Assembly (NCBI RefSeq): GCF_031127815.1
Contig: NZ_JARXHY010000001.1
Coordinates: 496,001-560,000, forward strand
From: Pelagicoccus sp. SDUM812003
GTDB lineage: Bacteria; Verrucomicrobiota; Verrucomicrobiia; Opitutales; Opitutaceae
Length of the DNA: 64,000 bases
Reading direction: 5' to 3'
Position numbers and translations under genes: made by a program. Shown here in pieces: positions 1 to 64,000 of this stretch. The notes beneath the pieces are model-generated. The model was not told where the DNA came from. It was given only the letters and a program-made list of their open reading frames with translations, and did not search any database. Positions within the stretch are counted from its first letter, which is position 1. Every line of letters starts with the position of its first letter.

Positions 1-2
1 CT

Positions 3-1427
3 GTCGCTGTGGTCGACCCGACGGTCAAGAAGCCGGTGGTGCTGGAAGTGACGGAGCCAGCTCGCCGAGAGGGAGTTGTAAGCGGAATGTCGATACCTCA
101 GGCTTTGGCTCGTTGCGAGGGGCTGGTGGCGCGTTATCGTTCTGAGCGAGCGGAACGCTGGTTGGAGGGCTTGCTGTTTACGCTGGCTTGTACGGTCTCG
201 CCGCGTGTGGAAATCGACGGGCCAGGCAATGTGTTGGTGGATCTGCGCGGGGTTAGGCTTAGCGAAGCGCTGGGGCGTTGTTCGGAGATTGCCCAAGAGC
301 TGGCCGTGATGGGAGTGACGTTGGGAGTCGGCGTGGCGGAAAGCTGCGTGGTGGCGTCGCTGGCGTCGTGTGAAGTGGAGGGAAAGGTGTTGGTGGTGGG
401 GGTCGATGCTCCGCCTTCGGAGCGCGCTGGGACAGCGGACGCTGCCTTAGGCCGGTTTATGGATGCGCTGCCTTTGTCGAAGGTGGCCATGGACGATGGC
501 TTGCGAGCGGTGTTGGAAAAATGGGGGATTCGCACGGTGGGGGCCTTCGCAAAGCTGAAGCGTTCGGCGGTGGGAGCTCGGCTGGGGGTGGAAGGCGTTT
601 TGCTGTGGGACCGTTTGACGGGGCGTGAGCAGCGCGTGGTGTCGGTGGCGGAGGTGCCTGATGATTTTATCGAGTCGTGGGAATTTGAATACGATGTGGA
701 TTCCGTGGAGCCGTTGCTGTTTCTCGCCCGCCGTTTTCTCGATGCTCTGTCGGCGCGCATGCGGGTGGCTCACAAGGTGGCGGTCGCGATGCGGATGGAG
801 CTCGGGCTGGCTTACGGGGAACCGCTATCGGTGGTCCAGAAGGTGCCGGAGCAGACGAGCGATGCGGAGGCGCTCTTTCGCTTGCTGTCGGCACGGTTGG
901 AGGAGCTTGAGGCGGAGTCGCCGGTGGCGCGTATGGAGCTGCGGCTGGAGGTGGCGGACTTCAAGGAGCGGCAGCTTGGACTTTTCGAGAGCAGTTTGAA
1001 GAACCCGCATCGCTTCACGCAAACCTTGTCGCGAGTGGCGGGCATCATCGGTGCGGATCGCGTGGGGCGGCCTTCCCTGGATGCGGATGGGCGGCCGGAC
1101 GGATTCGAACTGGGAGCTTTGCCATCGTCGGTGCCGCCGCTGCGGGAGGAATTGTCATTGAAAAGCTGTTACGGAATGCCGTTGCGACGTTTTCGTCCGG
1201 CACGCGCCGCGGCGGTGGAGCTGCAAGGGCGTTTCCCTGTTTGGGTTCAGGCGGAAGGCGTTTCGGGCTTCGTGAAGGCGGTGCGTGGCCCTTGGCTGCA
1301 CTCGGGGCATTGGTGGGAGGAGACAGGGAACTGGAATCGCGTGGAATGGGATGTGGAGCTCAACAAGGGTGGTGTGTATCGAATTTGCAAGGACGAGGAG
1401 GGATGGAAGGTGGAAGGCGCGTACTAG
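3..1427 (+). CDS. imuB: ImuB-like Y-family polymerase homologue (5' end outside window)
   Basis: This is most of an ImuB protein, the catalytically inactive Y-family polymerase relative that links the error-prone polymerase DnaE2 to the sliding clamp during SOS mutagenesis. The frame is open to the left edge and the first visible residues (VAVVDPTVKK) already lie inside the palm/fingers region, so the true start is upstream; the GTG at 9 is only the first possible start codon in view. Counted from that GTG, a clamp-binding QLGLF motif lies at residues 322-326, and the Trp-rich C-terminal segment ends in a WDVELNKGG-type strand usual for ImuB. dnaE2 follows 116 bp downstream on the same strand. 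An imuA/sulA-type gene would be expected just upstream of the window. Confidence 0.9.
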   Translation, partial: VAVVDPTVKKPVVLEVTEPARREGVVSGMSIPQALARCEGLVARYRSERAERWLEGLLFTLACTVSPRVEIDGPGNVLVDLRGVRLSEALGRCSEIAQELAVMGVTLGVGVAESCVVASLASCEVEGKVLVVGVDAPPSERAGTADAALGRFMDALPLSKVAMDDGLRAVLEKWGIRTVGAFAKLKRSAVGARLGVEGVLLWDRLTGREQRVVSVAEVPDDFIESWEFEYDVDSVEPLLFLARRFLDALSARMRVAHKVAVAMRMELGLAYGEPLSVVQKVPEQTSDAEALFRLLSARLEELEAESPVARMELRLEVADFKERQLGLFESSLKNPHRFTQTLSRVAGIIGADRVGRPSLDADGRPDGFELGALPSSVPPLREELSLKSCYGMPLRRFRPARAAAVELQGRFPVWVQAEGVSGFVKAVRGPWLHSGHWWEETGNWNRVEWDVELNKGGVYRICKDEEGWKVEGAY

Positions 1428-1543
1428 ATGGCTTTTGGAACCACGAATGGGATGAAGGTCTGCGTATGCTTTTTCGCCCACAGATTGCTCAGATGGGCAC
1501 TGATGGCTTGATGGCAATAGGATTGGATTGAGATGGAGAATAG

Positions 1544-4500
1544 ATGGGTTTGAGTGGATATGTAGAGTTGCATGGCCGGTCGGCGTTTTCGTTTCTGCGC
1601 GGGGCGTCGCAGCCGGATGAGTTGGCGGAGGCGTGCTCGGATCGAGGGGTGCTGGGCATGGCGGTGTGCGATCGCGGCGGCGTGTATGGCTCGGCCCGTT
1701 TTCATGCGGAAGCTAGCGAGCGTGGGGTGAAGGCCATCGTAGGCTGCGAGCTGCCGATGGAGGATGGTTCGGCCTTGCCGGTTGTCGTGAAGACTCGGGC
1801 CGGGTACCGGAATCTTTGTCGTTTGCTGACGGATACGCATTTGCGAGGGGCGAAAGGCGAGGGTAGGGTGAAGTGGAGCGAGCTGGAGGGACGAGTCGGC
1901 GGTTTGCTGGCGTTGACGGGAGATGAGGAAGGGCCGCTTTATGAGGCTTGGCAGCGAGGGGATCGAGAGCAGGTGGAGAGTCGCTTGGATGCGCTGATCA
2001 AGGGCTTTGGCGACGAGAATGTTTATGTGGAGTTGCAGCGCAGGCACGAACGTGGCGAGCAGCGCTGGGTGCGGGCCATGCGGGATTTGGCGGAGGCAAG
2101 GCGCTTGTCATGGGTGGCCACGAATGGGGTGAGCTACGCTCGGCCTATGGGGCGGGCCTTGATGGATGTCTTTACCTGCTTGCGTGAGAAGGTGACGCTG
2201 GACGAGGCGGGCTCGTTGCTGAGTCGAAATGGCCAACGCTTCGTGAAAGCGCCTGAGGAAATGCGGTATCTGTTTCGCGATATGCCGGAGGCGGTGGACA
2301 ATACGTTGCGGGTGGCCGAGCAGGTGGAGTTTTCGTTGGAGAATCTTGGATACGAATTCCCTTCCTATGACGTGCCGGCGGGGCATTCCATGAACAGCTA
2401 CCTGAGGGAAGTCGTTTGGAAGGGGGCCCGCAAGCGCTACGGAGGGGAACCGAGCCAGAAGGCCCGGCGGCAGATGGAGTACGAACTGGCGGTGATCGCT
2501 AAGTTAGGATTTTCTGGATACTTCTTGATCGTGTGGGATCTGGTGAACTTCTGCCGGGATCATTCCATCTTGGCCCAAGGGCGTGGCAGCGCCGCCAATA
2601 GCGTGGTGTGCTTTTGCTTGGAGATCACGCCGGTGGACCCGGTGGAGGCGGGGCTGTTGTTTGAGCGGTTTCTGAACGAGGAACGAAAGAGCTGGCCGGA
2701 TATCGACATCGACTTGCCCAGCGGGGATCGGCGCGAGCAGGTGATTCAGGAAGTGTACCGTCGCTACGGACGCCATGGAGCGGCTATGACGGCGAACGTG
2801 ATCACCTACCGACGCAAGAGCGTGGCTCGGGAGGTGGGCAAGGTTCTCGGGTTTCCGGAGGAGGCGCTGGGGCGATTTTCGTCGCTGTTCGGCAGCCACA
2901 ACTACGAGCATGGAGTGGGGCTGGAGGAACAATTGGAGAAGTCCGGCATTTCGAAACAGCATCCTCGAGCGCGGGCGTTGTCGAAGCTTTGCCAGCAGAT
3001 ATTGGGCATGCCTCGGCATTTGGGGCAGCACTCCGGAGGCATGGTTATTTGTCAGGGATCGCTGGATACGGTGGTGCCGCTGGAGCCAGCTTCCATGCCG
3101 GGACGATCCGTTTGCCAATGGGACAAGAACGACTGCGAGGATCTGGGCATCGTGAAGGTGGACTTGTTGGGGCTTGGTATGATGGCGGTGATGCAGGATA
3201 CCATGGAGTCGCTCAATGCGAAAGGCGTGCCGATCGACTTGGCTTCGATACCCAAGGACGACAGGGCGACCTTCGAGATGATGCAGCGCGCGGACACCAT
3301 CGGGGTCTTCCAGATCGAGAGCCGAGCTCAGATCGCGACCCTGCCGCGCATGAAGCCGAAGACCTTTTACGATGTGGTGGTAGAGGTGGGTATTATTCGC
3401 CCGGGCCCGATTCAGGGCAAGATGGTGCATCCCTATCTGGAGCGTCGCGAGGATTCGAGCAAGGTCTCCTATATCGATCCCCGTTTGGTGGATACGCTGA
3501 AACGTACGCTAGGCGTGCCCTTGTTCCAGGAGCAGATCTTGAAGGTGGCCATGGTGATGGCTGGTTTTTCAGGAGCTCAGGCAGAAGAGCTTCGTCGAGC
3601 GGTGAGCACCTTTAGCACCAATGAAAGGCGAATGAACAAGGTGCTGGGGAAGCTGGTGAACGCCATGCGAAATCGCGGCGTGAGCGAGGACAAGGTGGAG
3701 CAGGTGGTGCAGGCGGTTTCGAGTTTCGCCCACTATGGATTCCCGGAAAGCCATGCTATCTCCTTCGGTTTGCTCGCTTATGCGAGCACGTATCTGAAGT
3801 GTCACTACGGGGCGGAATTTTACGCCGGACTGCTCAATAACCAGCCCATGGGCTTCTATGCGCCGGCGACTTTGATTCAGGATGCCAAGCGACACGGCGT
3901 TCGCGTGCGCCCTGTGTGCGTGATGAAATCGGACTGGAAATGCGTGGCGAAATGGGGGGGGAGCGTGTCTGCCGGCACGGCGGAGGCTGCCGATGGGGAG
4001 GAGATCCGGCTTGGTCTGGTGATGGTGAAGGGGCTTTCGTCGACGCGAGGCAAGGCTTTGGTTTTGGAGCGCGAGCGACGTGCGTTTTCCTCGCTCAAGG
4101 ATTTCCGGTTTCGCACCCGCCTGAACAAGGAGGAGCTGCGGCAGCTGGCCTCGATCGGGGCTCTGAACTGCTTTTGCGGCGATCGGCGCAAGGCGCTGTG
4201 GGAGGTGGAGACGCTGTTAGACGAAGACGATTTGTTCGCGTTCGTGGACGAGCCGGAAGAGGAGCTCAGCCCGCTGGAGATGATGACGCATCTGGAGCGG
4301 CTGCAGGCGGATTATCAAGGCGTCGGGGTGACAGTCGGAGGGCATCCGATGGCTTCGCTGCGATCGAGCTTGCCGCAGGTTTGGAGAGCTTGCGATCTGG
4401 CGAGCACCCCTCCGAACGCGCGTGTGACGGTGGCGGGGCAGGTGATTTGTCGCCAGCGACCGGGTACGGCGAAGGGGTTTGTGTTCATCTCGCTGGAAGA

Positions 4501-4696
4501 TGAAACGGGAATCAGCAACGCTATCGTGGTGCCCACGCTTTTCGAGCGTAGTCGTTTAACCATTACGCAGGAGAAGTTTCTTAGAATATCCGGCGTGTTG
4601 CAGAATATGAAAGGCGTGGTGTGCGTGAAGGCGGATCGAATCGAACCGCTGCTGGCGGGAGAAATGCCGGCCTCGGCGAGTTACGATTTTCATTGA
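1544..4696 (+). CDS. dnaE2: Error-prone DNA polymerase III alpha subunit DnaE2 (ImuC)
   Basis: This 1050-residue protein has the length and architecture of DnaE2/ImuC: an N-terminal PHP domain (YVELHGRSAFSFLRGAS at 6-22), polymerase palm and fingers, and a C-terminal OB fold (about 950-1035). The palm acidic residues are visible in PDIDID (D386 and D388), and a third candidate is the Asp of VKVDLLGL. The PHP motif has Gly-Arg where replicative DnaE proteins carry metal-binding Cys-His, consistent with a non-proofreading DnaE2. It performs translesion synthesis and damage-induced mutagenesis together with ImuB, encoded just upstream. ATG at 1544 is preceded by a weak GGAGAA. The gene ends at a large palindrome shared with the convergent GH5 gene. 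Confidence 0.95.
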   Translation: MGLSGYVELHGRSAFSFLRGASQPDELAEACSDRGVLGMAVCDRGGVYGSARFHAEASERGVKAIVGCELPMEDGSALPVVVKTRAGYRNLCRLLTDTHLRGAKGEGRVKWSELEGRVGGLLALTGDEEGPLYEAWQRGDREQVESRLDALIKGFGDENVYVELQRRHERGEQRWVRAMRDLAEARRLSWVATNGVSYARPMGRALMDVFTCLREKVTLDEAGSLLSRNGQRFVKAPEEMRYLFRDMPEAVDNTLRVAEQVEFSLENLGYEFPSYDVPAGHSMNSYLREVVWKGARKRYGGEPSQKARRQMEYELAVIAKLGFSGYFLIVWDLVNFCRDHSILAQGRGSAANSVVCFCLEITPVDPVEAGLLFERFLNEERKSWPDIDIDLPSGDRREQVIQEVYRRYGRHGAAMTANVITYRRKSVAREVGKVLGFPEEALGRFSSLFGSHNYEHGVGLEEQLEKSGISKQHPRARALSKLCQQILGMPRHLGQHSGGMVICQGSLDTVVPLEPASMPGRSVCQWDKNDCEDLGIVKVDLLGLGMMAVMQDTMESLNAKGVPIDLASIPKDDRATFEMMQRADTIGVFQIESRAQIATLPRMKPKTFYDVVVEVGIIRPGPIQGKMVHPYLERREDSSKVSYIDPRLVDTLKRTLGVPLFQEQILKVAMVMAGFSGAQAEELRRAVSTFSTNERRMNKVLGKLVNAMRNRGVSEDKVEQVVQAVSSFAHYGFPESHAISFGLLAYASTYLKCHYGAEFYAGLLNNQPMGFYAPATLIQDAKRHGVRVRPVCVMKSDWKCVAKWGGSVSAGTAEAADGEEIRLGLVMVKGLSSTRGKALVLERERRAFSSLKDFRFRTRLNKEELRQLASIGALNCFCGDRRKALWEVETLLDEDDLFAFVDEPEEELSPLEMMTHLERLQADYQGVGVTVGGHPMASLRSSLPQVWRACDLASTPPNARVTVAGQVICRQRPGTAKGFVFISLEDETGISNAIVVPTLFERSRLTITQEKFLRISGVLQNMKGVVCVKADRIEPLLAGEMPASASYDFH

Positions 4697-4717
4697 AGGG
4701 GGGAAACGGTGAAAGCG

Positions 4718-4783
4718 CGCGCCCGGAGGTCCCGCTCCACCATCGGCTTGCAGCGCAATGGTGGAGCGCGACCTCCGGGCGCG
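4718..4783. repeat. REP-like palindrome between convergent genes
   Basis: Two 26-bp arms (4718-4743 and 4758-4783) are inverted copies with one mismatch, separated by 14 bp. The conserved core reads GGAGCGCGACCTCCGGGCGCG on the plus strand, less its last base. The element sits in the gap between the 3' ends of dnaE2 and the GH5 gene, the usual place for REP/BIME elements. It can fold into a very stable hairpin and probably protects or terminates both transcripts. Confidence 0.8.
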
Positions 4784-4808
4784 TTCGAAAACACGATCTA
4801 GATTATCG

Positions 4809-5963
4809 TCAGGCCTTTTGGAGAAGGGTGAGCAGTTTGCGGTCGAGCTGGTAGCCGTGCCAGTCCTCGTAGTCGACGTCGTCGCGGCCGGAGTTGAGGA
4901 TGCCGAAGTCGCCCCGCATTTCCCACAGGGCGAAGCCGATGCCGCGCTCGGAGAGCACGCTGAGCACATCGCCGAACCAGGCGAGGAAGACGTCGTGCGG
5001 GGTTTGGTTGTAGCAGCCGCATTCCCCGCAGTGTACGCCTACGCCCATGTCCTGCAGATCGAACCATGGCTGGTAGAATTCCTCGAGGAAAGCTCGGTTG
5101 GCGCCGGGTCCGTCTGGCCATTGGGGAGTGGGGAGGGCGCTGGGATCCTTGTACACCCAGGGGGCCTTGTGGTGCGAAATGTTGAAGGGCACGTATCCTC
5201 GGCAGCTTTGGGCGATGCCGAGATCGGCGAGAGCCGGCACGGCCTCATGTCCTCCATTGTTTCCGTCGGCGACGATGAGGGCGTCGGGCTTGACGCCGCG
5301 GATGGCGTCGCAGGCGGCTTTGGCGACGCGATGGTAGACCTCGGGCTGGAGTGGTTTTCTCTCCCCGTGTTGGTCGTTCATGTCTTCGCGCATGCTGGGT
5401 TCGTTGACCAGATCGAAGCTTATCCGTTCGCTGGATACGCCTTGGTAGCGTTTGGCCCACGTTTCCCAATGGAAGCAGAAGGCGTCGAGGGCCTCCTGGT
5501 CGGTCCAGAGGTTGTAGGGCTCGTGGAAACCTGCGTTGATGCAGTATCCGGGCGCTCGATGCAGGTTGAGGCTGACGTGCAGTCCGTACTTGTGGGCCGA
5601 CTCGACCAGCGCGTCTACCTTTGCCACCTTCGCTTCATCGATGCGGTAGACCTGTTCGGGGGTGATGTCCTGCGAGTAGTCGATATCGAGGTAGGATGGG
5701 TAGGCCATGGGGACGCGCACGAAATCGAAGCCCCAATCGCCCATCCATTTGAAGAACTCCTCGGGAGTGGCGGGCCGAGCGTTGGCCGGATTGGGGTTGA
5801 AGAAATCCAGGAAATTGAAGCCTTTCCATTTGGGGAGCTTCTGCGGGGCTGGCGTCATTGCGTTGGCGTTGAGGGTGCGGGAGGTGGACAGCCCGATCCC
5901 GGCGGCGATGCCGAGACCGGTTTTGCGAATGAATTCTCTGCGGTGGATCGAGGGGTAGCTCAT
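4809..5963 (-). CDS. Secreted GH5-family glycoside hydrolase (cellulase/mannanase type)
   Basis: This is a 384-residue TIM-barrel glycoside hydrolase of family 5. The N-terminus carries a twin-arginine signal (RREFIRKTG at 8-16, then a small hydrophobic stretch to about residue 36), so it is likely exported folded through Tat. The acid/base Glu is E188 in FDLVNEPS and the nucleophile is probably E314 in HCGECGCY; the barrel-edge motifs GFDFVRVPM (79-86) and LNLHRAPGY (133-140) also fit. Likely substrate is a beta-1,4 or mixed-linkage glucan or mannan, but subfamily cannot be set by eye. It is monocistronic, convergent with dnaE2 and divergent from the pqi operon. Retaining mechanism is inferred from the family. 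Confidence 0.88.
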   Translation of the reverse strand: MSYPSIHRREFIRKTGLGIAAGIGLSTSRTLNANAMTPAPQKLPKWKGFNFLDFFNPNPANARPATPEEFFKWMGDWGFDFVRVPMAYPSYLDIDYSQDITPEQVYRIDEAKVAKVDALVESAHKYGLHVSLNLHRAPGYCINAGFHEPYNLWTDQEALDAFCFHWETWAKRYQGVSSERISFDLVNEPSMREDMNDQHGERKPLQPEVYHRVAKAACDAIRGVKPDALIVADGNNGGHEAVPALADLGIAQSCRGYVPFNISHHKAPWVYKDPSALPTPQWPDGPGANRAFLEEFYQPWFDLQDMGVGVHCGECGCYNQTPHDVFLAWFGDVLSVLSERGIGFALWEMRGDFGILNSGRDDVDYEDWHGYQLDRKLLTLLQKA

Positions 5964-6040
5964 GGTGGCGCGGGGTGGGGTGGTTTACGAAACGTAGTTC
6001 AAAGGGCGCGTTTATTCAAGGTCTGGCGGATTGAACCATG

Positions 6041-6086
6041 CGGCGGCGTAGGGGTAAAGGGGATACGTCACTATTCGTTATGAATG
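6041..6086 (+). repeat. Dispersed GGGGATACGTC element, copy 1
   Basis: About 45 bp containing GGGGTAAAGGGGATACGTC followed by an AT-richer tail. A second, inverted copy lies at 15073-15125 and shares the 11-bp core GGGGATACGTC with the same G-rich lead-in and A-rich tail. Read as protein both give RGKGDTS, which creates spurious N-terminal extensions. It lies upstream of the first pqiA gene. Confidence 0.45.
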
Positions 6087-6178
6087 GCCCGCTTGCGGCG
6101 GTTTCCTGCAAGGCTTTCGCGGGCCTTGACCCGCGCTTGATTGACGGCATGGTGTTGCTTGTCCTTTCCTTCCTATCC

Positions 6179-6796
6179 ATGTCTTCGCTATTGCCAGAAC
6201 GCGACACCGCTTGCCCTCATTGCGACTTGCTGGCGCGGGTGCCGGCTTTGCAGCAGGGCGAGAGAGCGAGTTGCCCGCGCTGCGGGGCCGAGCTGGCCAA
6301 GCGTTGCCGGGGCGATTGGCAGCGGGTGGGGGCGTTGGCATTGGCGGCCTGCATTTCTTTGGCCATGGCGTTGAGCGGGCTTTTTATGGAACTGCGTAGC
6401 GCGGGCGGCGACCAGAGCTCCACTTTGATCGGTTTTCCGATATCGCTAGCTTTGGAGCGCCCTCTGCTGGCTGGCATTGTGGCATTTTTCTGCATCGGCG
6501 CTCCGGCGGGGCAAGCGGTGGGGCTCCTGGCCCTGGCGACGGCGTTCCTGCTCGGGGCTCAGAGCGCGAGATGGACGTGGATCGTTCGTTCGGTGAAGTG
6601 GCTGCAGCCTTGGAGCATGGCGGATGTTTTCGTGGTGGGCATTTTGGTGAGTCTGATCAAGATTCTCTCCTTGGCCCAGGTCGGCTACGGCTTGTCCTTT
6701 TGGGCGTTCATCGGATTCTCGCTATGCTTAGCTGGCGCTTATGCCAGTTTCGATGCCAAGGGAGCGGTCGCTGAACTGGAGGGAGCGGAGCGATGA
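6179..6796 (+). CDS. pqiA: PqiA-type membrane protein, first half of a split PqiA
   Basis: A 205-residue inner-membrane protein matching one half of PqiA. It opens with a zinc-ribbon (CPHC near residue 11, CPRC near 31) followed by four hydrophobic segments, including the PqiA-like WSMADVFVVGILVSLIK loop and helix. PqiA works with the MCE protein PqiB and lipoprotein PqiC in trafficking lipids between the membranes. I chose the ATG at 6179 because the zinc ribbon follows at once; an ATG at 6149 is possible and neither has a clear ribosome-binding site. Its stop overlaps the start of the second PqiA gene (ATGA), so the two halves are translationally coupled rather than fused as in Escherichia coli. 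Confidence 0.85.
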   Translation: MSSLLPERDTACPHCDLLARVPALQQGERASCPRCGAELAKRCRGDWQRVGALALAACISLAMALSGLFMELRSAGGDQSSTLIGFPISLALERPLLAGIVAFFCIGAPAGQAVGLLALATAFLLGAQSARWTWIVRSVKWLQPWSMADVFVVGILVSLIKILSLAQVGYGLSFWAFIGFSLCLAGAYASFDAKGAVAELEGAER

Positions 6797-7452
6797 AGGG
6801 CGAGGTCGAGGCGATGAGGAGCGTTTCGGCGCGTTCGCTGGGGCGGGGCGGATGCCAGCGATGCGGTTCGGTGACGGACCTCGAGGGCTCGTCGCGGTGC
6901 GCGGTGTGCGGGGCGGGTTTGGGCAGCCGCAAGGCTGACAGCGCTCAGCGTACCCTCGCTTGGCTCGTGACCGCGATGATCCTTTACGTACCGGCCAACG
7001 TCTTGCCGATCATGCGCACCGAGCGGTTGGGCCGCGTCATGGACAGTACGATCATCAGTGGGGTGATCGAGCTGTGGGGCCATGGCTCCTATTTGGTTGC
7101 GGGCATCATTTTTTTCGCCAGTGTGCTGGTGCCGATGGCCAAGATCTTTTCCCTCCTCTGGCTCTGCTGGCTCGTTTCTCCCATGGGGGCGAAAGGGTGC
7201 CGGCCGCAGCACTCGAGACTCTACGAGTTGACCGAGCTAGTGGGCCGCTGGTCCATGATCGACGTGTTCGTAGTGGCTGTATTGGTTTCACTGGTACAGC
7301 TAGGAGGTTTTGTATCCGTGAAAGCTGGACCGGCTGGTTTGGCGTTCGCAGGAGTGGTGCTTTCGACCATGTTAGCGGCGCGCAGCTTTGATCCGCGGTT
7401 GCTTTGGGATGCGATCGAGCAGCGAGGAAAGGAGCGGCCTAGGCATGTCTGA
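6793..7452 (+). CDS. pqiA: PqiA-type membrane protein, second half of a split PqiA
   Basis: A 219-residue protein with a zinc ribbon (CQRC and CAVC near residues 21 and 36) and four transmembrane helices. The motifs YVPANVLPIM, GVIELWGHGSY and GRWSMIDVFVVAVLVSL are the hallmarks of PqiA-family domains. It starts 4 bp inside the preceding pqiA half and its end overlaps pqiB by 8 bp, so all four pqi genes form one operon. The two halves share the W-S-M-[AI]-D-V-F-V-V motif but are otherwise diverged, as expected for the two homologous halves of a full-length PqiA. Confidence 0.88.
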   Translation: MKGEVEAMRSVSARSLGRGGCQRCGSVTDLEGSSRCAVCGAGLGSRKADSAQRTLAWLVTAMILYVPANVLPIMRTERLGRVMDSTIISGVIELWGHGSYLVAGIIFFASVLVPMAKIFSLLWLCWLVSPMGAKGCRPQHSRLYELTELVGRWSMIDVFVVAVLVSLVQLGGFVSVKAGPAGLAFAGVVLSTMLAARSFDPRLLWDAIEQRGKERPRHV

Positions 7453-9082
7453 AGTCGCGAGAGTGAGCAAGCAGCGGCGTGTTTCCTCCATCTGGATCAT
7501 TCCTGCGGTAGCTCTGGCGATCGGCGCGTGGATGATCGCGCAGGCGCTTCTAAGAGCGGACGCTAAGATCGAAATCCGTTTCGAAACGGCCCGGGGAATC
7601 GAAGCGGGGCGAACGGAGATACGGGCTCGCAACGTGGAAGTCGGCCTGGTGGAGAACGTTCGTTTGAGCGAGGATTCGCAGTCGGTAGTGGTGGAGGCAA
7701 GCGTGCAGCGGGAAGCGGCGCATTTGCTGCGAAAGGATTCCTCTTTCTGGGTGGTGAGGCCACGCATCGGCTTGGGAGGCGTGTCTGGAGTCGGTACCCT
7801 GCTTTCCGGCGCATATATCGAACTGGAGCCTGGATCGTCGTCGGAGAGCGAGCGAGCGTTCGTGGGGCTGGAGGAGATCCCTGCCACTCCTTCCACGGCC
7901 CGCGGTCTGCGGGTGCAGTTGGAGAGCGACGCTATCGGTTCGGTGAAGGTGGGGGACCCGATCTTGTTTCGAGGCACTCGTGCGGGGCAGGTGGATTCCG
8001 CTCGCTTCAGTCCGCAGGACGACGTGTTCCTCTATGATATCTTCATCGCCTGGCCCTACGACGCCCATGTGACGACTGCGACCCGCTTCTGGAAGGCCAG
8101 CGCCATCAGCATCGATGCGAACACCAACGGGTTTTCTGTGAGCGCGGATTCCTTGGAGTCCATTTTAAGCGGAGGCGTCGCCTTCGACCTGCCTGAGGGG
8201 CTCGAGCCCGGAGAGCAGCCGAGAGAGAATCAACGCTTTCGACTCTATCGTTCCTACGAAGAGATAAATCGGTATCCGTACAAGCACTACGTAGAATACC
8301 TCTTTCTTTTCAACGATTCGGTGCGCGGGTTGAATAACGGCGCTCCCGTGGAGTATCGAGGAATCCCGATCGGTCATGTCGTCGACGTGTCCTTCGGGTA
8401 TCTGGACAGCGAGGACTTGTTCTCCGACGAGCAGATTCCCGTGCCTGCCCTTGCTCGCATCTACCCAGGGTACATCGAGCTAAGCGATTCGCCTGAATCG
8501 GTCGAGCGAGTGAGCGCTTTGATAGAGCAGCAGGCGGAACGCGGTCTGAAAGCGAGTCTTCAGCACGGAAATTTGCTAACCGGCAGTCTCTTTGTGGAAA
8601 TGGACTTTTATCCGAACGAAGAGCCGCAATCGATTCGTCGTCAGGGCGGTCATACGGTTTTTCCGACTCGGTCGGTCGGGTTGAAGCAGATCCAGCGAAA
8701 GGTGACCGACATTTTGACCACGATCGAGTCCCTGCCTTTGGAAGACCTGTCGGAAAACATCGGTGGCGCCGCCTTGCACGCCAGCGAGATGATGCAGCAC
8801 GCCAAGGAAATGCTATCGAAGCTTGAGACGCTGCTCGACGCGGAGTCCGTTCGGGACTTGCCGGGGCAGCTCGACGCGAGCCTTGAAGCGGTGCAAGCAG
8901 CTATGGAAGGGCTTGGCCCTCAGTCGCCATTTCACCAGAAGCTGGATCGATTGATCCAGAATCTGAATACGTCTACAAACGATCTTCGACGGCTTTTGAT
9001 CAAGCTGGAGAATCGGCCGAGCGAGCTGATCTTTTCCAGTCCGGCGGAAGAGGATCCAGAACCCCGAGCGCCGCAGCCATGA
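7445..9082 (+). CDS. pqiB: PqiB, MCE-domain lipid-transport protein
   Basis: A 545-residue periplasmic MCE protein anchored by one N-terminal helix (about residues 13-32, IWIIPAVALAIGAWMIAQAL). Three MCE domains follow, recognisable by ETARGIEAGRTEIRARNVEVG, KVGDPILFRGTRAGQVD and LNNGAPVEYRGIPIGHVVD, and then a long helical C-terminal region (about 430-530) that in PqiB forms the needle-like channel. The family moves lipids between inner and outer membranes. ATG at 7445 was chosen because the anchor helix follows directly; the ORF is open further upstream inside pqiA. It overlaps pqiA by 8 bp and pqiC by 4 bp (ATGA). Confidence 0.92.
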   Translation: MSEVARVSKQRRVSSIWIIPAVALAIGAWMIAQALLRADAKIEIRFETARGIEAGRTEIRARNVEVGLVENVRLSEDSQSVVVEASVQREAAHLLRKDSSFWVVRPRIGLGGVSGVGTLLSGAYIELEPGSSSESERAFVGLEEIPATPSTARGLRVQLESDAIGSVKVGDPILFRGTRAGQVDSARFSPQDDVFLYDIFIAWPYDAHVTTATRFWKASAISIDANTNGFSVSADSLESILSGGVAFDLPEGLEPGEQPRENQRFRLYRSYEEINRYPYKHYVEYLFLFNDSVRGLNNGAPVEYRGIPIGHVVDVSFGYLDSEDLFSDEQIPVPALARIYPGYIELSDSPESVERVSALIEQQAERGLKASLQHGNLLTGSLFVEMDFYPNEEPQSIRRQGGHTVFPTRSVGLKQIQRKVTDILTTIESLPLEDLSENIGGAALHASEMMQHAKEMLSKLETLLDAESVRDLPGQLDASLEAVQAAMEGLGPQSPFHQKLDRLIQNLNTSTNDLRRLLIKLENRPSELIFSSPAEEDPEPRAPQP

Positions 9083-9654
9083 GAAAACGTTTAGCCCATC
9101 GCGTGAAGCTCTACTTCGGAGGCTGTGTCGCCCTCGCGGTTTTCGCTGGAGCGAGTCTGGGGTGCCGGTCGGCGAAACCCCAGCTGGAGACGTCCAGCTA
9201 TGTGCTGCTCTACGACGGAAAGGCCCTGTGGGAAGGCTCTCTCGAAGTGGGGAGCATCGAGATGCCGGCTTACTTGGATCGCTCGGGAATCGTCCTTCAG
9301 TTGGATGGCCTGCGAATGCATGCGGGGCGTTACCACCTGTGGGGCGAGCCGCTCGAAGCGGGCATGCGACGGGTGCTCGGCAAGCTGCTCGATGCGAAGG
9401 GCGGTCTGGCGCGCGACGCTGGCGTGGTGCGATTGCAGGTGGAGCGTTTTCACGGCACGCAAGAGGGAAGCGTCGCCTTTGAAGGTAGCTGGAAAGTGGA
9501 CCCGATCGGCGGCGAGTTGGGGGACTGGCGTCGTTTTTCGATCGAGAGCTCCTTGCAGGCGGACGGGTATCCGGCCCTCGTGGCGGCCCATGTAAGCTGT
9601 TTGAAAAAGCTCTGCGATCAGATCGTGACGGAGCTGGGCCCGGATCGCGGCTAG
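9079..9654 (+). CDS. pqiC: PqiC-like outer-membrane lipoprotein
   Basis: A 191-residue lipoprotein with signal peptide and lipobox LGC (Cys at residue 29). The segment IEMPAYLDRSGIVLQ corresponds to the conserved VxLPxYLDRPxIV motif of PqiC and other transport-auxiliary lipoproteins. It would sit at the inner face of the outer membrane and receive the PqiB tube. It is the last gene of the pqi operon. Its stop TAG shares the palindrome CTAG with the stop of the convergent GH16 gene, so the two coding regions overlap by 4 bp tail to tail. Confidence 0.85.
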   Translation: MRKRLAHRVKLYFGGCVALAVFAGASLGCRSAKPQLETSSYVLLYDGKALWEGSLEVGSIEMPAYLDRSGIVLQLDGLRMHAGRYHLWGEPLEAGMRRVLGKLLDAKGGLARDAGVVRLQVERFHGTQEGSVAFEGSWKVDPIGGELGDWRRFSIESSLQADGYPALVAAHVSCLKKLCDQIVTELGPDRG

Positions 9655-11504
9655 TCCTGAATCGGCGGAACCGCTTCGAAGAGCAGCCGAGCGAAGCGGG
9701 GCGACGACTGTTCGTCGGTGAGCTGGTCCGAGCTGGAGGGGGTCCACGCCTCTAAGCTCTGTGATTGATAAACGGATACAGTCACGTCGCTCAATTCCTC
9801 TTCCGAGCGCGGCGAGAGGACTGGGGCGATGCGCAGAGCGGAGCCATGGCCAGCGATACGGGCGAGCGGGACTTTCGGATCCTTGGAATGGGGATCGCTT
9901 GCAAGGAAGTACTCCACGATTGTCGGTCGGCCATCCTGATCACTGTCCGCCGCGTCGTCAGCGGGCCGAATGCCATGTTCTTGTTTCCATGACTCGTAGG
10001 GACCGAGAGGGTTCAGATCGAGGTTGACCAGACGCACGTTGTCGAGGCGCACGCTTCCGTTGCCCGAGGAGAGGTCGAACTCGATGCGGCTGTTCGCGTC
10101 GGTAGCAAGCGAGTGAACGTGTTCCAGCAGATAGGTCTGCGGCTCCGTCGTCAGATTTATACTACGCTCTGCATAGGCCTGAAACGGTTCGGCGTTCATG
10201 GTCAGGGTGGCTTTCATTTCGTGACCGTCGACTTCGCTCCAGGCGTCAAAGGAAAGCTGATACCGATCGCCTGATTGGAGAGAGATTCCGCCTTGTCCGA
10301 ACTGCGCTTCCCAGATGTTAGGGCCCGCTTGCGTGATGTGGATCCGCGCTGCCCCGTCTTCGACGGAAACGTTGGCTGCGGCGGCTTCGCTCACCCAACT
10401 GTACCAGTTTTCCAGGCCATTCGAGAAGTCGGTGTTGAGGTTCAGAGCGCTTGGATCGACGAACTGGGCGGTGAGGTCGAGATCGCGATTCACCTCGATG
10501 GTGGCCCGCAGTCCGCGCTCGACCTGAAGGTTCTTCCATTTGAAGAAACGCATGCCTACGTCAGGATCCGCCGACAGGGTGACACGTTCGCCAGCTTGAT
10601 AGCTATCCTTCTGGGGGCTGATGCTGGTCAGGCCTGGACCAGTCGATTGCAGCAGGATGGAGTAGGGACCGGGCTGCGCTCGTTGGTACACTCTAACGTA
10701 GTCCACCAGAAACTGGCAGGGGAAAATGCTCTCGTCGATGCCCTGTTGTCCGCCCCAGGTTCCGCCGATCGCGAGGTTCAGCTTGAGGTGCTGCGGCCGG
10801 TGGAAAGGCCAGGTGGCGTCATCGCTGCGCTCGTCGTTGTAGAAGGTGAAGTATTTTTGATCGTCCACGAAGAAATCGATTTTGCTTTCGTCCCACTCCA
10901 CCGCGTAGACGCGCATGGCGCTTTCCAGATCATCGCGTTCGACGGTGTCCCCGCGGCTGGTGTTGATTGCGTGATTGTAAGCGGTGGTGTGCACGGTGCC
11001 GTGGATGACGCCCGGCAGATAGCCGACGTACTCCATGATGTCGATTTCGCCGCAGGCGGGCCATCCCACCTCGCCGATATTGTCGCCCAGCATCCAGATC
11101 GCGGGCCAGGTGCCGGTGCCGGCGGGGACTTTTGCGCGGACCTCCACCCGACCGTAGGTCCAGCTGGCGGAGCGTCGCGAGGTGAGGGAGGCGGAGCTGT
11201 AGTCGTGTCCGGGCAGGTCGCCTTTTCGGGCTTCGATGATCAGATGGCCGTTTTCGATTCGAGCGTTCTCGGAGCGCTTGCGGGTGTAGTACTGGGCCTC
11301 GTCGTTGCGGATGTATCCCTCTTCCCAATCCCACCATTGGGCGTTCGGCAGACCTTCGGTCTCGAACTCGTCGCTCCAGACCAGCAGCCAGTCCTCCGCC
11401 AACGCGCCGTGGCCGAGCGAGAGGGCAGCCGGCAGGGTGAGCAGGGTAAGCAGAGCGAGGGCGGGCAAGCGCGTGCGAGGAGGGGAGAAGGGGTAGCGAG
11501 ACAT
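9651..11504 (-). CDS. Secreted GH16 beta-glucanase with CBM-like and C-terminal tail modules
   Basis: A 617-residue secreted enzyme. After a signal peptide (to about residue 35) comes a GH16 jelly-roll domain with the catalytic signature GEIDIMEYVG (nucleophile and acid/base Glu). A short beta domain follows (GPGLTSISPQKDSYQAGERVTLSA, a Big/bacterial-repeat type), then a CBM4/9-like carbohydrate-binding module (NTDFSNGLENWYSWV). The C-terminus ends with DSDQDGRPTIVEYFLASDP, a calcium-binding tail also present on the GH43 protein here. Laminarin or another beta-1,3-glucan is the likely substrate. The start at 11504 was chosen for its signal peptide; the frame is open 60 codons further upstream without support. 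Confidence 0.9.
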   Translation of the reverse strand: MSRYPFSPPRTRLPALALLTLLTLPAALSLGHGALAEDWLLVWSDEFETEGLPNAQWWDWEEGYIRNDEAQYYTRKRSENARIENGHLIIEARKGDLPGHDYSSASLTSRRSASWTYGRVEVRAKVPAGTGTWPAIWMLGDNIGEVGWPACGEIDIMEYVGYLPGVIHGTVHTTAYNHAINTSRGDTVERDDLESAMRVYAVEWDESKIDFFVDDQKYFTFYNDERSDDATWPFHRPQHLKLNLAIGGTWGGQQGIDESIFPCQFLVDYVRVYQRAQPGPYSILLQSTGPGLTSISPQKDSYQAGERVTLSADPDVGMRFFKWKNLQVERGLRATIEVNRDLDLTAQFVDPSALNLNTDFSNGLENWYSWVSEAAAANVSVEDGAARIHITQAGPNIWEAQFGQGGISLQSGDRYQLSFDAWSEVDGHEMKATLTMNAEPFQAYAERSINLTTEPQTYLLEHVHSLATDANSRIEFDLSSGNGSVRLDNVRLVNLDLNPLGPYESWKQEHGIRPADDAADSDQDGRPTIVEYFLASDPHSKDPKVPLARIAGHGSALRIAPVLSPRSEEELSDVTVSVYQSQSLEAWTPSSSDQLTDEQSSPRFARLLFEAVPPIQD

Positions 11505-11682
11505 GGATTCGTTGTTTTTGTTAAGATGCGAAAAAGCGCAACAAAAAGGTGAGGAAAAAAAGGCTCCTCGCTCCGCGAAGAGGGGCGCTGCGGAGCGCGA
11601 ATCGCGGATGGATCGAAAGGCGCGGACGCGGCGTCTAGAATCGGCTAGCCAAGCGCGGTGGCGAGCGTTAGAGCTAGCGGTC

Positions 11683-12465
11683 ATGAACCCTTACCCCGTC
11701 CCTTTGATCCTCCTTTCTATGGTAGTGTCTTTGTCTCCCTTGTCATGGGGAGGCGATCTCAAAAAAGCCGCTTCGGAATCGCCTGAAACCTTTGTCTTGG
11801 TGCACGGCGCTTGGGGCGGAGGCTGGGACTGGCAGGGGATGGAGCGTTTGCTCGAGGCGGAGGGACATAGGGTGTACCGAGCGCATTTGACCGGTCACGG
11901 ACAGCGGGCCCATCTGGCGAGTCCGGAGATCGATCTGAGTTTGCACATCGAGGATGTGATCGCCCTGATCGAATGGGAGCAGCTGCAGGACGTGTCGCTA
12001 GTCGGCCATAGCTACGGTGGCATGGTGATCACCGGGGTGGCGGACCGGGTGCCGGAGCGTCTGAATCGCCTGATCTACCTCGATGCGATCGTGCCCGAGC
12101 ATGGTGAGAGCGTGAATTCCGCCTTCGGTCGAGACGGCGAGGAAAACGCGGGACCGGGGATCGAGGAAAACGGGTTTTCCATCCCCCCGTGGGTATCGGA
12201 GGGAGCGCCGATCCCGCACGATGTGCCGCACTCCCTCAAATGTTTCTCCGAAGCCCTGACGCTGCGAAACGAAGCCCGATTCGATGTGCCCACGACTTAC
12301 CTCTACTACATCGATCCGGGGATGAGCGAGCAGGAGGACGCGTTCTATCCCTTCTTTCGCCGAGCGAAGGAATATGAGTGGAAGGCGGTGGCCCTGCCCG
12401 ATTGGGACCACAACGCCCACCGCACGCATCCCCAGGAGCTGCTCGAGCTGCTGCTCAGTCGATGA
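11683..12465 (+). CDS. Secreted alpha/beta-hydrolase (EstC/methyl-salicylate-esterase type)
   Basis: A 260-residue alpha/beta-hydrolase. A short N-terminal hydrophobic segment (NPYPVPLILLSMVVSLSPLS) looks like a signal peptide, then the oxyanion-hole motif FVLVHGAWGGGWDWQGM, the nucleophile elbow VGHSYGGM, and a C-terminal His in DHNAHRTHP. The set is typical of the plant/bacterial esterase group that includes EstC and hydroxynitrile-lyase-like enzymes. Substrate is unknown; a carboxylic ester is likely. ATG at 11683 was preferred to an open frame reaching 11503 because the upstream stretch is charged and low-complexity. It is divergent from the GH16 gene. Confidence 0.8.
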   Translation: MNPYPVPLILLSMVVSLSPLSWGGDLKKAASESPETFVLVHGAWGGGWDWQGMERLLEAEGHRVYRAHLTGHGQRAHLASPEIDLSLHIEDVIALIEWEQLQDVSLVGHSYGGMVITGVADRVPERLNRLIYLDAIVPEHGESVNSAFGRDGEENAGPGIEENGFSIPPWVSEGAPIPHDVPHSLKCFSEALTLRNEARFDVPTTYLYYIDPGMSEQEDAFYPFFRRAKEYEWKAVALPDWDHNAHRTHPQELLELLLSR

Positions 12466-12551
12466 GGCCCGCTCGTCGTGGCAGTCGCGGGTTGGCGTAG
12501 CCAGCGAGACTTTGCCTTTGGAAGCCCGCTCGCCGCGCCGCGGCAGGCGCA

Positions 12552-12586
12552 GGAAAAATCCCCGGGGCGAAGCCCCGGGGATTTCC
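12552..12586 (-). terminator. Intrinsic terminator (works mainly on minus strand)
   Basis: Perfect 13-bp arms, AAATCCCCGGGGC and its complement, flank a 3-base loop. On the minus strand the stem ends in a run of T residues, as expected for a rho-independent terminator of the PRC-barrel gene that stops at 12673. The AT ends would also let it stop the convergent esterase transcript. Confidence 0.8.
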
Positions 12587-12672
12587 GATTATCTATGGGC
12601 GCGTTTCAGCGCGGGTCGAAAGAGCGAAAACGGTTTTGGCGGCGAGGCCCGCGGTCGGTCGGACCCGATCGG

Positions 12673-13458
12673 CTAGTCGGTGGCGGTGCTGACGCTGCGG
12701 GCGTTGGGCACGTAGCGACGTAGCTGAGAGAGCTCTTTGCGCCCCATGTCGGTGAGGAATGCCGCTTTGCTCCAATCGATGCGCTTGATCTTGTCGATAG
12801 GGATCAGGTAGCGCTTGGGAAGCAGCTGGTTGCCGTTGTGCAGCACGAGGTGAACGATTTCCCAATCCTGCAGGTCGACGATGATGTCGTCCACGACGCC
12901 GATGGCTCCGTTTTGGTTTCGTATCGAATAATTCATGACCTTGCTCGCTGAATGCAGGTGATGCGTGGCGATGTCCTTGATGTGGCGCACGTGCTCCCGC
13001 AGCTCCTCCACGCTGTGCTCGTATGCGGAAGGCGGTGGTCGGTAGCCCACGACCTGGTCGGTTTGGGGGATCACTTTTGGCCGTTCGTCGTAGATGCCGT
13101 GGCGAAAGTAATGCTGAAACTCGGTTTCGTACTCCTCCTCCACCGAAGGGCGCTCGAAGGCCTTGGGGCAGTTTCGCACCTCCTCTTGGGTGAGTCCGGT
13201 GGGGAGGCTGCGTCGATCCGCCCCGATTCCAGGGGCTTCGAACTGTTCGGGCCTCATCAGCACGCAATCGCCCGCCTCGTCCTCCTGCGTCGGCTCGCTG
13301 AGGTAGCGCATGTTTATGTTGAATCCGCGGTGGACATCGATGACGAGCTGGCGAATGGCCCAGCTTCGGTCGCCGAACAAGATGTCCTTCACCTTGCCGA
13401 CCTTGCCGTCCGTCGCGATCAGAGTGTAACCAATCAAGTCTTTGACGCTGCGTAGCAT
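12673..13458 (-). CDS. Protein with two PRC-barrel domains
   Basis: A 261-residue soluble protein with two PRC-barrel folds. The first is at about 5-75 (LIGYTLIATDGKVGKVKDILFGD) and the second at about 165-240 (YSIRNQNGAIGVVDDIIVDLQDWEIVHLVL). PRC barrels occur in photosynthetic reaction-centre H subunits, RimM and many stress proteins as protein- or RNA-contact modules; the job of this one is unknown. A strong Shine-Dalgarno (GGGAGGAAAA) precedes the ATG at 13458, which fixes the start. It is monocistronic, with a strong terminator downstream. The Pro-rich linker and charged middle part are typical of verrucomicrobial homologues. Confidence 0.8.
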   Translation of the reverse strand: MLRSVKDLIGYTLIATDGKVGKVKDILFGDRSWAIRQLVIDVHRGFNINMRYLSEPTQEDEAGDCVLMRPEQFEAPGIGADRRSLPTGLTQEEVRNCPKAFERPSVEEEYETEFQHYFRHGIYDERPKVIPQTDQVVGYRPPPSAYEHSVEELREHVRHIKDIATHHLHSASKVMNYSIRNQNGAIGVVDDIIVDLQDWEIVHLVLHNGNQLLPKRYLIPIDKIKRIDWSKAAFLTDMGRKELSQLRRYVPNARSVSTATD

Positions 13459-13695
13459 AACATTTTCCTCCCTGCTCTCGGCGGTTCGCGTTTAGGGTAG
13501 GTGATCGGAAAACGCTCCGAGAGTCCGGCGTTTCCCTCCGCGAAAGGTAATCGCAAACCGGTCCGCTCGCAAGTCGCCCGGATCGCTTTCTGGCCCAAGC
13601 CTCGCCTTTCGCTCCGACGCGCCGCGAAAAGAGTGAATAGCTGGCCCAGTCGAGCCGTCTCAAGGGGACCAGTTTCCCGTCGTATTAGTTGAAAG

Positions 13696-14859
13696 ATGAA
13701 AACGCTCACCTCTCCTCGCCCCTCCTTTCCCCGAGCGCAGGGTTCGTTTGCGCGGGCAGTCCTTTTCGTCGCTGCCATAGCGGGCTTGAGTTGGATCCTA
13801 TCCGGATGCGCCACCGGCACGGCGGCCTTTCGGCAAGGAGACTACACGGAAGCGGCCCGAGTCTCCGCCGATCGGCTATCGCGAAATCCGAACAATCGAA
13901 AGGCGGGAGAGGTGTTTCTCCAAGCTTACCCGCAAGCGAGAGAGCTTTGGCTGCAGAAGATCCGATCGGCTCGCGCGGTGGAGTCGGACCCCTTTCGCTG
14001 GGAACGCGTCTACGAGGCCTATCAGGTCCTGCGCGATCTGGCGAACCGCGCTTCGCTGACGCCGTTCGCGGCGCGCTCCGAAATCGTCGTTGATTTTCAT
14101 CTGGATGACATCGAGAGCGCTCGTCGACACCTGGTGGAGGCTCGCGTCTCGCATGCGGAATCCCTCCTGGATCTAAACGACCGCTACGCGGCCCGAGAAG
14201 CCTACGATCATTTCGGTGTGGCCCTGCGCTACGCTGGCCAGCGCGAGGATCTTCTCGAGAGGCAGGACATCGCTCGCGAAGCGGGGACTCTGCTGGTGGG
14301 GATCGACCCCTCGCTGGCGCAGGGACACGGCATCAATCCTGAAAAACTGGATACGCTGCTGCTGGAGAAGCTGATGGATCGCCCCGCGCGCCTGTTCGTG
14401 CGCTTCCTGCCCGCGGCCCAAGCGGAGGCCGCTCAGGTCGCTCACTTCGCGCAGGTGGAGATTGGCGACCTTTCGCTGCACCGCAGCGAAAGCGAAGCCG
14501 GGCAGCGGGACTTCCGACGCGCTCTCGAAAAGGCGGAGGGCCAGGAGCATGACTCGAAGCGGGAAATCTCCGCCACCGTTTTCACCCGACGCAAGGAGCT
14601 GGCCGCTAGCTGTCCCGTCGTGGTTCGCGTTTTCCATAGCGGGACCCAGGAGACGCTGCTGGAGCGCTCGCTCGAAGTCGCTGCCGTCTGGAGCGCCGAG
14701 TGGGATGTGCTGACGGGAAACCGGCGCGCCTTGCCGGACGAGTCCTTTCGCTTCTCCGAACCGCCTGATCCCGAGCTTTCCGAAATGGCGGATAGAGAAG
14801 CCTACGAGATCGCTCAGCGCACGCGCGAGATCCTCGCCGACTTCTGCGGGCAGCTGTGA
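13696..14859 (+). CDS. Uncharacterised lipoprotein with TPR-like helices
   Basis: A 387-residue predicted lipoprotein: signal peptide with hydrophobic core at about 20-35 and lipobox LSGC (Cys 38). The next 150 residues are helical with TPR-like spacing (FRQGDYTEAARVSADRLSRNPNN), and the C-terminal half is mixed alpha/beta. I do not recognise the family. A GAAAG precedes the ATG at 13696. It stands alone, divergent from the PRC-barrel gene. A role as an envelope assembly or scaffold lipoprotein is a guess based only on the TPR-like part. Confidence 0.7.
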   Translation: MKTLTSPRPSFPRAQGSFARAVLFVAAIAGLSWILSGCATGTAAFRQGDYTEAARVSADRLSRNPNNRKAGEVFLQAYPQARELWLQKIRSARAVESDPFRWERVYEAYQVLRDLANRASLTPFAARSEIVVDFHLDDIESARRHLVEARVSHAESLLDLNDRYAAREAYDHFGVALRYAGQREDLLERQDIAREAGTLLVGIDPSLAQGHGINPEKLDTLLLEKLMDRPARLFVRFLPAAQAEAAQVAHFAQVEIGDLSLHRSESEAGQRDFRRALEKAEGQEHDSKREISATVFTRRKELAASCPVVVRVFHSGTQETLLERSLEVAAVWSAEWDVLTGNRRALPDESFRFSEPPDPELSEMADREAYEIAQRTREILADFCGQL

Positions 14860-15189
14860 GTCGTCGGCCGAGCGTCGTCTCGGTCCACCGCTCTCGGACG
14901 AATGTAGTGGCTCTTTCGCTACGAAAGAAGGAGGCCGGTCGACCTCGCATACGCTCGCGGACTGGATACGTTGACTTTCAACTCGAGCCAGGTACGGTTT
15001 CGTTCTCCCCATCCGGTCGAGCAATCGCCTAGCATTGGTGGTTGAACTGAAGGCTAATATCGTACTTAAATACCGTTTATTTCCGTAATTCGACGTATCC
15101 CCCTTCCCCCTCCGCTCAGCTGCGGCGTAGGTCCGAAGCAAGCTTCTCCCGCCGTTTGTTTCGTCCGGACGCTCCCCGGCTGACTTTTT
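14860..15189. other. Intergenic region with hairpin and inverted repeat copy
   Basis: No gene is supported here. It contains a perfect 7-bp hairpin at 14912-14928 (TCTTTCG/CGAAAGA, 3-base loop) without a T-run, an AT-richer stretch at 15050-15090, and copy 2 of the dispersed GGGGATACGTC element. The promoter of the receiver-HDOD gene at 15190 should lie here, but I cannot place it. Confidence 0.5.
15073..15125 (-). repeat. Dispersed GGGGATACGTC element, copy 2
   Basis: Inverted relative to the copy at 6041-6086. On the minus strand it reads GGGGGAAGGGGGATACGTC followed by an A-rich tail. Shared core is GGGGATACGTC, with a G-rich lead-in and A/T-rich tail in both. Such elements often belong to REP families mobilised by RAYT transposases; no RAYT gene is in the window. 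Confidence 0.45.
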
Positions 15190-16896
15190 ATGGCTAACGT
15201 TCTTCTAGTCGACTCCGACGAGGTCGCCCAGCGCGCGATGAAAGGCTTCCTGCTGCGTGGCGATCATCGTTTCGCGGCTGCGAGTTCGGCCCATGAAGCG
15301 TGGGAGTTCATTCGTCAGGTGGTGAAGGTCGACGCGGTGATTTGCGAGCTGCGTTTGAAAGGGGATGATGGTTTGACGCTCATTCAGCGCTTGAAGAACG
15401 ACCCCTTTTTCCGGGCCTTGCCGGTGATCGTCTACACCGCTCACGCGGACAAGGAGAGCGTGAAGCAGGTATTGAGTCTTCGCGTACAGAATTTTCTGCT
15501 GAAGCCCTATCGGGAGGAGGCGTTGCTGCCGGAGATCGGAAAGGCCGTGGCGGATCCGTGGATCGACCAGCTTTTCGTTTCGGACAAGGAGATTTGCGCC
15601 AAGCACAATGTGGGGATCGATCGAGTTCGCGCCAAAAAGGAGGAGTTGGTCTCGCTGCTCGGCAAGGTCAAGGAGATGCTGGCGGACTTGGCGAAGCGCG
15701 AGAAGAGCAAGGAAGCGAGCGAAGTGCTGCACAAGCTGGGCGGGCGGGCGTCGCTGCTGGGAGCCCGCGGCTTGCTGCGGGCGCTCAAGATTTTGGATAC
15801 AAAGGCCCTCGCAGGGGATTGGGGGGATTTTGAAAAGGCTTTGGACCTGCTCTCGTTGGGGGCGAGATTGACGGAGTTGAATCTCAACCCCGATAGCATT
15901 CCGGAGGCGTTTCTCACCGAAGAGGAAATCAACAGCGAAAAGGAAGGCGAGGCGCGAGAGCGTTGGGCAACGGCCCACCGGGAAGGACGCTGTCCGATGG
16001 TCGGCTGGGATCAGCTCAAGCGCGAGCTCGACAAGCTAACCAGCTGTCCGATCGTAGACTCCATCGCGGCGGCGTATCAGATGGCGGCCAACGGGCATCC
16101 CACCTCCCTCAGCCCTTTGCTCGATCTGGTGCGCAAGGATCCTGGGCTGACCGCGGAGATCCTGGCTTCGGCGAACCGCATGAAGCGTTCCGAAGATGAT
16201 GGCGATCCGGGCATCTTGGAGGAGCCGCGCATGGCCATCGGCTGGCTGGGGGAAAACCGCTTGGCGGCTCTTGGCGGAAATCTGGTGACGGTGGAGGAGC
16301 GCCTGATCCGTGTCCCGCCACTGTTCAACTGGCCCAACTTTCGACTCTTCCAGCTGGGAACGGCTCACATGGCCCGTTTCGTCTGCGAGCACCTGGAAAT
16401 GGCTTCCTTTTCGGTTTCCGCCTACACCGCCGGCATGATCCACGATCTGGGCAAGCTGCTGTTGATGCGTCTGCACCCGTTCGCCTTCCCCGCGATCCAC
16501 GAGCACGCCATCCGCGAAGGCCTGACCCTGGCCAAGGCGGAACGCCATTTTTTGGAGGTCAGCACTTACGAAATGGCGGCTTACTTCGCGGAGAAGCAGG
16601 ACTTGCCCAGGCAGTATGTGAACGTGTTCCGCTGGATGGAGAAACCGGAGGAAGCTCCAGTGGACTCCGATCTCGTGGCGGTGGTCTCGCTGGCCCGTGA
16701 CCTCTGCCGGCGCAACGAGGTGGGCTTCAACGGGGATACGCCGGAGGATGATGCCACGCCGCTGGAGGAGACCTCCGAATGGCAGGTTCTCAAGAACCGC
16801 GTCTACCTGAACTTCGATCTGAAGAGATTCGAGAAGCAGGCCCACAAAGAGTGTCTCGCGATCCGCCGCGAGCTGCGAGGCCTCTTCTCCCGTTAG
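15190..16896 (+). CDS. Pseudo-receiver / Hpt-like / HDOD signalling protein
   Basis: A 568-residue cytoplasmic protein with three parts. Residues 3-120 form a receiver domain, but the phospho-acceptor Asp is replaced by Glu (E53 in VICELRL), while D8, T83 and K105 remain; E at this place can mimic the phosphorylated state. Residues about 150-225 resemble an Hpt bundle, with H181 in VLHKLGGRASLLGA. Residues about 270-500 are an HDOD domain (AYTAGMIHDLGKLLLM). HDOD proteins act in c-di-GMP, stress and motility signalling, usually without catalysis. purT follows 66 bp downstream. A second HDOD protein with a degenerate receiver lies on the other side of purT. Confidence 0.85.
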   Translation: MANVLLVDSDEVAQRAMKGFLLRGDHRFAAASSAHEAWEFIRQVVKVDAVICELRLKGDDGLTLIQRLKNDPFFRALPVIVYTAHADKESVKQVLSLRVQNFLLKPYREEALLPEIGKAVADPWIDQLFVSDKEICAKHNVGIDRVRAKKEELVSLLGKVKEMLADLAKREKSKEASEVLHKLGGRASLLGARGLLRALKILDTKALAGDWGDFEKALDLLSLGARLTELNLNPDSIPEAFLTEEEINSEKEGEARERWATAHREGRCPMVGWDQLKRELDKLTSCPIVDSIAAAYQMAANGHPTSLSPLLDLVRKDPGLTAEILASANRMKRSEDDGDPGILEEPRMAIGWLGENRLAALGGNLVTVEERLIRVPPLFNWPNFRLFQLGTAHMARFVCEHLEMASFSVSAYTAGMIHDLGKLLLMRLHPFAFPAIHEHAIREGLTLAKAERHFLEVSTYEMAAYFAEKQDLPRQYVNVFRWMEKPEEAPVDSDLVAVVSLARDLCRRNEVGFNGDTPEDDATPLEETSEWQVLKNRVYLNFDLKRFEKQAHKECLAIRRELRGLFSR

Positions 16897-16962
16897 GCGC
16901 CCATCGTTCGCTAGGGCGTTGGTTTAGGTTGAATTGCGGGCACGAGCGATTTGACTGCCGAA

Positions 16963-18147
16963 ATGGTAAGCATCGGCACCCCATTTTCATCAACCGCCAA
17001 GAAGGCTCTGCTCTGCGGCTCGGGAGAGCTCGGCAAGGAAATCGCTCTCGAGCTGCAACGCTATGGCGTGGAAGTGATCGCGGCGGACGCCTACGAAAAC
17101 GCCCCTGCCATGCAGGTGGCGACCCGGTCCCGGGTGTTTTCCATGCTCGATGCCGAAGCCTTGAGACAGGTGATCGAGGAGGAGCGTCCGGATTGGGTGA
17201 TTCCCGAAGTCGAGGCCATCGCCACGGAGGTGTTGGTGGAAATGGAAGCCAAAGGGGTGACTCAGGTGGCGCCTACCGCCCTGGCCACTCAGCTCACCAT
17301 GAATCGCGAAGGGATCCGTCGCTTGGCGGCGGAGGAGCTGGGGCTGAAGACCTCGCCCTATCGATTTGCCGCCAGCTTCGACCAGTTTGCGGCTGCCGTT
17401 GCGGAGATCGGCTTCCCCTGCGTGGTCAAGCCGATCATGAGCTCTTCGGGAAAAGGGCAGAGCGTTTTGCGGACCCAGGAGGAAATGCAAGCGGCATGGA
17501 CCTACGCCCAGGAAGGAGGGCGCGCGGGCAAGGGAAAGGTGATCGTGGAGGGCTTCGTCGACTTCGACTATGAAATCACCCTGCTGACCCTGCGTCACTG
17601 CGGGGGCGCTCATTTCTGCGATCCTATCGGGCACGTGCAAAAAGATGGCGACTACCGCGAATCCTGGCAGCCGCAGCCCATGAGCCCGAAGGCCTTGGAA
17701 AACGCCAGGAACATCGCCGGCGCGGTGACCGAAGCCCTCGGTGGATATGGGATTTTCGGAGTCGAGCTGTTCGTCAAGGGAGATCAGGTCTACTTCAGCG
17801 AAGTGTCTCCACGGCCTCATGACACTGGCATGGTGACGATGATTTCCCAGGATCTGTCCCAGTTCGCATTGCACGTCCGGGCGATTCTCGGTTTGCCGGT
17901 TCCGGCGATACGCCAGCTCGGTCCCAGCGCCTCCTCCGTAATCCTAGTGGAAGGGAAGTCGGGCAAACCAAGCTATGGAAACCTGGAAGAAGCCCTTCGA
18001 GAGCCGGACACTCAGCTTCGCCTCTTTGGAAAGCCGGGCGTTTCGGGAAAGCGCCGCATGGGGGTTTGCCTCGCTCGCGCCGACTCCGTGGAAGCGGCCC
18101 GAGCCAAGGCTGTCGCTGCTTCGTCCTCGGTGACGGTGGAGCTCTGA
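16963..18147 (+). CDS. purT: Formate-dependent phosphoribosylglycinamide formyltransferase PurT
   Basis: A 394-residue ATP-grasp enzyme that makes formyl-GAR from GAR, formate and ATP in purine synthesis. Features seen are the N-terminal dinucleotide-like motif [29 protein letters not shown], the ATP-grasp Lys region [17 protein letters not shown], and the Mg-binding [29 protein letters not shown]. Length matches E. coli PurT. An in-frame TTG at 16951 would add four residues; I prefer the ATG at 16963. The enzyme lets the cell use formate instead of formyl-tetrahydrofolate at this step. Confidence 0.95.
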
Positions 18148-18207
18148 GCGGCGCTCCATCGGGGGCGGGGAAATGCGGAGCCGGACCCGCGAGCGTGAAC
18201 GGGCGGC

Positions 18208-20043
18208 TTAGTCGAGATCGATCACGCGAACGCGCCCGTAGTGCTCCACGCTGATGCTGGTGCGCTCGATGCCGACGATTCGAGCCTCATCCAAACGGTC
18301 TCCGATGCCGACGATGCGATTGTTCACCTGAGCTTTGGGATCGTTGGCGCGGAAGAAGATCGCCCCCAGCCTGATCTCCGGGAATGGCGGCGGTGGCGGG
18401 GGTGGAGGTTCCACCGGCGGGGGCGGTTCCTCGATCGCTTCGGCGTCCAGCGATTGTCCCATTTCGAGAATCTCTTCCACAAGCTTGCCGCGGGAAACGG
18501 ATTTGGCCAGGCCAGCCGTTTCTTCGGGGTCCGAAGATTCAGAGCCGGCCAGAGCTTGAGAAGCGTCCCGCTGGTCGGTTTTGGAAAATGTATTTATAAA
18601 ATAGATACAAATCAGACTTACCAAAACCCCTGCTGCGAAGGCGAACAGGATGTTCTTCCCATAGCTTTGGGCTGATTCCAACCGTTCCTCTTCCACTTTC
18701 CTCAGGGCGGCCCGTGCCACGGCTTCCGAGAGCGCCGCGTGAGCTGCATGGGTCACCGGATCGGGAGCGGGCGGAGTGAGGTGGGTGGCTGCTGGCTTAG
18801 GTTCCACGGCTTGATCAGGTGGCTGACGAACGAGTTTCGCCTTGGGGCGCGGCGGTGGCTCCCCGATGGCGACCGCTTGCCACGCTTCCCAGCGGCCGAC
18901 TTTTCCGATTTCCTCAAGGAATCCCTGGTTGGGCGCGGCGTCGACATGATGCGGGTTGCGCCGTTTGCGAACGATCGCGTTGGCCGCGTGGACTGCTGCC
19001 AGAGACGAGAAGCTCTCTCTGCAGCTATTGGCTGGACGGTGGTGCAAGGCGGCGGTTTCGCACAGCGATTCCGACAGTCCCCAACGGGCGAGCAGGTAGG
19101 CGCCTACCTCTGCGTGGTCGCATCCGATGGCTCGCGCTTCGGCCTGCCAAGGCGGGATCGATTCCTCCCGAGCCAGTCGCTGCGCTTCGTCGAACGCTTC
19201 GGTATCCAAATCCAGCAGAACAAGCTTGCCAATGTCGTGCAGGAGCCCGGCAGTGTAGGCTTCCTCCGCGGAGGCAGGATTGTCTGTCTCGAAAAGACTG
19301 ATACGCCGGGCGGCGGTGGCCACTTCTATGCTATGGTGCCAGAGCTCGTTGAGCAGCGCCTTGTGGCGAGGGGAATGAGCTTGCCGGTCGAAGACCTGAG
19401 CGGCCAGCACGATGGTCTTCACGGTTTCGAATCCCAGGATAGATATGGCGTGCGGGATGTCCGAAACTTTCTGGTCGAAGCCGAAGTGAGAGGAGTTGAC
19501 CGTTTCGAGGATTTTGGAGGAAAGGGCGAGATTGCTGCTGATCGAATCCGCGATTGACGACGTGTCGGCGTGAGGAGCGTTGAGAGCGGCCACCACCTTG
19601 AGGTAGAGAGGCGGAAGCGTCTCGAAGGCGGTTCGACTGCTGACCACCTCTTTCACCACTGGGTTTTCCAGCCACGAGTCGATCGCTAAGCATTTCTGGA
19701 ATTCGAAGTGGAGGCGATCCTGCGGACATGGTCTGGGAAGGTAGCGGCACCCGCCTTCGAGCGCCGAGGTCAGCTGTTCCTTTTCGGATTCGCTTGCGGC
19801 GATGAAGGCATGCGCCATGGGAGCTCGATCGACGAGACGGGATAGGAGCTGCAGACCGTTTCCGCCTTGGAAGCCAAGTGACGCGACGATGATATCGGGT
19901 GCGCTCGTCTCGCAGCTTTCCAGAGCGTCCTCTTCCGAGCTGCAGAAAGCCATGGTCCAAGTGGAGTTCTTGGAGGAAAGGGCGTTTCGGTAGCGTTCGA
20001 GATGTTCGAGCTCGTGATCGATGATGAGCAAGTGGGCGCTCAT
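18208..20043 (-). CDS. Degenerate receiver-HDOD protein fused to a membrane anchor and GspC-like periplasmic domain
   Basis: A 611-residue fusion. Residues 3-120 resemble a receiver domain, but the phospho-acceptor Asp is Ser (S55 in IIVASLGF) and the conserved Lys is Arg (R104). Residues about 130-345 are an HDOD domain retaining LLHDIGKL (H269, D270). A Pro-rich linker leads to one transmembrane helix (465-484). A second Pro-rich stretch (539-555) ends in a 55-residue beta domain (EIRLGAIFF, VNNRIVGIGDRL, ARIVGIERTSISVEH) with the strand pattern of the GspC/PilP homology region. The N-terminal part should be cytoplasmic and the tail periplasmic. This suggests a sensor linking an envelope machine to HDOD signalling; that is inference. 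Confidence 0.8.
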   Translation of the reverse strand: MSAHLLIIDHELEHLERYRNALSSKNSTWTMAFCSSEEDALESCETSAPDIIVASLGFQGGNGLQLLSRLVDRAPMAHAFIAASESEKEQLTSALEGGCRYLPRPCPQDRLHFEFQKCLAIDSWLENPVVKEVVSSRTAFETLPPLYLKVVAALNAPHADTSSIADSISSNLALSSKILETVNSSHFGFDQKVSDIPHAISILGFETVKTIVLAAQVFDRQAHSPRHKALLNELWHHSIEVATAARRISLFETDNPASAEEAYTAGLLHDIGKLVLLDLDTEAFDEAQRLAREESIPPWQAEARAIGCDHAEVGAYLLARWGLSESLCETAALHHRPANSCRESFSSLAAVHAANAIVRKRRNPHHVDAAPNQGFLEEIGKVGRWEAWQAVAIGEPPPRPKAKLVRQPPDQAVEPKPAATHLTPPAPDPVTHAAHAALSEAVARAALRKVEEERLESAQSYGKNILFAFAAGVLVSLICIYFINTFSKTDQRDASQALAGSESSDPEETAGLAKSVSRGKLVEEILEMGQSLDAEAIEEPPPPVEPPPPPPPPFPEIRLGAIFFRANDPKAQVNNRIVGIGDRLDEARIVGIERTSISVEHYGRVRVIDLD

Positions 20044-20236
20044 GGCGTTAAGTGGGTCGTCTTTGTCACGACTTTGTCGGCGATGACTTGAGTCGATGCA
20101 GCCTATGAATTGAGCTGCCGAGGCGGGGAAGTGAACGCTTTTCCCGCAAGTCTCCGTATCTCGCGAGCGAATACGTAGGGCAGGTGAGGTGAATCACTCG
20201 CGTCCGTTGGCGGGTGGTTTCCTCAGTTCAGAGGTC

Positions 20237-20941
20237 TTAGCGATTCTTCTCAGACAGCCATTTCTGAGCGAGCTTCGGCAGGATCTCGCCAGCTCTCCCC
20301 TTGAAGAATTCGAAGCCTTCCGGGCAGGCGTCGATATCCATGGCGACCAGAACCTTTTCCGCGTCCGGGCGTGCGTAGCTCACGAGCCCCGCTGCCGGGT
20401 AGACGCTCAGGGAGGTGCCGACCACCAGCATGCGGCCCGCGGTGGAGACTTCCTCCAGAGCGAGCTCGTAGTTTTCCACGGCTTCTCCGAACCAGACGAT
20501 ATGAGGGCGGAGTCGGCCGCCTCGCGGACAGCGGTCGTCGAGGCTTAGTCCTTCGAGGGGGTAAGGGATTCGATAGGAAGGATCGAGTTCGCTTTTGGCT
20601 TCGCTCAGATTTCCGTGAAGGCGAATGACTCGAGATGAGCCAGCCCTCTCGTGAAGGTCGTCGACGTTCTGCGTAACGATCGCCACGTCAAAGGCGGTTT
20701 CCAGCTGGGCGATCGCGAGGTGAGCCGGATTGGGTTTCGCCTGCGCCGCTGCTTTCCTTCGCATGTTGTAGAAATCCAGCACCTTGGCTGGGTCTCTTTC
20801 CCATGCTTCCGGCGTAGCGACTTCCTCGATACGCATGCTTTCCCAGAGTCCGCCGGAGTCGCGAAAGGTTTTCAAACCGCTTTCGGCGCTGACGCCTGCT
20901 CCTGTGAATACGAGTATCTTCTCCTTCGCTCGCTGCATCAT
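20237..20941 (-). CDS. cobB: Class III sirtuin (NAD-dependent protein deacylase), CobB-like
   Basis: A 234-residue Sir2 enzyme that removes acyl groups from lysines using NAD. Motifs are GAGVSAESGLKTFRD (14-28), TQNVDDLHERAG (90-101), catalytic H109 in RLHGN, and LRPHIVWFGE. The pair Y58/R61 in FYNMRR marks the class III group that prefers succinyl or malonyl lysine. The usual four zinc-binding cysteines are reduced to one (C138 in DRCPRGG), a variant I associate with Bacteroidetes-type CobB proteins. Two adjacent ATGs (20941 and 20938) are equally possible starts. The gene stands alone. Confidence 0.92.
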   Translation of the reverse strand: MMQRAKEKILVFTGAGVSAESGLKTFRDSGGLWESMRIEEVATPEAWERDPAKVLDFYNMRRKAAAQAKPNPAHLAIAQLETAFDVAIVTQNVDDLHERAGSSRVIRLHGNLSEAKSELDPSYRIPYPLEGLSLDDRCPRGGRLRPHIVWFGEAVENYELALEEVSTAGRMLVVGTSLSVYPAAGLVSYARPDAEKVLVAMDIDACPEGFEFFKGRAGEILPKLAQKWLSEKNR

Positions 20942-21045
20942 GTGGGAATCGTGTCTGGTTTTGGCGTCGATAGCGCGATCCGTTTGTCTCCGATATCAGA
21001 AAAGGCCGTTGTTGCAGACCTAAGCTGTCGTTGTTTTTTGGATAT

Positions 21046-21348
21046 CTATTCGACCTCAACTTCGATGCCACCCACCCAGCTGGCAACCAGGTTGTACAGA
21101 AAGGCTCCGATTAGGCCGCAGACGAAACCGATCACGCCATAGAGCATTGGCGCAAAGATGAAGAATCCGACTCCCATGCCGAGCAGCATCGGCAAAGGGG
21201 CGGCGCTCTGTCCCGCGGGAGCGGCGCTGCTGGCGATGAACGAAAACAGAAGGAAAAAGGGGGCCATCACCAGAGGGAGGATGGCGTAGATGATGGCGAG
21301 GATTTTGGCCAGTTGCATGGGGGCGACTCTCTTGAGGCGTTTCTTCAT
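21046..21348 (-). CDS. Small membrane protein with two to three helices
   Basis: A 100-residue protein with hydrophobic segments at about 13-40 and 53-90 and a Lys/Arg-rich N-terminus. The second segment is Gly-rich (LLGMGVGFFIF...GVIGFVCGLIGAFLYNLVASWVGGIEVEVE), reminiscent of DUF3566-like small membrane proteins. The acidic tail suggests a real C-terminus. I do not recognise a function. M11 (21318) is an alternative start. A hairpin-forming inverted repeat lies about 80 bp upstream. Confidence 0.7.
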   Translation of the reverse strand: MKKRLKRVAPMQLAKILAIIYAILPLVMAPFFLLFSFIASSAAPAGQSAAPLPMLLGMGVGFFIFAPMLYGVIGFVCGLIGAFLYNLVASWVGGIEVEVE

Positions 21349-21882
21349 TTTGATGGTCTGGAGGAGGGTTGAGGAGGGCTTCGGCCGGCCTAGCTGCGGC
21401 CTCGGCTCGGGGGGACGCTCGCGTTGTGAGGTTCCAAGGTCGGCGTGGTGCTGGCGCTTGGAACAGAGAGAACGATCGAGCTAAGTAGATGCTGCAGGTT
21501 GACTTGGTGTATGCAAGCGGGGAGTTAGGCTTAAAACGGGGCGCGTGCCTTCGAATGGCTTTTTGATCATAAAATGAGCTGTGCGGATCGGAAGGACAGC
21601 TGATTGAACAGGTTCAGGCGGGAAATCTCGATCGCTCAGAGACTTGCGATAGAGAGCTGCGAGGCGGGCTTGCGTCAGGAACCGTCGCTTGCTCGGAAGG
21701 TCACTGAAAGCAAGGGCTTGATTGGCGGCTTCCGCCTGTGGACGGCGCATGGGAGCTTAGCTGAAGCTGTCGAAACGCGGCCTTTAGTTGCCTCCCGCTC
21801 GTATCGAAGGAGCGCTTCGAGAGTCCGTTCACGGTTTCAGCCCCGAACACCCCAGAGATACCCAAACTACTAACATCGAGAA
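21349..21882. other. 534-bp intergenic region between divergent genes
   Basis: No gene is supported; the short open frames here have no start signal or family resemblance. The one clear structure is an inverted repeat GTTCCAAG (21431-21438) and CTTGGAAC (21457-21464) with an 18-bp spacer, which could be a hairpin or operator. The stretch just before 21883 is AC-rich without a clear Shine-Dalgarno. Confidence 0.4.
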
Positions 21883-23967
21883 ATGATGACGCTTCGTCTA
21901 CCAGCGATCTTCGCTCTTTTCACCGCAATCTCAGTCGGCGCCTTGTCCAGCGCCCAAACGCCGAGCTTCACTCAAACCGCTTCCGTGCACGATCCGTCGG
22001 TGATCAAGGTGGGCGACCGCTTCTACGTCTTCGGCTCGCACGGAGCGTCCGCGTGGTCCACCGACCTGATGAACTGGACTCAAGTGGCTTCCAGCGTGAA
22101 TCAGGGAAATCCTCGGCATTTCGACACGTTTCAGAGCGAGTTGTCTGAACTGATCCAGTGGACGAACGCCACCAGCCTTTGGGCTGCGGACGTCTATCAA
22201 CTCGAGGATGGGAAATACTACTATTACTACAATGTCTGGACGAACCATCAGGGCTACCGTAGCTACATGGGTCTGGCGGTTTCGGACGAAATCGAAGGTC
22301 CCTACGAGGACTTGGGCGAGATTTTAAGGGGCGGGACTGGGGTGAGCGGTTTCGATCCGAGCGTCGACCCCAATACCATCGATCCCACGCTCTATCGCGA
22401 CACGGAGGACAATCTCTGGATGGTCTACGGCTCTTATTCCGGCGGCATCTTCACCATGGAGATGGACGACCAGACGGGCTTTCAGAAGCCGAATCAAGGC
22501 TGGGGGACCTACCTGCTCGGCGGAGGGCACGACCAGATCGAGGGCCCGTTCATCGACTACAATGCGGAGACCGAAAAATACTACCTCTTTCTATCCTACG
22601 GCGGATTGGGAGCGAACGATGGCTACAACATGCGCGCCTTCCGCTCGGACAATCCCGATGGCCCTTTCTACGACCCGGCTGGCAATGACATGTCGCAAGT
22701 GACGGGCCCGTTCGCGGATTACGGTCTTAAGCTTGCTGGAAACTGGCGGTTCACGCCCGTAGAAGGCGAACCTGCTCAGACGGTGACAGGCTACCGCTCG
22801 CCGGGACACAACTCGGTGATCAAGGATCCGGCCACCGGCAAGTGGTTTAACATTTTCCACTCCCGCTTCGAGGGACGCGGCGAGCTGCATGAGATCCGCG
22901 TCCATCAGATGTTTTTCAACGAGGACGGATGGCCGGTGATGGCTCCGCACCGCTTCGCGGGCGAAACGCAAGGCAGCTACACCGCGGCGGAGATTTCGGG
23001 AGCCTACAAGGTGCTCAACCACGGAAAGGACATCACTGGAACCATGAAGACTTCCGAGGTCGTCGGTCTGCAGGAAAGCGGATCCCTCGCAGGCGCCGAT
23101 GGAAGCTGGGAAATGGTGGATGACAAAAACATCCGCATCAGCATGAACGGCACGCTCTTCAAGGGCGTGGTCAGCGAGATGTGGGACAACGAAAATCAGC
23201 GATGGGTAAACGCGTTCACCGCGATTTCGCAGAACGGCGAGTCGCTTTGGGGCAGCGAAGTCGCGGTCGCGGCTCGGACTGGCGATGTGCCGTCTCCCGA
23301 GCTGGAAGCGGTCGGAAACCGGGTCGTGGATGTGAGCGAATCGCTTTCCCTGACCTTGACGAACCTGGCTCCCGTGGGGGACCTCGAGCTCTCCTACGAA
23401 GTGGAGCAAGGCCCGGAAGGGTTGACTGTCGATAGCGAAACGGGGCAAGTCTCTTGGCAGCCGATCGCGTCTCAAGCGGGTAACGTTTTCGAGGTGCGCA
23501 TTCAGATCTACGACTTTTATGAACCGAATCTGTCAGACGAGGTTGCCTTCTACGTCTACGTTTCCGACTCCCAAGGCAGCTCGCCGATCGACGATTGGCG
23601 TACGGAAAACTTCGGAGAAAATCCGGCGGAGGGCGTGGCGGGCAACGGTGACGATCCGGACCAGGATGGACGCCCGAATCTCGTGGAGTACGCGCTGGGA
23701 ACGGATCCCATGGCGCCGGATGTCGATACCGCGTCCGACGTTGAGCTGGTGGGCGACAAACTGGTTTGGACCTTCAGCCGCACAGCGGATCCCGCCCTGC
23801 AGTTTGAGGTGAGGGCGCGTTCGTCCCTCGTCGGGGCCGAATCGGAAGTGATCTGGTCAAGCATGGGAAGCGCGAACCTCGAAGGCGACGCCCAAGTAGA
23901 GGTCGATGTGCCAGCCGGCTCCGAAGGGCAGGTCTTCCTCGAGCTGACGGTCGATGCGTTCGAGTGA
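21883..23967 (+). CDS. Secreted GH43 arabinanase/arabinofuranosidase with C-terminal Ig-like and tail modules
   Basis: A 694-residue secreted five-bladed propeller enzyme. A signal peptide ends near residue 24 (SSAQ). The three GH43 acidic residues are visible: D37 in HDPSVIK (base), D167 in NTIDPTLYRD (pKa modulator) and E220 in QIEGPFI (acid). The HNS motif in GHNSVIKDPATGKWFNIFHSR fits endo-1,5-alpha-L-arabinanases. A small beta domain (about 375-470) and a cadherin/He_PIG-type Ig domain (about 475-570) follow, then the tail DPDQDGRPNLVEYALGTDP, which matches that of the GH16 enzyme. Substrate is probably arabinan or another arabinose-containing glycan. A strong terminator lies 60 bp downstream. 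Confidence 0.9.
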   Translation: MMTLRLPAIFALFTAISVGALSSAQTPSFTQTASVHDPSVIKVGDRFYVFGSHGASAWSTDLMNWTQVASSVNQGNPRHFDTFQSELSELIQWTNATSLWAADVYQLEDGKYYYYYNVWTNHQGYRSYMGLAVSDEIEGPYEDLGEILRGGTGVSGFDPSVDPNTIDPTLYRDTEDNLWMVYGSYSGGIFTMEMDDQTGFQKPNQGWGTYLLGGGHDQIEGPFIDYNAETEKYYLFLSYGGLGANDGYNMRAFRSDNPDGPFYDPAGNDMSQVTGPFADYGLKLAGNWRFTPVEGEPAQTVTGYRSPGHNSVIKDPATGKWFNIFHSRFEGRGELHEIRVHQMFFNEDGWPVMAPHRFAGETQGSYTAAEISGAYKVLNHGKDITGTMKTSEVVGLQESGSLAGADGSWEMVDDKNIRISMNGTLFKGVVSEMWDNENQRWVNAFTAISQNGESLWGSEVAVAARTGDVPSPELEAVGNRVVDVSESLSLTLTNLAPVGDLELSYEVEQGPEGLTVDSETGQVSWQPIASQAGNVFEVRIQIYDFYEPNLSDEVAFYVYVSDSQGSSPIDDWRTENFGENPAEGVAGNGDDPDQDGRPNLVEYALGTDPMAPDVDTASDVELVGDKLVWTFSRTADPALQFEVRARSSLVGAESEVIWSSMGSANLEGDAQVEVDVPAGSEGQVFLELTVDAFE

Positions 23968-24025
23968 TTTTTAGGTAGTTGATCCGCGAATACGGCGAAA
24001 TGCTCGTTTTCGCGTTGATTGGGGC

Positions 24026-24071
24026 AGCGGCGCCTGATGCTTGGAGACGAGCCAGGCGCCGCTTCTTTTTT
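24026..24071 (+). terminator. Intrinsic terminator of the GH43 gene
   Basis: Perfect 11-bp arms AGCGGCGCCTG (24026-24036) and CAGGCGCCGCT (24053-24063) with a 16-base loop are followed by TTCTTTTTT. This is a textbook rho-independent terminator 60 bp after the GH43 stop codon. Confidence 0.92.
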
Positions 24072-24136
24072 GGGGGAGTGCTGGAGATGCCATTTTCGAC
24101 TCCTGACAAATTGCGAAAAATGTGAATGCTAGAGAC

Positions 24137-24679
24137 ATGAGGCGCATGTTTGTAGCGATCGATTTGCCTGAGTCCGTGAAGGCGTTCCTGACGCAGCTCA
24201 GAGATGATGGGCTGAAGGGGATCCGTTGGGTGCGCCCCGAGAATCAGCACCTGACCATGCGTTTTCTCGGGGACATCGACGAGGAAGCGGAAAAGCGCTT
24301 GCGGGCGGAGCTGAGCTCGGTGTCCGTTTCCCGTTTCACCCTGCCAATTGGCGGGTTCGGCACTTTTCCCGGCAAAGGCGATCCCAAGGTCCTTTGGATC
24401 GGCGTTGGCTCGGCTCATCCATTGCTCTTTCAGCTTAGACAGCGCATCGACGACGCGGTCCTGAAGGCTGGAATCGATTGCGAAATGCGCGACTTCGTCC
24501 CCCATGTGACGCTGGGCCGTTGCTCGTCTGTATCCAGAGCATCGTTACGAGATCTAAAGAAACGGGTAGAATCCGCCGACTCTCCAGTGTTTGCGGTCAA
24601 AACGTTCTCGCTTTTCGAAAGTCGACCCAGTCCGATCGGTTCTCGCTACGAGATCGTAGATGCGTGGGACCTTCGTTAG
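24137..24679 (+). CDS. thpR: RNA 2',3'-cyclic phosphodiesterase (LigT/ThpR family)
   Basis: A 180-residue 2H phosphoesterase. Both catalytic HxTx motifs are present: HLTM (in RPENQHLTMRFLGD) and HVTL (in FVPHVTLGR). It opens RNA 2',3'-cyclic phosphate ends and may have weak ligase activity. The ATG at 24137 gives MRRMFVAIDLP, the usual ThpR beginning; an upstream GTG at 24122 would add five residues. It is convergent with the DUF2269 gene, with only 10 bp between stops. Confidence 0.9.
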   Translation: MRRMFVAIDLPESVKAFLTQLRDDGLKGIRWVRPENQHLTMRFLGDIDEEAEKRLRAELSSVSVSRFTLPIGGFGTFPGKGDPKVLWIGVGSAHPLLFQLRQRIDDAVLKAGIDCEMRDFVPHVTLGRCSSVSRASLRDLKKRVESADSPVFAVKTFSLFESRPSPIGSRYEIVDAWDLR

Positions 24680-24689
24680 AGACTCTGTT

Positions 24690-25148
24690 TCACTTCAGCA
24701 CCATGAGGGCAAGGCTTGCCAAGGGAAGGATGCTCGCTGCGGCACCAGCGATGGACCAGCGACGGGCAAGCCGCCAAAACTCGTCGGGAATGGTGGCTTC
24801 GTCATGAAACGCCTTCGCTAGTCGCGCTTGTTTCATCTGTAGTGGTAGAAGCGCTACAAGCCAGATGACGCCGGAAAGAGCGAAAAGAATGTAGGCCCAG
24901 AGAAACCAGTTTTCCTGCCAAAGGCCGGGAAGTTGGGCTGCCATGGCGTGTCCCGTTGCTAGGAGAAGGGTGATGCCACCGCCAGTGAAGACCACATCGG
25001 TCCGCGTGATCAGCTTCTGTGACCAGGCCACGATGGCCGGATGGCGCGTGCGTTCCGCGAAGGCTCGCCAGAACGGCGTGACGAGATTGTTTCCGATAAA
25101 GAGACAAGCCCCTAGAATGTGCAGGAGCTTCAGAGTTTGGTAGTCCAT
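24690..25148 (-). CDS. DUF2269-family integral membrane protein
   Basis: A 152-residue protein with four transmembrane helices. The opening MDYQTLKLLHILGACLFIGNNLVTPFWR, with a His in the first helix and an Asn/Arg pair at its end, and GHAM in the second, match the DUF2269 family. It lies 14 bp downstream of a TetR regulator on the same strand and is probably its co-transcribed target. ATG at 25148 was chosen because helix 1 follows at once; the frame is open further upstream inside tetR. Function is unknown; homologues often sit beside TetR genes. Confidence 0.8.
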   Translation of the reverse strand: MDYQTLKLLHILGACLFIGNNLVTPFWRAFAERTRHPAIVAWSQKLITRTDVVFTGGGITLLLATGHAMAAQLPGLWQENWFLWAYILFALSGVIWLVALLPLQMKQARLAKAFHDEATIPDEFWRLARRWSIAGAAASILPLASLALMVLK

Positions 25149-25162
25149 GTCGAGTTGGTTTC

Positions 25163-25750
25163 CTAGTTTGTAAAAGCCATGTAGCAGGTGGCGAAGAGCT
25201 CCTCGGGATCGATCGAATCCAAGTCCTCTTCCTTTATAAGCCCCTCGATGAGCAGGGTAGAAAAACCGTGCACAAAGGACCACGCCGCCAGGGCCAGGGG
25301 GCGGGTGGGCTTTTTAGGATCGATCAGCTTGCCCAGCTTCGCTCGCTCGATGCTGTCGACGAGTCTCTCGAATGCGGCGTCGCCAGCGCTCTGCAGCGAC
25401 GGGCCGCGCTTGTCCGCAGGAATGTGTCCGGAGAACATGAGACGAAGGTGGTCTGGGTGAGTCGTAGCGAAGCGCAGGTAGCCTTGGCCGAGGCCTAGAA
25501 GTGGAGGCGTTTCGCCGAGCTCGCGCAGCGCTCGGTCCAACTCCCGGTTCAAGGTGTGGAAGCCCTGTTCCGCGATGGAGCAGATCAAGTCGAAGGTGTC
25601 GTTGAAATGTCGATACGGAGCGGCTGGACTGACGCCAGCTTTTCGGGCCACCGCCCGCAAGGTCAGCGCAGCCAAGCCGCCATCACGTAGGATCTCCAGC
25701 CCTGTGGCGATCAGCGTTTCCTTCAGGTTTCCATGATGATAAGCGGCCAT
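25163..25750 (-). CDS. TetR/AcrR-family transcriptional regulator (WHG-type C-terminal domain)
   Basis: A 195-residue one-component repressor. The DNA-binding helix-turn-helix is at about 25-50 (LTLRAVARKAGVSPAAPYRHF). The C-terminal ligand domain contains SFVHGFSTLLIEG, matching the WHG group (TetR_C_13). A palindromic operator lies 7 bp before the start codon, so it probably represses itself and the DUF2269 gene downstream. The ligand is unknown; relatives respond to small hydrophobic or antimicrobial compounds. Confidence 0.9.
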   Translation of the reverse strand: MAAYHHGNLKETLIATGLEILRDGGLAALTLRAVARKAGVSPAAPYRHFNDTFDLICSIAEQGFHTLNRELDRALRELGETPPLLGLGQGYLRFATTHPDHLRLMFSGHIPADKRGPSLQSAGDAAFERLVDSIERAKLGKLIDPKKPTRPLALAAWSFVHGFSTLLIEGLIKEEDLDSIDPEELFATCYMAFTN

Positions 25751-25756
25751 TGCGAT

Positions 25757-25782
25757 GTGAACACTGTTAACATAGAGTTCAC
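25757..25782. promoter_or_regulatory. Probable TetR operator
   Basis: GTGAACACTGTTAAC (25757-25771) is a 15-bp near-perfect palindrome (GTGAACA, C, TGTTAAC; one mismatch), the usual form of operators for this TetR subgroup. A further half-site GTTCAC follows at 25777-25782. It lies directly upstream of the tetR start codon, where bound protein would block transcription or early translation. Confidence 0.7.
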
Positions 25783-25870
25783 TGTCAATGCGGAAAGCCT
25801 GGTCGCTTGGTTTATGGGGCGGGGGCGGCTAGCGGCGAGCCTGAGTTTCGGGGGGGCGCTGCGAGCGGGT

Positions 25871-26158
25871 TCAGCGGAACTGGCCGACCGATTCCATGTA
25901 CTCGTAGTCGTTTTCCGCAAGTCGTTGGCAGAGGCTTTCCTTGTCGATGGAGTGGCTTTTGCAGAGCTCTTCCAGCGAGCCGTATTCGTTGCGAAGGGCG
26001 GTGTTCACTACCCCAACCAGAAGGTCCGGATCCATACGTTCGATGTTGTTCCAATCCATGCCGCGAAAGTTTGGAATTGCGCATCGATCGGCAAGTTTGA
26101 ATTGCGGTCGGTTCGGGAAATCTAGCTTTGATTCGGCTGGCCCGTGGGCTTTGTTCAT
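25871..26158 (-). CDS. DUF4250-family small protein
   Basis: A 95-residue soluble protein. Its C-terminal 60 residues (MDPDLLVGVVNTALRNEYGSLEELCKSHSIDKESLCQRLAENDYEYM, taken in parts) match the DUF4250 pattern of DPxxLLSxVNxxLRDxxxSLxxLC, a single helical domain of unknown function. The N-terminal 35 residues are not conserved and may be disordered. The ATG at 26158 was chosen over an open frame extending to 26242. It is monocistronic and divergent from the oxidoreductase gene. Confidence 0.75.
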   Translation of the reverse strand: MNKAHGPAESKLDFPNRPQFKLADRCAIPNFRGMDWNNIERMDPDLLVGVVNTALRNEYGSLEELCKSHSIDKESLCQRLAENDYEYMESVGQFR

Positions 26159-26219
26159 TGAAAATATGTAGCCTATATGGTCTTGTTTTTGTGAACACGC
26201 GACCCTAGCGTCCGCACTC

Positions 26220-27197
26220 ATGAGGGTGGTGAGATGCGACAAGTACGGACCTGCGGCAGAAGCGCTGAAGGTGGCGGAAATGGAGAAACCTCAGCCGAAA
26301 GCGGGCGAGGTTTTGGTGAAACTGAAAGCGACTTCCGCGACATCGGGCGACTGCCGTATCCGTGGTTTGAATGTGCCGTCGGGATTCGGGATGATGATGC
26401 GATTGATGCTGGGATTTCGAGGCCCGCGGCAGCCCATTCTTGGGTTGAATTTTTCGGGAGTCGTGGAGGCGTTAGGGCAAGGCGCGCGCGCATTCGAGGT
26501 CGGAGACGAAGTGTTCGGGTCGACTGAAATGCGCATGGGCTGCTACGCGGAGTATGTCAGCGTGCCAGTGGAGATGGCGGTGGCTAAAAAGCCGAAATCG
26601 GTGAGCTTCGAGGAAGCGGCCGTGTTTCCGTTTGGGGCAATGACGGCGTTGTCGTTTCTCAGAGATAAAGCGAAATTGCAGCCGAGTCAGTCGATCCTGA
26701 TCTATGGAGCTTCTGGGGCGGTCGGGGCCGCGTCGGTGCAGCTGGCGAAACAGATGGGAGCGAGGGTGACGGGTGTCTGCAGCTCGGCGAATCAGGGGTT
26801 GGTAGCGTCGCTTGGCGCCGATGCTGTATTGGATTATCGAGTACAGGATATGTCGCAGCTCGAGCGGGAATTCGACGTCGTATTCGACACGGTGGGCATG
26901 CTTGGTTTGGCGAATGGCATTCGGTTGACCCGCCGCGGCGGGGTGTGTCTTTTCGCGGTAGCTGGCGTGCCAGACCTTTTTCGAATCCTTTGGAAAACCA
27001 TGACCAGCGGTCGAAAAGTGAGCGGCGGTGTGGCGACGGAGAAAAAGGATGATTTAGAGTATCTGCTTGGATTTCTTTCGAGGGGGCTTCTGTTGCCGGT
27101 AATCGATCGAAGCTATCGGCTGGAAGAAATGGTAGAGGCTCACGAGTACGTCGAGAGAGGTCGCAAGAAGGGAAATGTCGCGATTTTAGTCGATTGA
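26220..27197 (+). CDS. Zinc-free MDR oxidoreductase (quinone-reductase-like)
   Basis: A 325-residue medium-chain dehydrogenase/reductase. It lacks the zinc-ligand Cys residues of alcohol dehydrogenases; the N-terminal part reads TSATSGDCRIRGL and the NADPH-binding Rossmann motif is IYGASGAVGAASVQLAKQMGARVTGVCSS (about 160-188). Such proteins reduce quinones or conjugated carbonyls. It is monocistronic, followed by a REP-like tandem repeat, and convergent with the GH95 gene. The exact substrate cannot be told from sequence. Confidence 0.85.
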   Translation: MRVVRCDKYGPAAEALKVAEMEKPQPKAGEVLVKLKATSATSGDCRIRGLNVPSGFGMMMRLMLGFRGPRQPILGLNFSGVVEALGQGARAFEVGDEVFGSTEMRMGCYAEYVSVPVEMAVAKKPKSVSFEEAAVFPFGAMTALSFLRDKAKLQPSQSILIYGASGAVGAASVQLAKQMGARVTGVCSSANQGLVASLGADAVLDYRVQDMSQLEREFDVVFDTVGMLGLANGIRLTRRGGVCLFAVAGVPDLFRILWKTMTSGRKVSGGVATEKKDDLEYLLGFLSRGLLLPVIDRSYRLEEMVEAHEYVERGRKKGNVAILVD

Positions 27198-27239
27198 GCG
27201 CGCCGGGTCGCGCCTGCGCTATCCTGCGGCGAGGCCGTA

Positions 27240-27325
27240 GATGCGGCGTGCCCGGCGGTCACGCCCTACCTGGAGGGGCTGCTCCAAAGCTGATGCGGCG
27301 TGCCCGGCGGTCACGCCCTACCTGG
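27240..27325. repeat. Two identical 34-bp direct repeats with internal hairpins (REP-like)
   Basis: Copies at 27240-27273 and 27292-27325 are identical over 34 bp and are separated by 18 bp. Each contains the small palindrome GGCGTG...CACGCC with a 9-base loop. A more diverged G+C-rich stretch at 27200-27236 may be a third, decayed unit. The array fills the gap between the 3' ends of two convergent genes, the usual REP/BIME location. Confidence 0.8.
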
Positions 27326-27333
27326 GAGCTGTT

Positions 27334-29643
27334 TTAGAAGTTCGCTGAATCGATTGTTTGAATACTGCCGGGTTGGCCGCGCAGTTCGATGGTTTGGCCA
27401 GCGTAGCGAACGACGATGCTTGGGGGGCTGTTGTCTCCGAAGACGATTTCCGCTGACGCGAGCTCCCCATCCTTCCAGTTCATGGTGATGGTGAAATCTC
27501 CCCGTGCCCGAAGTCCGGATACGGAACCGGTCGCCCAAGCTTCTGGCAGAGCGGGTAGGAGCCTGATCTCGTCGTTGTGGCTGTGCAGCAGCATTTCCGC
27601 AATGGCGGCGGTGGCGCCGAAGTTGCCATCGATCTGGAAGGGCGGGTGCATGTCGAAGAGATTGCCGACAGTGGATTGTCGGAGGATTTCGATGAGGTGA
27701 TGGTAGGCGGTTTCCGCTTCCGAGAGGCGAGCGTACATGCCGATGGTCCAGGCTCGACTCCAGCCGGTGGCGGCTCCGCCTTTGGCGATGCGTTCCTCGA
27801 TTACCTTTTCGACGGCGCTGCGCATTTCGGGATCTGTATCCAAATTTATCTGATTGCCTGGGTAGGCTCCGAGCACGTGGGATATGTGGCGATGGGCTGG
27901 CTCTTTTTCCTCGAAGGGCAGGCGCCATTCCATGAGACGTCCGTCGTTTGCGATGCGAGGACGATAGACCTTTGGTAGTTTCGACGCGATTTCTTGAGCG
28001 AAGGCATCGTCCTGTTTGCCGAGAGCTTCGGCGGCTTCGAGGTAGTCGCTGAACACTTGCAGAACCATGTATTGGTCGAAGCTGTTGCCAGCGGAAAAGG
28101 CGGCGGATTGGGCCTCGCCGTTTTCGTCGGTGTAGAGAAAGGAGTTTTCGGGCGAGCAGGCGGGGCGGGCCATGAGCTGTCCGTCCTCGGGGCCGGGGAT
28201 CAGCCAGGAATCGACGAACTCCACGGAGGCGGTGAGCAGGTCCCAGTGCTCGGCGAGAAAGTCGGTGTCCTGGGTGAAGCGAAACTGCTCGAGGATGTGA
28301 AGCGTCATCCATTGTCCGCCGAAGAAGGAGCCGCCCCAGTAGCTGCGGCTGGACATCATGTGAGCGTTGGCCCAGATGTCGGAGGCGTGGCCCATGCCCC
28401 AGCCTTTCATGCCGAGGCGTTTCGCCATTTCGCGTCCTTTGGGCTGGTAGTAGCGGATGAGGTCGAAGAACGGCTGGTGCAGTTCGGAGAGATTGGTGGT
28501 CTCCGCGTGCCAGTAGTTCATCTGGATGTTGATGTTCAGATGGAAATCGGAACTCCAAGGGGCCCATTCGTGGGGATTCCAGATGCCTTGCAGGTTAGCC
28601 GGGAAGGTGCCGGGACGAGAGGATGCGATGAGCAGGTAGCGTCCGAACTGGAAGTAGGTTTCGATCAAGTCGGGATCGTCGGTATTTCCGTCTTGGATAC
28701 GTTTGAGGCGTTCGGGCGTGGTGAGACTCGCGATTTCGGGAGCGGTTTCCCCGAGGTCGATAGTGACGCGATCGAAGTAGGTTCTGTGGTCGGCGATGGC
28801 GGTTTGACGAAGCGTGGCCAGGCTGTTTTCCGCTGTATCGAGTTTTTGGATGTTGGCGGATTGCCAGCCATCGGAGAGCATCGTGCCGCTTCGGTGAAGG
28901 TCGAAGTTTGTGGCGGCGGAAAGGAGAAGGGTGTGGGATCGACGGGCGGGAGCGAGCAGGGTGTCGTTTTCGGCGTTTGCCGACTCCGCGAAGCGGAAGC
29001 GTCCCTGGTAGCGGGTGCGATCCGGGTGCTCGCCGTCGCTGATGCCGTCTAGGACAAGGTCGCCGTCCTCGACCCGTCCGTCTTCGATACTGAGGCGGAG
29101 TCCGATCGGGGAGGTCGCTGTGATCTCGACCACGAGCAGGTCGAGCGGGGCGGAGGCGTAGACGCGTTGGGTGACTTGGTTTCCGTCGCTGAGCGTGTGG
29201 GTCGTGGAAGCGATGCCGGTCTGAAGCTCGAGCTGGCGGTTTGTGGATTCGAGGGAGGCGTCGGTCAGGTAGTCGAGCTGCAGCCAGCCGAGGTATTGAT
29301 AGCTATAGGGATCGGCGGGTTTTTGCAGTTTGGTTTCGAAGACCCGGTCCGCTTCGGCGTACTTGCCGGCGGCCTCCAGCTCGCGAATGGTCTCCAGGTG
29401 CTTGAAGCTATCCTTCGGCATGCGCAGGTCCGGACCGCGGTGCCAGATGGTCTCCTCGTTGAGCAGGATCTTCTCGGTGGGGAACTGGCTGAACGGCATG
29501 GCCCCGAGGCGTCCGTTCCCGACCGGATAGGCGTCTGTCCACTCGACGGCAGCTTGGTCGTCGCGAATGGTTTGGGCCTCGAGAAGGAGGGGGGCTGTGA
29601 GGGCGATGGCAGCGATTGCAAAGAAGGGTTTTAGAGGTGACAC
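27334..29643 (-). CDS. Secreted GH95 alpha-L-fucosidase
   Basis: A 769-residue enzyme of GH95 (1,2-alpha-L-fucosidase or alpha-L-galactosidase), exported by a signal peptide (LKPFFAIAAIALTAPLLLEA). Diagnostic segments are AYPVGNGRLGAM and LNEETIWHRGPD in the N-terminal beta domain, the (alpha/alpha)6 segment NLQGIWNPHEWAPWSSDFH, with NINIQMNYW carrying the conserved Asn pair, and PCSPENSF in the region of the acid Glu. I place the start at GTG 29643, since it opens directly into the signal peptide; the frame is open upstream but unrelated. A long palindrome lies 50 bp upstream. Target glycans are probably fucose-containing algal or host polysaccharides. Confidence 0.88.
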   Translation of the reverse strand: MSPLKPFFAIAAIALTAPLLLEAQTIRDDQAAVEWTDAYPVGNGRLGAMPFSQFPTEKILLNEETIWHRGPDLRMPKDSFKHLETIRELEAAGKYAEADRVFETKLQKPADPYSYQYLGWLQLDYLTDASLESTNRQLELQTGIASTTHTLSDGNQVTQRVYASAPLDLLVVEITATSPIGLRLSIEDGRVEDGDLVLDGISDGEHPDRTRYQGRFRFAESANAENDTLLAPARRSHTLLLSAATNFDLHRSGTMLSDGWQSANIQKLDTAENSLATLRQTAIADHRTYFDRVTIDLGETAPEIASLTTPERLKRIQDGNTDDPDLIETYFQFGRYLLIASSRPGTFPANLQGIWNPHEWAPWSSDFHLNINIQMNYWHAETTNLSELHQPFFDLIRYYQPKGREMAKRLGMKGWGMGHASDIWANAHMMSSRSYWGGSFFGGQWMTLHILEQFRFTQDTDFLAEHWDLLTASVEFVDSWLIPGPEDGQLMARPACSPENSFLYTDENGEAQSAAFSAGNSFDQYMVLQVFSDYLEAAEALGKQDDAFAQEIASKLPKVYRPRIANDGRLMEWRLPFEEKEPAHRHISHVLGAYPGNQINLDTDPEMRSAVEKVIEERIAKGGAATGWSRAWTIGMYARLSEAETAYHHLIEILRQSTVGNLFDMHPPFQIDGNFGATAAIAEMLLHSHNDEIRLLPALPEAWATGSVSGLRARGDFTITMNWKDGELASAEIVFGDNSPPSIVVRYAGQTIELRGQPGSIQTIDSANF

Positions 29644-29692
29644 GATAGAAGACGGTAGCTGTGGCGCCGATTCCCGCAAGGGTAACGAGCTG

Positions 29693-29724
29693 TCAATTTC
29701 TGGCAGGCATCTGGCAGAAATTGA
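29693..29724. promoter_or_regulatory. 14-bp palindromic operator candidate upstream of GH95 gene
   Basis: TCAATTTCTGGCAG (29693-29706) and CTGGCAGAAATTGA (29711-29724) are inverted copies (13 of 14 positions) around a 4-bp spacer. It is 50 bp upstream of the GH95 start and 150 bp upstream of the divergent small gene at 29877. Length, symmetry and site suit a dimeric regulator of the fucosidase gene; no cognate regulator is adjacent. Confidence 0.6.
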
Positions 29725-29876
29725 GGCGCAAGGGTGATCAAAACGGATCGAAGCGTTGGGATCGGGGGGCGTGGGCATGGCCCATGCTGCTCTCTGTCGA
29801 CTTTCACTTCTCAAATTTGTGGGGCGAGCGAGGAGCGAAAGCCGCTTTTTTAACCTACATAAATCGATCTAATACA

Positions 29877-30182
29877 ATGAGTTTACGTCCCTTGGGAATC
29901 GCCAGAGAAATCATCGACAACACCGGCCTGGAGGTCACCTACGCCTACGACGACCTGCTGTTCGTGGAGCACAATCCCTTCATCGTGCAGTTCGATGATG
30001 ACAACCTTTCCAACCTGAAGCTGTTCTTCAACGTGGAATGCGAGGAGGAGACCGCCACGCAGCTGGAGATCAAGCTCCGTCAGGCCGCTTCCGAGCGCAA
30101 GTTCACTATCGCCAACGAAGGCAAGTACGAGCTGGTGAGCGAGGAAGGGGCGAAGGAATTTCAGGTCCGCTATTTGAGCTAG
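29877..30182 (+). CDS. Conserved-looking small hypothetical protein
   Basis: A 101-residue acidic alpha/beta protein without signal peptide or membrane segment. The pattern (GIAREIIDNTGLEVTYAYDDLLFVEHNPFIVQFD) suggests alternating strands and helices, but I do not recognise a family. The preceding in-frame region is open but unlike protein, so ATG 29877 is used. It lies 61 bp upstream of the S41-like gene in the same direction and may be co-transcribed. Confidence 0.65.
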   Translation: MSLRPLGIAREIIDNTGLEVTYAYDDLLFVEHNPFIVQFDDDNLSNLKLFFNVECEEETATQLEIKLRQAASERKFTIANEGKYELVSEEGAKEFQVRYLS

Positions 30183-30243
30183 GCTCTTCTCATGACGGAA
30201 GGCTTGCAATCGAAACGAGTCCTGTCGCGATAGCGCGGTGCCA

Positions 30244-31494
30244 ATGGTCAACGTAGTCTCCCTTCTGGGGATCGCTCTCGCGGTTTCCGTCGCGTTTCCC
30301 TGCTGGGCGTCGACGGATCGATTTGTCGCCAGCTGGAGCGAAGATCTCGACGTTTATCGCGGCCAGCTCGAATCGAATCACATCGACCTCTACCACAGGC
30401 TGAGCGAGGAAGCCTTCGTTCAGCGCGTCGAAGCGATTCGCGAGCGGCTCCCGGAGCTCAGTCGCTTCGAGGTCATCGTGGAACTGATGCGACTGACGAG
30501 CGACATCGGCGACAGCCATACCGCCCTCCCATTGTGGGAGATTTCGCTCGATCGGTATCCGTTTGATCTATACGAGTTCGAGGGCGAGTTTCGAATAACT
30601 CGGGTGGACAAACGCTACGAGTCGCTACTGGGGGCGAAGCTATTGCGTATCGAGGAAACGGATATCGCCGAAGCGGCTGAGCTGTTCGCGGATATCGTGC
30701 CATTCGCCGATAACGCCCAGTCTCGACGGAGTCGCGTGGCGAGTTATTTGACAAGCAGCGAGCTGCTGCAGGGACTCGGCATTTGCGAGCAGGCGACGCG
30801 GGCTCGCTTCGTGTTTGAGCTCGAAGGCGGCGCGCTTCGAACGATCGTCCTTCAGGCGGATGCGAATGAAGAAAGCGAGTACGTGGCCTATCGGCTCGCC
30901 TCTCCGGATCTGACGCCCCCAGAAGGTACGAAGGATCGGGATCTTTGGTTCAAGACCATGGAAGATGGGCGCACGGTTTACCTGCGATTCCATCGATATC
31001 GATCGATGGAGGAGATGGAATCGTTTTCGCGCCGCTTGTACATGCATGTCTCCGATGGCGGTATCCAGAATGTGGTGATCGACTTGAGAGGCAACTACGG
31101 TGGCGACCTTTTCGCGGGATTGAAGATTGCTCAATACCTCAACTACATCGACACCATCGATTGGCTGTCAGGCGTTTACGTTCTTACCGATCGTCAGACC
31201 TTTTCCGCCTCCATGGTGAACGCGGTGCAGTTTCGGCAGATTCTCAACGCTCGGATAGTGGGCGAACCCTCGGGGGCGCGTCCGGTGGGCTATCAGGACA
31301 TGGGGCAGATCTATTTGCCGAACTCCAAGCTGGGGGTCTGCTACTCGAAGCGGCTGTTCCGACTTCAGCTCGACGATACCGAATTCGTGCAGCCGGACCT
31401 GGTGATCGAGCCGAGCTGGGAACGCTATAGCGACGGGGTGGACGAAGCGGCCCTCGTCGTTTTCCAAGCCTTGGCTCGCAAGGGCGAGCGGTGA
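30244..31494 (+). CDS. Secreted S41-family peptidase-like protein
   Basis: A 416-residue exported protein (signal peptide to about residue 22, FPCWAS). The C-terminal half has the S41 core: NVVIDLRGNYGGDLF, then YVLTDRQTFSASMVNAVQF with the nucleophile Ser position, then IVGEPSGARPVGYQDMG. In active C-terminal processing proteases the last segment carries the catalytic Lys (GEKTFGKG); here an Arg stands there, so a different catalytic arrangement or loss of activity is possible. A PDZ-like piece (LGAKLLRIEETDIAEAAEL) precedes it. A GTG at 30238 is an alternative start. Role unknown. Confidence 0.75.
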   Translation: MVNVVSLLGIALAVSVAFPCWASTDRFVASWSEDLDVYRGQLESNHIDLYHRLSEEAFVQRVEAIRERLPELSRFEVIVELMRLTSDIGDSHTALPLWEISLDRYPFDLYEFEGEFRITRVDKRYESLLGAKLLRIEETDIAEAAELFADIVPFADNAQSRRSRVASYLTSSELLQGLGICEQATRARFVFELEGGALRTIVLQADANEESEYVAYRLASPDLTPPEGTKDRDLWFKTMEDGRTVYLRFHRYRSMEEMESFSRRLYMHVSDGGIQNVVIDLRGNYGGDLFAGLKIAQYLNYIDTIDWLSGVYVLTDRQTFSASMVNAVQFRQILNARIVGEPSGARPVGYQDMGQIYLPNSKLGVCYSKRLFRLQLDDTEFVQPDLVIEPSWERYSDGVDEAALVVFQALARKGER

Positions 31495-31501
31495 GCTCGG
31501 C

Positions 31502-32053
31502 TCAGCAAGGCTCCTGTCGCTTCTCGAATCCGGTCTCTCGGGAGGCGTTTCTGATGGAGACGATCTCGTCGGCTGGGATGCCGATGGACTCGAGAAAGTC
31601 CTGGTGCGCTTCGGGAGAGGCCGCTTCGAAGGTTTGGTGCCAGCGACGCATATCGTCTTCGCTAAGACCGGACGCGCCCATCAGCTCGACCCAACGTTCC
31701 TTGTCCATGTAGCGCGTCGCTCGAAAGCGCGACGAGCTTTTGAGCATGGATACGATTTTCGCCTGTTGCTGGCGCAGGTCTTTGATCTCGCGATTGATTT
31801 CGGTGAGTCGGGCGTTTAGGGCCCGCGTGACGCGGCTGGGCGGATCGCTGAGCAGTTCCTTGATTCGTTCAAGCGAGAGCCCGGCCTGACGGTAGTCGCA
31901 GATGCGCTCCAGTCGTTCGGCTGCTGATTGGTCGTATAGACGATAGTTTGCCGCTGTGCGGGCGCTTGGGGGAAGGAGATCGATCTCGTCGTAGTAGAGC
32001 AAGGCGCTACGAGACAGGCGGTGGCGCAGGGCGAGTTCGCGAATGGTGTACAT
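31502..32053 (-). CDS. MerR-family transcriptional regulator
   Basis: A 183-residue regulator. The N-terminal winged helix (residues 1-70; TIRELALRHRLSRSALLYYDEIDLLPPS) and a dimerisation helix (about 75-105) are typical MerR. The C-terminal domain (118-169, from KERW to IVSIRN) belongs to a helical effector-side domain seen in several proteobacterial MerR proteins (GLSEDDMRRWHQTFE...PEAHQDFLESIGI). There are no metal-binding Cys clusters, so a metal sensor is unlikely. A 59-residue stand-alone copy of this same domain is encoded 70 bp upstream on the same strand. Confidence 0.92.
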   Translation of the reverse strand: MYTIRELALRHRLSRSALLYYDEIDLLPPSARTAANYRLYDQSAAERLERICDYRQAGLSLERIKELLSDPPSRVTRALNARLTEINREIKDLRQQQAKIVSMLKSSSRFRATRYMDKERWVELMGASGLSEDDMRRWHQTFEAASPEAHQDFLESIGIPADEIVSIRNASRETGFEKRQEPC

Positions 32054-32123
32054 GGCTGGAGGAGGATGGAGTTGAATAGGATTGCTCCGGAGGGCGCCCG
32101 GAGCAATCCCGAGGTGGCGGTTT

Positions 32124-32303
32124 CTAGAGTCGGCGTATGCGCTCGATCTCTTTGTCCTCGATTCGGAGGAACTTCAAGAATCCCAGATGGGAGTCAGGAA
32201 ACCGTTGCTCCATCTGTCGATGAAGCGATTCCATCTGCTGCTCGGTGATGCCGCAGTTCTGCAGGATTTCGACGAAGTCGTCTTTACTCATTGGTTTGCT
32301 CAT
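32124..32303 (-). CDS. 59-residue microprotein homologous to the C-terminal domain of the adjacent MerR
   Basis: This gene encodes MSKPMSKDDFVEILQNCGIT and 39 further residues, ending IERIRRL. Residues 7-58 align without gaps to residues 118-169 of the MerR protein next door, with 17 of 52 identities by eye: K-V-E, G-[IL]-[TS]-E, M, H, E, P-[DE]-[SA]-H, F-L, I and E-I-x-x-I-R are shared. It therefore consists only of the effector-side domain, with no DNA-binding part. It is upstream of merR in the same direction (70 bp gap), probably co-transcribed. It could titrate, bridge or signal to the regulator; this is inference. Confidence 0.8.
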   Translation of the reverse strand: MSKPMSKDDFVEILQNCGITEQQMESLHRQMEQRFPDSHLGFLKFLRIEDKEIERIRRL

Positions 32304-32523
32304 AGCTGTTTTCGGTTCAGTGTTTCGACGCTTTCGTGTCCGACGTCGATCCGGCCACTGTGCGCTATGAGGCCGTAGTCAGGTCTAGCGGAAAGTTCGG
32401 TTTTTTCGATGGGCCCGATTCGAGCGTTCCTCTTCGGGCCGCCGACGTTGCGCTGTCGGTTGACGATCGGCGGACTGTGGGCGAGGGTGATCAAGTAAAC
32501 GACGGTTTTGTCGTATCCAAGAC

Positions 32524-32952
32524 ATGAGCGCCACAGCGAGCTATTCCGAGAAGCTTAACCTTATTTTCGAGGAGATAACGGGAGACGCCTCGGGTGAGGA
32601 CATTTTTGAGAACAAAGCCGCGTCGGTCCGCCGTGGCTGGGTGAACGCCCGGACGCGTGTTCTGGCCATCGTGGAGGCGAACCTCCTCCTGGATACTCAA
32701 GGCATGAAGCGCTTCAGCGAGCGCCTGATGAAGGAGCTTCCCGAGTACAACGGGACGCGGGTTGCAATCGTCACCAGAGGAGTCGGGGCCACAGCGGGTT
32801 CGCAGAAGGTGGCCTCTGACGTTTCCGCGACGCAGTCGGTGGCGGTCTTTTCCACCCTCAACAACGCCGTGTTCTTCCTCCGCCTCGATCTTAAGGAGCT
32901 GCTGGAAGAGCTTCCGGCAGTGGGAAACTGGACTGGCAAATACTTGGAATAG
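32524..32952 (+). CDS. Hypothetical soluble protein, possibly STAS/SpoIIAA-like fold
   Basis: A 142-residue cytoplasmic protein. The middle has an alternating strand-helix pattern (TRVLAIVEANLLLDTQGMKRFSERLMKELPEYNGTRVAIVTRG taken in parts), reminiscent of SpoIIAA-like or STAS folds, but no family is certain. It is 88 bp upstream of the MscS channel gene on the same strand, and its codon use resembles its neighbours. ATG 32524 has no clear Shine-Dalgarno. Confidence 0.65.
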   Translation: MSATASYSEKLNLIFEEITGDASGEDIFENKAASVRRGWVNARTRVLAIVEANLLLDTQGMKRFSERLMKELPEYNGTRVAIVTRGVGATAGSQKVASDVSATQSVAVFSTLNNAVFFLRLDLKELLEELPAVGNWTGKYLE

Positions 32953-33040
32953 TCATGCGGTGGCGGAGGGAAACGAGGGGCATGGCCCAGGACAGGCACT
33001 GGCGTCGACGCTTGGCGCGAAACCGGCTGGCGGAGAAGCG

Positions 33041-33928
33041 ATGAATTGGGAGCAGTGGCTCGAGAGGATCCCGTACAACATCCTCATCAACATCTTGGTT
33101 GTGGTGGTTGCTGCGGCGGTTCTGAACCTGGTGGCGCGTCGTTTGTTCGAGCGCAACTTGAGGAAGGCCATGAACAGCGAACGGCGCACCGGCATCGCCT
33201 TCCTGCGCAACGCGGTGACGGCCACCATTTTCGTTTTGGCCACGGTGGCGGTGGTGTACAGCATCCCTGCGGTTCGGTCGCTCGCGGTGGGCTTCTTCGC
33301 GGGCGCCAGCATCTTGGCGGCGATCATCGGCTTCGCCTCGCAAAAAGCGTTTTCCAACATCGTGAGCGGCATTTTCATCGTGCTCTTCAAGCCCTTTCGA
33401 GTGGACGACATCATCAAGATCGGCGGGGAGATCGGTACCATCGAGGACATCACCTTGCGGCACACGGTGATTCGAGCCCTGGAGAACAAGCGCTTGATCT
33501 ACCCGAATTCGGTGATCGATACCGAAGCGATCATCAACTGGTCCATTCGCGACGAGAAGGCTCAGAAGTTCATGTTCATCAGCATCGACTTCGAGTCGGA
33601 TCTGGAGCGAGCGGAGAAAATCATCGTCGAGGTGTCGCGCGCCCACAAGGACTTGCTCGATCTCCGTACGGACGAGGAAGTGGCGGAAGGGGTCCCGCTG
33701 GTTGACGTGCAGCTGCTCGATTTCAATGGCAGCATGGTCAACTATCGCGTGCCGTTGTGGGCCAGGGACCTGCCGACTGCGATGCGCATGACTTGGGAGG
33801 TGCAGCGCGAAGTGAAGCGGCGCTTCGACCAGGAAGGCATTCACCTGGGACGTCCTTCGCAGGTGAACTATCAGGCCGGAAGCGTGGGAAAAAGTCGCCA
33901 GATCGTGGATACCGAGAAGGAGTCCTGA
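33041..33928 (+). CDS. Small-conductance mechanosensitive channel (MscS family)
   Basis: A 295-residue MscS-type channel that opens under membrane tension and protects against osmotic downshock. It has three N-terminal helices, the pore-lining Gly/Ala-rich TM3 (VGFFAGASILAAIIGFASQKAFSNIVSGIFIVLFKPF), and the beta domain start VDDIIKIGGEIGTIEDITLRHTVIR, followed by the alpha/beta domain with IYPNSVI. A good GGAGAAG ribosome site precedes ATG 33041, which excludes the open frame reaching back to 32762. Possibly co-transcribed with the hypothetical gene upstream. Confidence 0.93.
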   Translation: MNWEQWLERIPYNILINILVVVVAAAVLNLVARRLFERNLRKAMNSERRTGIAFLRNAVTATIFVLATVAVVYSIPAVRSLAVGFFAGASILAAIIGFASQKAFSNIVSGIFIVLFKPFRVDDIIKIGGEIGTIEDITLRHTVIRALENKRLIYPNSVIDTEAIINWSIRDEKAQKFMFISIDFESDLERAEKIIVEVSRAHKDLLDLRTDEEVAEGVPLVDVQLLDFNGSMVNYRVPLWARDLPTAMRMTWEVQREVKRRFDQEGIHLGRPSQVNYQAGSVGKSRQIVDTEKES

Positions 33929-34051
33929 ATCCCTGACCCCGGAGAGCGATCAGTGGGGCGGGCGTCCGGTTCGATCGAGCGGCCGCCGCGATCGGATCCC
34001 TGGGGCGAGAAAACGCTTGGGCGAAAGGGTGCTCTGAGCTATGGCCCTGTT

Positions 34052-34594
34052 GTGAAAAGAGAGCCTTTGATTCGACTGCTGGAGGAATACCGTTCGCGAT
34101 GGAGCGAGGAGAGCGCGACTTGCGAGCGGTTTCTGGAATTCGTCCGGCGGCGGGAGGACTGTTTCGAGCGCAGCTGCCTTGAGGGGCATGTCACGGGGTC
34201 GGCCTGGCTTGTCAACGGGGCCGGTACCCATGTTTTGCTTACGCATCACCGCAAACTTGGGCAGTGGTTCCAGCTGGGCGGTCATGCGGATGGCGAAGCG
34301 GATGTGACCCAGGTGGCGTTGAGCGAGGCTCGGGAGGAGTCCGGATTGCCGGACTTGCAGCTCGAGAACGGGCGTGTCTTCGATCTCGACATCCACCTCA
34401 TCCCGGAGCGAAAAGGAGTGCCGTCGCACTACCACTACGACCTTCGCTTCGTGGTCCGATCGACAGGCTCGGAAGCGTTTCAGGTCAGCGCGGAGTCGCT
34501 GGAGCTGGCCTGGGTGGAGGTTGAAGGGATCTCCGCCTACACCCGCGAGGAATCCATGCTGCGCATGGCTAGGAAATGGCTGCAAGCTCGGTAG
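34052..34594 (+). CDS. Nudix hydrolase
   Basis: A protein of about 180 residues with a complete Nudix box, GGHADGEADVTQVALSEAREES followed by GL in two parts: G-x5-E-x7-REAREESG fits GX5EX7REUXEEXGU with the REUXEE part read as AREES. It should hydrolyse a nucleoside diphosphate linked to another moiety; the substrate is not apparent. I favour GTG 34052 (VKREPLIRLLEEYRSRW), since the frame upstream to 33953 is Arg/Gly-rich and unlike protein, but a start there cannot be excluded. It is convergent with the TRIC gene. Confidence 0.8.
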   Translation: MKREPLIRLLEEYRSRWSEESATCERFLEFVRRREDCFERSCLEGHVTGSAWLVNGAGTHVLLTHHRKLGQWFQLGGHADGEADVTQVALSEAREESGLPDLQLENGRVFDLDIHLIPERKGVPSHYHYDLRFVVRSTGSEAFQVSAESLELAWVEVEGISAYTREESMLRMARKWLQAR

Positions 34595-34615
34595 CGGCGG
34601 CTGGCGGAGGACTGG

Positions 34616-35230
34616 CTAGTCCCCGTGCTCCGCGTTCGTGGGATAGATCGGTAGCTTCCAGTCCCAGAGCAAGGCTCCGGCGCGAAGCGTGAAGGTGGCT
34701 GCCATGGCGGCGAGAGTGGCCCATTGCTGGCTCCAGGGCTGCAGGGTCACGAACACCGCGCAGCCTGCGATGGAGGCGGTGGCGTAGAGGCGTTGCTGGT
34801 TGAGCACCATCGGTTGGCGTCCAGCGAGAAGGTCGCGGATCAATCCGCCCGCCACGCTGGTGAGCGTGCCCATGAGGATGGCCACCGCGGCAGTCTGGCC
34901 GTTTTCCAAGGCCTTGGCCGTCCCCATCACCGTGAAGGCGGACAATCCCAGGGCGTCGGACCATAGGATGGTGCCGCGCGGGATGTGGCGTGTGATGCGA
35001 GCGGCGATCAGAGCGCCTGCCCAGGTGCCGAGTATCAGGTACAGGTAGAGCGGGTTCGGAAGCCAGAAAACGGGCACGCCGAGGATGAGATCGCGCAGGG
35101 TGCCGCCGCCCACCGCAGTGACGAAGGCGAGGACGAGCGCTCCGAAGAGATCGAGGTTGTTTCGCCCCGCGGCGAAGACTCCGGTGAGGGCGAAGACGAT
35201 GGTGCCGAAGATGTCGAGAGCGTGCAGCAT
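34616..35230 (-). CDS. TRIC-type trimeric cation channel (YadS/UPF0126 family)
   Basis: A 204-residue inner-membrane protein with about seven helices in two homologous halves. The duplicated Gly-rich signatures VGGGTLRDLILG and AGGLIRDLLAG mark each half, as in prokaryotic TRIC potassium channels. It is monocistronic. Bacterial members conduct monovalent cations in vitro; the physiological role is unsettled. Confidence 0.9.
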   Translation of the reverse strand: MLHALDIFGTIVFALTGVFAAGRNNLDLFGALVLAFVTAVGGGTLRDLILGVPVFWLPNPLYLYLILGTWAGALIAARITRHIPRGTILWSDALGLSAFTVMGTAKALENGQTAAVAILMGTLTSVAGGLIRDLLAGRQPMVLNQQRLYATASIAGCAVFVTLQPWSQQWATLAAMAATFTLRAGALLWDWKLPIYPTNAEHGD

Positions 35231-35349
35231 GATGGAAGCCGCTCAATCGACATCACTCCGCGACGATTGTCGATTTTATCATTCCTCTGAAAACGGGATT
35301 TTCCGTCCCGTCGCGACCGCTTCGCACGACGAGCCGCGCTTGGCTGCGA

Positions 35350-36375
35350 TCAGCTATTGGACTTGAGAAAGCTCAGGTAGGGGGAAACGAAGCGCTCGAA
35401 GGCCTCGATGTGCGGCAGGTGACCGATGCCCTCGAGCTCCACTAGTTCCGAGTTGCGGATGGCCTCGTGGGTCGCCTGCCCGAGTTCGGGATAGTTGCCG
35501 AGTCGAGCCTTGGTCTTCGGGTCCACCATGTCCTTGCCGAGGGCGGTGCGGTCTCGTTGCCCGATGATGAGCAGAGTTGGAACCTCGATCTTGGGAAACT
35601 CGTAGACGACAGGCTGGGCGTAAATCATGTCGTAGGTAAGGGCCTGATTCCAAGCCATGCGAGGGTAGTTCGGACTGTCGAGGTATGCCGCAAGCTGTTC
35701 AACCCATGGGTCGTAGGCATCTTTCCATTTTCCGTCGTAGTATGAAGAAAGCTGATACTCCTTTATCTTTTCCTTGGTCTTACCTAGCTCTCTCTCGTAC
35801 CACTCGTCGATAGGACGGTAGGGGACGCCATCGGCTTTCCAGTCCTCTAGACCGATTGGGTTTAGCAAGGTGAGCGTGTCAGTGGACTCCGGATACATCA
35901 GTGCGAAGCGCCTGGCGATCATTCCACCCATGGAGTGGCCGAGTACGTGAACGGACTCGATTTTCAGCTCCTCCAGCAATCGCTTGGTGTTGAGAGCGAG
36001 CTGGTGAAAACTGTAAGCGTAGTTCTGCGGTTTGCTGGATTTTCCGAAGCCGACCTGATCGGGCATCACCACGCGATAGCCCTGCTCGACGAGGGCCTTG
36101 GCGGTCTCTTCGAAGTAGGATCCGGAGAAGTTCTTTCCGTGCAGGAGCAGCACGCTCTCTCCCCGTTCCCTCGCGTCTGGTTCCTGGTCCATGTAGACCA
36201 TTTCCAGCTGCTGGCGTTGGCTTTCGAACACGAATACGCGCTCGGGAAATGGATACGGATAGCCTTCGAGCCTAATTCCTTGAGCGTGAGCCAAAGCGGT
36301 CGCGCCGAGGGCGAGTAGAACGCAGGCAAGTGGGCTAATGATGTTGGGTTTGCGCAATCGGTTCAGGCGATTCAT
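35350..36375 (-). CDS. Exported alpha/beta-hydrolase
   Basis: A 341-residue alpha/beta-hydrolase with a signal peptide (LACVLLALGATALAHAQG). Motifs: LLLHGKNFSGSYFEET (oxyanion region), DQVGFGKSSKP, nucleophile VLGHSMGGMIARRFALMYP, acid Asp in IIGQRDRTALGKD and a terminal His in LEGIGHLPHIEAFERF. It resembles the periplasmic hydrolases related to haloalkane dehalogenase and epoxide hydrolase cores, but residues for halide binding are not evident. ATG 36375 was chosen for its signal peptide. It lies downstream of a small membrane protein gene on the same strand. Confidence 0.85.
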   Translation of the reverse strand: MNRLNRLRKPNIISPLACVLLALGATALAHAQGIRLEGYPYPFPERVFVFESQRQQLEMVYMDQEPDARERGESVLLLHGKNFSGSYFEETAKALVEQGYRVVMPDQVGFGKSSKPQNYAYSFHQLALNTKRLLEELKIESVHVLGHSMGGMIARRFALMYPESTDTLTLLNPIGLEDWKADGVPYRPIDEWYERELGKTKEKIKEYQLSSYYDGKWKDAYDPWVEQLAAYLDSPNYPRMAWNQALTYDMIYAQPVVYEFPKIEVPTLLIIGQRDRTALGKDMVDPKTKARLGNYPELGQATHEAIRNSELVELEGIGHLPHIEAFERFVSPYLSFLKSNS

Positions 36376-36467
36376 GGCGTCGGGTTTTGAAGGCGTAAAA
36401 CGGGAGGCGTGCGCGGGCCACGCATCACCACGGACTGATGGGTAAGGGAGAATGAATGGCTTAGCAG

Positions 36468-36923
36468 CTAGCTTCTGAACTGTGCCTTTACGCTGGGGCG
36501 TTTCAGACCCAGCAAAGCCATGACGCCGATCGTGCTGCCGATGGGGAAGTAGAACAGGTTCGCGATCGACACCTTGCGCACGAAGGACAGGCTTTTGCCT
36601 TTCAAGGCTTTGAATCCAGCGACGATGGTGAAAATGCCCAGTATCCAGCCAAGGACTACCTGGGTGAGCAATCCGATCGCTACTAGACCGCGAGGCGAGA
36701 ACTCGAAGACGTCCGCTAGCCATCCAAAGGACGCGAAGCCTTCGGCCTGAGGATTCATTTGATTTTCATGGCTGGCTGCGACGAACGCGGAGAACGCGCT
36801 CATCAGCACGTACATGGCGCCCACGTAGATGAGCGTGCAGCCCGCCACCGCGAGGTACCCGCGCGAAGATCTGTTCCTTTGATCCGTTGCTTCTGATTGT
36901 TCCATGTTGGTCTGCTCTTTCAT
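36468..36923 (-). CDS. Hypothetical membrane protein with about four helices
   Basis: A protein of 151 residues (145 if it begins at the ATG at 36905). Hydrophobic segments occur at about 24-47, 73-100 and 115-140. The end GLKRPSVKAQFRS is basic and likely cytoplasmic. I do not recognise the family. It is 92 bp upstream of the exported hydrolase in the same direction. Confidence 0.65.
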   Translation of the reverse strand: MKEQTNMEQSEATDQRNRSSRGYLAVAGCTLIYVGAMYVLMSAFSAFVAASHENQMNPQAEGFASFGWLADVFEFSPRGLVAIGLLTQVVLGWILGIFTIVAGFKALKGKSLSFVRKVSIANLFYFPIGSTIGVMALLGLKRPSVKAQFRS

Positions 36924-37213
36924 GAAAGCTCTAATGCAGGGCATGCGCCATGCTAATGGCCTCGGTTTCCACCTTGGATGCAAGTGACGATTGGCAAGAG
37001 GCTTAGGATGGAAAGCTCTCTATGGGGCAGCGTTTTAGCGGGTTTGCTGGAGGTTGCAAAATGCAGCTGTTTAGGCTCGGGATTGCAGGGAGCGGCGCGC
37101 CTCGATGGAGCTGAAAGTGGCGGCATTGAGGGGCGGCGCGCGTAGGGTCGCCTTGGCGAACAAGACGACCCCGTTTTCGTTGATTCTTACTTCGAGCGGT
37201 TTCCGCGGCTGAG

Positions 37214-38986
37214 CTAGCGGGCTAGGAAATCTCGAATGGATTGGCGGAGAAACCCCAGTCTGCCAGCGTCGCCTTTGAGTGTTGCGGAGAGGTAGTTCTT
37301 GGTCTGCTCGAAGGTGATGTGCGGAGGAATGGTGGGAACCTCGGGATCGGTGAGGGCGTCGATAACGAACGGACGATCCGCCTGCAGCGCCTCGTCCCAG
37401 ATCTCGCCTATTTGGTCCGGGTTGTCGGTACGACGGCCCGCGAGACCAAGGTCGCGGGCGAACTTCGCGTAGTCCATATCGGGGATCTTTTGCGAAGCTT
37501 CGAATTTCGGGTCGCCCTCCATGGCTCGCATCTCCCATGTCACTTGGGCGAGGTCCTGATTGTTCAAGACCAGGATGACCAGCCGAGGATCGTCCCAGCT
37601 TTGCCAGTACTTGGAAATCGTAATGAGATTTGTGATACCGAGCATTTGCATGGCTCCGTCTCCGATCAGGGCGAAGGGCACGCGGTCCGGGTATGCCATC
37701 TTCGCTGCGATAGCGTAGGGAACGGCGGGGCACATGGATGCCAGCTTGCCTGATAGGGACGCCTTCATCCCCTCGCGAATCTTGATATCGCGAGCGAACC
37801 AGTTGGCGGCGGTGCCGGAGTCAGCGCAGAGAATCGCCTTGTCGGGCAGACGGGAGGAGAGCTCCCAGAAAACGCGCTGCGGATTGATCGGATTGGCTTT
37901 CTGGTGGGCCCGCTCCTCCAGTTTCTTCCACCAATCAGCCACGTTGGCTTCGATGCCTTCTCGCCACTCGTCGCGTTTCTTTGTTTCCAGCAGGGGCAGC
38001 AGCTCGGCGAGCGTGCTTTTCGCATCGCCGGTGAGGTTCTTCTCCATCGGGTAGAAGACGGATTGCGACTTTCCTTGGATGTCGATCTGCACCCCGCGCG
38101 CCTGCCCGTTATCTGGCAGAAACTCCGTGTAAGGAAACGAGGTGCCGACCATGAGCAAGGTGTCGCACTCCTTCATCATCTTGGCGCTAGGTTCCGTACC
38201 CAATAGGCCGATACAACCGGTCACGAAAGGGCGATCGTCCGGCAGAACCGCCTTGCCCAGCAGGGCTTTGGCGACGCCGGCTTGCAGTTTTTCCGCGACC
38301 TGCTCGAGCTCTTTGCTCGCTTCCAAGCAGCCCGCGCCGGCGAGAATGGCGACGCGCTTGCCGGAGTTGAGGATCTCCGCGGCGATGGCCAGGTCCGACT
38401 TTTGCGGAATCACCTTGGGCCGAGCGTAGCCGGTGGCCGATCGGGCCACGTCGTGCGCGGGTTCGATCTCGCTCGGCATATCGAGGGTTTGCACGTCGCT
38501 CGGCAAGATCACAGTGCACACGCCTCGGCGGTCCTGAGCGATGCGCAGGGCGCGGTCCATAACCACCGGCGCCTGTTCCGGCACGTTGATCGTCTCCACG
38601 TATTCGCTGACGTCGGCGAAGAGTCCGGATAGGTTGACTTCCTGCAGGGAGTTGCTGCCCATGGCGTGGCGCGGCTTTTGTCCGACGATCGCCACCACCG
38701 GCTGATGGTCCAGTTTGGCGTCGTAGAGCCCGTTCAGCAAATGGATGGCGCCGGGGCCCCCGGTGGCGATGCAGACTCCCGGATTTCCTGTGAACTTGGA
38801 ATGGGCGCAGGCCATGAAGGCGGCGGATTCCTCGTGTCGGGTTTGAATGAACTCCATGAACTCGCGCTTGCGTCGCAAGGCTGCCATGGCTCCGTTGATT
38901 CCGTCTCCGGAGTATCCATACACCCGCTCGACCTTCCAGTCGATCAGTCGCTGTATGATGAAATCTGATACATTCTGCTTGCTCAT
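37214..38986 (-). CDS. ThDP-dependent pyruvate oxidase/dehydrogenase-like enzyme
   Basis: A 590-residue member of the PoxB/acetolactate-synthase superfamily. The catalytic Glu is in TRHEESAAFMA; the GDGAMQMLGITNLITISKYW to LVILVLNNQDLAQVTWEM region is the ThDP/Mg motif (GDGX25-NN). The central FAD-binding domain and the segment KASLSGKLASMCPAVPYAIAAKMAYP match pyruvate oxidases. The C-terminus lacks the membrane-binding amphipathic peptide of E. coli PoxB, so a soluble enzyme is likely. The start overlaps the stop of the upstream aldo-keto reductase by 4 bp, so both are one operon and could act on related 2-oxo or aldehyde metabolites. Confidence 0.88.
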   Translation of the reverse strand: MSKQNVSDFIIQRLIDWKVERVYGYSGDGINGAMAALRRKREFMEFIQTRHEESAAFMACAHSKFTGNPGVCIATGGPGAIHLLNGLYDAKLDHQPVVAIVGQKPRHAMGSNSLQEVNLSGLFADVSEYVETINVPEQAPVVMDRALRIAQDRRGVCTVILPSDVQTLDMPSEIEPAHDVARSATGYARPKVIPQKSDLAIAAEILNSGKRVAILAGAGCLEASKELEQVAEKLQAGVAKALLGKAVLPDDRPFVTGCIGLLGTEPSAKMMKECDTLLMVGTSFPYTEFLPDNGQARGVQIDIQGKSQSVFYPMEKNLTGDAKSTLAELLPLLETKKRDEWREGIEANVADWWKKLEERAHQKANPINPQRVFWELSSRLPDKAILCADSGTAANWFARDIKIREGMKASLSGKLASMCPAVPYAIAAKMAYPDRVPFALIGDGAMQMLGITNLITISKYWQSWDDPRLVILVLNNQDLAQVTWEMRAMEGDPKFEASQKIPDMDYAKFARDLGLAGRRTDNPDQIGEIWDEALQADRPFVIDALTDPEVPTIPPHITFEQTKNYLSATLKGDAGRLGFLRQSIRDFLAR

Positions 38987-39846
38987 GACGAATCTCCCTT
39001 CTCCTCCCAATCCGGAGCGAAGTCCGGATCGACCTGTCGTCGATCCTTGGGCAGGTTGGCGATGCGGCGCTGATCCGCTTCATCGAGCTCGAAGTCGAAG
39101 ATGTCGAAGTTGCCTTCGATGTGCTCAGGTGAGGACGAGCGTGGGATGGCGAGAACGTTGTCCTGTTCGATCAGCCAGCGCAGGGCCACTTGGCCAGGCG
39201 ACTTGCCGTGCTTATCCGCGATTTGCTCAAGCTCGGGTTCGTCCATCACGTTGCCTTGAGCCAGTGGCGAGTAGGCGGTGAGCGCGGTATCGTTCTCTCG
39301 AGCCAGCTGCAGCAGGTCTTCCTGGTCGAGCAGTGGATGGTATTCCACTTGGTTGCAGAAGACCTCCGAACGTTTCACGGCCTCCTCGAACAGGCTCGGC
39401 GGAAAGTTGCTCACGCCGAAGTGCCGGATCTTTTCCGCCTCCTGTAGGTTGTGCAGGGTATCCAGGCATTGCGGCAGAGGGATTTGCTTGTTCGGCCAGT
39501 GGATCAAGGCCAGGTCGAGGTAGTCGACCTGAAGCTCGACCAGACTTTTTTCGATCTCGCTGACCAGCAGCTCCGGTTCGAGGTCCTCCCACCAGACTTT
39601 GCTGGTGAGGAAGATTTGATCTCGGTCGACGGAGGAACGCCGGATACCCCAGCCAACCTCTTGCTCGTTTCCGTAGACGCGGGCGGTATCGATGTGCCGG
39701 TAGCCGGTTTCCAAGGCGGTCTTCACCGAGGTCGAGCAGGTTTCGTCTTCCAGCTCGTAGGTGCCGAATCCGAGCGTGGGCACGTCCTCACCGCGGATGC
39801 GCTTCGTGAACAATGGGGCGCGTAGTGTTTCAGTGGTAGCAATCAT
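38983..39846 (-). CDS. Aldo-keto reductase
   Basis: A 287-residue NADPH-dependent AKR (2,5-diketo-gluconate-reductase-like). The tetrad is visible: Asp and Tyr in TGYRHIDTARVYGNE, Lys in FLTSKVW, His in LALIHWPNK. IPRSSSPEHIEGNFDIFDFEL is the usual C-terminal cofactor-binding segment. Its stop overlaps the start of the pyruvate-oxidase-like gene, so it is the first gene of a two-gene operon. ATG 39846 was chosen; the frame upstream is open but not AKR-like. Likely role is aldehyde detoxification or sugar reduction. Confidence 0.9.
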   Translation of the reverse strand: MIATTETLRAPLFTKRIRGEDVPTLGFGTYELEDETCSTSVKTALETGYRHIDTARVYGNEQEVGWGIRRSSVDRDQIFLTSKVWWEDLEPELLVSEIEKSLVELQVDYLDLALIHWPNKQIPLPQCLDTLHNLQEAEKIRHFGVSNFPPSLFEEAVKRSEVFCNQVEYHPLLDQEDLLQLARENDTALTAYSPLAQGNVMDEPELEQIADKHGKSPGQVALRWLIEQDNVLAIPRSSSPEHIEGNFDIFDFELDEADQRRIANLPKDRRQVDPDFAPDWEEKGDSS

Positions 39847-39924
39847 GCCCCGGGGAGTGCAGAGCGCGCGCCAACACTGCGCCCCCTGTGCGGCGGTAGG
39901 GTATCCTGCAGATTGCAGCCCGGT

Positions 39925-39943
39925 CCCTTGCAGCCTGCAAGGG
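39925..39943. promoter_or_regulatory. Short perfect hairpin upstream of the AKR gene
   Basis: CCCTTGCA (39925-39932) and TGCAAGGG (39936-39943) form an 8-bp stem with a 3-base loop, about 80 bp before the AKR start. Related TGCAG half-sites occur just to its left (39906-39918). It could be an operator for the AKR/oxidase operon or a terminator of the DUF2264 side; there is no T-run. Confidence 0.35.
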
Positions 39944-40037
39944 TGGCGTCGCCTTTTGGGGCTGACCTCTCCCTTGACCGGGTAAACGGGAAACGCGACT
40001 GCGGGGATGGCTGCTGTTTGCGCCGAGCGTGACGGTT

Positions 40038-41297
40038 CTAGTACTCCACCGAATAGTCCTTGCGGAAGGGGCGTCCGGAGAAGGCCAATTTCTGCGTCCA
40101 ATCCTGACTTGGCTCGGTCCAGTAGGCGTCGTCCGCCGGCAGACCGAGCGGCAGAAAGCTGGCGGTGGTGATGTACATGCTGCCGGAGTTCGAGTACCAG
40201 TCGCCGAGAGCGAGGTCGCCTCCGGCGAAACCGATGCGCAGGTAGCCGTCTTCGGTGAAGTTGCTGGGGTGGGAGAAGATGGCTTCGTGCACGGCCCGGA
40301 GGGCGGAGCGCACGCGGCCGCTAGGCAGCGTTTCCGGCAGCTGCTTCTTCAGGGCCAGCTGGGCCAGCAGCTGGAAGGCGGTGGTGCGGTAGGTGAGGGA
40401 ACGTCCGATCGGCGGGTAGGTGCCGCTCGGGGAAATGAGGCGCTCCAGGTGTTCGGCGAAGCGTTGGCTGCGCTTCAGCTGAAGATCGTACACGTCCTGA
40501 ATGTCGCCGTGCCAGTAGTAGGTGTCGTGGGCGGTCATGACCTCGAGGATGTCGAGAAGCATGGGGTGGATGACATAGGAGTTGTAGTAGTCGAAAGCGA
40601 AATGCTGGCCGTCGGCGAACCAGCCGTCTCCCACGTACCACTCCTGAAACTTGCGAAGCGTGAGCTCCAGGCGGATCGGGTCGTACTGCTCGCCGACCTG
40701 CATGAGAAAAGCCTCGTTCATAGCGGCGAAGAGCAGCCAGTTGGTGTAGGGCGGACTGACGCGCCGCAGGGATTTTATCGCTGCGACGATGCGTTGCTGG
40801 GTCTTCCTGCTTTGCTGTTCCCAGAGGAATGGAGCGCGCAGCATGGCTTGGGTGTAGTAGGCGGAGTCCACCAGGAGCTGGCCGTGATCCAGCTCCCAGT
40901 TGAAGTAGTCGGAGCTCTGCGGATCAACCGAGTGTTCGTAGGCGAGCAGGGCCATTTCGCGCAGCGCGTCTCGGGCCGCTAGGTCCGGTCCAGGCGCTGT
41001 GTTGGCGAGCCATGGGGCGGCGCCGGCGATGGTCCGGCCGAAGCATTCCAGATGCACGATGCGGTTGTCGCGGCCGTCGGTGTTGGTATTGACCTCGATC
41101 GGGAAGTCGCTGTGGAAGCGCTCGCTGGCGAAGAGCTCCAGGACCGGGCCGGAGATCTTTTGCAGCAGGGAGGAGAAGTAGGCGTAGTCGTCCTGAGTCT
41201 GCGAAGCGGGCGGTTTCTGCTGAGCGAGGGCGGTCTTGCCCAAGGCGGTGAGGGCGCCGCTGGCGGTGGCGGCAGCTAGGAAGTCTCTTCGTTTCAT
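40038..41297 (-). CDS. Tat-exported DUF2264 protein
   Basis: A 419-residue protein with a Tat-like signal (MKRRDFLAAATASGALTALG) and an (alpha/alpha) toroid body characteristic of DUF2264: FGRTIAGAAPWLA, NWLLFAAMNEAFLM, YVGDGWFADGQHFAFDYYNSYVIHP and YRTTAFQLLAQLAL. DUF2264 proteins are linked to degradation of uronic-acid-containing or unsaturated oligosaccharides. The gene is monocistronic. Placement in a glycan-degrading genome fits a hydrolase role, but the catalytic residues cannot be assigned by eye. Confidence 0.85.
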   Translation of the reverse strand: MKRRDFLAAATASGALTALGKTALAQQKPPASQTQDDYAYFSSLLQKISGPVLELFASERFHSDFPIEVNTNTDGRDNRIVHLECFGRTIAGAAPWLANTAPGPDLAARDALREMALLAYEHSVDPQSSDYFNWELDHGQLLVDSAYYTQAMLRAPFLWEQQSRKTQQRIVAAIKSLRRVSPPYTNWLLFAAMNEAFLMQVGEQYDPIRLELTLRKFQEWYVGDGWFADGQHFAFDYYNSYVIHPMLLDILEVMTAHDTYYWHGDIQDVYDLQLKRSQRFAEHLERLISPSGTYPPIGRSLTYRTTAFQLLAQLALKKQLPETLPSGRVRSALRAVHEAIFSHPSNFTEDGYLRIGFAGGDLALGDWYSNSGSMYITTASFLPLGLPADDAYWTEPSQDWTQKLAFSGRPFRKDYSVEY

Positions 41298-41428
41298 GGA
41301 GTATCGGGGGTAGAAAACGAATGCCGACCCTGGGACGGATTCGCTCGCCCCGCAAGCGCGTTTCTCCGCGAAAAGTATTCGAAAGTTGGATGCGGCTCTC
41401 GAATCGCCAGCTGAAGGAGGACTGCGGG

Positions 41429-43237
41429 TCAGCCCGCCGCCGAGATGCTATCCGGTTCCTCGAGTCCGTACTGCAGCACTTCGATGAGGCTTTTCAAGTG
41501 GCTGTCATGGGTGGCGGAGACGGAAACGGGTGGGAGCTCGTAGGTGATGACGTGGTAGCCGTTCTCCTTGGCCCAGCTGCCGAAGGATCCGGGCGTTTCG
41601 TATCCAATATCTCCCACAAGGGGCAGTTTCGCGGTCTTGGCGAGCCGATAGCCCAACGGACTGTATTCGGGATCGTCGATGCAAGCCAGAGGCGCGTGCA
41701 AAGCGATCACGCATTTCGGATCAAGCGTTTCGACCAGCTGGATCAAGGCTTTGGTTTCCGGCTCGGAGGCAGGTTCGCTGCCGGTGGAAAAGGAGACGCG
41801 TCCCCCGTCGGGTGCCCATTTCGCGGAAACGGCGCCGGGTCTCCAGTTGGAGCTTGGAAAGTTCCTGTTCAGCTCCACGCCGCGGGCGTTTCCACGTGTG
41901 CCGAGCAAGGTGCCGTCCGGGTTGGCGCAGAGCGCTACGGCGCAGCGCTGAGGTGGCGACTCCAGGCTGCGAAGGGCTTTGGAGAGCAAGGCGGTAGTCT
42001 CTGATTCCTCTCCGTGGATGGAGGCGAAGATAAGGACGTCGCACTGTCCGCTGGACGGCAGAAACACTTCGAGGGGAATCTTATTCAACGAATAGCCGTA
42101 GATTTCGGAGAGGAAGGGGATGGTGCCGCGTCGATCCATCGGGCGTTCAACCGTTGCGGGTGAGTTCCAGTAGTCGATCAAGGGAGTGGCGCCCAGCCCT
42201 CGTGGGTTGTCGGAATTTGAGAACGAAAGCTGTCCTCGTTTTTCCGATACGCCGGTGAATGGGTCGTTTGAAGTCAAGAGAGCTCCGTCCAGATCGAGCC
42301 AATCGACATCCGGCGCGAGGTGAAGGGCCGCCGCGATGCCGAGGCTGCTTTCGATCATGCAGCCGAGCAGGATCTTCAATTCGTGTTTGCGGGCTTCTTC
42401 GAGCAGCTCGCGAGCCGGGGCCAGCCCTCCTGTTTTGACCAGTTTCAGGTTGATGCCGTGAAAGCCGCTGGCGCATCGAGCCAGATCCTCAACGCCTTGG
42501 AAGGATTCATCGGCGACCAATGGCAGCGGGCTGCGTTCCTTAAGCCAAACCAGATCTTCCGGCGGCGTATCGCGCGGCATCGGTTGCTCGATGAATTCGA
42601 TGGGACCAAACGAAAGGGCGGTTTCGATTTGCCTGAGGGCTCGCTCCTTGTCGGCCCACGCTTCGTTTCCGTCGATGCGGACGAGGGCTTCCGGACTTAC
42701 GGAGCGAAAGGCTCTCAAGGCCTCCGCGAGATCCGTTTTGCCGGCTTTGAGTTTTATGATAGGAAATCGCGAGGCGTCCTCCGCTGCGCAGATCAGCTCG
42801 CGCGGATCCGAAATGCCGATACTAAACGAGCTAGGTTGCAGGGTCGTGATTGAGGGCGAAGCTCCTCGCTGAAGCATGGGCTGGGCAGCGGACCCTACCG
42901 CTTTGTCGGCTCCGTCGTGCAGCGCCAGGTCGACCATGGAGCGAGCGGCGAAATTGCCCGAATGGGAATGCAGGTAGTCGAGGCTTTGCCCGATGGAGCG
43001 AAACGAAAGGCGGCTCCAGTCGATCTGTCGCAGAAATGCCAATACGCTCAGCAGGGATTCGCCGTAGGTGCTCACTGGGGACGCTTCGCCGAATCCTATG
43101 ACTCCGGTCTCGTCCGTCAGCTTCAGCAGCCAGACCCCTTTCTGAGAGATGCCGTTTCCGTTTGGCCCAAGGCGACTGGCGATGGCCCAAGGGCGTTTCA
43201 ATCGAAGCGGATAAAGGCAGAGGGACGGCGTGAGCAT
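41429..43237 (-). CDS. Fusion of L-Ala-D/L-Glu epimerase and murein peptide amidase (MpaA-like)
   Basis: A 602-residue two-enzyme fusion. Residues 1-360 are an enolase-superfamily epimerase of the YcjG/YkfB type: K162-L-K164 (base), metal ligands D189 (VRIDGNE), E217 (EFIEQP) and D243 (LVADES), and K265 in INLKLVKTGG. Residues about 370-595 are an M14 carboxypeptidase of the MpaA type: zinc ligands H408 and E411 in HGEE, H514 in ALHAP, catalytic E567 in TYELPP. In E. coli the separate mpaA and ycjG genes are neighbours and act in sequence: MpaA cuts D-Glu-meso-DAP, giving L-Ala-D-Glu for the epimerase. No signal peptide is seen, so it should recycle murein peptides in the cytoplasm. Confidence 0.9.
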   Translation of the reverse strand: MLTPSLCLYPLRLKRPWAIASRLGPNGNGISQKGVWLLKLTDETGVIGFGEASPVSTYGESLLSVLAFLRQIDWSRLSFRSIGQSLDYLHSHSGNFAARSMVDLALHDGADKAVGSAAQPMLQRGASPSITTLQPSSFSIGISDPRELICAAEDASRFPIIKLKAGKTDLAEALRAFRSVSPEALVRIDGNEAWADKERALRQIETALSFGPIEFIEQPMPRDTPPEDLVWLKERSPLPLVADESFQGVEDLARCASGFHGINLKLVKTGGLAPARELLEEARKHELKILLGCMIESSLGIAAALHLAPDVDWLDLDGALLTSNDPFTGVSEKRGQLSFSNSDNPRGLGATPLIDYWNSPATVERPMDRRGTIPFLSEIYGYSLNKIPLEVFLPSSGQCDVLIFASIHGEESETTALLSKALRSLESPPQRCAVALCANPDGTLLGTRGNARGVELNRNFPSSNWRPGAVSAKWAPDGGRVSFSTGSEPASEPETKALIQLVETLDPKCVIALHAPLACIDDPEYSPLGYRLAKTAKLPLVGDIGYETPGSFGSWAKENGYHVITYELPPVSVSATHDSHLKSLIEVLQYGLEEPDSISAAG

Positions 43238-43327
43238 GGGCTGGGAGCAGCAGGATTTCAGCCAGCTGGGGAGCGAGAGTCGAGAACTCGCTCATCGTGG
43301 AGCCTTCGCCGCCGCCTGGATCCTGCC

Positions 43328-44608
43328 CTAGCCGAGAAGTCGGAGGGCGATTTGCGAGGACTGATTCGCTTGGCTGAGCATCGAAGCTCCGGCTTGAACC
43401 AGAATGTTGGCACGGGCGAGAGCGGTCGACTCCTGGGCGACATCGACGTCGGTGATGCGACTGTTGGCAGCCTCCAGGTTGCTCATGTTTATGGTTAGCA
43501 TTTCGTCGGCGAACTGCAGGCGCGATTGCTGGGCCCCGTTGTCGGCTCGAAGCGTGGCGACGTCCTGGATGGCCCCTTTGATCTCGTCGATGGAGACGTT
43601 GGCAAGACCGCTGGCGTCCCGCACCGAGGAGGTGTTCGAGGTCGAGGTGGTGGTAGTGGTTTCGCTGGTCGCGTTGAAGTTCGAGACGTAGGTGGTCGTG
43701 AAGTAGTCGTTGAGCAGTCCAATCTTTCCGGATGTGGGAACGCCGCTGGTGGTGGCGAAGGCGGTGGATGAGCCATCTACATAGGTTTCAGTCCCGCCGT
43801 TTCCGTCGAAAACGACTCTAAACGAGTGCGCGTTGGTATCGGAGAAATCGTATTCGAAAACGGAAACGCCACCCATTTCCAGTTCGATTTCGCTGTTGTT
43901 GGGAGATTGGGAATTGAAGGTGACTTCGAAGGCACCGCTGAAGGTTTGATTGCTTTCCACCAGGGCATCGTCCGGTCCGGCGTCGCCGATCAGAGTGAGC
44001 TGGCCGCCAGAGGCCGATGCGGTGTGGTTGCCTGTGCTGGCGTCGGTCCAGTTGCTCAGATCAGAAAAGTTGTCGCTCAGCAGCGTGGTGGCGCTGGTGG
44101 AGGTGGTCGTCGTCGTGCCGAACAGCTCCGCTCCGCCCAAGGACACCTTGTTTTCCAGATTCTCGCCGCCGACTCCGATGCTCATGGAGCTGGAGCTGAA
44201 GAGGGAGATCCCGTTGAACGTCTCGTCCGCCAGGCTGCTCAGCTGAGTTTGCAGCTCGCTGAACTCTCGGTCGTAGTTGGCTAGGTCGGTGGCGTTCTTG
44301 GTCTGGTCCCCGTAGAGCGTTTTGAGCTCGCTCATGCGATTGAGGATCTTGCTGGCGCTTTCCAAAGCCCCGTCCTGGGTTTGCAAATACGAGATGGCGT
44401 TTCCGACGTTGGTTCGGGCCTGGGCTTGGCGGTGTGTCGCGGCCTTCATTTTCATGGAGACGGCCAGGCCGCCCGCGTCGTCGGAGGGGTTGACGATCTT
44501 CGAACCGCTGGAGAGCCGATTGAGGCTTTGGTTGAGAAGCTGGTTGGACCGCGAGAGGTTGATCGCAGCGCTGGTCGCTGCCGAATTGGTGTTGATTGTG
44601 ATTGGCAT
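43328..44608 (-). CDS. fliC: Flagellin with lectin-like central insert
   Basis: A 426-residue flagellin. The conserved N-terminal D0/D1 (1-155; ITINTNSAATSAAINLSRSN, then NRLSSGSKIVNPSDDAGGLA) and C-terminal D1/D0 (335-426; ILVQAGASMLSQANQSSQIALRLLG) are complete. Between them lies a beta-rich module (about 176-315; LLSDNFSDLSNW, ASGGQLTL, SFRVVFDGNGG, TYVDGSS, GKIGLLN) with the features of a concanavalin/LamG-type domain. It is bordered on both sides by a TTTTTSTS linker (165-172 and 317-324). No other flagellar gene is nearby. The leader has CsrA-type sites (separate entry). Confidence 0.93.
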   Translation of the reverse strand: MPITINTNSAATSAAINLSRSNQLLNQSLNRLSSGSKIVNPSDDAGGLAVSMKMKAATHRQAQARTNVGNAISYLQTQDGALESASKILNRMSELKTLYGDQTKNATDLANYDREFSELQTQLSSLADETFNGISLFSSSSMSIGVGGENLENKVSLGGAELFGTTTTTSTSATTLLSDNFSDLSNWTDASTGNHTASASGGQLTLIGDAGPDDALVESNQTFSGAFEVTFNSQSPNNSEIELEMGGVSVFEYDFSDTNAHSFRVVFDGNGGTETYVDGSSTAFATTSGVPTSGKIGLLNDYFTTTYVSNFNATSETTTTTSTSNTSSVRDASGLANVSIDEIKGAIQDVATLRADNGAQQSRLQFADEMLTINMSNLEAANSRITDVDVAQESTALARANILVQAGASMLSQANQSSQIALRLLG

Positions 44609-44610
44609 TT

Positions 44611-44645
44611 CCGTCCGTGAAAAAGGGGCCAACGTCCGTGTTGGC
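44611..44645 (-). promoter_or_regulatory. Flagellin mRNA leader with two ACGGAC sites (CsrA-type)
   Basis: On the minus strand GCCAAC-ACGGAC-GTTGGC (44645 to 44628) forms a 6-bp hairpin whose 6-base loop is ACGGAC. A second ACGGAC (44618 to 44613) continues as GGAA into the ATG and includes the Shine-Dalgarno GGA. A loop-exposed ANGGA plus another covering the ribosome site is the standard arrangement for CsrA repression, as in Bacillus subtilis hag. Confidence 0.6.
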
Positions 44646-44830
44646 GATTAGGCGTTGTCGGTGGCCGGCCGAGGGAAATGCAGGTGTATCCCTTAGCTGG
44701 TTGGGTTCGACAGGGCATTTACTACGGACGTTACTCACGGGGCTTTAGGGGAAAAGATGCATGGTATAAGAAAAACTCATCCTGGGTCGTTGTGTCGGGA
44801 CGCCCTTCTTTGGTGGGGGGCGGGCATGAA

Positions 44831-44861
44831 AATGCCTCGGGGCTGGGAGCTCCGAGGCATT
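44831..44861 (-). terminator. Terminator-like hairpin after katG
   Basis: AATGCCTCGG (44831-44840) and CCGAGGCATT (44852-44861) are perfect 10-bp inverted arms with an 11-base loop, 33 bp after the katG stop on the minus strand. The following T-run is weak, so it may stabilise the transcript end as much as terminate it. Confidence 0.65.
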
Positions 44862-44893
44862 GCGTCGTGCGATCGCTAGGCGGCGGCCGCGGG

Positions 44894-47477
<2,584 letters not shown>

Positions 47478-48212
47478 TCAGTCGCAGCGTCGCGGCAGCC
47501 AGGCCACCACAGGAAGGTCCTGCGCGAAGAGGACGCTAGGGTGCTGCCCTCCGATTTCGAAGGGCGCCAGCATGGTGTTGCGTTCGATCTCAAATTCCCC
47601 GATATGCAGGGGCCACGGCGGATGTTGGACTTCGGCTCGAAACAGATTTCCGTTTCGGCTGGCCGCATAGAAGCAGTAGCGCTCGGTCGCCCAGCGTTCG
47701 AAGCTGTCCGCTCGGGCCTCGAAGGGGGAGCTCGGACCGTAGCCTCCGTCGAAGACGCGGTCCGGGCGCGTCGACTGGTAGCGGGTTTGGCCCGAACTGG
47801 TGGAGGAAACCTGCATGGTGGCTCGAAAGTAGGGCAGATGAAAGAAGGCGCGGGCGAGCCAGACCGGCAGACGATGAGGCACGTCGAGCGAGAAGAACCA
47901 AACGCCGGGCTTGCCGCCGTGGCGCACGTAAGTGCGCACGTTGATCTCGGGGAAGTCGCTGATGCCTTTGGGCTTTGGCATGCCGCGTGGCCCGACGCCG
48001 GTCATTTCGAAAGGAACGATCGCGATCCAGGCGGAACCGTCGAAGGTGTCGATCTCGAGGCTTTTGGGTATGCGTTCGCGTATCGAGCTGATGGATACTT
48101 CCCAGTGTAGAAAGAGCAGGTTGCGCCATCTCTGCTCGAGCATCCAGGGGCCGTTGGGTACGGGCCAGGGGCGGTGGTTTCGTTCGCGAAGGGCGGGATG
48201 CATCGAAGGCAT
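47478..48212 (-). CDS. DUF2071 (YqjF-like) protein
   Basis: A 244-residue protein matching DUF2071/YqjF: MLEQRWRNLLFLHWEVSISSIRERIP at the start, AWIAIVPFEMTGVGPRGMP in the middle, and INVRTYVRHGGKPGVWFFSLD. The fold is an acetoacetate-decarboxylase-like beta barrel; function is unknown. The start lies 6 bp after the stop of a small membrane protein gene, so the two are co-transcribed. A nearby in-frame ATG (48203) is an alternative start. Confidence 0.85.
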   Translation of the reverse strand: MPSMHPALRERNHRPWPVPNGPWMLEQRWRNLLFLHWEVSISSIRERIPKSLEIDTFDGSAWIAIVPFEMTGVGPRGMPKPKGISDFPEINVRTYVRHGGKPGVWFFSLDVPHRLPVWLARAFFHLPYFRATMQVSSTSSGQTRYQSTRPDRVFDGGYGPSSPFEARADSFERWATERYCFYAASRNGNLFRAEVQHPPWPLHIGEFEIERNTMLAPFEIGGQHPSVLFAQDLPVVAWLPRRCD

Positions 48213-48218
48213 GGAAGG

Positions 48219-48641
48219 CTAGAGCGCGAAGAGCAGGCGCAAGGCGATGACGCTCCAAAGACCGACTCGAAGCCAGTTTAGGCGCAGGAGACTTTCGATG
48301 GTTTCGCTGCGCTTTCCGCTTCGCTGTAGCGCGCGATGCAGGGGAACGAATCGAGAGAAGGTGACCACCCAAGTCGCCGCCACCAGAGCGACATAGCTGG
48401 TCGAGTGGACGCTTTTCGTCAGGCCGAGCGAGATCAGGGCGAGGGCGAGTTGGGCGACCATGAGCGGCCCGGCGATGAAGCCTTGGGCGTTGGTGTACCT
48501 CGCGTGCCAAGCTGCGAAGTTCGTTTTTTCGATGTATCGAAAAGATGGATAAACCACAAGTTGCACCAGCCAGATTAGCACGCACAGGCCGAAGTCGACT
48601 GCATAGGAAACGATGAAAAGCGGCGAGTGGCTAGGATTCAT
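48219..48641 (-). CDS. Four-helix integral membrane protein, unknown
   Basis: A 140-residue protein with four transmembrane helices (about 8-33, 52-73, 78-97 and 118-140). The first helix is followed by VVYPSFRYIEKTNFAAWHARYT, a motif of the DUF1772-like small membrane proteins. It is the first gene of a two-gene operon with the DUF2071 protein (6-bp gap), and such pairs occur in other genomes. Function unknown. Confidence 0.75.
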   Translation of the reverse strand: MNPSHSPLFIVSYAVDFGLCVLIWLVQLVVYPSFRYIEKTNFAAWHARYTNAQGFIAGPLMVAQLALALISLGLTKSVHSTSYVALVAATWVVTFSRFVPLHRALQRSGKRSETIESLLRLNWLRVGLWSVIALRLLFAL

Positions 48642-48694
48642 TCAAAGCTATCGACTCGCCGCGTTCATTGTTCAGAAAGCAGTTGCTCGGGCGT

Positions 48695-49141
48695 CTATTT
48701 GACGACGATGGTTCCTTTCATGAGGGCCCAATGACCGGGAAAGGAGCAGATGAATGGGTATTCGCCAGGGCTGTCGAAAGTGTAGGTCACGGTATCGGTT
48801 TCGCCCGGACCTAGAAGCTTGGTGTGGGCGAGCACGCTGGATGCGTGGGGTGCTTCCTGGGGGATGTATTCGTTTCCCGCAGCCCCCACCGCTGCATTGC
48901 CGAACGCTGCCACGTCGGTACCGGGCTTGAGAATCACCAGATTGTGACCCATGGCCGCTTTAGGCAGCTTGCCGACGTTGTGCAGCACGATGGTCAGCGG
49001 CTCGCCGGCGCTCGCTTCGATTTGCGAAACGTCGAAGCGCATGGTGTCGTCGGCGTTCACGGTAACCTCTTTGGCCGCATAGGCAAATGTAGTTGAAGCG
49101 AGAATACAAAGTAAGGTTAGGAGTCTGTTGAAGTATTTCAT
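48695..49141 (-). CDS. Azurin-type periplasmic blue copper protein
   Basis: A 148-residue precursor: signal peptide to about residue 22 (FAYAA), then a mature azurin. The type 1 copper ligands are H66 (MGHNLVI), C132 (FICSFPGHW), H137 and M141 (ALMKG). The insert KPGTDVAAFGNAAVGAAGNEYIP is typical of azurins. It carries electrons in the periplasm, for example to a peroxidase or terminal oxidase. It is monocistronic with no respiratory genes nearby. Confidence 0.95.
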   Translation of the reverse strand: MKYFNRLLTLLCILASTTFAYAAKEVTVNADDTMRFDVSQIEASAGEPLTIVLHNVGKLPKAAMGHNLVILKPGTDVAAFGNAAVGAAGNEYIPQEAPHASSVLAHTKLLGPGETDTVTYTFDSPGEYPFICSFPGHWALMKGTIVVK

Positions 49142-49409
49142 TGGCTGTTGGCTTTGAGTGTTCCTAGGGCATACGGTCCGACGATGGGAATCGATTGAAC
49201 TGCCGGCTTGGGTATTAGTTAAGCTGAAGGCGTAGATTAGGAACGGACGCTTCTCGAAGGCAATCGATCCGCACTCTTCTGGGGGGTATCCCGTAGCATA
49301 GCTGGTCGATCCGCGTCTCGCGATTCGTCAGTCGCTGAAACGAAGAGCGTCTCGCAGTGCCAGGGCGCAGCCCACGATCGAAGGCGATTTCACTTTTCGT
49401 CAGCTTTCG

Positions 49410-50375
49410 CTACTCGGTGGCGATCTGGTCGAGGCAGGCGGCGATTTTGGGAACTTGGTTGATGCCGCTGGTCCACTGCGAGGGCAGGTCGGGGTAGTCG
49501 CCGTTGGCTGCGATGAGCAGGGCGAGCAGCATGCCGCGGGCGGAACTGTCGCCGCCGACCAGGGCGTTTTCTTTCATCATTTTCTCCGCATCGCGCTCGA
49601 AGGCGAGGGCGAGCCAGATGGTCAAGGGGAGGGCTTTGGACACGTCGCAGCTTTGCCCGAAGCCCAGCGCGGCCTGCTCGGGCGTCGCGTAGTTCGCTGC
49701 CGTTGCCTGCTCGTAGAGGTCCGCGATATCCGAGTCGTAGTCGGTCGAAGTCGCTGCAGCGGCAAACGCCTGCGAAAAGCCCTGCCCATTGCGGATCCTC
49801 CATGTGGCGCGTGTGAAAAACTCTGCTGCGTCGACCACTGTCGGGTCGCAATGAGTGGCTGCGGTCTGTTCTCGAGCAGCTTGGATGACAGTCGGCAGAG
49901 GCGCTTGCGATAGCAGCGAAAGGATCGGAGCGATGCGGGAGGCGCCTGCCAGATCGTGACTCTCGGAGGGGGTTGCTTCACCCGTTTCCTCCCATGCGTC
50001 GAGCACATCCCGCGTGGCGCTGTCGAGGTAGCTTTGCGGTTCGCTTCGCCAAAAGGTCAGCCAGTCTCTCATCCAGGCGTCCTTGTTCCAGGTTTCTTCG
50101 CCCGAGACCGATTCGAGAAGGACCAGCGTCTGGTCCCCGTAGTGGGTGAAGTCTCCTTGCTGCTTGCCGGGGTGGTACTCCGAGCGGGGGGAGTCGAGAC
50201 CTTGCAAGCCGTTTGGATAGAGCTCCTCCATACGGTCCAGGTCGTAGATCCAGTGCGGACCCAGGCAATACGCATCGGCGGCCAACGCAGTGAGGACCAC
50301 GTCTCGAGCGAATGAGGCGGGAAGGCGCGCGATCTGATAGGAGGAAGCGGGTTCGGGCGGTGCGTCGAGAGGCAT
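49410..50375 (-). CDS. ADP-ribosylglycohydrolase-family protein
   Basis: A 321-residue all-helical protein. AADAYCLGPHWIYD near the N-terminus and GGDSSARGMLLALLIAANGD near the C-terminus match the metal-binding regions of the DraG/ARH fold. The C-terminal DxDxxA signature is reduced to DSSA, as in many environmental members with unknown substrates. It has no signal peptide. ATG 50375 (MPLDAPPEPASSYQIARLP) is preferred; the upstream open frame to 50564 is unlike protein. Monocistronic. Confidence 0.8.
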   Translation of the reverse strand: MPLDAPPEPASSYQIARLPASFARDVVLTALAADAYCLGPHWIYDLDRMEELYPNGLQGLDSPRSEYHPGKQQGDFTHYGDQTLVLLESVSGEETWNKDAWMRDWLTFWRSEPQSYLDSATRDVLDAWEETGEATPSESHDLAGASRIAPILSLLSQAPLPTVIQAAREQTAATHCDPTVVDAAEFFTRATWRIRNGQGFSQAFAAAATSTDYDSDIADLYEQATAANYATPEQAALGFGQSCDVSKALPLTIWLALAFERDAEKMMKENALVGGDSSARGMLLALLIAANGDYPDLPSQWTSGINQVPKIAACLDQIATE

Positions 50376-50675
50376 GATCAGTGGCGTTAGGGTGTCGAGG
50401 GTTCGGTCGCTTGAGGCCAGGCACGCAGGATTCGCGCTAGGTGGAGGAGCTTGCTCAAACTTGGTTTGTTCGGTCGCGCGGCAGTGCTTGAATCGAGAGA
50501 TTCGCGTCGAAGCGTTCCGGCTGCGAGGGCTATCGCCGAGTCTTTTAGAAGGTGGGAGGTTCATTCGCTAGGGAATACCCCTCCGCGTCGGGATGAAAAA
50601 TGGGGGCTGCCATTATTCCGGTTTGACCAGCGCTTGGGAATCCCTGTGTATAGCTCTCCCGTCCTGTTGCCTGTC
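50376..50675. other. 300-bp region between divergent genes
   Basis: Promoter region for the glycohydrolase gene (minus) and the small secreted protein (plus). I see no gene and no convincing palindrome or repeat in it; the only notable composition is short G runs around 50565-50620. Confidence 0.35.
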
Positions 50676-51146
50676 ATGAAGCGTCCGTTTTCAAGCTACG
50701 CACCGCTGCTCTTCGTCTTGCTTGTCGCCAACGGTTTCCGTTTGGCAGCTCAGGAGGAAGCGGCGCTGGTCGATCTCGAGGTCTATCAGGAGACCGTGTC
50801 GCAGGAGTTGAGCGGAGCGATCAATACTCTCGACCGCTTTATGATGGCGGGCAAGGAAGGAGACGCCGAGAGGGGAGCGCGCCTGTTGGACATGTATGAA
50901 TCCAGTCCACGCAAAGCGGAAAAGGAGATTGGCGGCTTCTTTGAAGATCGAGTGGACGTTTTCGCCAACTACATCTCGATCGCGAACGATATCTATGGGT
51001 ATGAGATCAAGGAAAACGCGTTTCGCGGGCCGAACATTGAGGTGGAGGGCAGGATCGAGACCGCGGAAGGTTTCACCTCTGAGTTCTCCGCGCGATTGGT
51101 GTTTCGGGATCTGCGTTGGCGTATCCTAAGTCTGGATATCGATTGA
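50676..51146 (+). CDS. Small secreted hypothetical protein
   Basis: A 156-residue exported protein. After a signal peptide (LLFVLLVANGFRLAAQ) comes a helical stretch (about 30-75) and then a beta-rich C-terminus (NIEVEGRIETAEGFTSEFSARLVFRDLRWRILSLDID) like the NTF2-like or DUF4019 class of small periplasmic proteins. The fold assignment is a guess. ATG 50676 follows from the signal peptide. Monocistronic. Confidence 0.7.
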   Translation: MKRPFSSYAPLLFVLLVANGFRLAAQEEAALVDLEVYQETVSQELSGAINTLDRFMMAGKEGDAERGARLLDMYESSPRKAEKEIGGFFEDRVDVFANYISIANDIYGYEIKENAFRGPNIEVEGRIETAEGFTSEFSARLVFRDLRWRILSLDID

Positions 51147-51193
51147 GCTTCTCAAGGTCGGAGGATCGCCTCGTCCCGCGGAAAGCGCCCGCG

Positions 51194-51232
51194 AAAACGA
51201 AAAAGCGACAGAGTCGCGATAGACTCTGCCGC
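51194..51232 (-). terminator. Intrinsic terminator of the beta-barrel gene
   Basis: CAGAGTC (51209-51215) and GACTCTG (51222-51228) form a stem extended to 51205/51232 with one mismatch. On the minus strand it is followed by TTTTTCGTTTT. It sits 27 bp after the stop of the gene at 51259. Confidence 0.85.
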
Positions 51233-51258
51233 TGAAGTGAGAAAGCTGCTGTGGACGA

Positions 51259-52038
51259 TTAGAACCTAAACTTGCCGCCGAGACTGATTCCGTCCGAGTC
51301 GTTGGCGTTCTTGATGAAGCTGTGGTTGTACGAAACGTTCAGGGCTAGGTTTGGCCTCACGTAGTGGGTGGCGCTCAGGACCGTGTCGTAGTCGGCGAAC
51401 CTGTCCGTAGTGGTTGTTCCGATACCGAGACCGGTGCGAGCGGTGTGGTAGTAGGTGGCCAGCGCGTTGAGCGTCCAGTCGCCGTCGTCGCCATCGTTGG
51501 ACCAGCCGAAGCCGCCGTCGAGAACGAGCCAGCGATCATTCTGCAGGCTGAACATGCGCTTGGAGTTCAGTCCGTAGGACCAGGCTCTGTCGTCGGCGAT
51601 GTCGGCCATGGAAACTTCCGCTCCCACCGAGAATCCCTGTTTGAGGAAGTAGTTGTAGCCCACCAGATAGCTGTCGAACGAGTCGATCGCGTCGGTCGTG
51701 AAGTAGGCCGCGGTGAAGCCGTGCGGGCTTTCAGCGTTCTGGTGCGTGTAGGCGAGACCATAGGAATCTAAATCATCGCCGAATCCCGTGGCGAGGCCAT
51801 ACACCAGGTCCACGTGCCCCACTTGGTTGAAGAAGGGAGCTTCGTCGTAAGGCGTCTTACCGAGGTAGTCGAGGGTTCGTGTGTAAACCGTGACGCCTCC
51901 AAGGTAAAGATCCTCACCCGAAAAATTCGAGTCGAGATTTTCGTAGCCGAGAGTGACCTCAGCTGAATATTCAGCGCTCGCTGGCGACCAGATCGAGCTT
52001 GCAGCAACCGCACACGCGGTCGCAATGGACTTATTCAT
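51259..52038 (-). CDS. Outer-membrane beta-barrel protein, unknown
   Basis: A 259-residue protein with a signal peptide ending near ASA (residue 22) and then alternating amphipathic strands with aromatic girdles (VTLGYENLDSNF, YGLAYTHQN, LATYYHTARTG). It ends in GGKFRF, with the terminal Phe recognised by the BAM assembly machine. About ten to twelve strands are likely. No porin family is recognised. It is monocistronic, with its own terminator, so it is probably well expressed. Confidence 0.8.
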   Translation of the reverse strand: MNKSIATACAVAASSIWSPASAEYSAEVTLGYENLDSNFSGEDLYLGGVTVYTRTLDYLGKTPYDEAPFFNQVGHVDLVYGLATGFGDDLDSYGLAYTHQNAESPHGFTAAYFTTDAIDSFDSYLVGYNYFLKQGFSVGAEVSMADIADDRAWSYGLNSKRMFSLQNDRWLVLDGGFGWSNDGDDGDWTLNALATYYHTARTGLGIGTTTTDRFADYDTVLSATHYVRPNLALNVSYNHSFIKNANDSDGISLGGKFRF

Positions 52039-52199
52039 ACGATTTCTTTTCTAAGAAGCGCACAGTAGCGCTTATGTGTCGAGATTTTGGGTACAGCCAA
52101 TCTTTCATCAAGAAACTTATTTGGGAAAATCTTTGTAAATTCCCTTCGGTTGGCCTGAGAAATGCAAAGGCTTCGTCCGCGGCCTCTCGAGTTTCCAGC

Positions 52200-53306
52200 T
52201 TAGTCGGACGGGTCTTCCAGGGAGTGGGCGAGGGCTTCGATGTCCTCTTCGCCGTGAGCGGCGCTGATGACGATTCGGCTGAGATTGGCCCTTTTCTGGG
52301 CGGGGTAGTCGAACTGGGTGGCTAGGATGCGATGGCGGGATAGCGTCTCGATGTCCCTCGCGTGCCGGATGGAGAAAGCGGCGTGGCCCGGATTGTATTC
52401 GAAATATCGGTTCAAATCTACCTTTGCGGAGAATGATGCGAGGCGTTGCTGAAGAACGGCCGCTTGCGTCTCGTAGAGATCGAGCGCTTCGAGGAAGGTC
52501 CCCAAAGTGGCAGGTGAGCAAGGGGACGCTCCGGCGAAGAAGGGGGTTTGGCGGAGTTGAGAGGTGCGATGTTCCTGGCCGAGAATCACGCCTGCTTGTA
52601 GAGCGAGTCCCTTGTTGAGAGAAGCGCATGCGATAAGCTCGCGCGGATGGAGATGCTTAAGGGCCTGCAGAGAGCCGCGCCCGCCGGGGCCGACCACGCC
52701 GAGTCCGTGCGAGTCGTCCACAACAAGAATCAGATCCTCCATGGGCAATTCATCTAGCATCTTGAAGTCCGGATAGAGCTCTCCGTGGAAATCGATGCTG
52801 TCGACAAGAAGTACGGGCGTTGACCCGGACCGGATCGAGGATTCTAGAGTTGTCGCGAGATGGTGAATACCATTGAAATCGGAGCGAGTGTTTAGCGTTC
52901 GGAGGGCGACATGGGAATTGGGAAGGGCGAATAGCGGGTGTCCCGATCCCTCCAGCGTTTGGCAAAGCAGCTGGCAGGCGAGATAGCCGGACGACAGCGT
53001 GAGCGCGGATTCGTATCCAGTCCATTGAGACAGGACGGATTCGGCCTCATCGAATAGCGGGAACCTGACGTTGGAAAGTCGGGACGCTCCGTAAGAGGCG
53101 CCGAAACGACGGATGTTTCGAATCAGGATTTCCTGATAGTTGGCGTTCGCCTGCAGTCCGAGGTAGGCGGTGCCTCCGAAGTACAGCCATGGATCTCCGT
53201 CGATTTCGACTGTTCTGCTAGGAAACGCGTTTAGCTGGATCGGGTGCACGAAGCGAAGCGCTAGTGGTTGGAAACTAGTTGAACGCTTGATAAAGCGTGT
53301 ATCCAC
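52200..53306 (-). CDS. Alpha-oxoamine synthase (BioF/KBL-like PLP enzyme)
   Basis: A 368-residue fold-type I PLP enzyme. Motifs are the substrate-loop GASYGASRL, SSGYLACQLLC, the ring-stacking region, DSIDFHGELYPD, VVDDSHGLGVVGPGGRGSL with the PLP Asp, and ASLNKGLALQAGVI with the Schiff-base Lys. It condenses an amino acid with an acyl-CoA; 8-amino-7-oxononanoate synthase is the nearest type, but no other biotin genes are present and the protein is a little short. The apparent start is GTG 53306, overlapping the zinc-ribbon gene upstream by 32 bp; a GTG at 53249 would remove the overlap. Confidence 0.82.
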   Translation of the reverse strand: MDTRFIKRSTSFQPLALRFVHPIQLNAFPSRTVEIDGDPWLYFGGTAYLGLQANANYQEILIRNIRRFGASYGASRLSNVRFPLFDEAESVLSQWTGYESALTLSSGYLACQLLCQTLEGSGHPLFALPNSHVALRTLNTRSDFNGIHHLATTLESSIRSGSTPVLLVDSIDFHGELYPDFKMLDELPMEDLILVVDDSHGLGVVGPGGRGSLQALKHLHPRELIACASLNKGLALQAGVILGQEHRTSQLRQTPFFAGASPCSPATLGTFLEALDLYETQAAVLQQRLASFSAKVDLNRYFEYNPGHAAFSIRHARDIETLSRHRILATQFDYPAQKRANLSRIVISAAHGEEDIEALAHSLEDPSD

Positions 53307-53709
53307 AAATCATGACAGCGATCAATGCGGCTGCCAGCCCAGGTCTATCCGGTGGCAAGTCCAAGCCGGCCCGCTTGGCTTTGGCGAGCTCGTCCGGATG
53401 GTATATGCTGGAGCGACAGAATAGAAGGCAGACGAAGAACATGCCGGATATCGCTAGGAAAATGTGCAAAGCGTAGGTGAACGCGATCAACGAATCACCG
53501 CCAAGCTGCGTGGCGCTGGCGCCGAAGATGGAGGCGCAGGCCATCATAGCGAGGGCGAACACGTTGATCGGAGTCTTCGCTTTCATCGCGGCCCGCCAGC
53601 CGCTGGTAGGCTTCGAACTGTTGGATCGGCATGGATATCCGCAATGCGGGCACGCTTCGGCCTTGTCGGACAAGGGTTGGCTGCAGTCGGGACAAGGCTG
53701 GGTAGGCAT
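53275..53709 (-). CDS. Zinc-ribbon membrane protein
   Basis: A 144-residue protein. It begins with a zinc ribbon, CPDC (6-9) and CPHC (20-23), then a basic linker and three hydrophobic helices (about 48-66, 72-100 and 124-141). Such zinc-ribbon/membrane proteins are common and uncharacterised. Its 3' end overlaps the oxoamine synthase start by 32 bp, which suggests coupled translation. Confidence 0.75.
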   Translation of the reverse strand: MPTQPCPDCSQPLSDKAEACPHCGYPCRSNSSKPTSGWRAAMKAKTPINVFALAMMACASIFGASATQLGGDSLIAFTYALHIFLAISGMFFVCLLFCRSSIYHPDELAKAKRAGLDLPPDRPGLAAALIAVMICGYTLYQAFN

Positions 53710-53729
53710 GGAGAGACGGGTTCGTTGGA

Positions 53730-53939
53730 TTAAGGTTGGCAGTTCGTTTGGCGGAGACGCTTCCAATCGTCGGCACGAGAGTGGGCGAGTCGCAGGCCTT
53801 TGGCGAGATCGGAAGCGGCGAGGCTTCGCGCCAGGAGCGATTGATCGAGAAAGTGCCCTTGCAACTCGTCTCTCGAGCGCTGGTGAGCGATTTGCCCGGC
53901 CTCGCCTTTAGTGGTTGCCAATTCGATTCGCGATCGCAT
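53730..53939 (-). CDS. Possible small protein
   Basis: A 69-residue helical, basic open frame (MRSRIELATTKGEAGQIAHQ onward) 20 bp upstream of the zinc-ribbon gene in the same direction. The third-position base use is like that of neighbouring genes, but there is no ribosome site and no family resemblance. It may be the first gene of a three-gene unit, or chance. Confidence 0.33.
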   Translation of the reverse strand: MRSRIELATTKGEAGQIAHQRSRDELQGHFLDQSLLARSLAASDLAKGLRLAHSRADDWKRLRQTNCQP

Positions 53940-53980
53940 TAGAGCTATCATCATCAAATGCTCGATAGGAGGGAAAACGA

Positions 53981-55600
53981 ATGGGGTCTGCAGCTTTGTC
54001 CGCTATTAAGAAAGTCGTTCGACCCGTAGCGTTTGTCGCCGTCGGTTTCGCTCCCGGTCTCTTCGGGCAAACGGAGCCCGCTTTGGCGGACCGTTTAGAA
54101 TCCGCGTTCGCGAGCGATGAGGCTCCGACGCTTCCGCCAGGGTTTTTCAACGCTCAGACGTTTCCCACCAAGCCGATCCCAATCAAGCGGACCCTCGATG
54201 AAGCGCATCCTGCAGCGGCCGTGCTGCTGAACGTATCGATAAGGGAAACGACAGCTGATCCTGGGCTGGCCCTGTTCTACAGGGAACTGATCGGAACCCT
54301 CACTCGGAACGTGTCGGTATGGATTGGATACGACGAGGAGGAAGCCTATTTGCTGCCTAAGCTTTTTCGTACCTTGGAAAACGATATTGGCTCAGTCGAG
54401 ACGCCTTTCTCCGTCCGGTATCTGGAAACGGGCAGCCGATCTTTTTTCGTCCGAGATTTCGGGCCGATCTTCGCTCTCGATCACGAGAGCCAGCTGGTCG
54501 CTATCGACCCCATCTATCGAACGGTAGACCAGGAGGACGAAGACGAAGAGGCCTTTGCGGAAACGCAGGAGAGTTTGAATCGATTTCTTGGATACCACAA
54601 GCAGGAGCGGAAGAACGAGAAGGTTCCCCTCCAGATTGGCAGATTGATTCGAAGCTATTTGCAGCAGCAGGCTGAGGTTTCTCGGCCGCCTCTCTTCCTG
54701 CGGGGCGGAGATTTTATGGTGGATGGCGATGGTGGGGCCTTTGTTTCGGAGAATGTGGTGACCGCCAATGGAGGCTCGCCGCGGTTCGTGCGTGAACGGG
54801 TCAGGGAATATTTCGGAGTCGAGCGCGTGACCATCCTCGAGAGCCTGTCTCACGTGAAGACCATCGATTTGGCGACGCATTTTCGACCCTTGGGATCGAG
54901 CGTGTTCATGCTTCCGCTTCCTCCACCGAGCGTCGCGAACGCGAGTCCAGCCGCGAATCGATTGGTGGAAAGCTTCACGGAAATCAGGCAGGCGAATCTC
55001 AATACCTTGCGGCGAAGCCTGCCTCGAAGCCGCGTTGTGGACTTGCCCACTCTCGCTATCCAGGAAGCGGATGCCGCGGAGAGCGTGAGTCGGGTGCGCG
55101 CAAGGGTCGTGCAGGAGATCTGCCAGCTTGTCGGAGTGAACTACGCCGTGTATCAGGCGCTGGCTCCGGGCGACGAGAACCGGAAGCTGGTTGAGCGCAT
55201 GATCGCGAACAAGCTCACGGAGCGACTGGGAAAGCCGGTCGATCTAGCGGTGGAAGGGGACTTGGATTTGGCAAATCAGGCCTTGTTTGGCGAGTCGCTG
55301 GAGACGCTGCTCTTTCGGGAATCGATGCGTTCGGTGAACTTTCGGGGCTACGGAAACTATCTGCGTTTTCAGGGCGTCAATTCGCAACCGAATATCGTTC
55401 TGCCCCGATACCGGGCTTTGGCGGGCGAGTCGGAAGAAGGAATTCGACAGGTCGAGCTGACCGTCGAGCAGCTCTTGAAACGCGAACTGCCCGGCGCCGA
55501 ACTGCATTGGATCGAAGCGGAGGCGATTGGACGCCGGGGCGGGACCCTGCGTGACATCGCGCTGCCCATCCCGATGGTAGCGGAGTCAAAGGACAGTTGA
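53981..55600 (+). CDS. Secreted agmatine-deiminase-like protein lacking the catalytic His and Cys (pseudoenzyme)
   Basis: A 539-residue exported protein of the agmatine deiminase/PPAD superfamily, paralogous along its length to the next gene. Conserved pieces are SFFVRDFGPIFA (R158, D159) and LRGGDFMVDGDGG (242-252). The catalytic His is T294 (HVKTIDLATHF against the expected xxHxDM), and the terminal Cys region is GGTLRDIALPIP, with R524-D525 where His-Cys should be. It therefore cannot use the deiminase mechanism. A strong GGAGGG ribosome site precedes ATG 53981, and a signal peptide is present. The neighbour starts 13 bp after its stop, so the two are co-expressed and may form a complex. 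Confidence 0.8.
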   Translation: MGSAALSAIKKVVRPVAFVAVGFAPGLFGQTEPALADRLESAFASDEAPTLPPGFFNAQTFPTKPIPIKRTLDEAHPAAAVLLNVSIRETTADPGLALFYRELIGTLTRNVSVWIGYDEEEAYLLPKLFRTLENDIGSVETPFSVRYLETGSRSFFVRDFGPIFALDHESQLVAIDPIYRTVDQEDEDEEAFAETQESLNRFLGYHKQERKNEKVPLQIGRLIRSYLQQQAEVSRPPLFLRGGDFMVDGDGGAFVSENVVTANGGSPRFVRERVREYFGVERVTILESLSHVKTIDLATHFRPLGSSVFMLPLPPPSVANASPAANRLVESFTEIRQANLNTLRRSLPRSRVVDLPTLAIQEADAAESVSRVRARVVQEICQLVGVNYAVYQALAPGDENRKLVERMIANKLTERLGKPVDLAVEGDLDLANQALFGESLETLLFRESMRSVNFRGYGNYLRFQGVNSQPNIVLPRYRALAGESEEGIRQVELTVEQLLKRELPGAELHWIEAEAIGRRGGTLRDIALPIPMVAESKDS

Positions 55601-55613
55601 GGAGAAAAACGAG

Positions 55614-57263
55614 ATGGGGGTCGCACGTCTTTCTGCAGAGCGGTTCTTGAAAGCGGTTCTTGGAACAGGAGCCCTCGCGCTTCTCCTTCTCGGTTTCTGC
55701 TCTGTCGGCTTGAGCCAGCAGATCAGGCAGGAACCGCGTCTGGACGGAGAGCTTCGGCTGCTGAACCACCTCGGCCCGGGCTTCTTTTCGCCGGTTAGCG
55801 AGCCAACCCCAGCGGTGCCTGTAGGGCGAATCGCGACGGAGTGGGAAACCGCCCGCGCCGTAGCGGTCAACGTATCCATTCGCGAAACGCTGGAGGTAGA
55901 GGAGATTTTGCAGCTTTACTTGGACCTGGCTACGGCTGTGACTCCTTATGTCCCGCTTCTCGTTGGCTACGATCCGGTAGAAGAAGGATCGCTGGGCAGA
56001 TTCAGAGAACGGTTGCGGGAACGGTTGGGAGAAGACCTAGGCCCGGGCGGCTTGCTCTTCATGCCCACCTATACGCGCTCCAGTTGGATCAGGGACTACG
56101 CTCCAATCTTTGCGTATACGGATGATGGATACCTGGTCTCGATCGATCCCGTCAGCAGGCTTTTGGAGCCGGAGATGGAGGCGTTCGCCAACCTCCCAAG
56201 CTCCTTGGAACGACGTGAGCGAACCCGTCCCTTCGGCCGATTTCAGAACTTTCGCAACTCCAGTAGGAAGGATGATCTCGCACCCGTGCATATTGCTCGC
56301 TTCCTTCGGCAGACCTTGGAGATGGAGTGCGAGTTGAGTAAGCCCGCTCTTCATTTGCAAGGCGGTGATTTTCTGACCGATGGATTGGGAAACATCTTCA
56401 TCAGCGAGGACACCTTTTTGCGCAACGGAGGGCAGCGTCTGCGCATGCTGAGCGTATTCGAGAAATATTTCAGGGCTAAGTCCCTGCATGTGCTGGAAGC
56501 TCCGCCCGGAGCAGCCGCCAAGCATCTCGACATGACGATGAAGTTCACCTCCTCTGACACGATTCTGATATCCGAGCCTCCAGTCGCCACGAAAGACGCG
56601 ACTCCCTACCTCGAATATATTGCTCGAACGTGTGCTCACAATTTCAATACGAATATCCAGTATCTAAGAAGCAGGTTCCCGGAGAAACGCGTTATTCTCG
56701 TTCCGAGTCCACCATTGCTCGCCGTTTCAGATGAGGTTTTCAGCCAGTGGCTGACCGTGCGAATCGTGGAGTCGGTCTGCGAGCGGCTAGGGATTGACTT
56801 CGAATCCTACCTCAAGGACGCGCGGACTGGGTTGAAGGATGCGGAAAACCAGCGGCGAATCGACGCCCACATCAGAGCCCTGGTTGGACCCGATGTAGAG
56901 ACGGAAAGCCACGAAGGACGAACGCTGCTTGCGAAGGCTGTGCTAGGCGAGTCGGTCGAGCAGTTGCGATCCGACTACGTGCCCTCGTCCATCGGCTACC
57001 GCAGCTACACCAACTCCCTTCTGATTAAAAATCGAAACGGCGCGGAAGCGGTGATTTTACCGCGGTACAAACCCAAGTCGCACGAGCCTGTGGAGCTGTT
57101 CGTCCAGCTGGAGCAATCCGTGGAGGCAGCCTACCGCGAAGCGCTGCCCAACGCCAAGCTGCACTGGGTGGACTGCGATTTCATGGCGCAGCGCTCCGGG
57201 GCGATCCATTGTTTGACGCTGTCGATCCCGGCTGGTCCAGAGGATGTCCGGCATGATGATTGA
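55614..57263 (+). CDS. Secreted agmatine-deiminase-like protein with intact catalytic residues
   Basis: A 549-residue exported protein (hydrophobic signal LALLLLGFCSVGLS at 21-34). It keeps SSWIRDYAPIFA (W158, R160, D161), LQGGDFLTDGLGN (249-260), H304 in AKHLDMTMK and C533 in RSGAIHCLT, which together match the guanidino-group hydrolase site of agmatine deiminase and bacterial peptidylarginine deiminase. Substrate may be agmatine, free arginine or peptidyl arginine outside the cytoplasm. It has an insertion of about 100 residues (400-490) against plain agmatine deiminase. GGAGAAA precedes ATG 55614. Coupled to the inactive paralogue just upstream. Confidence 0.85.
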   Translation: MGVARLSAERFLKAVLGTGALALLLLGFCSVGLSQQIRQEPRLDGELRLLNHLGPGFFSPVSEPTPAVPVGRIATEWETARAVAVNVSIRETLEVEEILQLYLDLATAVTPYVPLLVGYDPVEEGSLGRFRERLRERLGEDLGPGGLLFMPTYTRSSWIRDYAPIFAYTDDGYLVSIDPVSRLLEPEMEAFANLPSSLERRERTRPFGRFQNFRNSSRKDDLAPVHIARFLRQTLEMECELSKPALHLQGGDFLTDGLGNIFISEDTFLRNGGQRLRMLSVFEKYFRAKSLHVLEAPPGAAAKHLDMTMKFTSSDTILISEPPVATKDATPYLEYIARTCAHNFNTNIQYLRSRFPEKRVILVPSPPLLAVSDEVFSQWLTVRIVESVCERLGIDFESYLKDARTGLKDAENQRRIDAHIRALVGPDVETESHEGRTLLAKAVLGESVEQLRSDYVPSSIGYRSYTNSLLIKNRNGAEAVILPRYKPKSHEPVELFVQLEQSVEAAYREALPNAKLHWVDCDFMAQRSGAIHCLTLSIPAGPEDVRHDD

Positions 57264-57323
57264 GGCCCCGGCCAGCCATTCGACGCCGAGCCGATGCAGT
57301 CTCGTGGATCTTCCGAAAGAATC

Positions 57324-58811
57324 CTACCAAACGCAGGGGCAAGAGTCCGATGTGGATACGTCGCGAAACCGTATCCATCGATTGGGGAAGATCGGAAGCG
57401 GCTCAAGAAACGGGTGTGGCGTGAGCTCGCCCTCGAAGCGGCCGATCAGTTCGATCCGACCATCGAACTCGCACAGGACATAGAAGTCCTTTTCAGTCGA
57501 AGCGACCTTCCTTCGAAGCTCGTGGCTCGTGATTCGTCTATCGGAATTTGGATACGAGGAGAGATCGGGATGGTTGGAGGAAAGCACGTCTATGAGAATC
57601 GGGGGAGAGATGTGCATAGCCGAGCTCGCGACGAGATGATTCGGACGATCGCCGAGGACTCGGAGGTTGCTGAACATGGTGAACGAGCCTTGCGTTTGCA
57701 GGCCGAGGTAGGGAAGGATTCCGAGCGCGAAGATAGGCAAGTGCAGCGCGAGCAGACGTTTGGGGCGCGGGATCAAGTCGCCAATCGAGCCTTTCAGAGA
57801 TTTGGCTTTTGGCAGTGGCGCTTTATGCAAGGATACGATTGCGATGCCGAGTAGGGGCAGGAACACGAGAAGCCATGCCAGCAAGGCCACTGGAGAGGCC
57901 GCCGGGTGGAAGGATCGATGCTGCGCGTACACGAGGGAGGCGAGTAGTAGGACGAAGGCGAATGGCAGCAGCCGGGCGCTCGCCGAGCTTCTGGCAATGA
58001 AGCGGAAGATTTTGCGGAGGTTCGCATCGAGGCGAGTGAGCGCTTCTTTTGGGAAAAAGAACAGCAGCAGGGTGAACGATAGGGCGGAGTAGCTGCCGAT
58101 GCCGAGTATTGGCACGAATCCGAGAGCGAAGTGGAAGCCCAGGGCGAGGTAGATGCCGTCGCGACGCGTCGTTCGAAGCAAGAGCAGGAGTGGGATGGCG
58201 AACTCGCATGCAAGGGTCAGGTAGATGACAGCGTACTGCAGGCTGGGCCGATCCAGAGCAAACAGCCCGAAACTCTTCGAATCCAGCCGAAGGAAACGCG
58301 CGGCTTGCTCCGCGAATAAAGCGGCGCAGCTCCATTCCGGATCGAGGAAATCCGTGTTCAGCTTCGAAAACGCGGCGAAGCTGAAGGCGAGCAGGTATTG
58401 GCCTCGGACCAGAGGGGCGATGCGTTCGAATGCGGACAGCTGGCAGGATGCTCGACGTGCAGGGTGGATGCAGGACATCAGAAGAGCGACGAGAACCGAA
58501 ACCGCTATCCAAAACTCCAATACAAGATGGTTCGACGCTTTATCGTAGTTAAGGGCGAGAACGAGCGCTGTCGATGCGAGAAAGGCTAAGAAGCGTGAAA
58601 GGGAGTTGGGCCGAGTCAGCAAAAGCGCCAGCGTCGCTCCGTAGAGAATGCCCTCCCAGCTAATGGGCAGAATCCATGCGAAGGTTAGCAGGTGGATCCC
58701 GCCGGCGAGGGCCCAAGACAGAGCGATGCCGGTGAAGGGCCATGGGGCAGTGCGGTGATTTTGGGAGGCGCTGGGCATGTGTTTGGAAAGTAGGGACCGC
58801 TTCGCCTCCAT
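57324..58811 (-). CDS. Multi-spanning membrane protein, HTTM-like
   Basis: A 495-residue protein with about 11-12 transmembrane helices and a C-terminal soluble part (from about 400; NLRVLGDRPNHLV, then KDFYVLCEFDGRIE). GQYLLAFSFAAFSKLNTDFLDP resembles the HTTM (vitamin K gamma-carboxylase-like) family. No function can be assigned. M12 (58778) is an equally good start. It is convergent with the deiminase pair, 60 bp apart. Confidence 0.7.
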   Translation of the reverse strand: MEAKRSLLSKHMPSASQNHRTAPWPFTGIALSWALAGGIHLLTFAWILPISWEGILYGATLALLLTRPNSLSRFLAFLASTALVLALNYDKASNHLVLEFWIAVSVLVALLMSCIHPARRASCQLSAFERIAPLVRGQYLLAFSFAAFSKLNTDFLDPEWSCAALFAEQAARFLRLDSKSFGLFALDRPSLQYAVIYLTLACEFAIPLLLLLRTTRRDGIYLALGFHFALGFVPILGIGSYSALSFTLLLFFFPKEALTRLDANLRKIFRFIARSSASARLLPFAFVLLLASLVYAQHRSFHPAASPVALLAWLLVFLPLLGIAIVSLHKAPLPKAKSLKGSIGDLIPRPKRLLALHLPIFALGILPYLGLQTQGSFTMFSNLRVLGDRPNHLVASSAMHISPPILIDVLSSNHPDLSSYPNSDRRITSHELRRKVASTEKDFYVLCEFDGRIELIGRFEGELTPHPFLEPLPIFPNRWIRFRDVSTSDSCPCVW

Positions 58812-59063
58812 GCTTCTGCAAGAAGACCTGCGGGTGCTCTGTTTGACTACCCGCTAGCGAGGACGGATCGAAACATCGAGCGGAGCGGCATTTCGCAACG
58901 TTGCTTTCGCTCGACCAAGCGGGAAGCGCGCCCGGCGAAGTGAAACGAGATCGAAGACAATCACTTTTTTTGCCTTAGCTTTCGATCTTGGTACGTTCCC
59001 CCTCTGGGCGTAGCTCTGCCGCTGCGTTCGCACGCCTTCAACCCGCTTATGTATTCGAACGAC

Positions 59064-60185
59064 ATGAAGTATTTTCTATCAACGTTTTCAGCCGCTTTTA
59101 TTTGCATCACAGGTTGCGCCGAGCAGATCGAAACCGAAGTCCCTCTTTCCGTCCCTGAGGGCTCCGATGTCGAAATGGAGCTCGTCACGTCAGACGTTGT
59201 CGTCGGATGGGGAATGGCGTTTCTGCCTGACGGGAGCTTGCTTGTGACGGAACGATCCGGCGAGCTGTTCCATGTGAAGGAGGGCAAGGGGTCAAAGGTC
59301 GCGGGTCTGCCGGAAATAAGGGCCGGCGGGCAAGGCGGGTTGTTGGACGTGATCCTTCATCCGAACTATGAGGAAACGGGTTGGATCTATTTCTCCTACT
59401 CATCGCCCGAAGGCGCCCAGCCCGGCAGCAACACCGCGATCATGCGAGCGAAGTTGGAAGACGGTCGCCTCGTGGAGCAGGAAACGGTTTACAAGGCGAC
59501 GCCCAATTCCGAGCGGGGGCATCACTTCGGATCGCGCATGGCCTTTGACGAGGAGGGCATGCTGTACTTTTCGATCGGGGATCGTGGAGATCGCGACGTC
59601 AATCCTCAGGATATCACTCGAGACGGGGGTAAAATCTACCGTATTCACGATGATGGTACGATTCCGGAGGACAATCCGTTCGTCGACGAAGATGGGGCGA
59701 AGAAGGCGATCTTTAGTTATGGCCATCGCAATCCGCAAGGAATGGCGATCCATCCGGAGACGGGCGAAGTTTGGATACACGAGCACGGCCCTCGCGGCGG
59801 CGATGAGATAAATATCGTCAAGAAGGGTGCGAACTACGGATGGCCGGTGGTGACCTATGGAATCAACTACAGCGGCACGTCGATCACCGATAAGACGTCG
59901 ATGCCCGGCATGGAGGCGCCCTTTTTCTTTTGGGTACCCTCGATCGCCCCGAGCGGCATGGCCTTTGTGACCTCCGACAGGTATCCGCAGTGGAAAGGCA
60001 GCTTGCTGGTGGGAGCGTTGAGGTTCGCCTATCTGGAACGGCTGGAGATCGAAGACGGCGAGGTGGTAAAACGTGAGAAGCTTTTGGACGGACAAGGACG
60101 TTTGCGGGATGTTCGCCAGGGACCTGACGGCTACCTATACGTTTCTCTGGAAGGCCGCGGCATCTATCGCATCCTACCAGAGTAG
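59064..60185 (+). CDS. PQQ-dependent aldose/sugar dehydrogenase (lipoprotein)
   Basis: A 373-residue lipoprotein (lipobox ITGC, Cys 18) with the six-bladed propeller of soluble glucose/sorbosone dehydrogenases (GSDH family, YliI/Asd type). Visible motifs are WGMAFLPDGSLLVTER, RAGGQGGLLDVILHP, GHHFGSRMAFD (catalytic His region), FSYGHRNPQGMAIHP and HEHGPRGGDEINIVKKGANYGWP with the calcium and PQQ sites. It oxidises aldoses in the periplasm. An ATG at 59049 would add five residues. Convergent with the phosphoesterase gene. Confidence 0.92.
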   Translation: MKYFLSTFSAAFICITGCAEQIETEVPLSVPEGSDVEMELVTSDVVVGWGMAFLPDGSLLVTERSGELFHVKEGKGSKVAGLPEIRAGGQGGLLDVILHPNYEETGWIYFSYSSPEGAQPGSNTAIMRAKLEDGRLVEQETVYKATPNSERGHHFGSRMAFDEEGMLYFSIGDRGDRDVNPQDITRDGGKIYRIHDDGTIPEDNPFVDEDGAKKAIFSYGHRNPQGMAIHPETGEVWIHEHGPRGGDEINIVKKGANYGWPVVTYGINYSGTSITDKTSMPGMEAPFFFWVPSIAPSGMAFVTSDRYPQWKGSLLVGALRFAYLERLEIEDGEVVKREKLLDGQGRLRDVRQGPDGYLYVSLEGRGIYRILPE

Positions 60186-60224
60186 GGCGAGCGTTCGTTT
60201 CGCGGTTTCCGAAGGCGGGACGAG

Positions 60225-61130
60225 CTATCGAGCGGGGATCTCCAGCACGTAGTCGTCCTGCCGTCCTACTCCCTTCACTTCGATGTGGTTTTCGAATACC
60301 GACACCGTCGCGTAGGCGGTTTCTTCGGTGTCCACCATGCCCTTCAGCGTGATGAAGTGAATGCCACTTTTGAAGCCATACGCGCCGTCGTGCCTGTGGC
60401 CGTTTATGTATGCGACGACGCAGGAGTAGCGTTCGAGCAGCGTTACGATTTCCTTCGCGTTCCAAGCGGCGTGCCTTTCGATTGGATACACGGGGTGGTG
60501 ACTGTGGAGGATGACCTGTTCCCCCGCTCCTTGAGCCGCCTTAAGCTTCGCTTCGATCCAGTCGAGCTGCCGCTTGCCGATGCCGCCATTGTAGGAAGGG
60601 GGACTTCCTTTGAGGCCCTCATAGTAGGCAAGCGAGGCCTCGTGCTCAGGGCTTCCTTTCGGATAAGCGTACAGACTGAGATCGTTTGTATCCAAAATGA
60701 GGAAGCGCCATTTCCCGATGGCGAAATCGTAGTAGCGATCCCTTAGGCCGAGTCTAGCAGGGACTTGGGGTTTGAACCTTTCTTCGACCGAGAAGTCATG
60801 GTTGCCGAGAACGTGGTAGAACGGGGCAATCGATCGCTCGGTGATCGGAAGCACGACATCGTAGCTTTCCCAGCCGGTGTCGATAAAGTCGCCCAGGTGA
60901 ACGACGTGAGCGAGGGACTGCTGGTTGAAATCCTCGATGCACGAAGCGAGCTTCTGCGGAGAAAGATCGTACTTTCTTCTTTCGGAGGTTCCATTCCGAT
61001 ACTGACAGTCCGCGATCGCCCCGAATTGGAAAAGCGGCTTTTCGCATTCTTCCGCTTGGCTTGGTTCGCAAACCGCCAGTGAGACCGAGAAGAGCAGTGC
61101 GATGAGGCGATGCGCGTCGTGTCTTGCCAT
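60225..61130 (-). CDS. Exported metallophosphoesterase
   Basis: A 301-residue calcineurin-like phosphoesterase with an N-terminal signal (LIALLFSVSLAVCEPSQA). All five metal motifs are present: GAIADCQY, HLGDFIDTG, VLGNHDFS, ILHSHHPV and YINGHRHDG. The nearest relatives are ADP-ribose/CDP-alcohol phosphohydrolases (ADPRibase-Mn-like). Its start lies 2 bp after the stop of the propeller gene upstream, so they are translationally coupled. Substrate unknown. Confidence 0.9.
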   Translation of the reverse strand: MARHDAHRLIALLFSVSLAVCEPSQAEECEKPLFQFGAIADCQYRNGTSERRKYDLSPQKLASCIEDFNQQSLAHVVHLGDFIDTGWESYDVVLPITERSIAPFYHVLGNHDFSVEERFKPQVPARLGLRDRYYDFAIGKWRFLILDTNDLSLYAYPKGSPEHEASLAYYEGLKGSPPSYNGGIGKRQLDWIEAKLKAAQGAGEQVILHSHHPVYPIERHAAWNAKEIVTLLERYSCVVAYINGHRHDGAYGFKSGIHFITLKGMVDTEETAYATVSVFENHIEVKGVGRQDDYVLEIPAR

Positions 61131-61132
61131 GT

Positions 61133-62854
61133 CTAGTATTCGTTTTTGGTTGGCGTCGATTCGATGAGAAACTCTCCGTAGCGGTTCATGCCAGCCCCGC
61201 CTCCTGAGCCTGCATCGTAGATGTAGCGAACGATGAAATCGCCTTCGTTCGTTCGACTTGCCGACGACCGTATCCAATTTCCAGAGACGTTGGGAACCCT
61301 CAGTGTCGCTTCCCCCCAGCCATCGCGGTCCGTCGCGCTAAAAATCTCGCCGGATGCGTCATCGATGAACAGCAGGCAAACGTTTTCTCCAAATCGAATG
61401 AGATCGGCGCCTGGCTGCTGGGAATCAGCTGCCTCTCGCACTACGGCGCGATCCGTGATCAGTACCGCAGGGCTGATTTCGCCACGCGAGTCGATGCGCC
61501 GCTCTCGAAGTTTCAGATCGGCTAGCTGGTAGGCGACGACCACAGTGTCATTGCTGGGCAAATACACCAGGGGAAGGACCGAGCCAAAGGCGTCTCGCTC
61601 CGTGCCAACGCCACTGGCGATTCGCTGAGCGAAGCTGAGTTCGTTTTCGCCATTTAGTTTTCGGTACCAAATCGTGCCATCGCCCCCGAAATAGGCCAAG
61701 TGGATCGTCGAATCGGCGCCGAGCGTTGCTTGTGGGCCAGCAAGGAAAGGGGCGGCTTCTGGATCGATGATTTGGCTCGGACCCCAGGTGCCGTTTGCCG
61801 GGCAAACGCTGTAGCGAAGCGTTTCGCCGACGTAGAAAGCGACCTTGCTGCCATCGGGACGAACCACCAGTGAAGCGGCTTGGGCGATGGACCGCTCTCG
61901 AGCGATGGGCTCGTCAGTCAGTTCCCAGGTGTCGGGATGAGTCGGGTGATCCGAGGTGCGAAAAACATGGCGATACGCTGCCTTGGTGACTTGGTGAACG
62001 ATTTGTATGGCGCCGTTTGTCATGCGGCCGTCCACGGATTCCAGGTCATCCGTCGCCGGACGATTCTCCCCGTCGACCTCGCTCCAGCTCTTCCCGCCAT
62101 CGCTCGATTTGATCATCATGAACAGGTTGCTGCTTTCCGCGGGTTCCATGATGAAATAGAGGTCGCCGTTGCGCGCTTGCCAGGGACCGATGCGTCCGGG
62201 CGTCTCCACGAAGGTGCCGCCTACGTGACCGGCTGGCACAGCGAGTTCGACGCTGGCGATAGGCGCCCCTTCCACGGGTTCGCCTGTGGCGAACGCGAGA
62301 CGAAAGTCGAAACGATCGCCCGCTTCGTTGGTTTCCGCGCCGTCTATCCAGCGGCGAATCACTAAAGGCCACTCGAATTCCATGTGACCCTTTTTTCTGG
62401 ACCAGACCGGGGCTGCGGCAGCGAGGTTGACGCCGCTTCCGCCAGCGAAAGGACGCCGAGAGCCATCGAGCAGGTCACGCGTCGGCTGGCCATGGGAATA
62501 GGCGGAAGTGGCTACCACGCTAACCCTTGGCGAGCGTGGTTCCTCGCCTTTAGGGTAGGGGAAATCGTAGGCGCCTATCTCGATCCAATCCTCGTCTCCA
62601 TTTCTTCGATACTGTAGAATCAGGCCTGGCATGCCAGCTTGCTCGTGTTCGGGTGTCTCCCATTCGAGGCGTAAGCGAAACGGTAGATCGCAAACGACCG
62701 AGAGGGGCTCGTTCGCTTTCGCTGCCCAGCCTGCGTTGGAGTTGAGCGGCTCCGTTATGTCCTGTCGAATGCGCCACGCGGGCTCCGCATAGGTGGATGC
62801 GGCAAGGGCAATGATCGCAAATTTGATGAGAATGAATAGGTTTTTCCAAAGCAC
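61133..62854 (-). CDS. Secreted sialidase-like beta-propeller protein
   Basis: A 573-residue exported protein starting with GTG (MLWKNLFILIKFAIIALAAS signal). The N-terminal 200 residues form a beta domain; from about 215 there are repeated propeller motifs such as MIKSSDGGKSWSEVDG (an Asp-box, SxDxGxxW) and ARNGDLYFIMEP. Asp-box propellers occur in sialidases and exo-acting glycosidases, but the Arg triad of sialidases is not obvious. It heads a two-gene operon with the phosphoesterase. A palindrome lies just upstream. Confidence 0.75.
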   Translation of the reverse strand: MLWKNLFILIKFAIIALAASTYAEPAWRIRQDITEPLNSNAGWAAKANEPLSVVCDLPFRLRLEWETPEHEQAGMPGLILQYRRNGDEDWIEIGAYDFPYPKGEEPRSPRVSVVATSAYSHGQPTRDLLDGSRRPFAGGSGVNLAAAAPVWSRKKGHMEFEWPLVIRRWIDGAETNEAGDRFDFRLAFATGEPVEGAPIASVELAVPAGHVGGTFVETPGRIGPWQARNGDLYFIMEPAESSNLFMMIKSSDGGKSWSEVDGENRPATDDLESVDGRMTNGAIQIVHQVTKAAYRHVFRTSDHPTHPDTWELTDEPIARERSIAQAASLVVRPDGSKVAFYVGETLRYSVCPANGTWGPSQIIDPEAAPFLAGPQATLGADSTIHLAYFGGDGTIWYRKLNGENELSFAQRIASGVGTERDAFGSVLPLVYLPSNDTVVVAYQLADLKLRERRIDSRGEISPAVLITDRAVVREAADSQQPGADLIRFGENVCLLFIDDASGEIFSATDRDGWGEATLRVPNVSGNWIRSSASRTNEGDFIVRYIYDAGSGGGAGMNRYGEFLIESTPTKNEY

Positions 62855-62870
62855 GCGCCGACGGTATTTA

Positions 62871-62906
62871 GTCGCCGCGGGAGCGAAAGCGCTATTCCGC
62901 GGTGAC
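62871..62906. promoter_or_regulatory. Palindrome upstream of the propeller gene
   Basis: GTCGCCGCGG (62871-62880) and CCGCGGTGAC (62897-62906) are inverted arms (9 of 10) with a 16-bp spacer, 16 bp upstream of the GTG start on the minus strand. It may be an operator or a leader hairpin. Confidence 0.4.
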
Positions 62907-63133
62907 GCGAAATCGTAACGTTCATCCGGTCAAAAGGCATCTTGCATCCCACCTTTCGCGTTGAGCGGCGGTTCGATGGATCGATCCGCGATCTGCCCTA
63001 TCGAAGATATTCCTTCAATAGAACAGCGAGGCGAATCGTAAGCCTGTACAGAGAGGGCAATGAACGCTGGAGGAACGCACCACGCTTTCAGTTCATGTTC
63101 GCGAATTTTCGAGTAATTTGTTTTTTTGATATC

Positions 63134-63322
63134 ATGAAACGTAAAATGAGTTCCACAAGGCGCGTCAAAGTCATGTTCTTCGCCGCCGCATTCATCTCCT
63201 TCCTCCTTGCCAACTACCTTTGGTTTTCTGGACATCGGGAGCAGGGGATCTTCGTTGGAATCTGGGTACCTTCGATCTGCTCGGCCGGGGCATTGCTACT
63301 AGCGAGGGGGCGTCATGAGTGA
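63134..63322 (+). CDS. Small membrane protein, two helices
   Basis: A 62-residue protein, MKRKMSSTRRVKVMFFAAAF followed by a second helix (IWVPSICSAGALLLA) and a basic end. The start at 63134 was chosen because the region upstream is Arg-rich and not protein-like. The next small gene begins inside its last codons (ATG at 63315, stop at 63322), so the two are coupled. Confidence 0.55.
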   Translation: MKRKMSSTRRVKVMFFAAAFISFLLANYLWFSGHREQGIFVGIWVPSICSAGALLLARGRHE

Positions 63323-63479
63323 TCTGGCTCTGCTGATTATCGGGCTGCTGGTGAGTTTTCTCTGCCTTGGAGGTTTGCTTATCCATGTGTTGATTCAGGA
63401 CAACGTATCGGACGTGGGTGACGTTGATGACTCGAAGGACGAAAGACCGGCGAGAGAGAAGGACGAGCGGTATCCGTGA
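63315..63479 (+). CDS. Small membrane protein, one helix and charged tail
   Basis: A 54-residue protein. It begins MSDLALLIIGLLVSFLCLGG as part of one helix (about 4-27) and ends in a highly charged tail (DDSKDERPAREKDERYP). It overlaps the preceding small gene by 8 bp. The helix-then-acidic/basic-tail plan is like FeoB-associated or CcoS-type accessory peptides, but no such operon is present, so the role is unknown. Confidence 0.5.
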   Translation: MSDLALLIIGLLVSFLCLGGLLIHVLIQDNVSDVGDVDDSKDERPAREKDERYP

Positions 63480-63566
63480 TGCTTCTCAAGGCCTGTTTAT
63501 GGGGTTTGTCGATCCCGTCTGCGCGTCGATGTTTGTGCGATTTCTAAAGCGCTGTAGGATCAAGTT

Positions 63567-64000
63567 ATGGAGAAGCTAGCTGAAGACATTTGGGTGATGC
63601 CGTTCGAGTTGAAGGCTCTGGGCGTGAATGTCGGGAGAAACGTTACGGTGATTCGACTGTCTTCCGGCGAGTTGTTGCTTCATTCGACCGCTCCGTTTTC
63701 TCAAAGTCAGATGGGGGAGATCCGATCGCGCGGAGAGGTTCGTTGGATCACGGACCCGATGGTCGACCACGACACTTATTCGAGGCAAGGTCAGACAGCG
63801 TTTCCGAGCGCAGCGTTTCTGGTGTCGGAAGGGTTTCCGGAAATCGATGACCTCAATCGAAAGCCTTTGATGCCTGTACCCAATGAGTGGTTACAGGAGG
63901 TGGAGGTCGTGCGGCTCGAGGGCGCCAGCAGTTTCAACGAGCACGTGTTCTTCCATCTGTCGAGCCGTACCTTGATCGTTTGCGATTTGCTTATGAATTT
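63567..64000 (+). CDS. DUF4336-like protein (3' end outside window)
   Basis: At least 144 residues, running off the right edge. The opening EDIWVMPFELKALGVNVGRNVTVIRLSSGELLLHST matches (taken in parts) the DUF4336 N-terminus, a metallo-beta-lactamase-like domain of unknown function. The expected PNxxHH segment reads DPMVDHDTYSR here, so metal ligands may differ. ATG 63567 has a weak GTAGGA upstream. Confidence 0.65.
   Translation, partial: MEKLAEDIWVMPFELKALGVNVGRNVTVIRLSSGELLLHSTAPFSQSQMGEIRSRGEVRWITDPMVDHDTYSRQGQTAFPSAAFLVSEGFPEIDDLNRKPLMPVPNEWLQEVEVVRLEGASSFNEHVFFHLSSRTLIVCDLLMN

Follow-up and report, generated by a model that had tools for sequence, protein, structure and literature searches.

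A receiver-HDOD protein of Pelagicoccus linked by a membrane helix to a predicted GspB/GspC-type domain

Gene and domain layout

The window that was analysed is a complete stretch of 64,000 bp from Pelagicoccus sp. SDUM812003. It contains a gene whose product, P0001, consists of a receiver (REC), an HDOD domain, a single transmembrane (TM) helix, a proline-rich linker and a C-terminal domain predicted to have the homology region (HR) fold of GspB, GspC and PilP (Table 1). A sequence-only reading of this DNA had described the gene, without its strand, and had proposed the HDOD domain, the TM helix and the Pro-rich spacer; the gene is real, and Pfam, hydropathy and the full-length structure model agree with all three parts. 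Elsewhere in the window, two genes resemble glycoside hydrolases when judged by eye, one GH43-like (21883-23967, plus strand) and one GH95-like (27334-29814, minus strand).

Table 1. Position of the fusion gene and of its parts in the window
Feature	Position	Strand	Evidence
Fusion gene, 611 aa, REC-HDOD-TM-Pro linker-HR	18208..20043	-	ORF with ATG start; 16-member family
Receiver (REC), residues 1-118	19690..20043	-	Pfam Response_reg at residues 6-112, E 4.3e-8
Ser for phospho-Asp55 of REC	codon 19879-19881	-	Residue table
Arg for Lys104 of REC	codon 19732-19734	-	Residue table
HDOD domain, residues 142-337	19033..19620	-	Pfam HDOD, E 3e-52
Single TM helix, residues ~465-483	18595..18651	-	Hydropathy; helix 464-490 in full-length model
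Pro-rich and acidic linker, predicted to be disordered and periplasmic, residues 484-551	18391..18594	-	pLDDT <50 at residues 487-541
Predicted GspB/GspC/PilP-type HR domain, residues 552-611, six strands	18211..18390	-	Structure prediction and fold matches

The HDOD domain scored 177.4 bits against a Pfam cut-off of 22.9, and its HD-type positions H237, H269, D270, H310, H334 and H335 were invariant across the family. NCBIfam gave general HD and receiver matches and nothing further. In the full-length model the REC-HDOD head and the C-terminal beta domain were confident and the linkers disordered; the REC part matched solved receiver folds (Z ~18) and the HDOD part matched 3hc1 (Z 21.1) and SadB (9qzk, Z 20.5). 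The hydropathy profile contained one strong hydrophobic stretch (residues 465-483), and no N-terminal signal was found in the P0001 sequence. Most orthologues have an excess of Lys/Arg on the N side of the TM helix; in P0001 both sides are equal. For those orthologues a cytoplasmic N-terminus is predicted, which would put the HR side in the periplasm.

Residues 548-611 were also predicted alone, from an alignment of 16 related tails, giving a model of six strands with a pLDDT of 93.9. Foldseek ranked the GspC HR (3oss_C) first, followed by the PulC HR (6hcg_e) and GspB (4wfw). A second structural aligner matched the tail to 3oss_C with Z 10.0 (1.2 Å over 57 residues), to GspB 4wfw with Z 8.4, to PilP structures with Z 6.5-7.8, to LspC with Z 6.9 and to OutC with Z 5.7; the top 11 solved matches were all HR domains, and the first unrelated row was found at rank 12 (Z 5.4). 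The GspC homology-region pattern that had been read from the tail sequence was thus borne out: the predicted fold is an HR and not an unrelated one, with the GspC HR, GspB and PilP as top solved matches. The crystal structure of OutB/GspB consists of two three-stranded sheets, and DALI relates OutB to the GspC HR and PilP (PMC9239104).

At the sequence level, 12 of 14 tails had a match to the Pfam model T2SSB (GspB, PF16537) at E<1, the best value being 4.6e-8; for CdsD_C it was 13 of 14 tails (best 1.5e-5). A paralogue of P0001 reached 25 bits against T2SSB in a whole-genome scan (E 8.7e-5; gathering score 28.4). In the Pfam search T2SSB did not match the tail of P0001 itself, and CdsD_C matched it weakly (E 0.0083, 16.6 bits against a cut-off of 27). 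T2SSC (GspC, PF11356) matched only 2 of 16 family members, with a best E of 0.024. Searching the PDB by sequence with the tail profile yielded no convincing match; the tail is tied to solved structures by fold comparison only. Together, these results support the view that the tail has the HR fold as in GspB, GspC and PilP, and that its sequence is nearer to GspB than to GspC or PilP; the model was built on 16 related sequences, and a similar fold is no demonstration of function. In the alignment, strand 1 is covered by a conserved FPxIxLxxIF segment and ranks with the most highly conserved stretches of the tail.

Distribution and conservation of the family

The full layout, with HDOD domain, TM helix and HR tail, occurs in 16 aligned orthologues and paralogues from four genera: Pelagicoccus, where each of the eight genomes analysed has it, and three others. 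The orthologues examined keep the HDOD domain, in line with the single chain proposed by the sequence-only reading. A scan of genome contigs with the single protein gave no relatives, whereas an alignment-based scan did. Among 57 relatives, the full layout was present in all eight Pelagicoccus genomes and in one genome of another genus; a tail search across the order (372 genomes) added two carrier genera (G264 and G312), as well as three tail-bearing proteins without HDOD. All carriers outside Pelagicoccus are MAGs of Opitutaceae or Puniceicoccaceae, and one more MAG protein (L105) has the full layout. As the genomes were sampled, this distribution is a lower bound. In the literature searched, no paper that linked HDOD to GspB, to Pelagicoccus, to type II secretion or to type IV pili was found to describe such a layout.

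The SDUM812003 genome has a second copy of 659 aa with the same layout, 44% identical to P0001. Within the family, a B copy (L086 and orthologues) occupies one syntenic locus in Pelagicoccus, G019 and G264, and the A copy, to which the window gene belongs, is present at another location in five Pelagicoccus genomes. Mean pairwise identity across the family was 60% for HDOD, 47% for HR, 42% for REC and 20-24% for the two linkers (Pro-rich linker 24%). The difference between HR and linkers is as expected if the tail has selection of its own.

REC-HDOD relatives of ~400-450 aa without a tail occur widely across Verrucomicrobia, Planctomycetes and Nitrospira, and no HR tail was found in these relatives outside the group. 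In a Pedosphaera MAG from another order, a REC-HDOD protein (L116:69-1988) also has a hydrophobic segment and ends in a Pro-rich C-terminus, without HR; this may be a membrane-anchored form that arose independently or is intermediate, or else a truncated protein. G241 (L051/L190), of the same genus as carrier G264, contains an open frame of 69 aa that carries the tail motif but is interrupted by a stop within the match, and which looks like a decayed copy. In two outgroup genera a tailless REC-HDOD gene is found within a few kb of the fusion (L097:3123-4400 and L099:12895-14085); the head may have come from a relative of such a gene.

The receiver had been described as degenerate. This holds for P0001, which has neither the conserved Asp nor the conserved Lys of a phosphorylatable response regulator (S55, R104), but not for the family as a whole: the proteins from the outgroup genera (L097, L099 and L100) have both Asp55 and Lys104 intact. 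In the 13 Pelagicoccus copies, Lys was lost in all and Asp in 12 (it is kept in L098). The simplest reading of these residues is that a phosphorylatable ancestral receiver turned phosphorylation-independent in Pelagicoccus. Receivers lacking the aspartate are known to occur together with HDOD outputs (PMC4395418).

Another, distinct REC-HDOD protein of 568 aa is encoded in the window at 15190-16896 (plus strand); it has Glu at the place of the phospho-Asp (ICELRL) and has kept the Lys. Its gene is convergent with and near the A copy in 3 of 5 genomes. Strict linkage to the fusion was rejected, as the gene also occurs without an A copy and is missing from G001.

Secretin machines and the proposed mode of action

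A phylum-wide search gave tail matches in 67 of 387 genomes, mostly without HDOD. Neighbouring loci were inspected using ORFs called with a simple script. At five GspB-like loci, the nearest non-HDOD tails were encoded directly downstream of a GspA/ExeA-type AAA ATPase, in proteins with an MSLI..AL start, a membrane helix, a Pro-rich spacer and the HR tail. At five others, tail proteins of ~165-200 aa without MSLI..AL were found amid genes for secretin, GspE, GspF, pseudopilin and PilM/PilN-like proteins. The relatives of the tail, sitting in loci of these two kinds, thus live in secretin machines.

A search for secretin partners, suggested by the sequence-only reading, found four secretins in the genome, on contigs C4 (at 349891 and 433887), C1 (at 378155) and C11 (at 204309), as well as a canonical pair of GspA and a 217-aa GspB, also on contig C11. 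Small HR-like proteins, recognised poorly or not at all by Pfam, are encoded in three secretin operons (L083:8292-8834, L084:6548-7018 and L082:8045-8608) and are probably divergent GspC/PilP equivalents. No secretin or gsp genes, gspA included, were present beside any fusion gene in the neighbourhoods inspected. Because three secretin operons own a small HR-like protein and GspA-GspB is encoded separately, there is no vacancy that the fusion would have to fill; with a canonical GspA-GspB and four secretins in the genome, it is an extra HR protein and not the standard GspB or GspC.

Two further possibilities were rejected. Co-occurrence with a particular secretin class was not found, as carrier and non-carrier genomes are similar in secretin counts. 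Derivation of the tail from the GspB of the same genome was not retained either, since a tree of this 60-residue domain leaves the origin unsettled; in the tail search the own GspB scored 11 bits, against ~40-46 bits for GspB-like proteins of other classes.

With moderate confidence, we regard the fusion as a bitopic inner-membrane secretin-docking subunit of the GspB/GspC type with a cytoplasmic regulatory head. HR domains of GspB, GspC and PilP have been reported to bind the N0 domain of secretins, and in a cross-link-based model the beta1 strand of OutB pairs with N0 (PMC9239104). The HDOD protein SadB binds c-di-GMP, with the HDOD domain itself not demonstrated as the binding site (PMC6543031). 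What the analysis shows are the domains, the predicted fold of the tail, the conservation and the genomic setting of the tail relatives, while topology, secretin docking, choice of secretin, ligand and direction of signalling are inferred. The periplasmic HR would dock on N0 of a secretin of the cell (type II secretion or type IV pilus-like), probably via its conserved strand 1, and the flexible Pro-rich linker would span the periplasm. In the cytoplasm, the REC-HDOD head would bind a ligand or partner, for which c-di-GMP is the obvious candidate, and such binding would couple the secretin machine, in its assembly, placement or activity, to the cell's signalling state. The receivers of the outgroup have retained the residues for phosphorylation; those of Pelagicoccus would mostly act independently of it.

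This layout, being retained in several genera, suggests that a secretion or pilus machine is wired directly to cell signalling. A more specific proposal, to which we give a little less than an even chance, is that one protein forms a transmembrane link through which a cytoplasmic HDOD switch exerts direct control over an outer-membrane secretin; it would dock at the periplasmic gate, have no operon dedicated to it and act alongside the GspB/GspC of the machine itself.

The same anatomy could also work from the outside in, with the HR sensing that a secretin is assembled or engaged and signalling across the membrane to the REC-HDOD head and on to cytoplasmic targets. HDOD proteins elsewhere are signalling outputs (PMC6543031), and the head is conserved above the tail (HDOD 60%, HR 47%). 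However, HR domains of known systems are docking or scaffold parts and not sensors (PMC9239104), and we consider this direction unlikely. Re-use of small beta folds is possible, and the tail might have kept its HR fold for an envelope partner other than a secretin, in which case the protein would be an HDOD regulator tethered to the membrane, with the tail as a general anchor in the periplasm. The fusion gene never adjoins secretin genes and three inspected secretin loci own an HR-like part, as this explanation would have it; yet few parts of the tail are conserved as well as the FPxIxLxxIF strand, the one that faces the secretin in OutB, and the closest relatives of the tail belong to gsp or pil operons, which makes such a partner rather improbable.

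In chlamydial CdsD, a cytoplasmic signalling domain is joined via a membrane helix to a periplasmic part. This similar layout, together with the CdsD_C matches of 13 of 14 tails (best E 1.5e-5), could point to a ring protein of type III secretion (SctD/YscD/CdsD kind) with a cytoplasmic signalling head. T2SSB scores better (4.6e-8), however, the tail relatives are found in type II or type IV-like operons and no type III genes were noticed within the inspected loci, so that a type III ring protein is very unlikely. An assembly artefact or dying chimera, of which the apparent decayed tail fragment in G241 might be a trace, is refuted by the orthologues and has next to no probability, because the layout recurs in sixteen open, co-linear copies from four genera and in L105, with a tail better conserved than the linkers.

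A docking subunit with a regulatory head would bear on the way in which the cytoplasm instructs a type II secretion or pilus secretin on time and place, which is poorly understood. Most regulation of these machines is believed to target the ATPase or expression. With a natural fusion of HDOD and a secretin-docking domain, a direct route becomes testable with few purified domains, and the HDOD family, which works by a mechanism that is still largely unsettled, gains a possible physical target.

Comparison with known systems

The N-terminal 395 residues of the fusion correspond to an ordinary REC-HDOD protein, and its HDOD fold is that of SadB. Receiver-HDOD regulators and SadB, however, end after HDOD, without a membrane anchor or an HR tail. 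CdsD/SctD proteins resemble the tail by a weak profile match; they have no REC-HDOD head, and the relatives of the fusion tail are located in type II or type IV-like operons.

PilP is a lipoprotein of the pilMNOPQ operon without a cytoplasmic domain. It has the same fold as the tail (2lc4, 2y4y and 2ivw), and its HR reportedly binds the secretin of its own system. In GspC, the cytoplasmic N-terminus is short, a PDZ domain is often present and the gene sits in the gsp operon. The GspC HR (3oss, 6hcg and 2lnv) is the best structural match of the fusion tail; the sequence match is weak (T2SSC, two members), and the gsp-operon position is not shared by the fusion, which has no gsp genes in its neighbourhood.

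GspB/OutB/ExeB (PF16537; 4wfw) is the nearest family of the tail by sequence and shares with the fusion one TM helix, a Pro-rich spacer and an HR of the same fold, which is periplasmic in GspB and predicted to be so in the fusion. In GspB, however, the cytoplasmic part is the short MSLI..AL segment, compared with a REC-HDOD head of ~400 aa in the fusion, and gspA is adjacent, whereas the fusion has no such neighbour and the canonical GspB is encoded elsewhere in the genome. Because the MSLI..AL start and the gspA neighbourhood are both absent, we have not filed the fusion as a GspB.

Published GspB archetypes differ in length and domain content, and among them an Alteromonas type carries a cytoplasmic DUF3391; no REC-HDOD head has been described among these archetypes (PMC9239104). 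Like the fusion, the Alteromonas protein carries an added cytoplasmic domain, in its case on a GspB (PMC9239104). It differs in that DUF3391 is neither a receiver nor an HDOD domain, its gene lies beside gsp genes and it comes from another phylum. As DUF3391 also occurs in the V. cholerae HD-GYP protein VC2497 (PMC4212101), the Alteromonas DUF3391-GspB is the nearest precedent for a combination of HD-type signalling with GspB.
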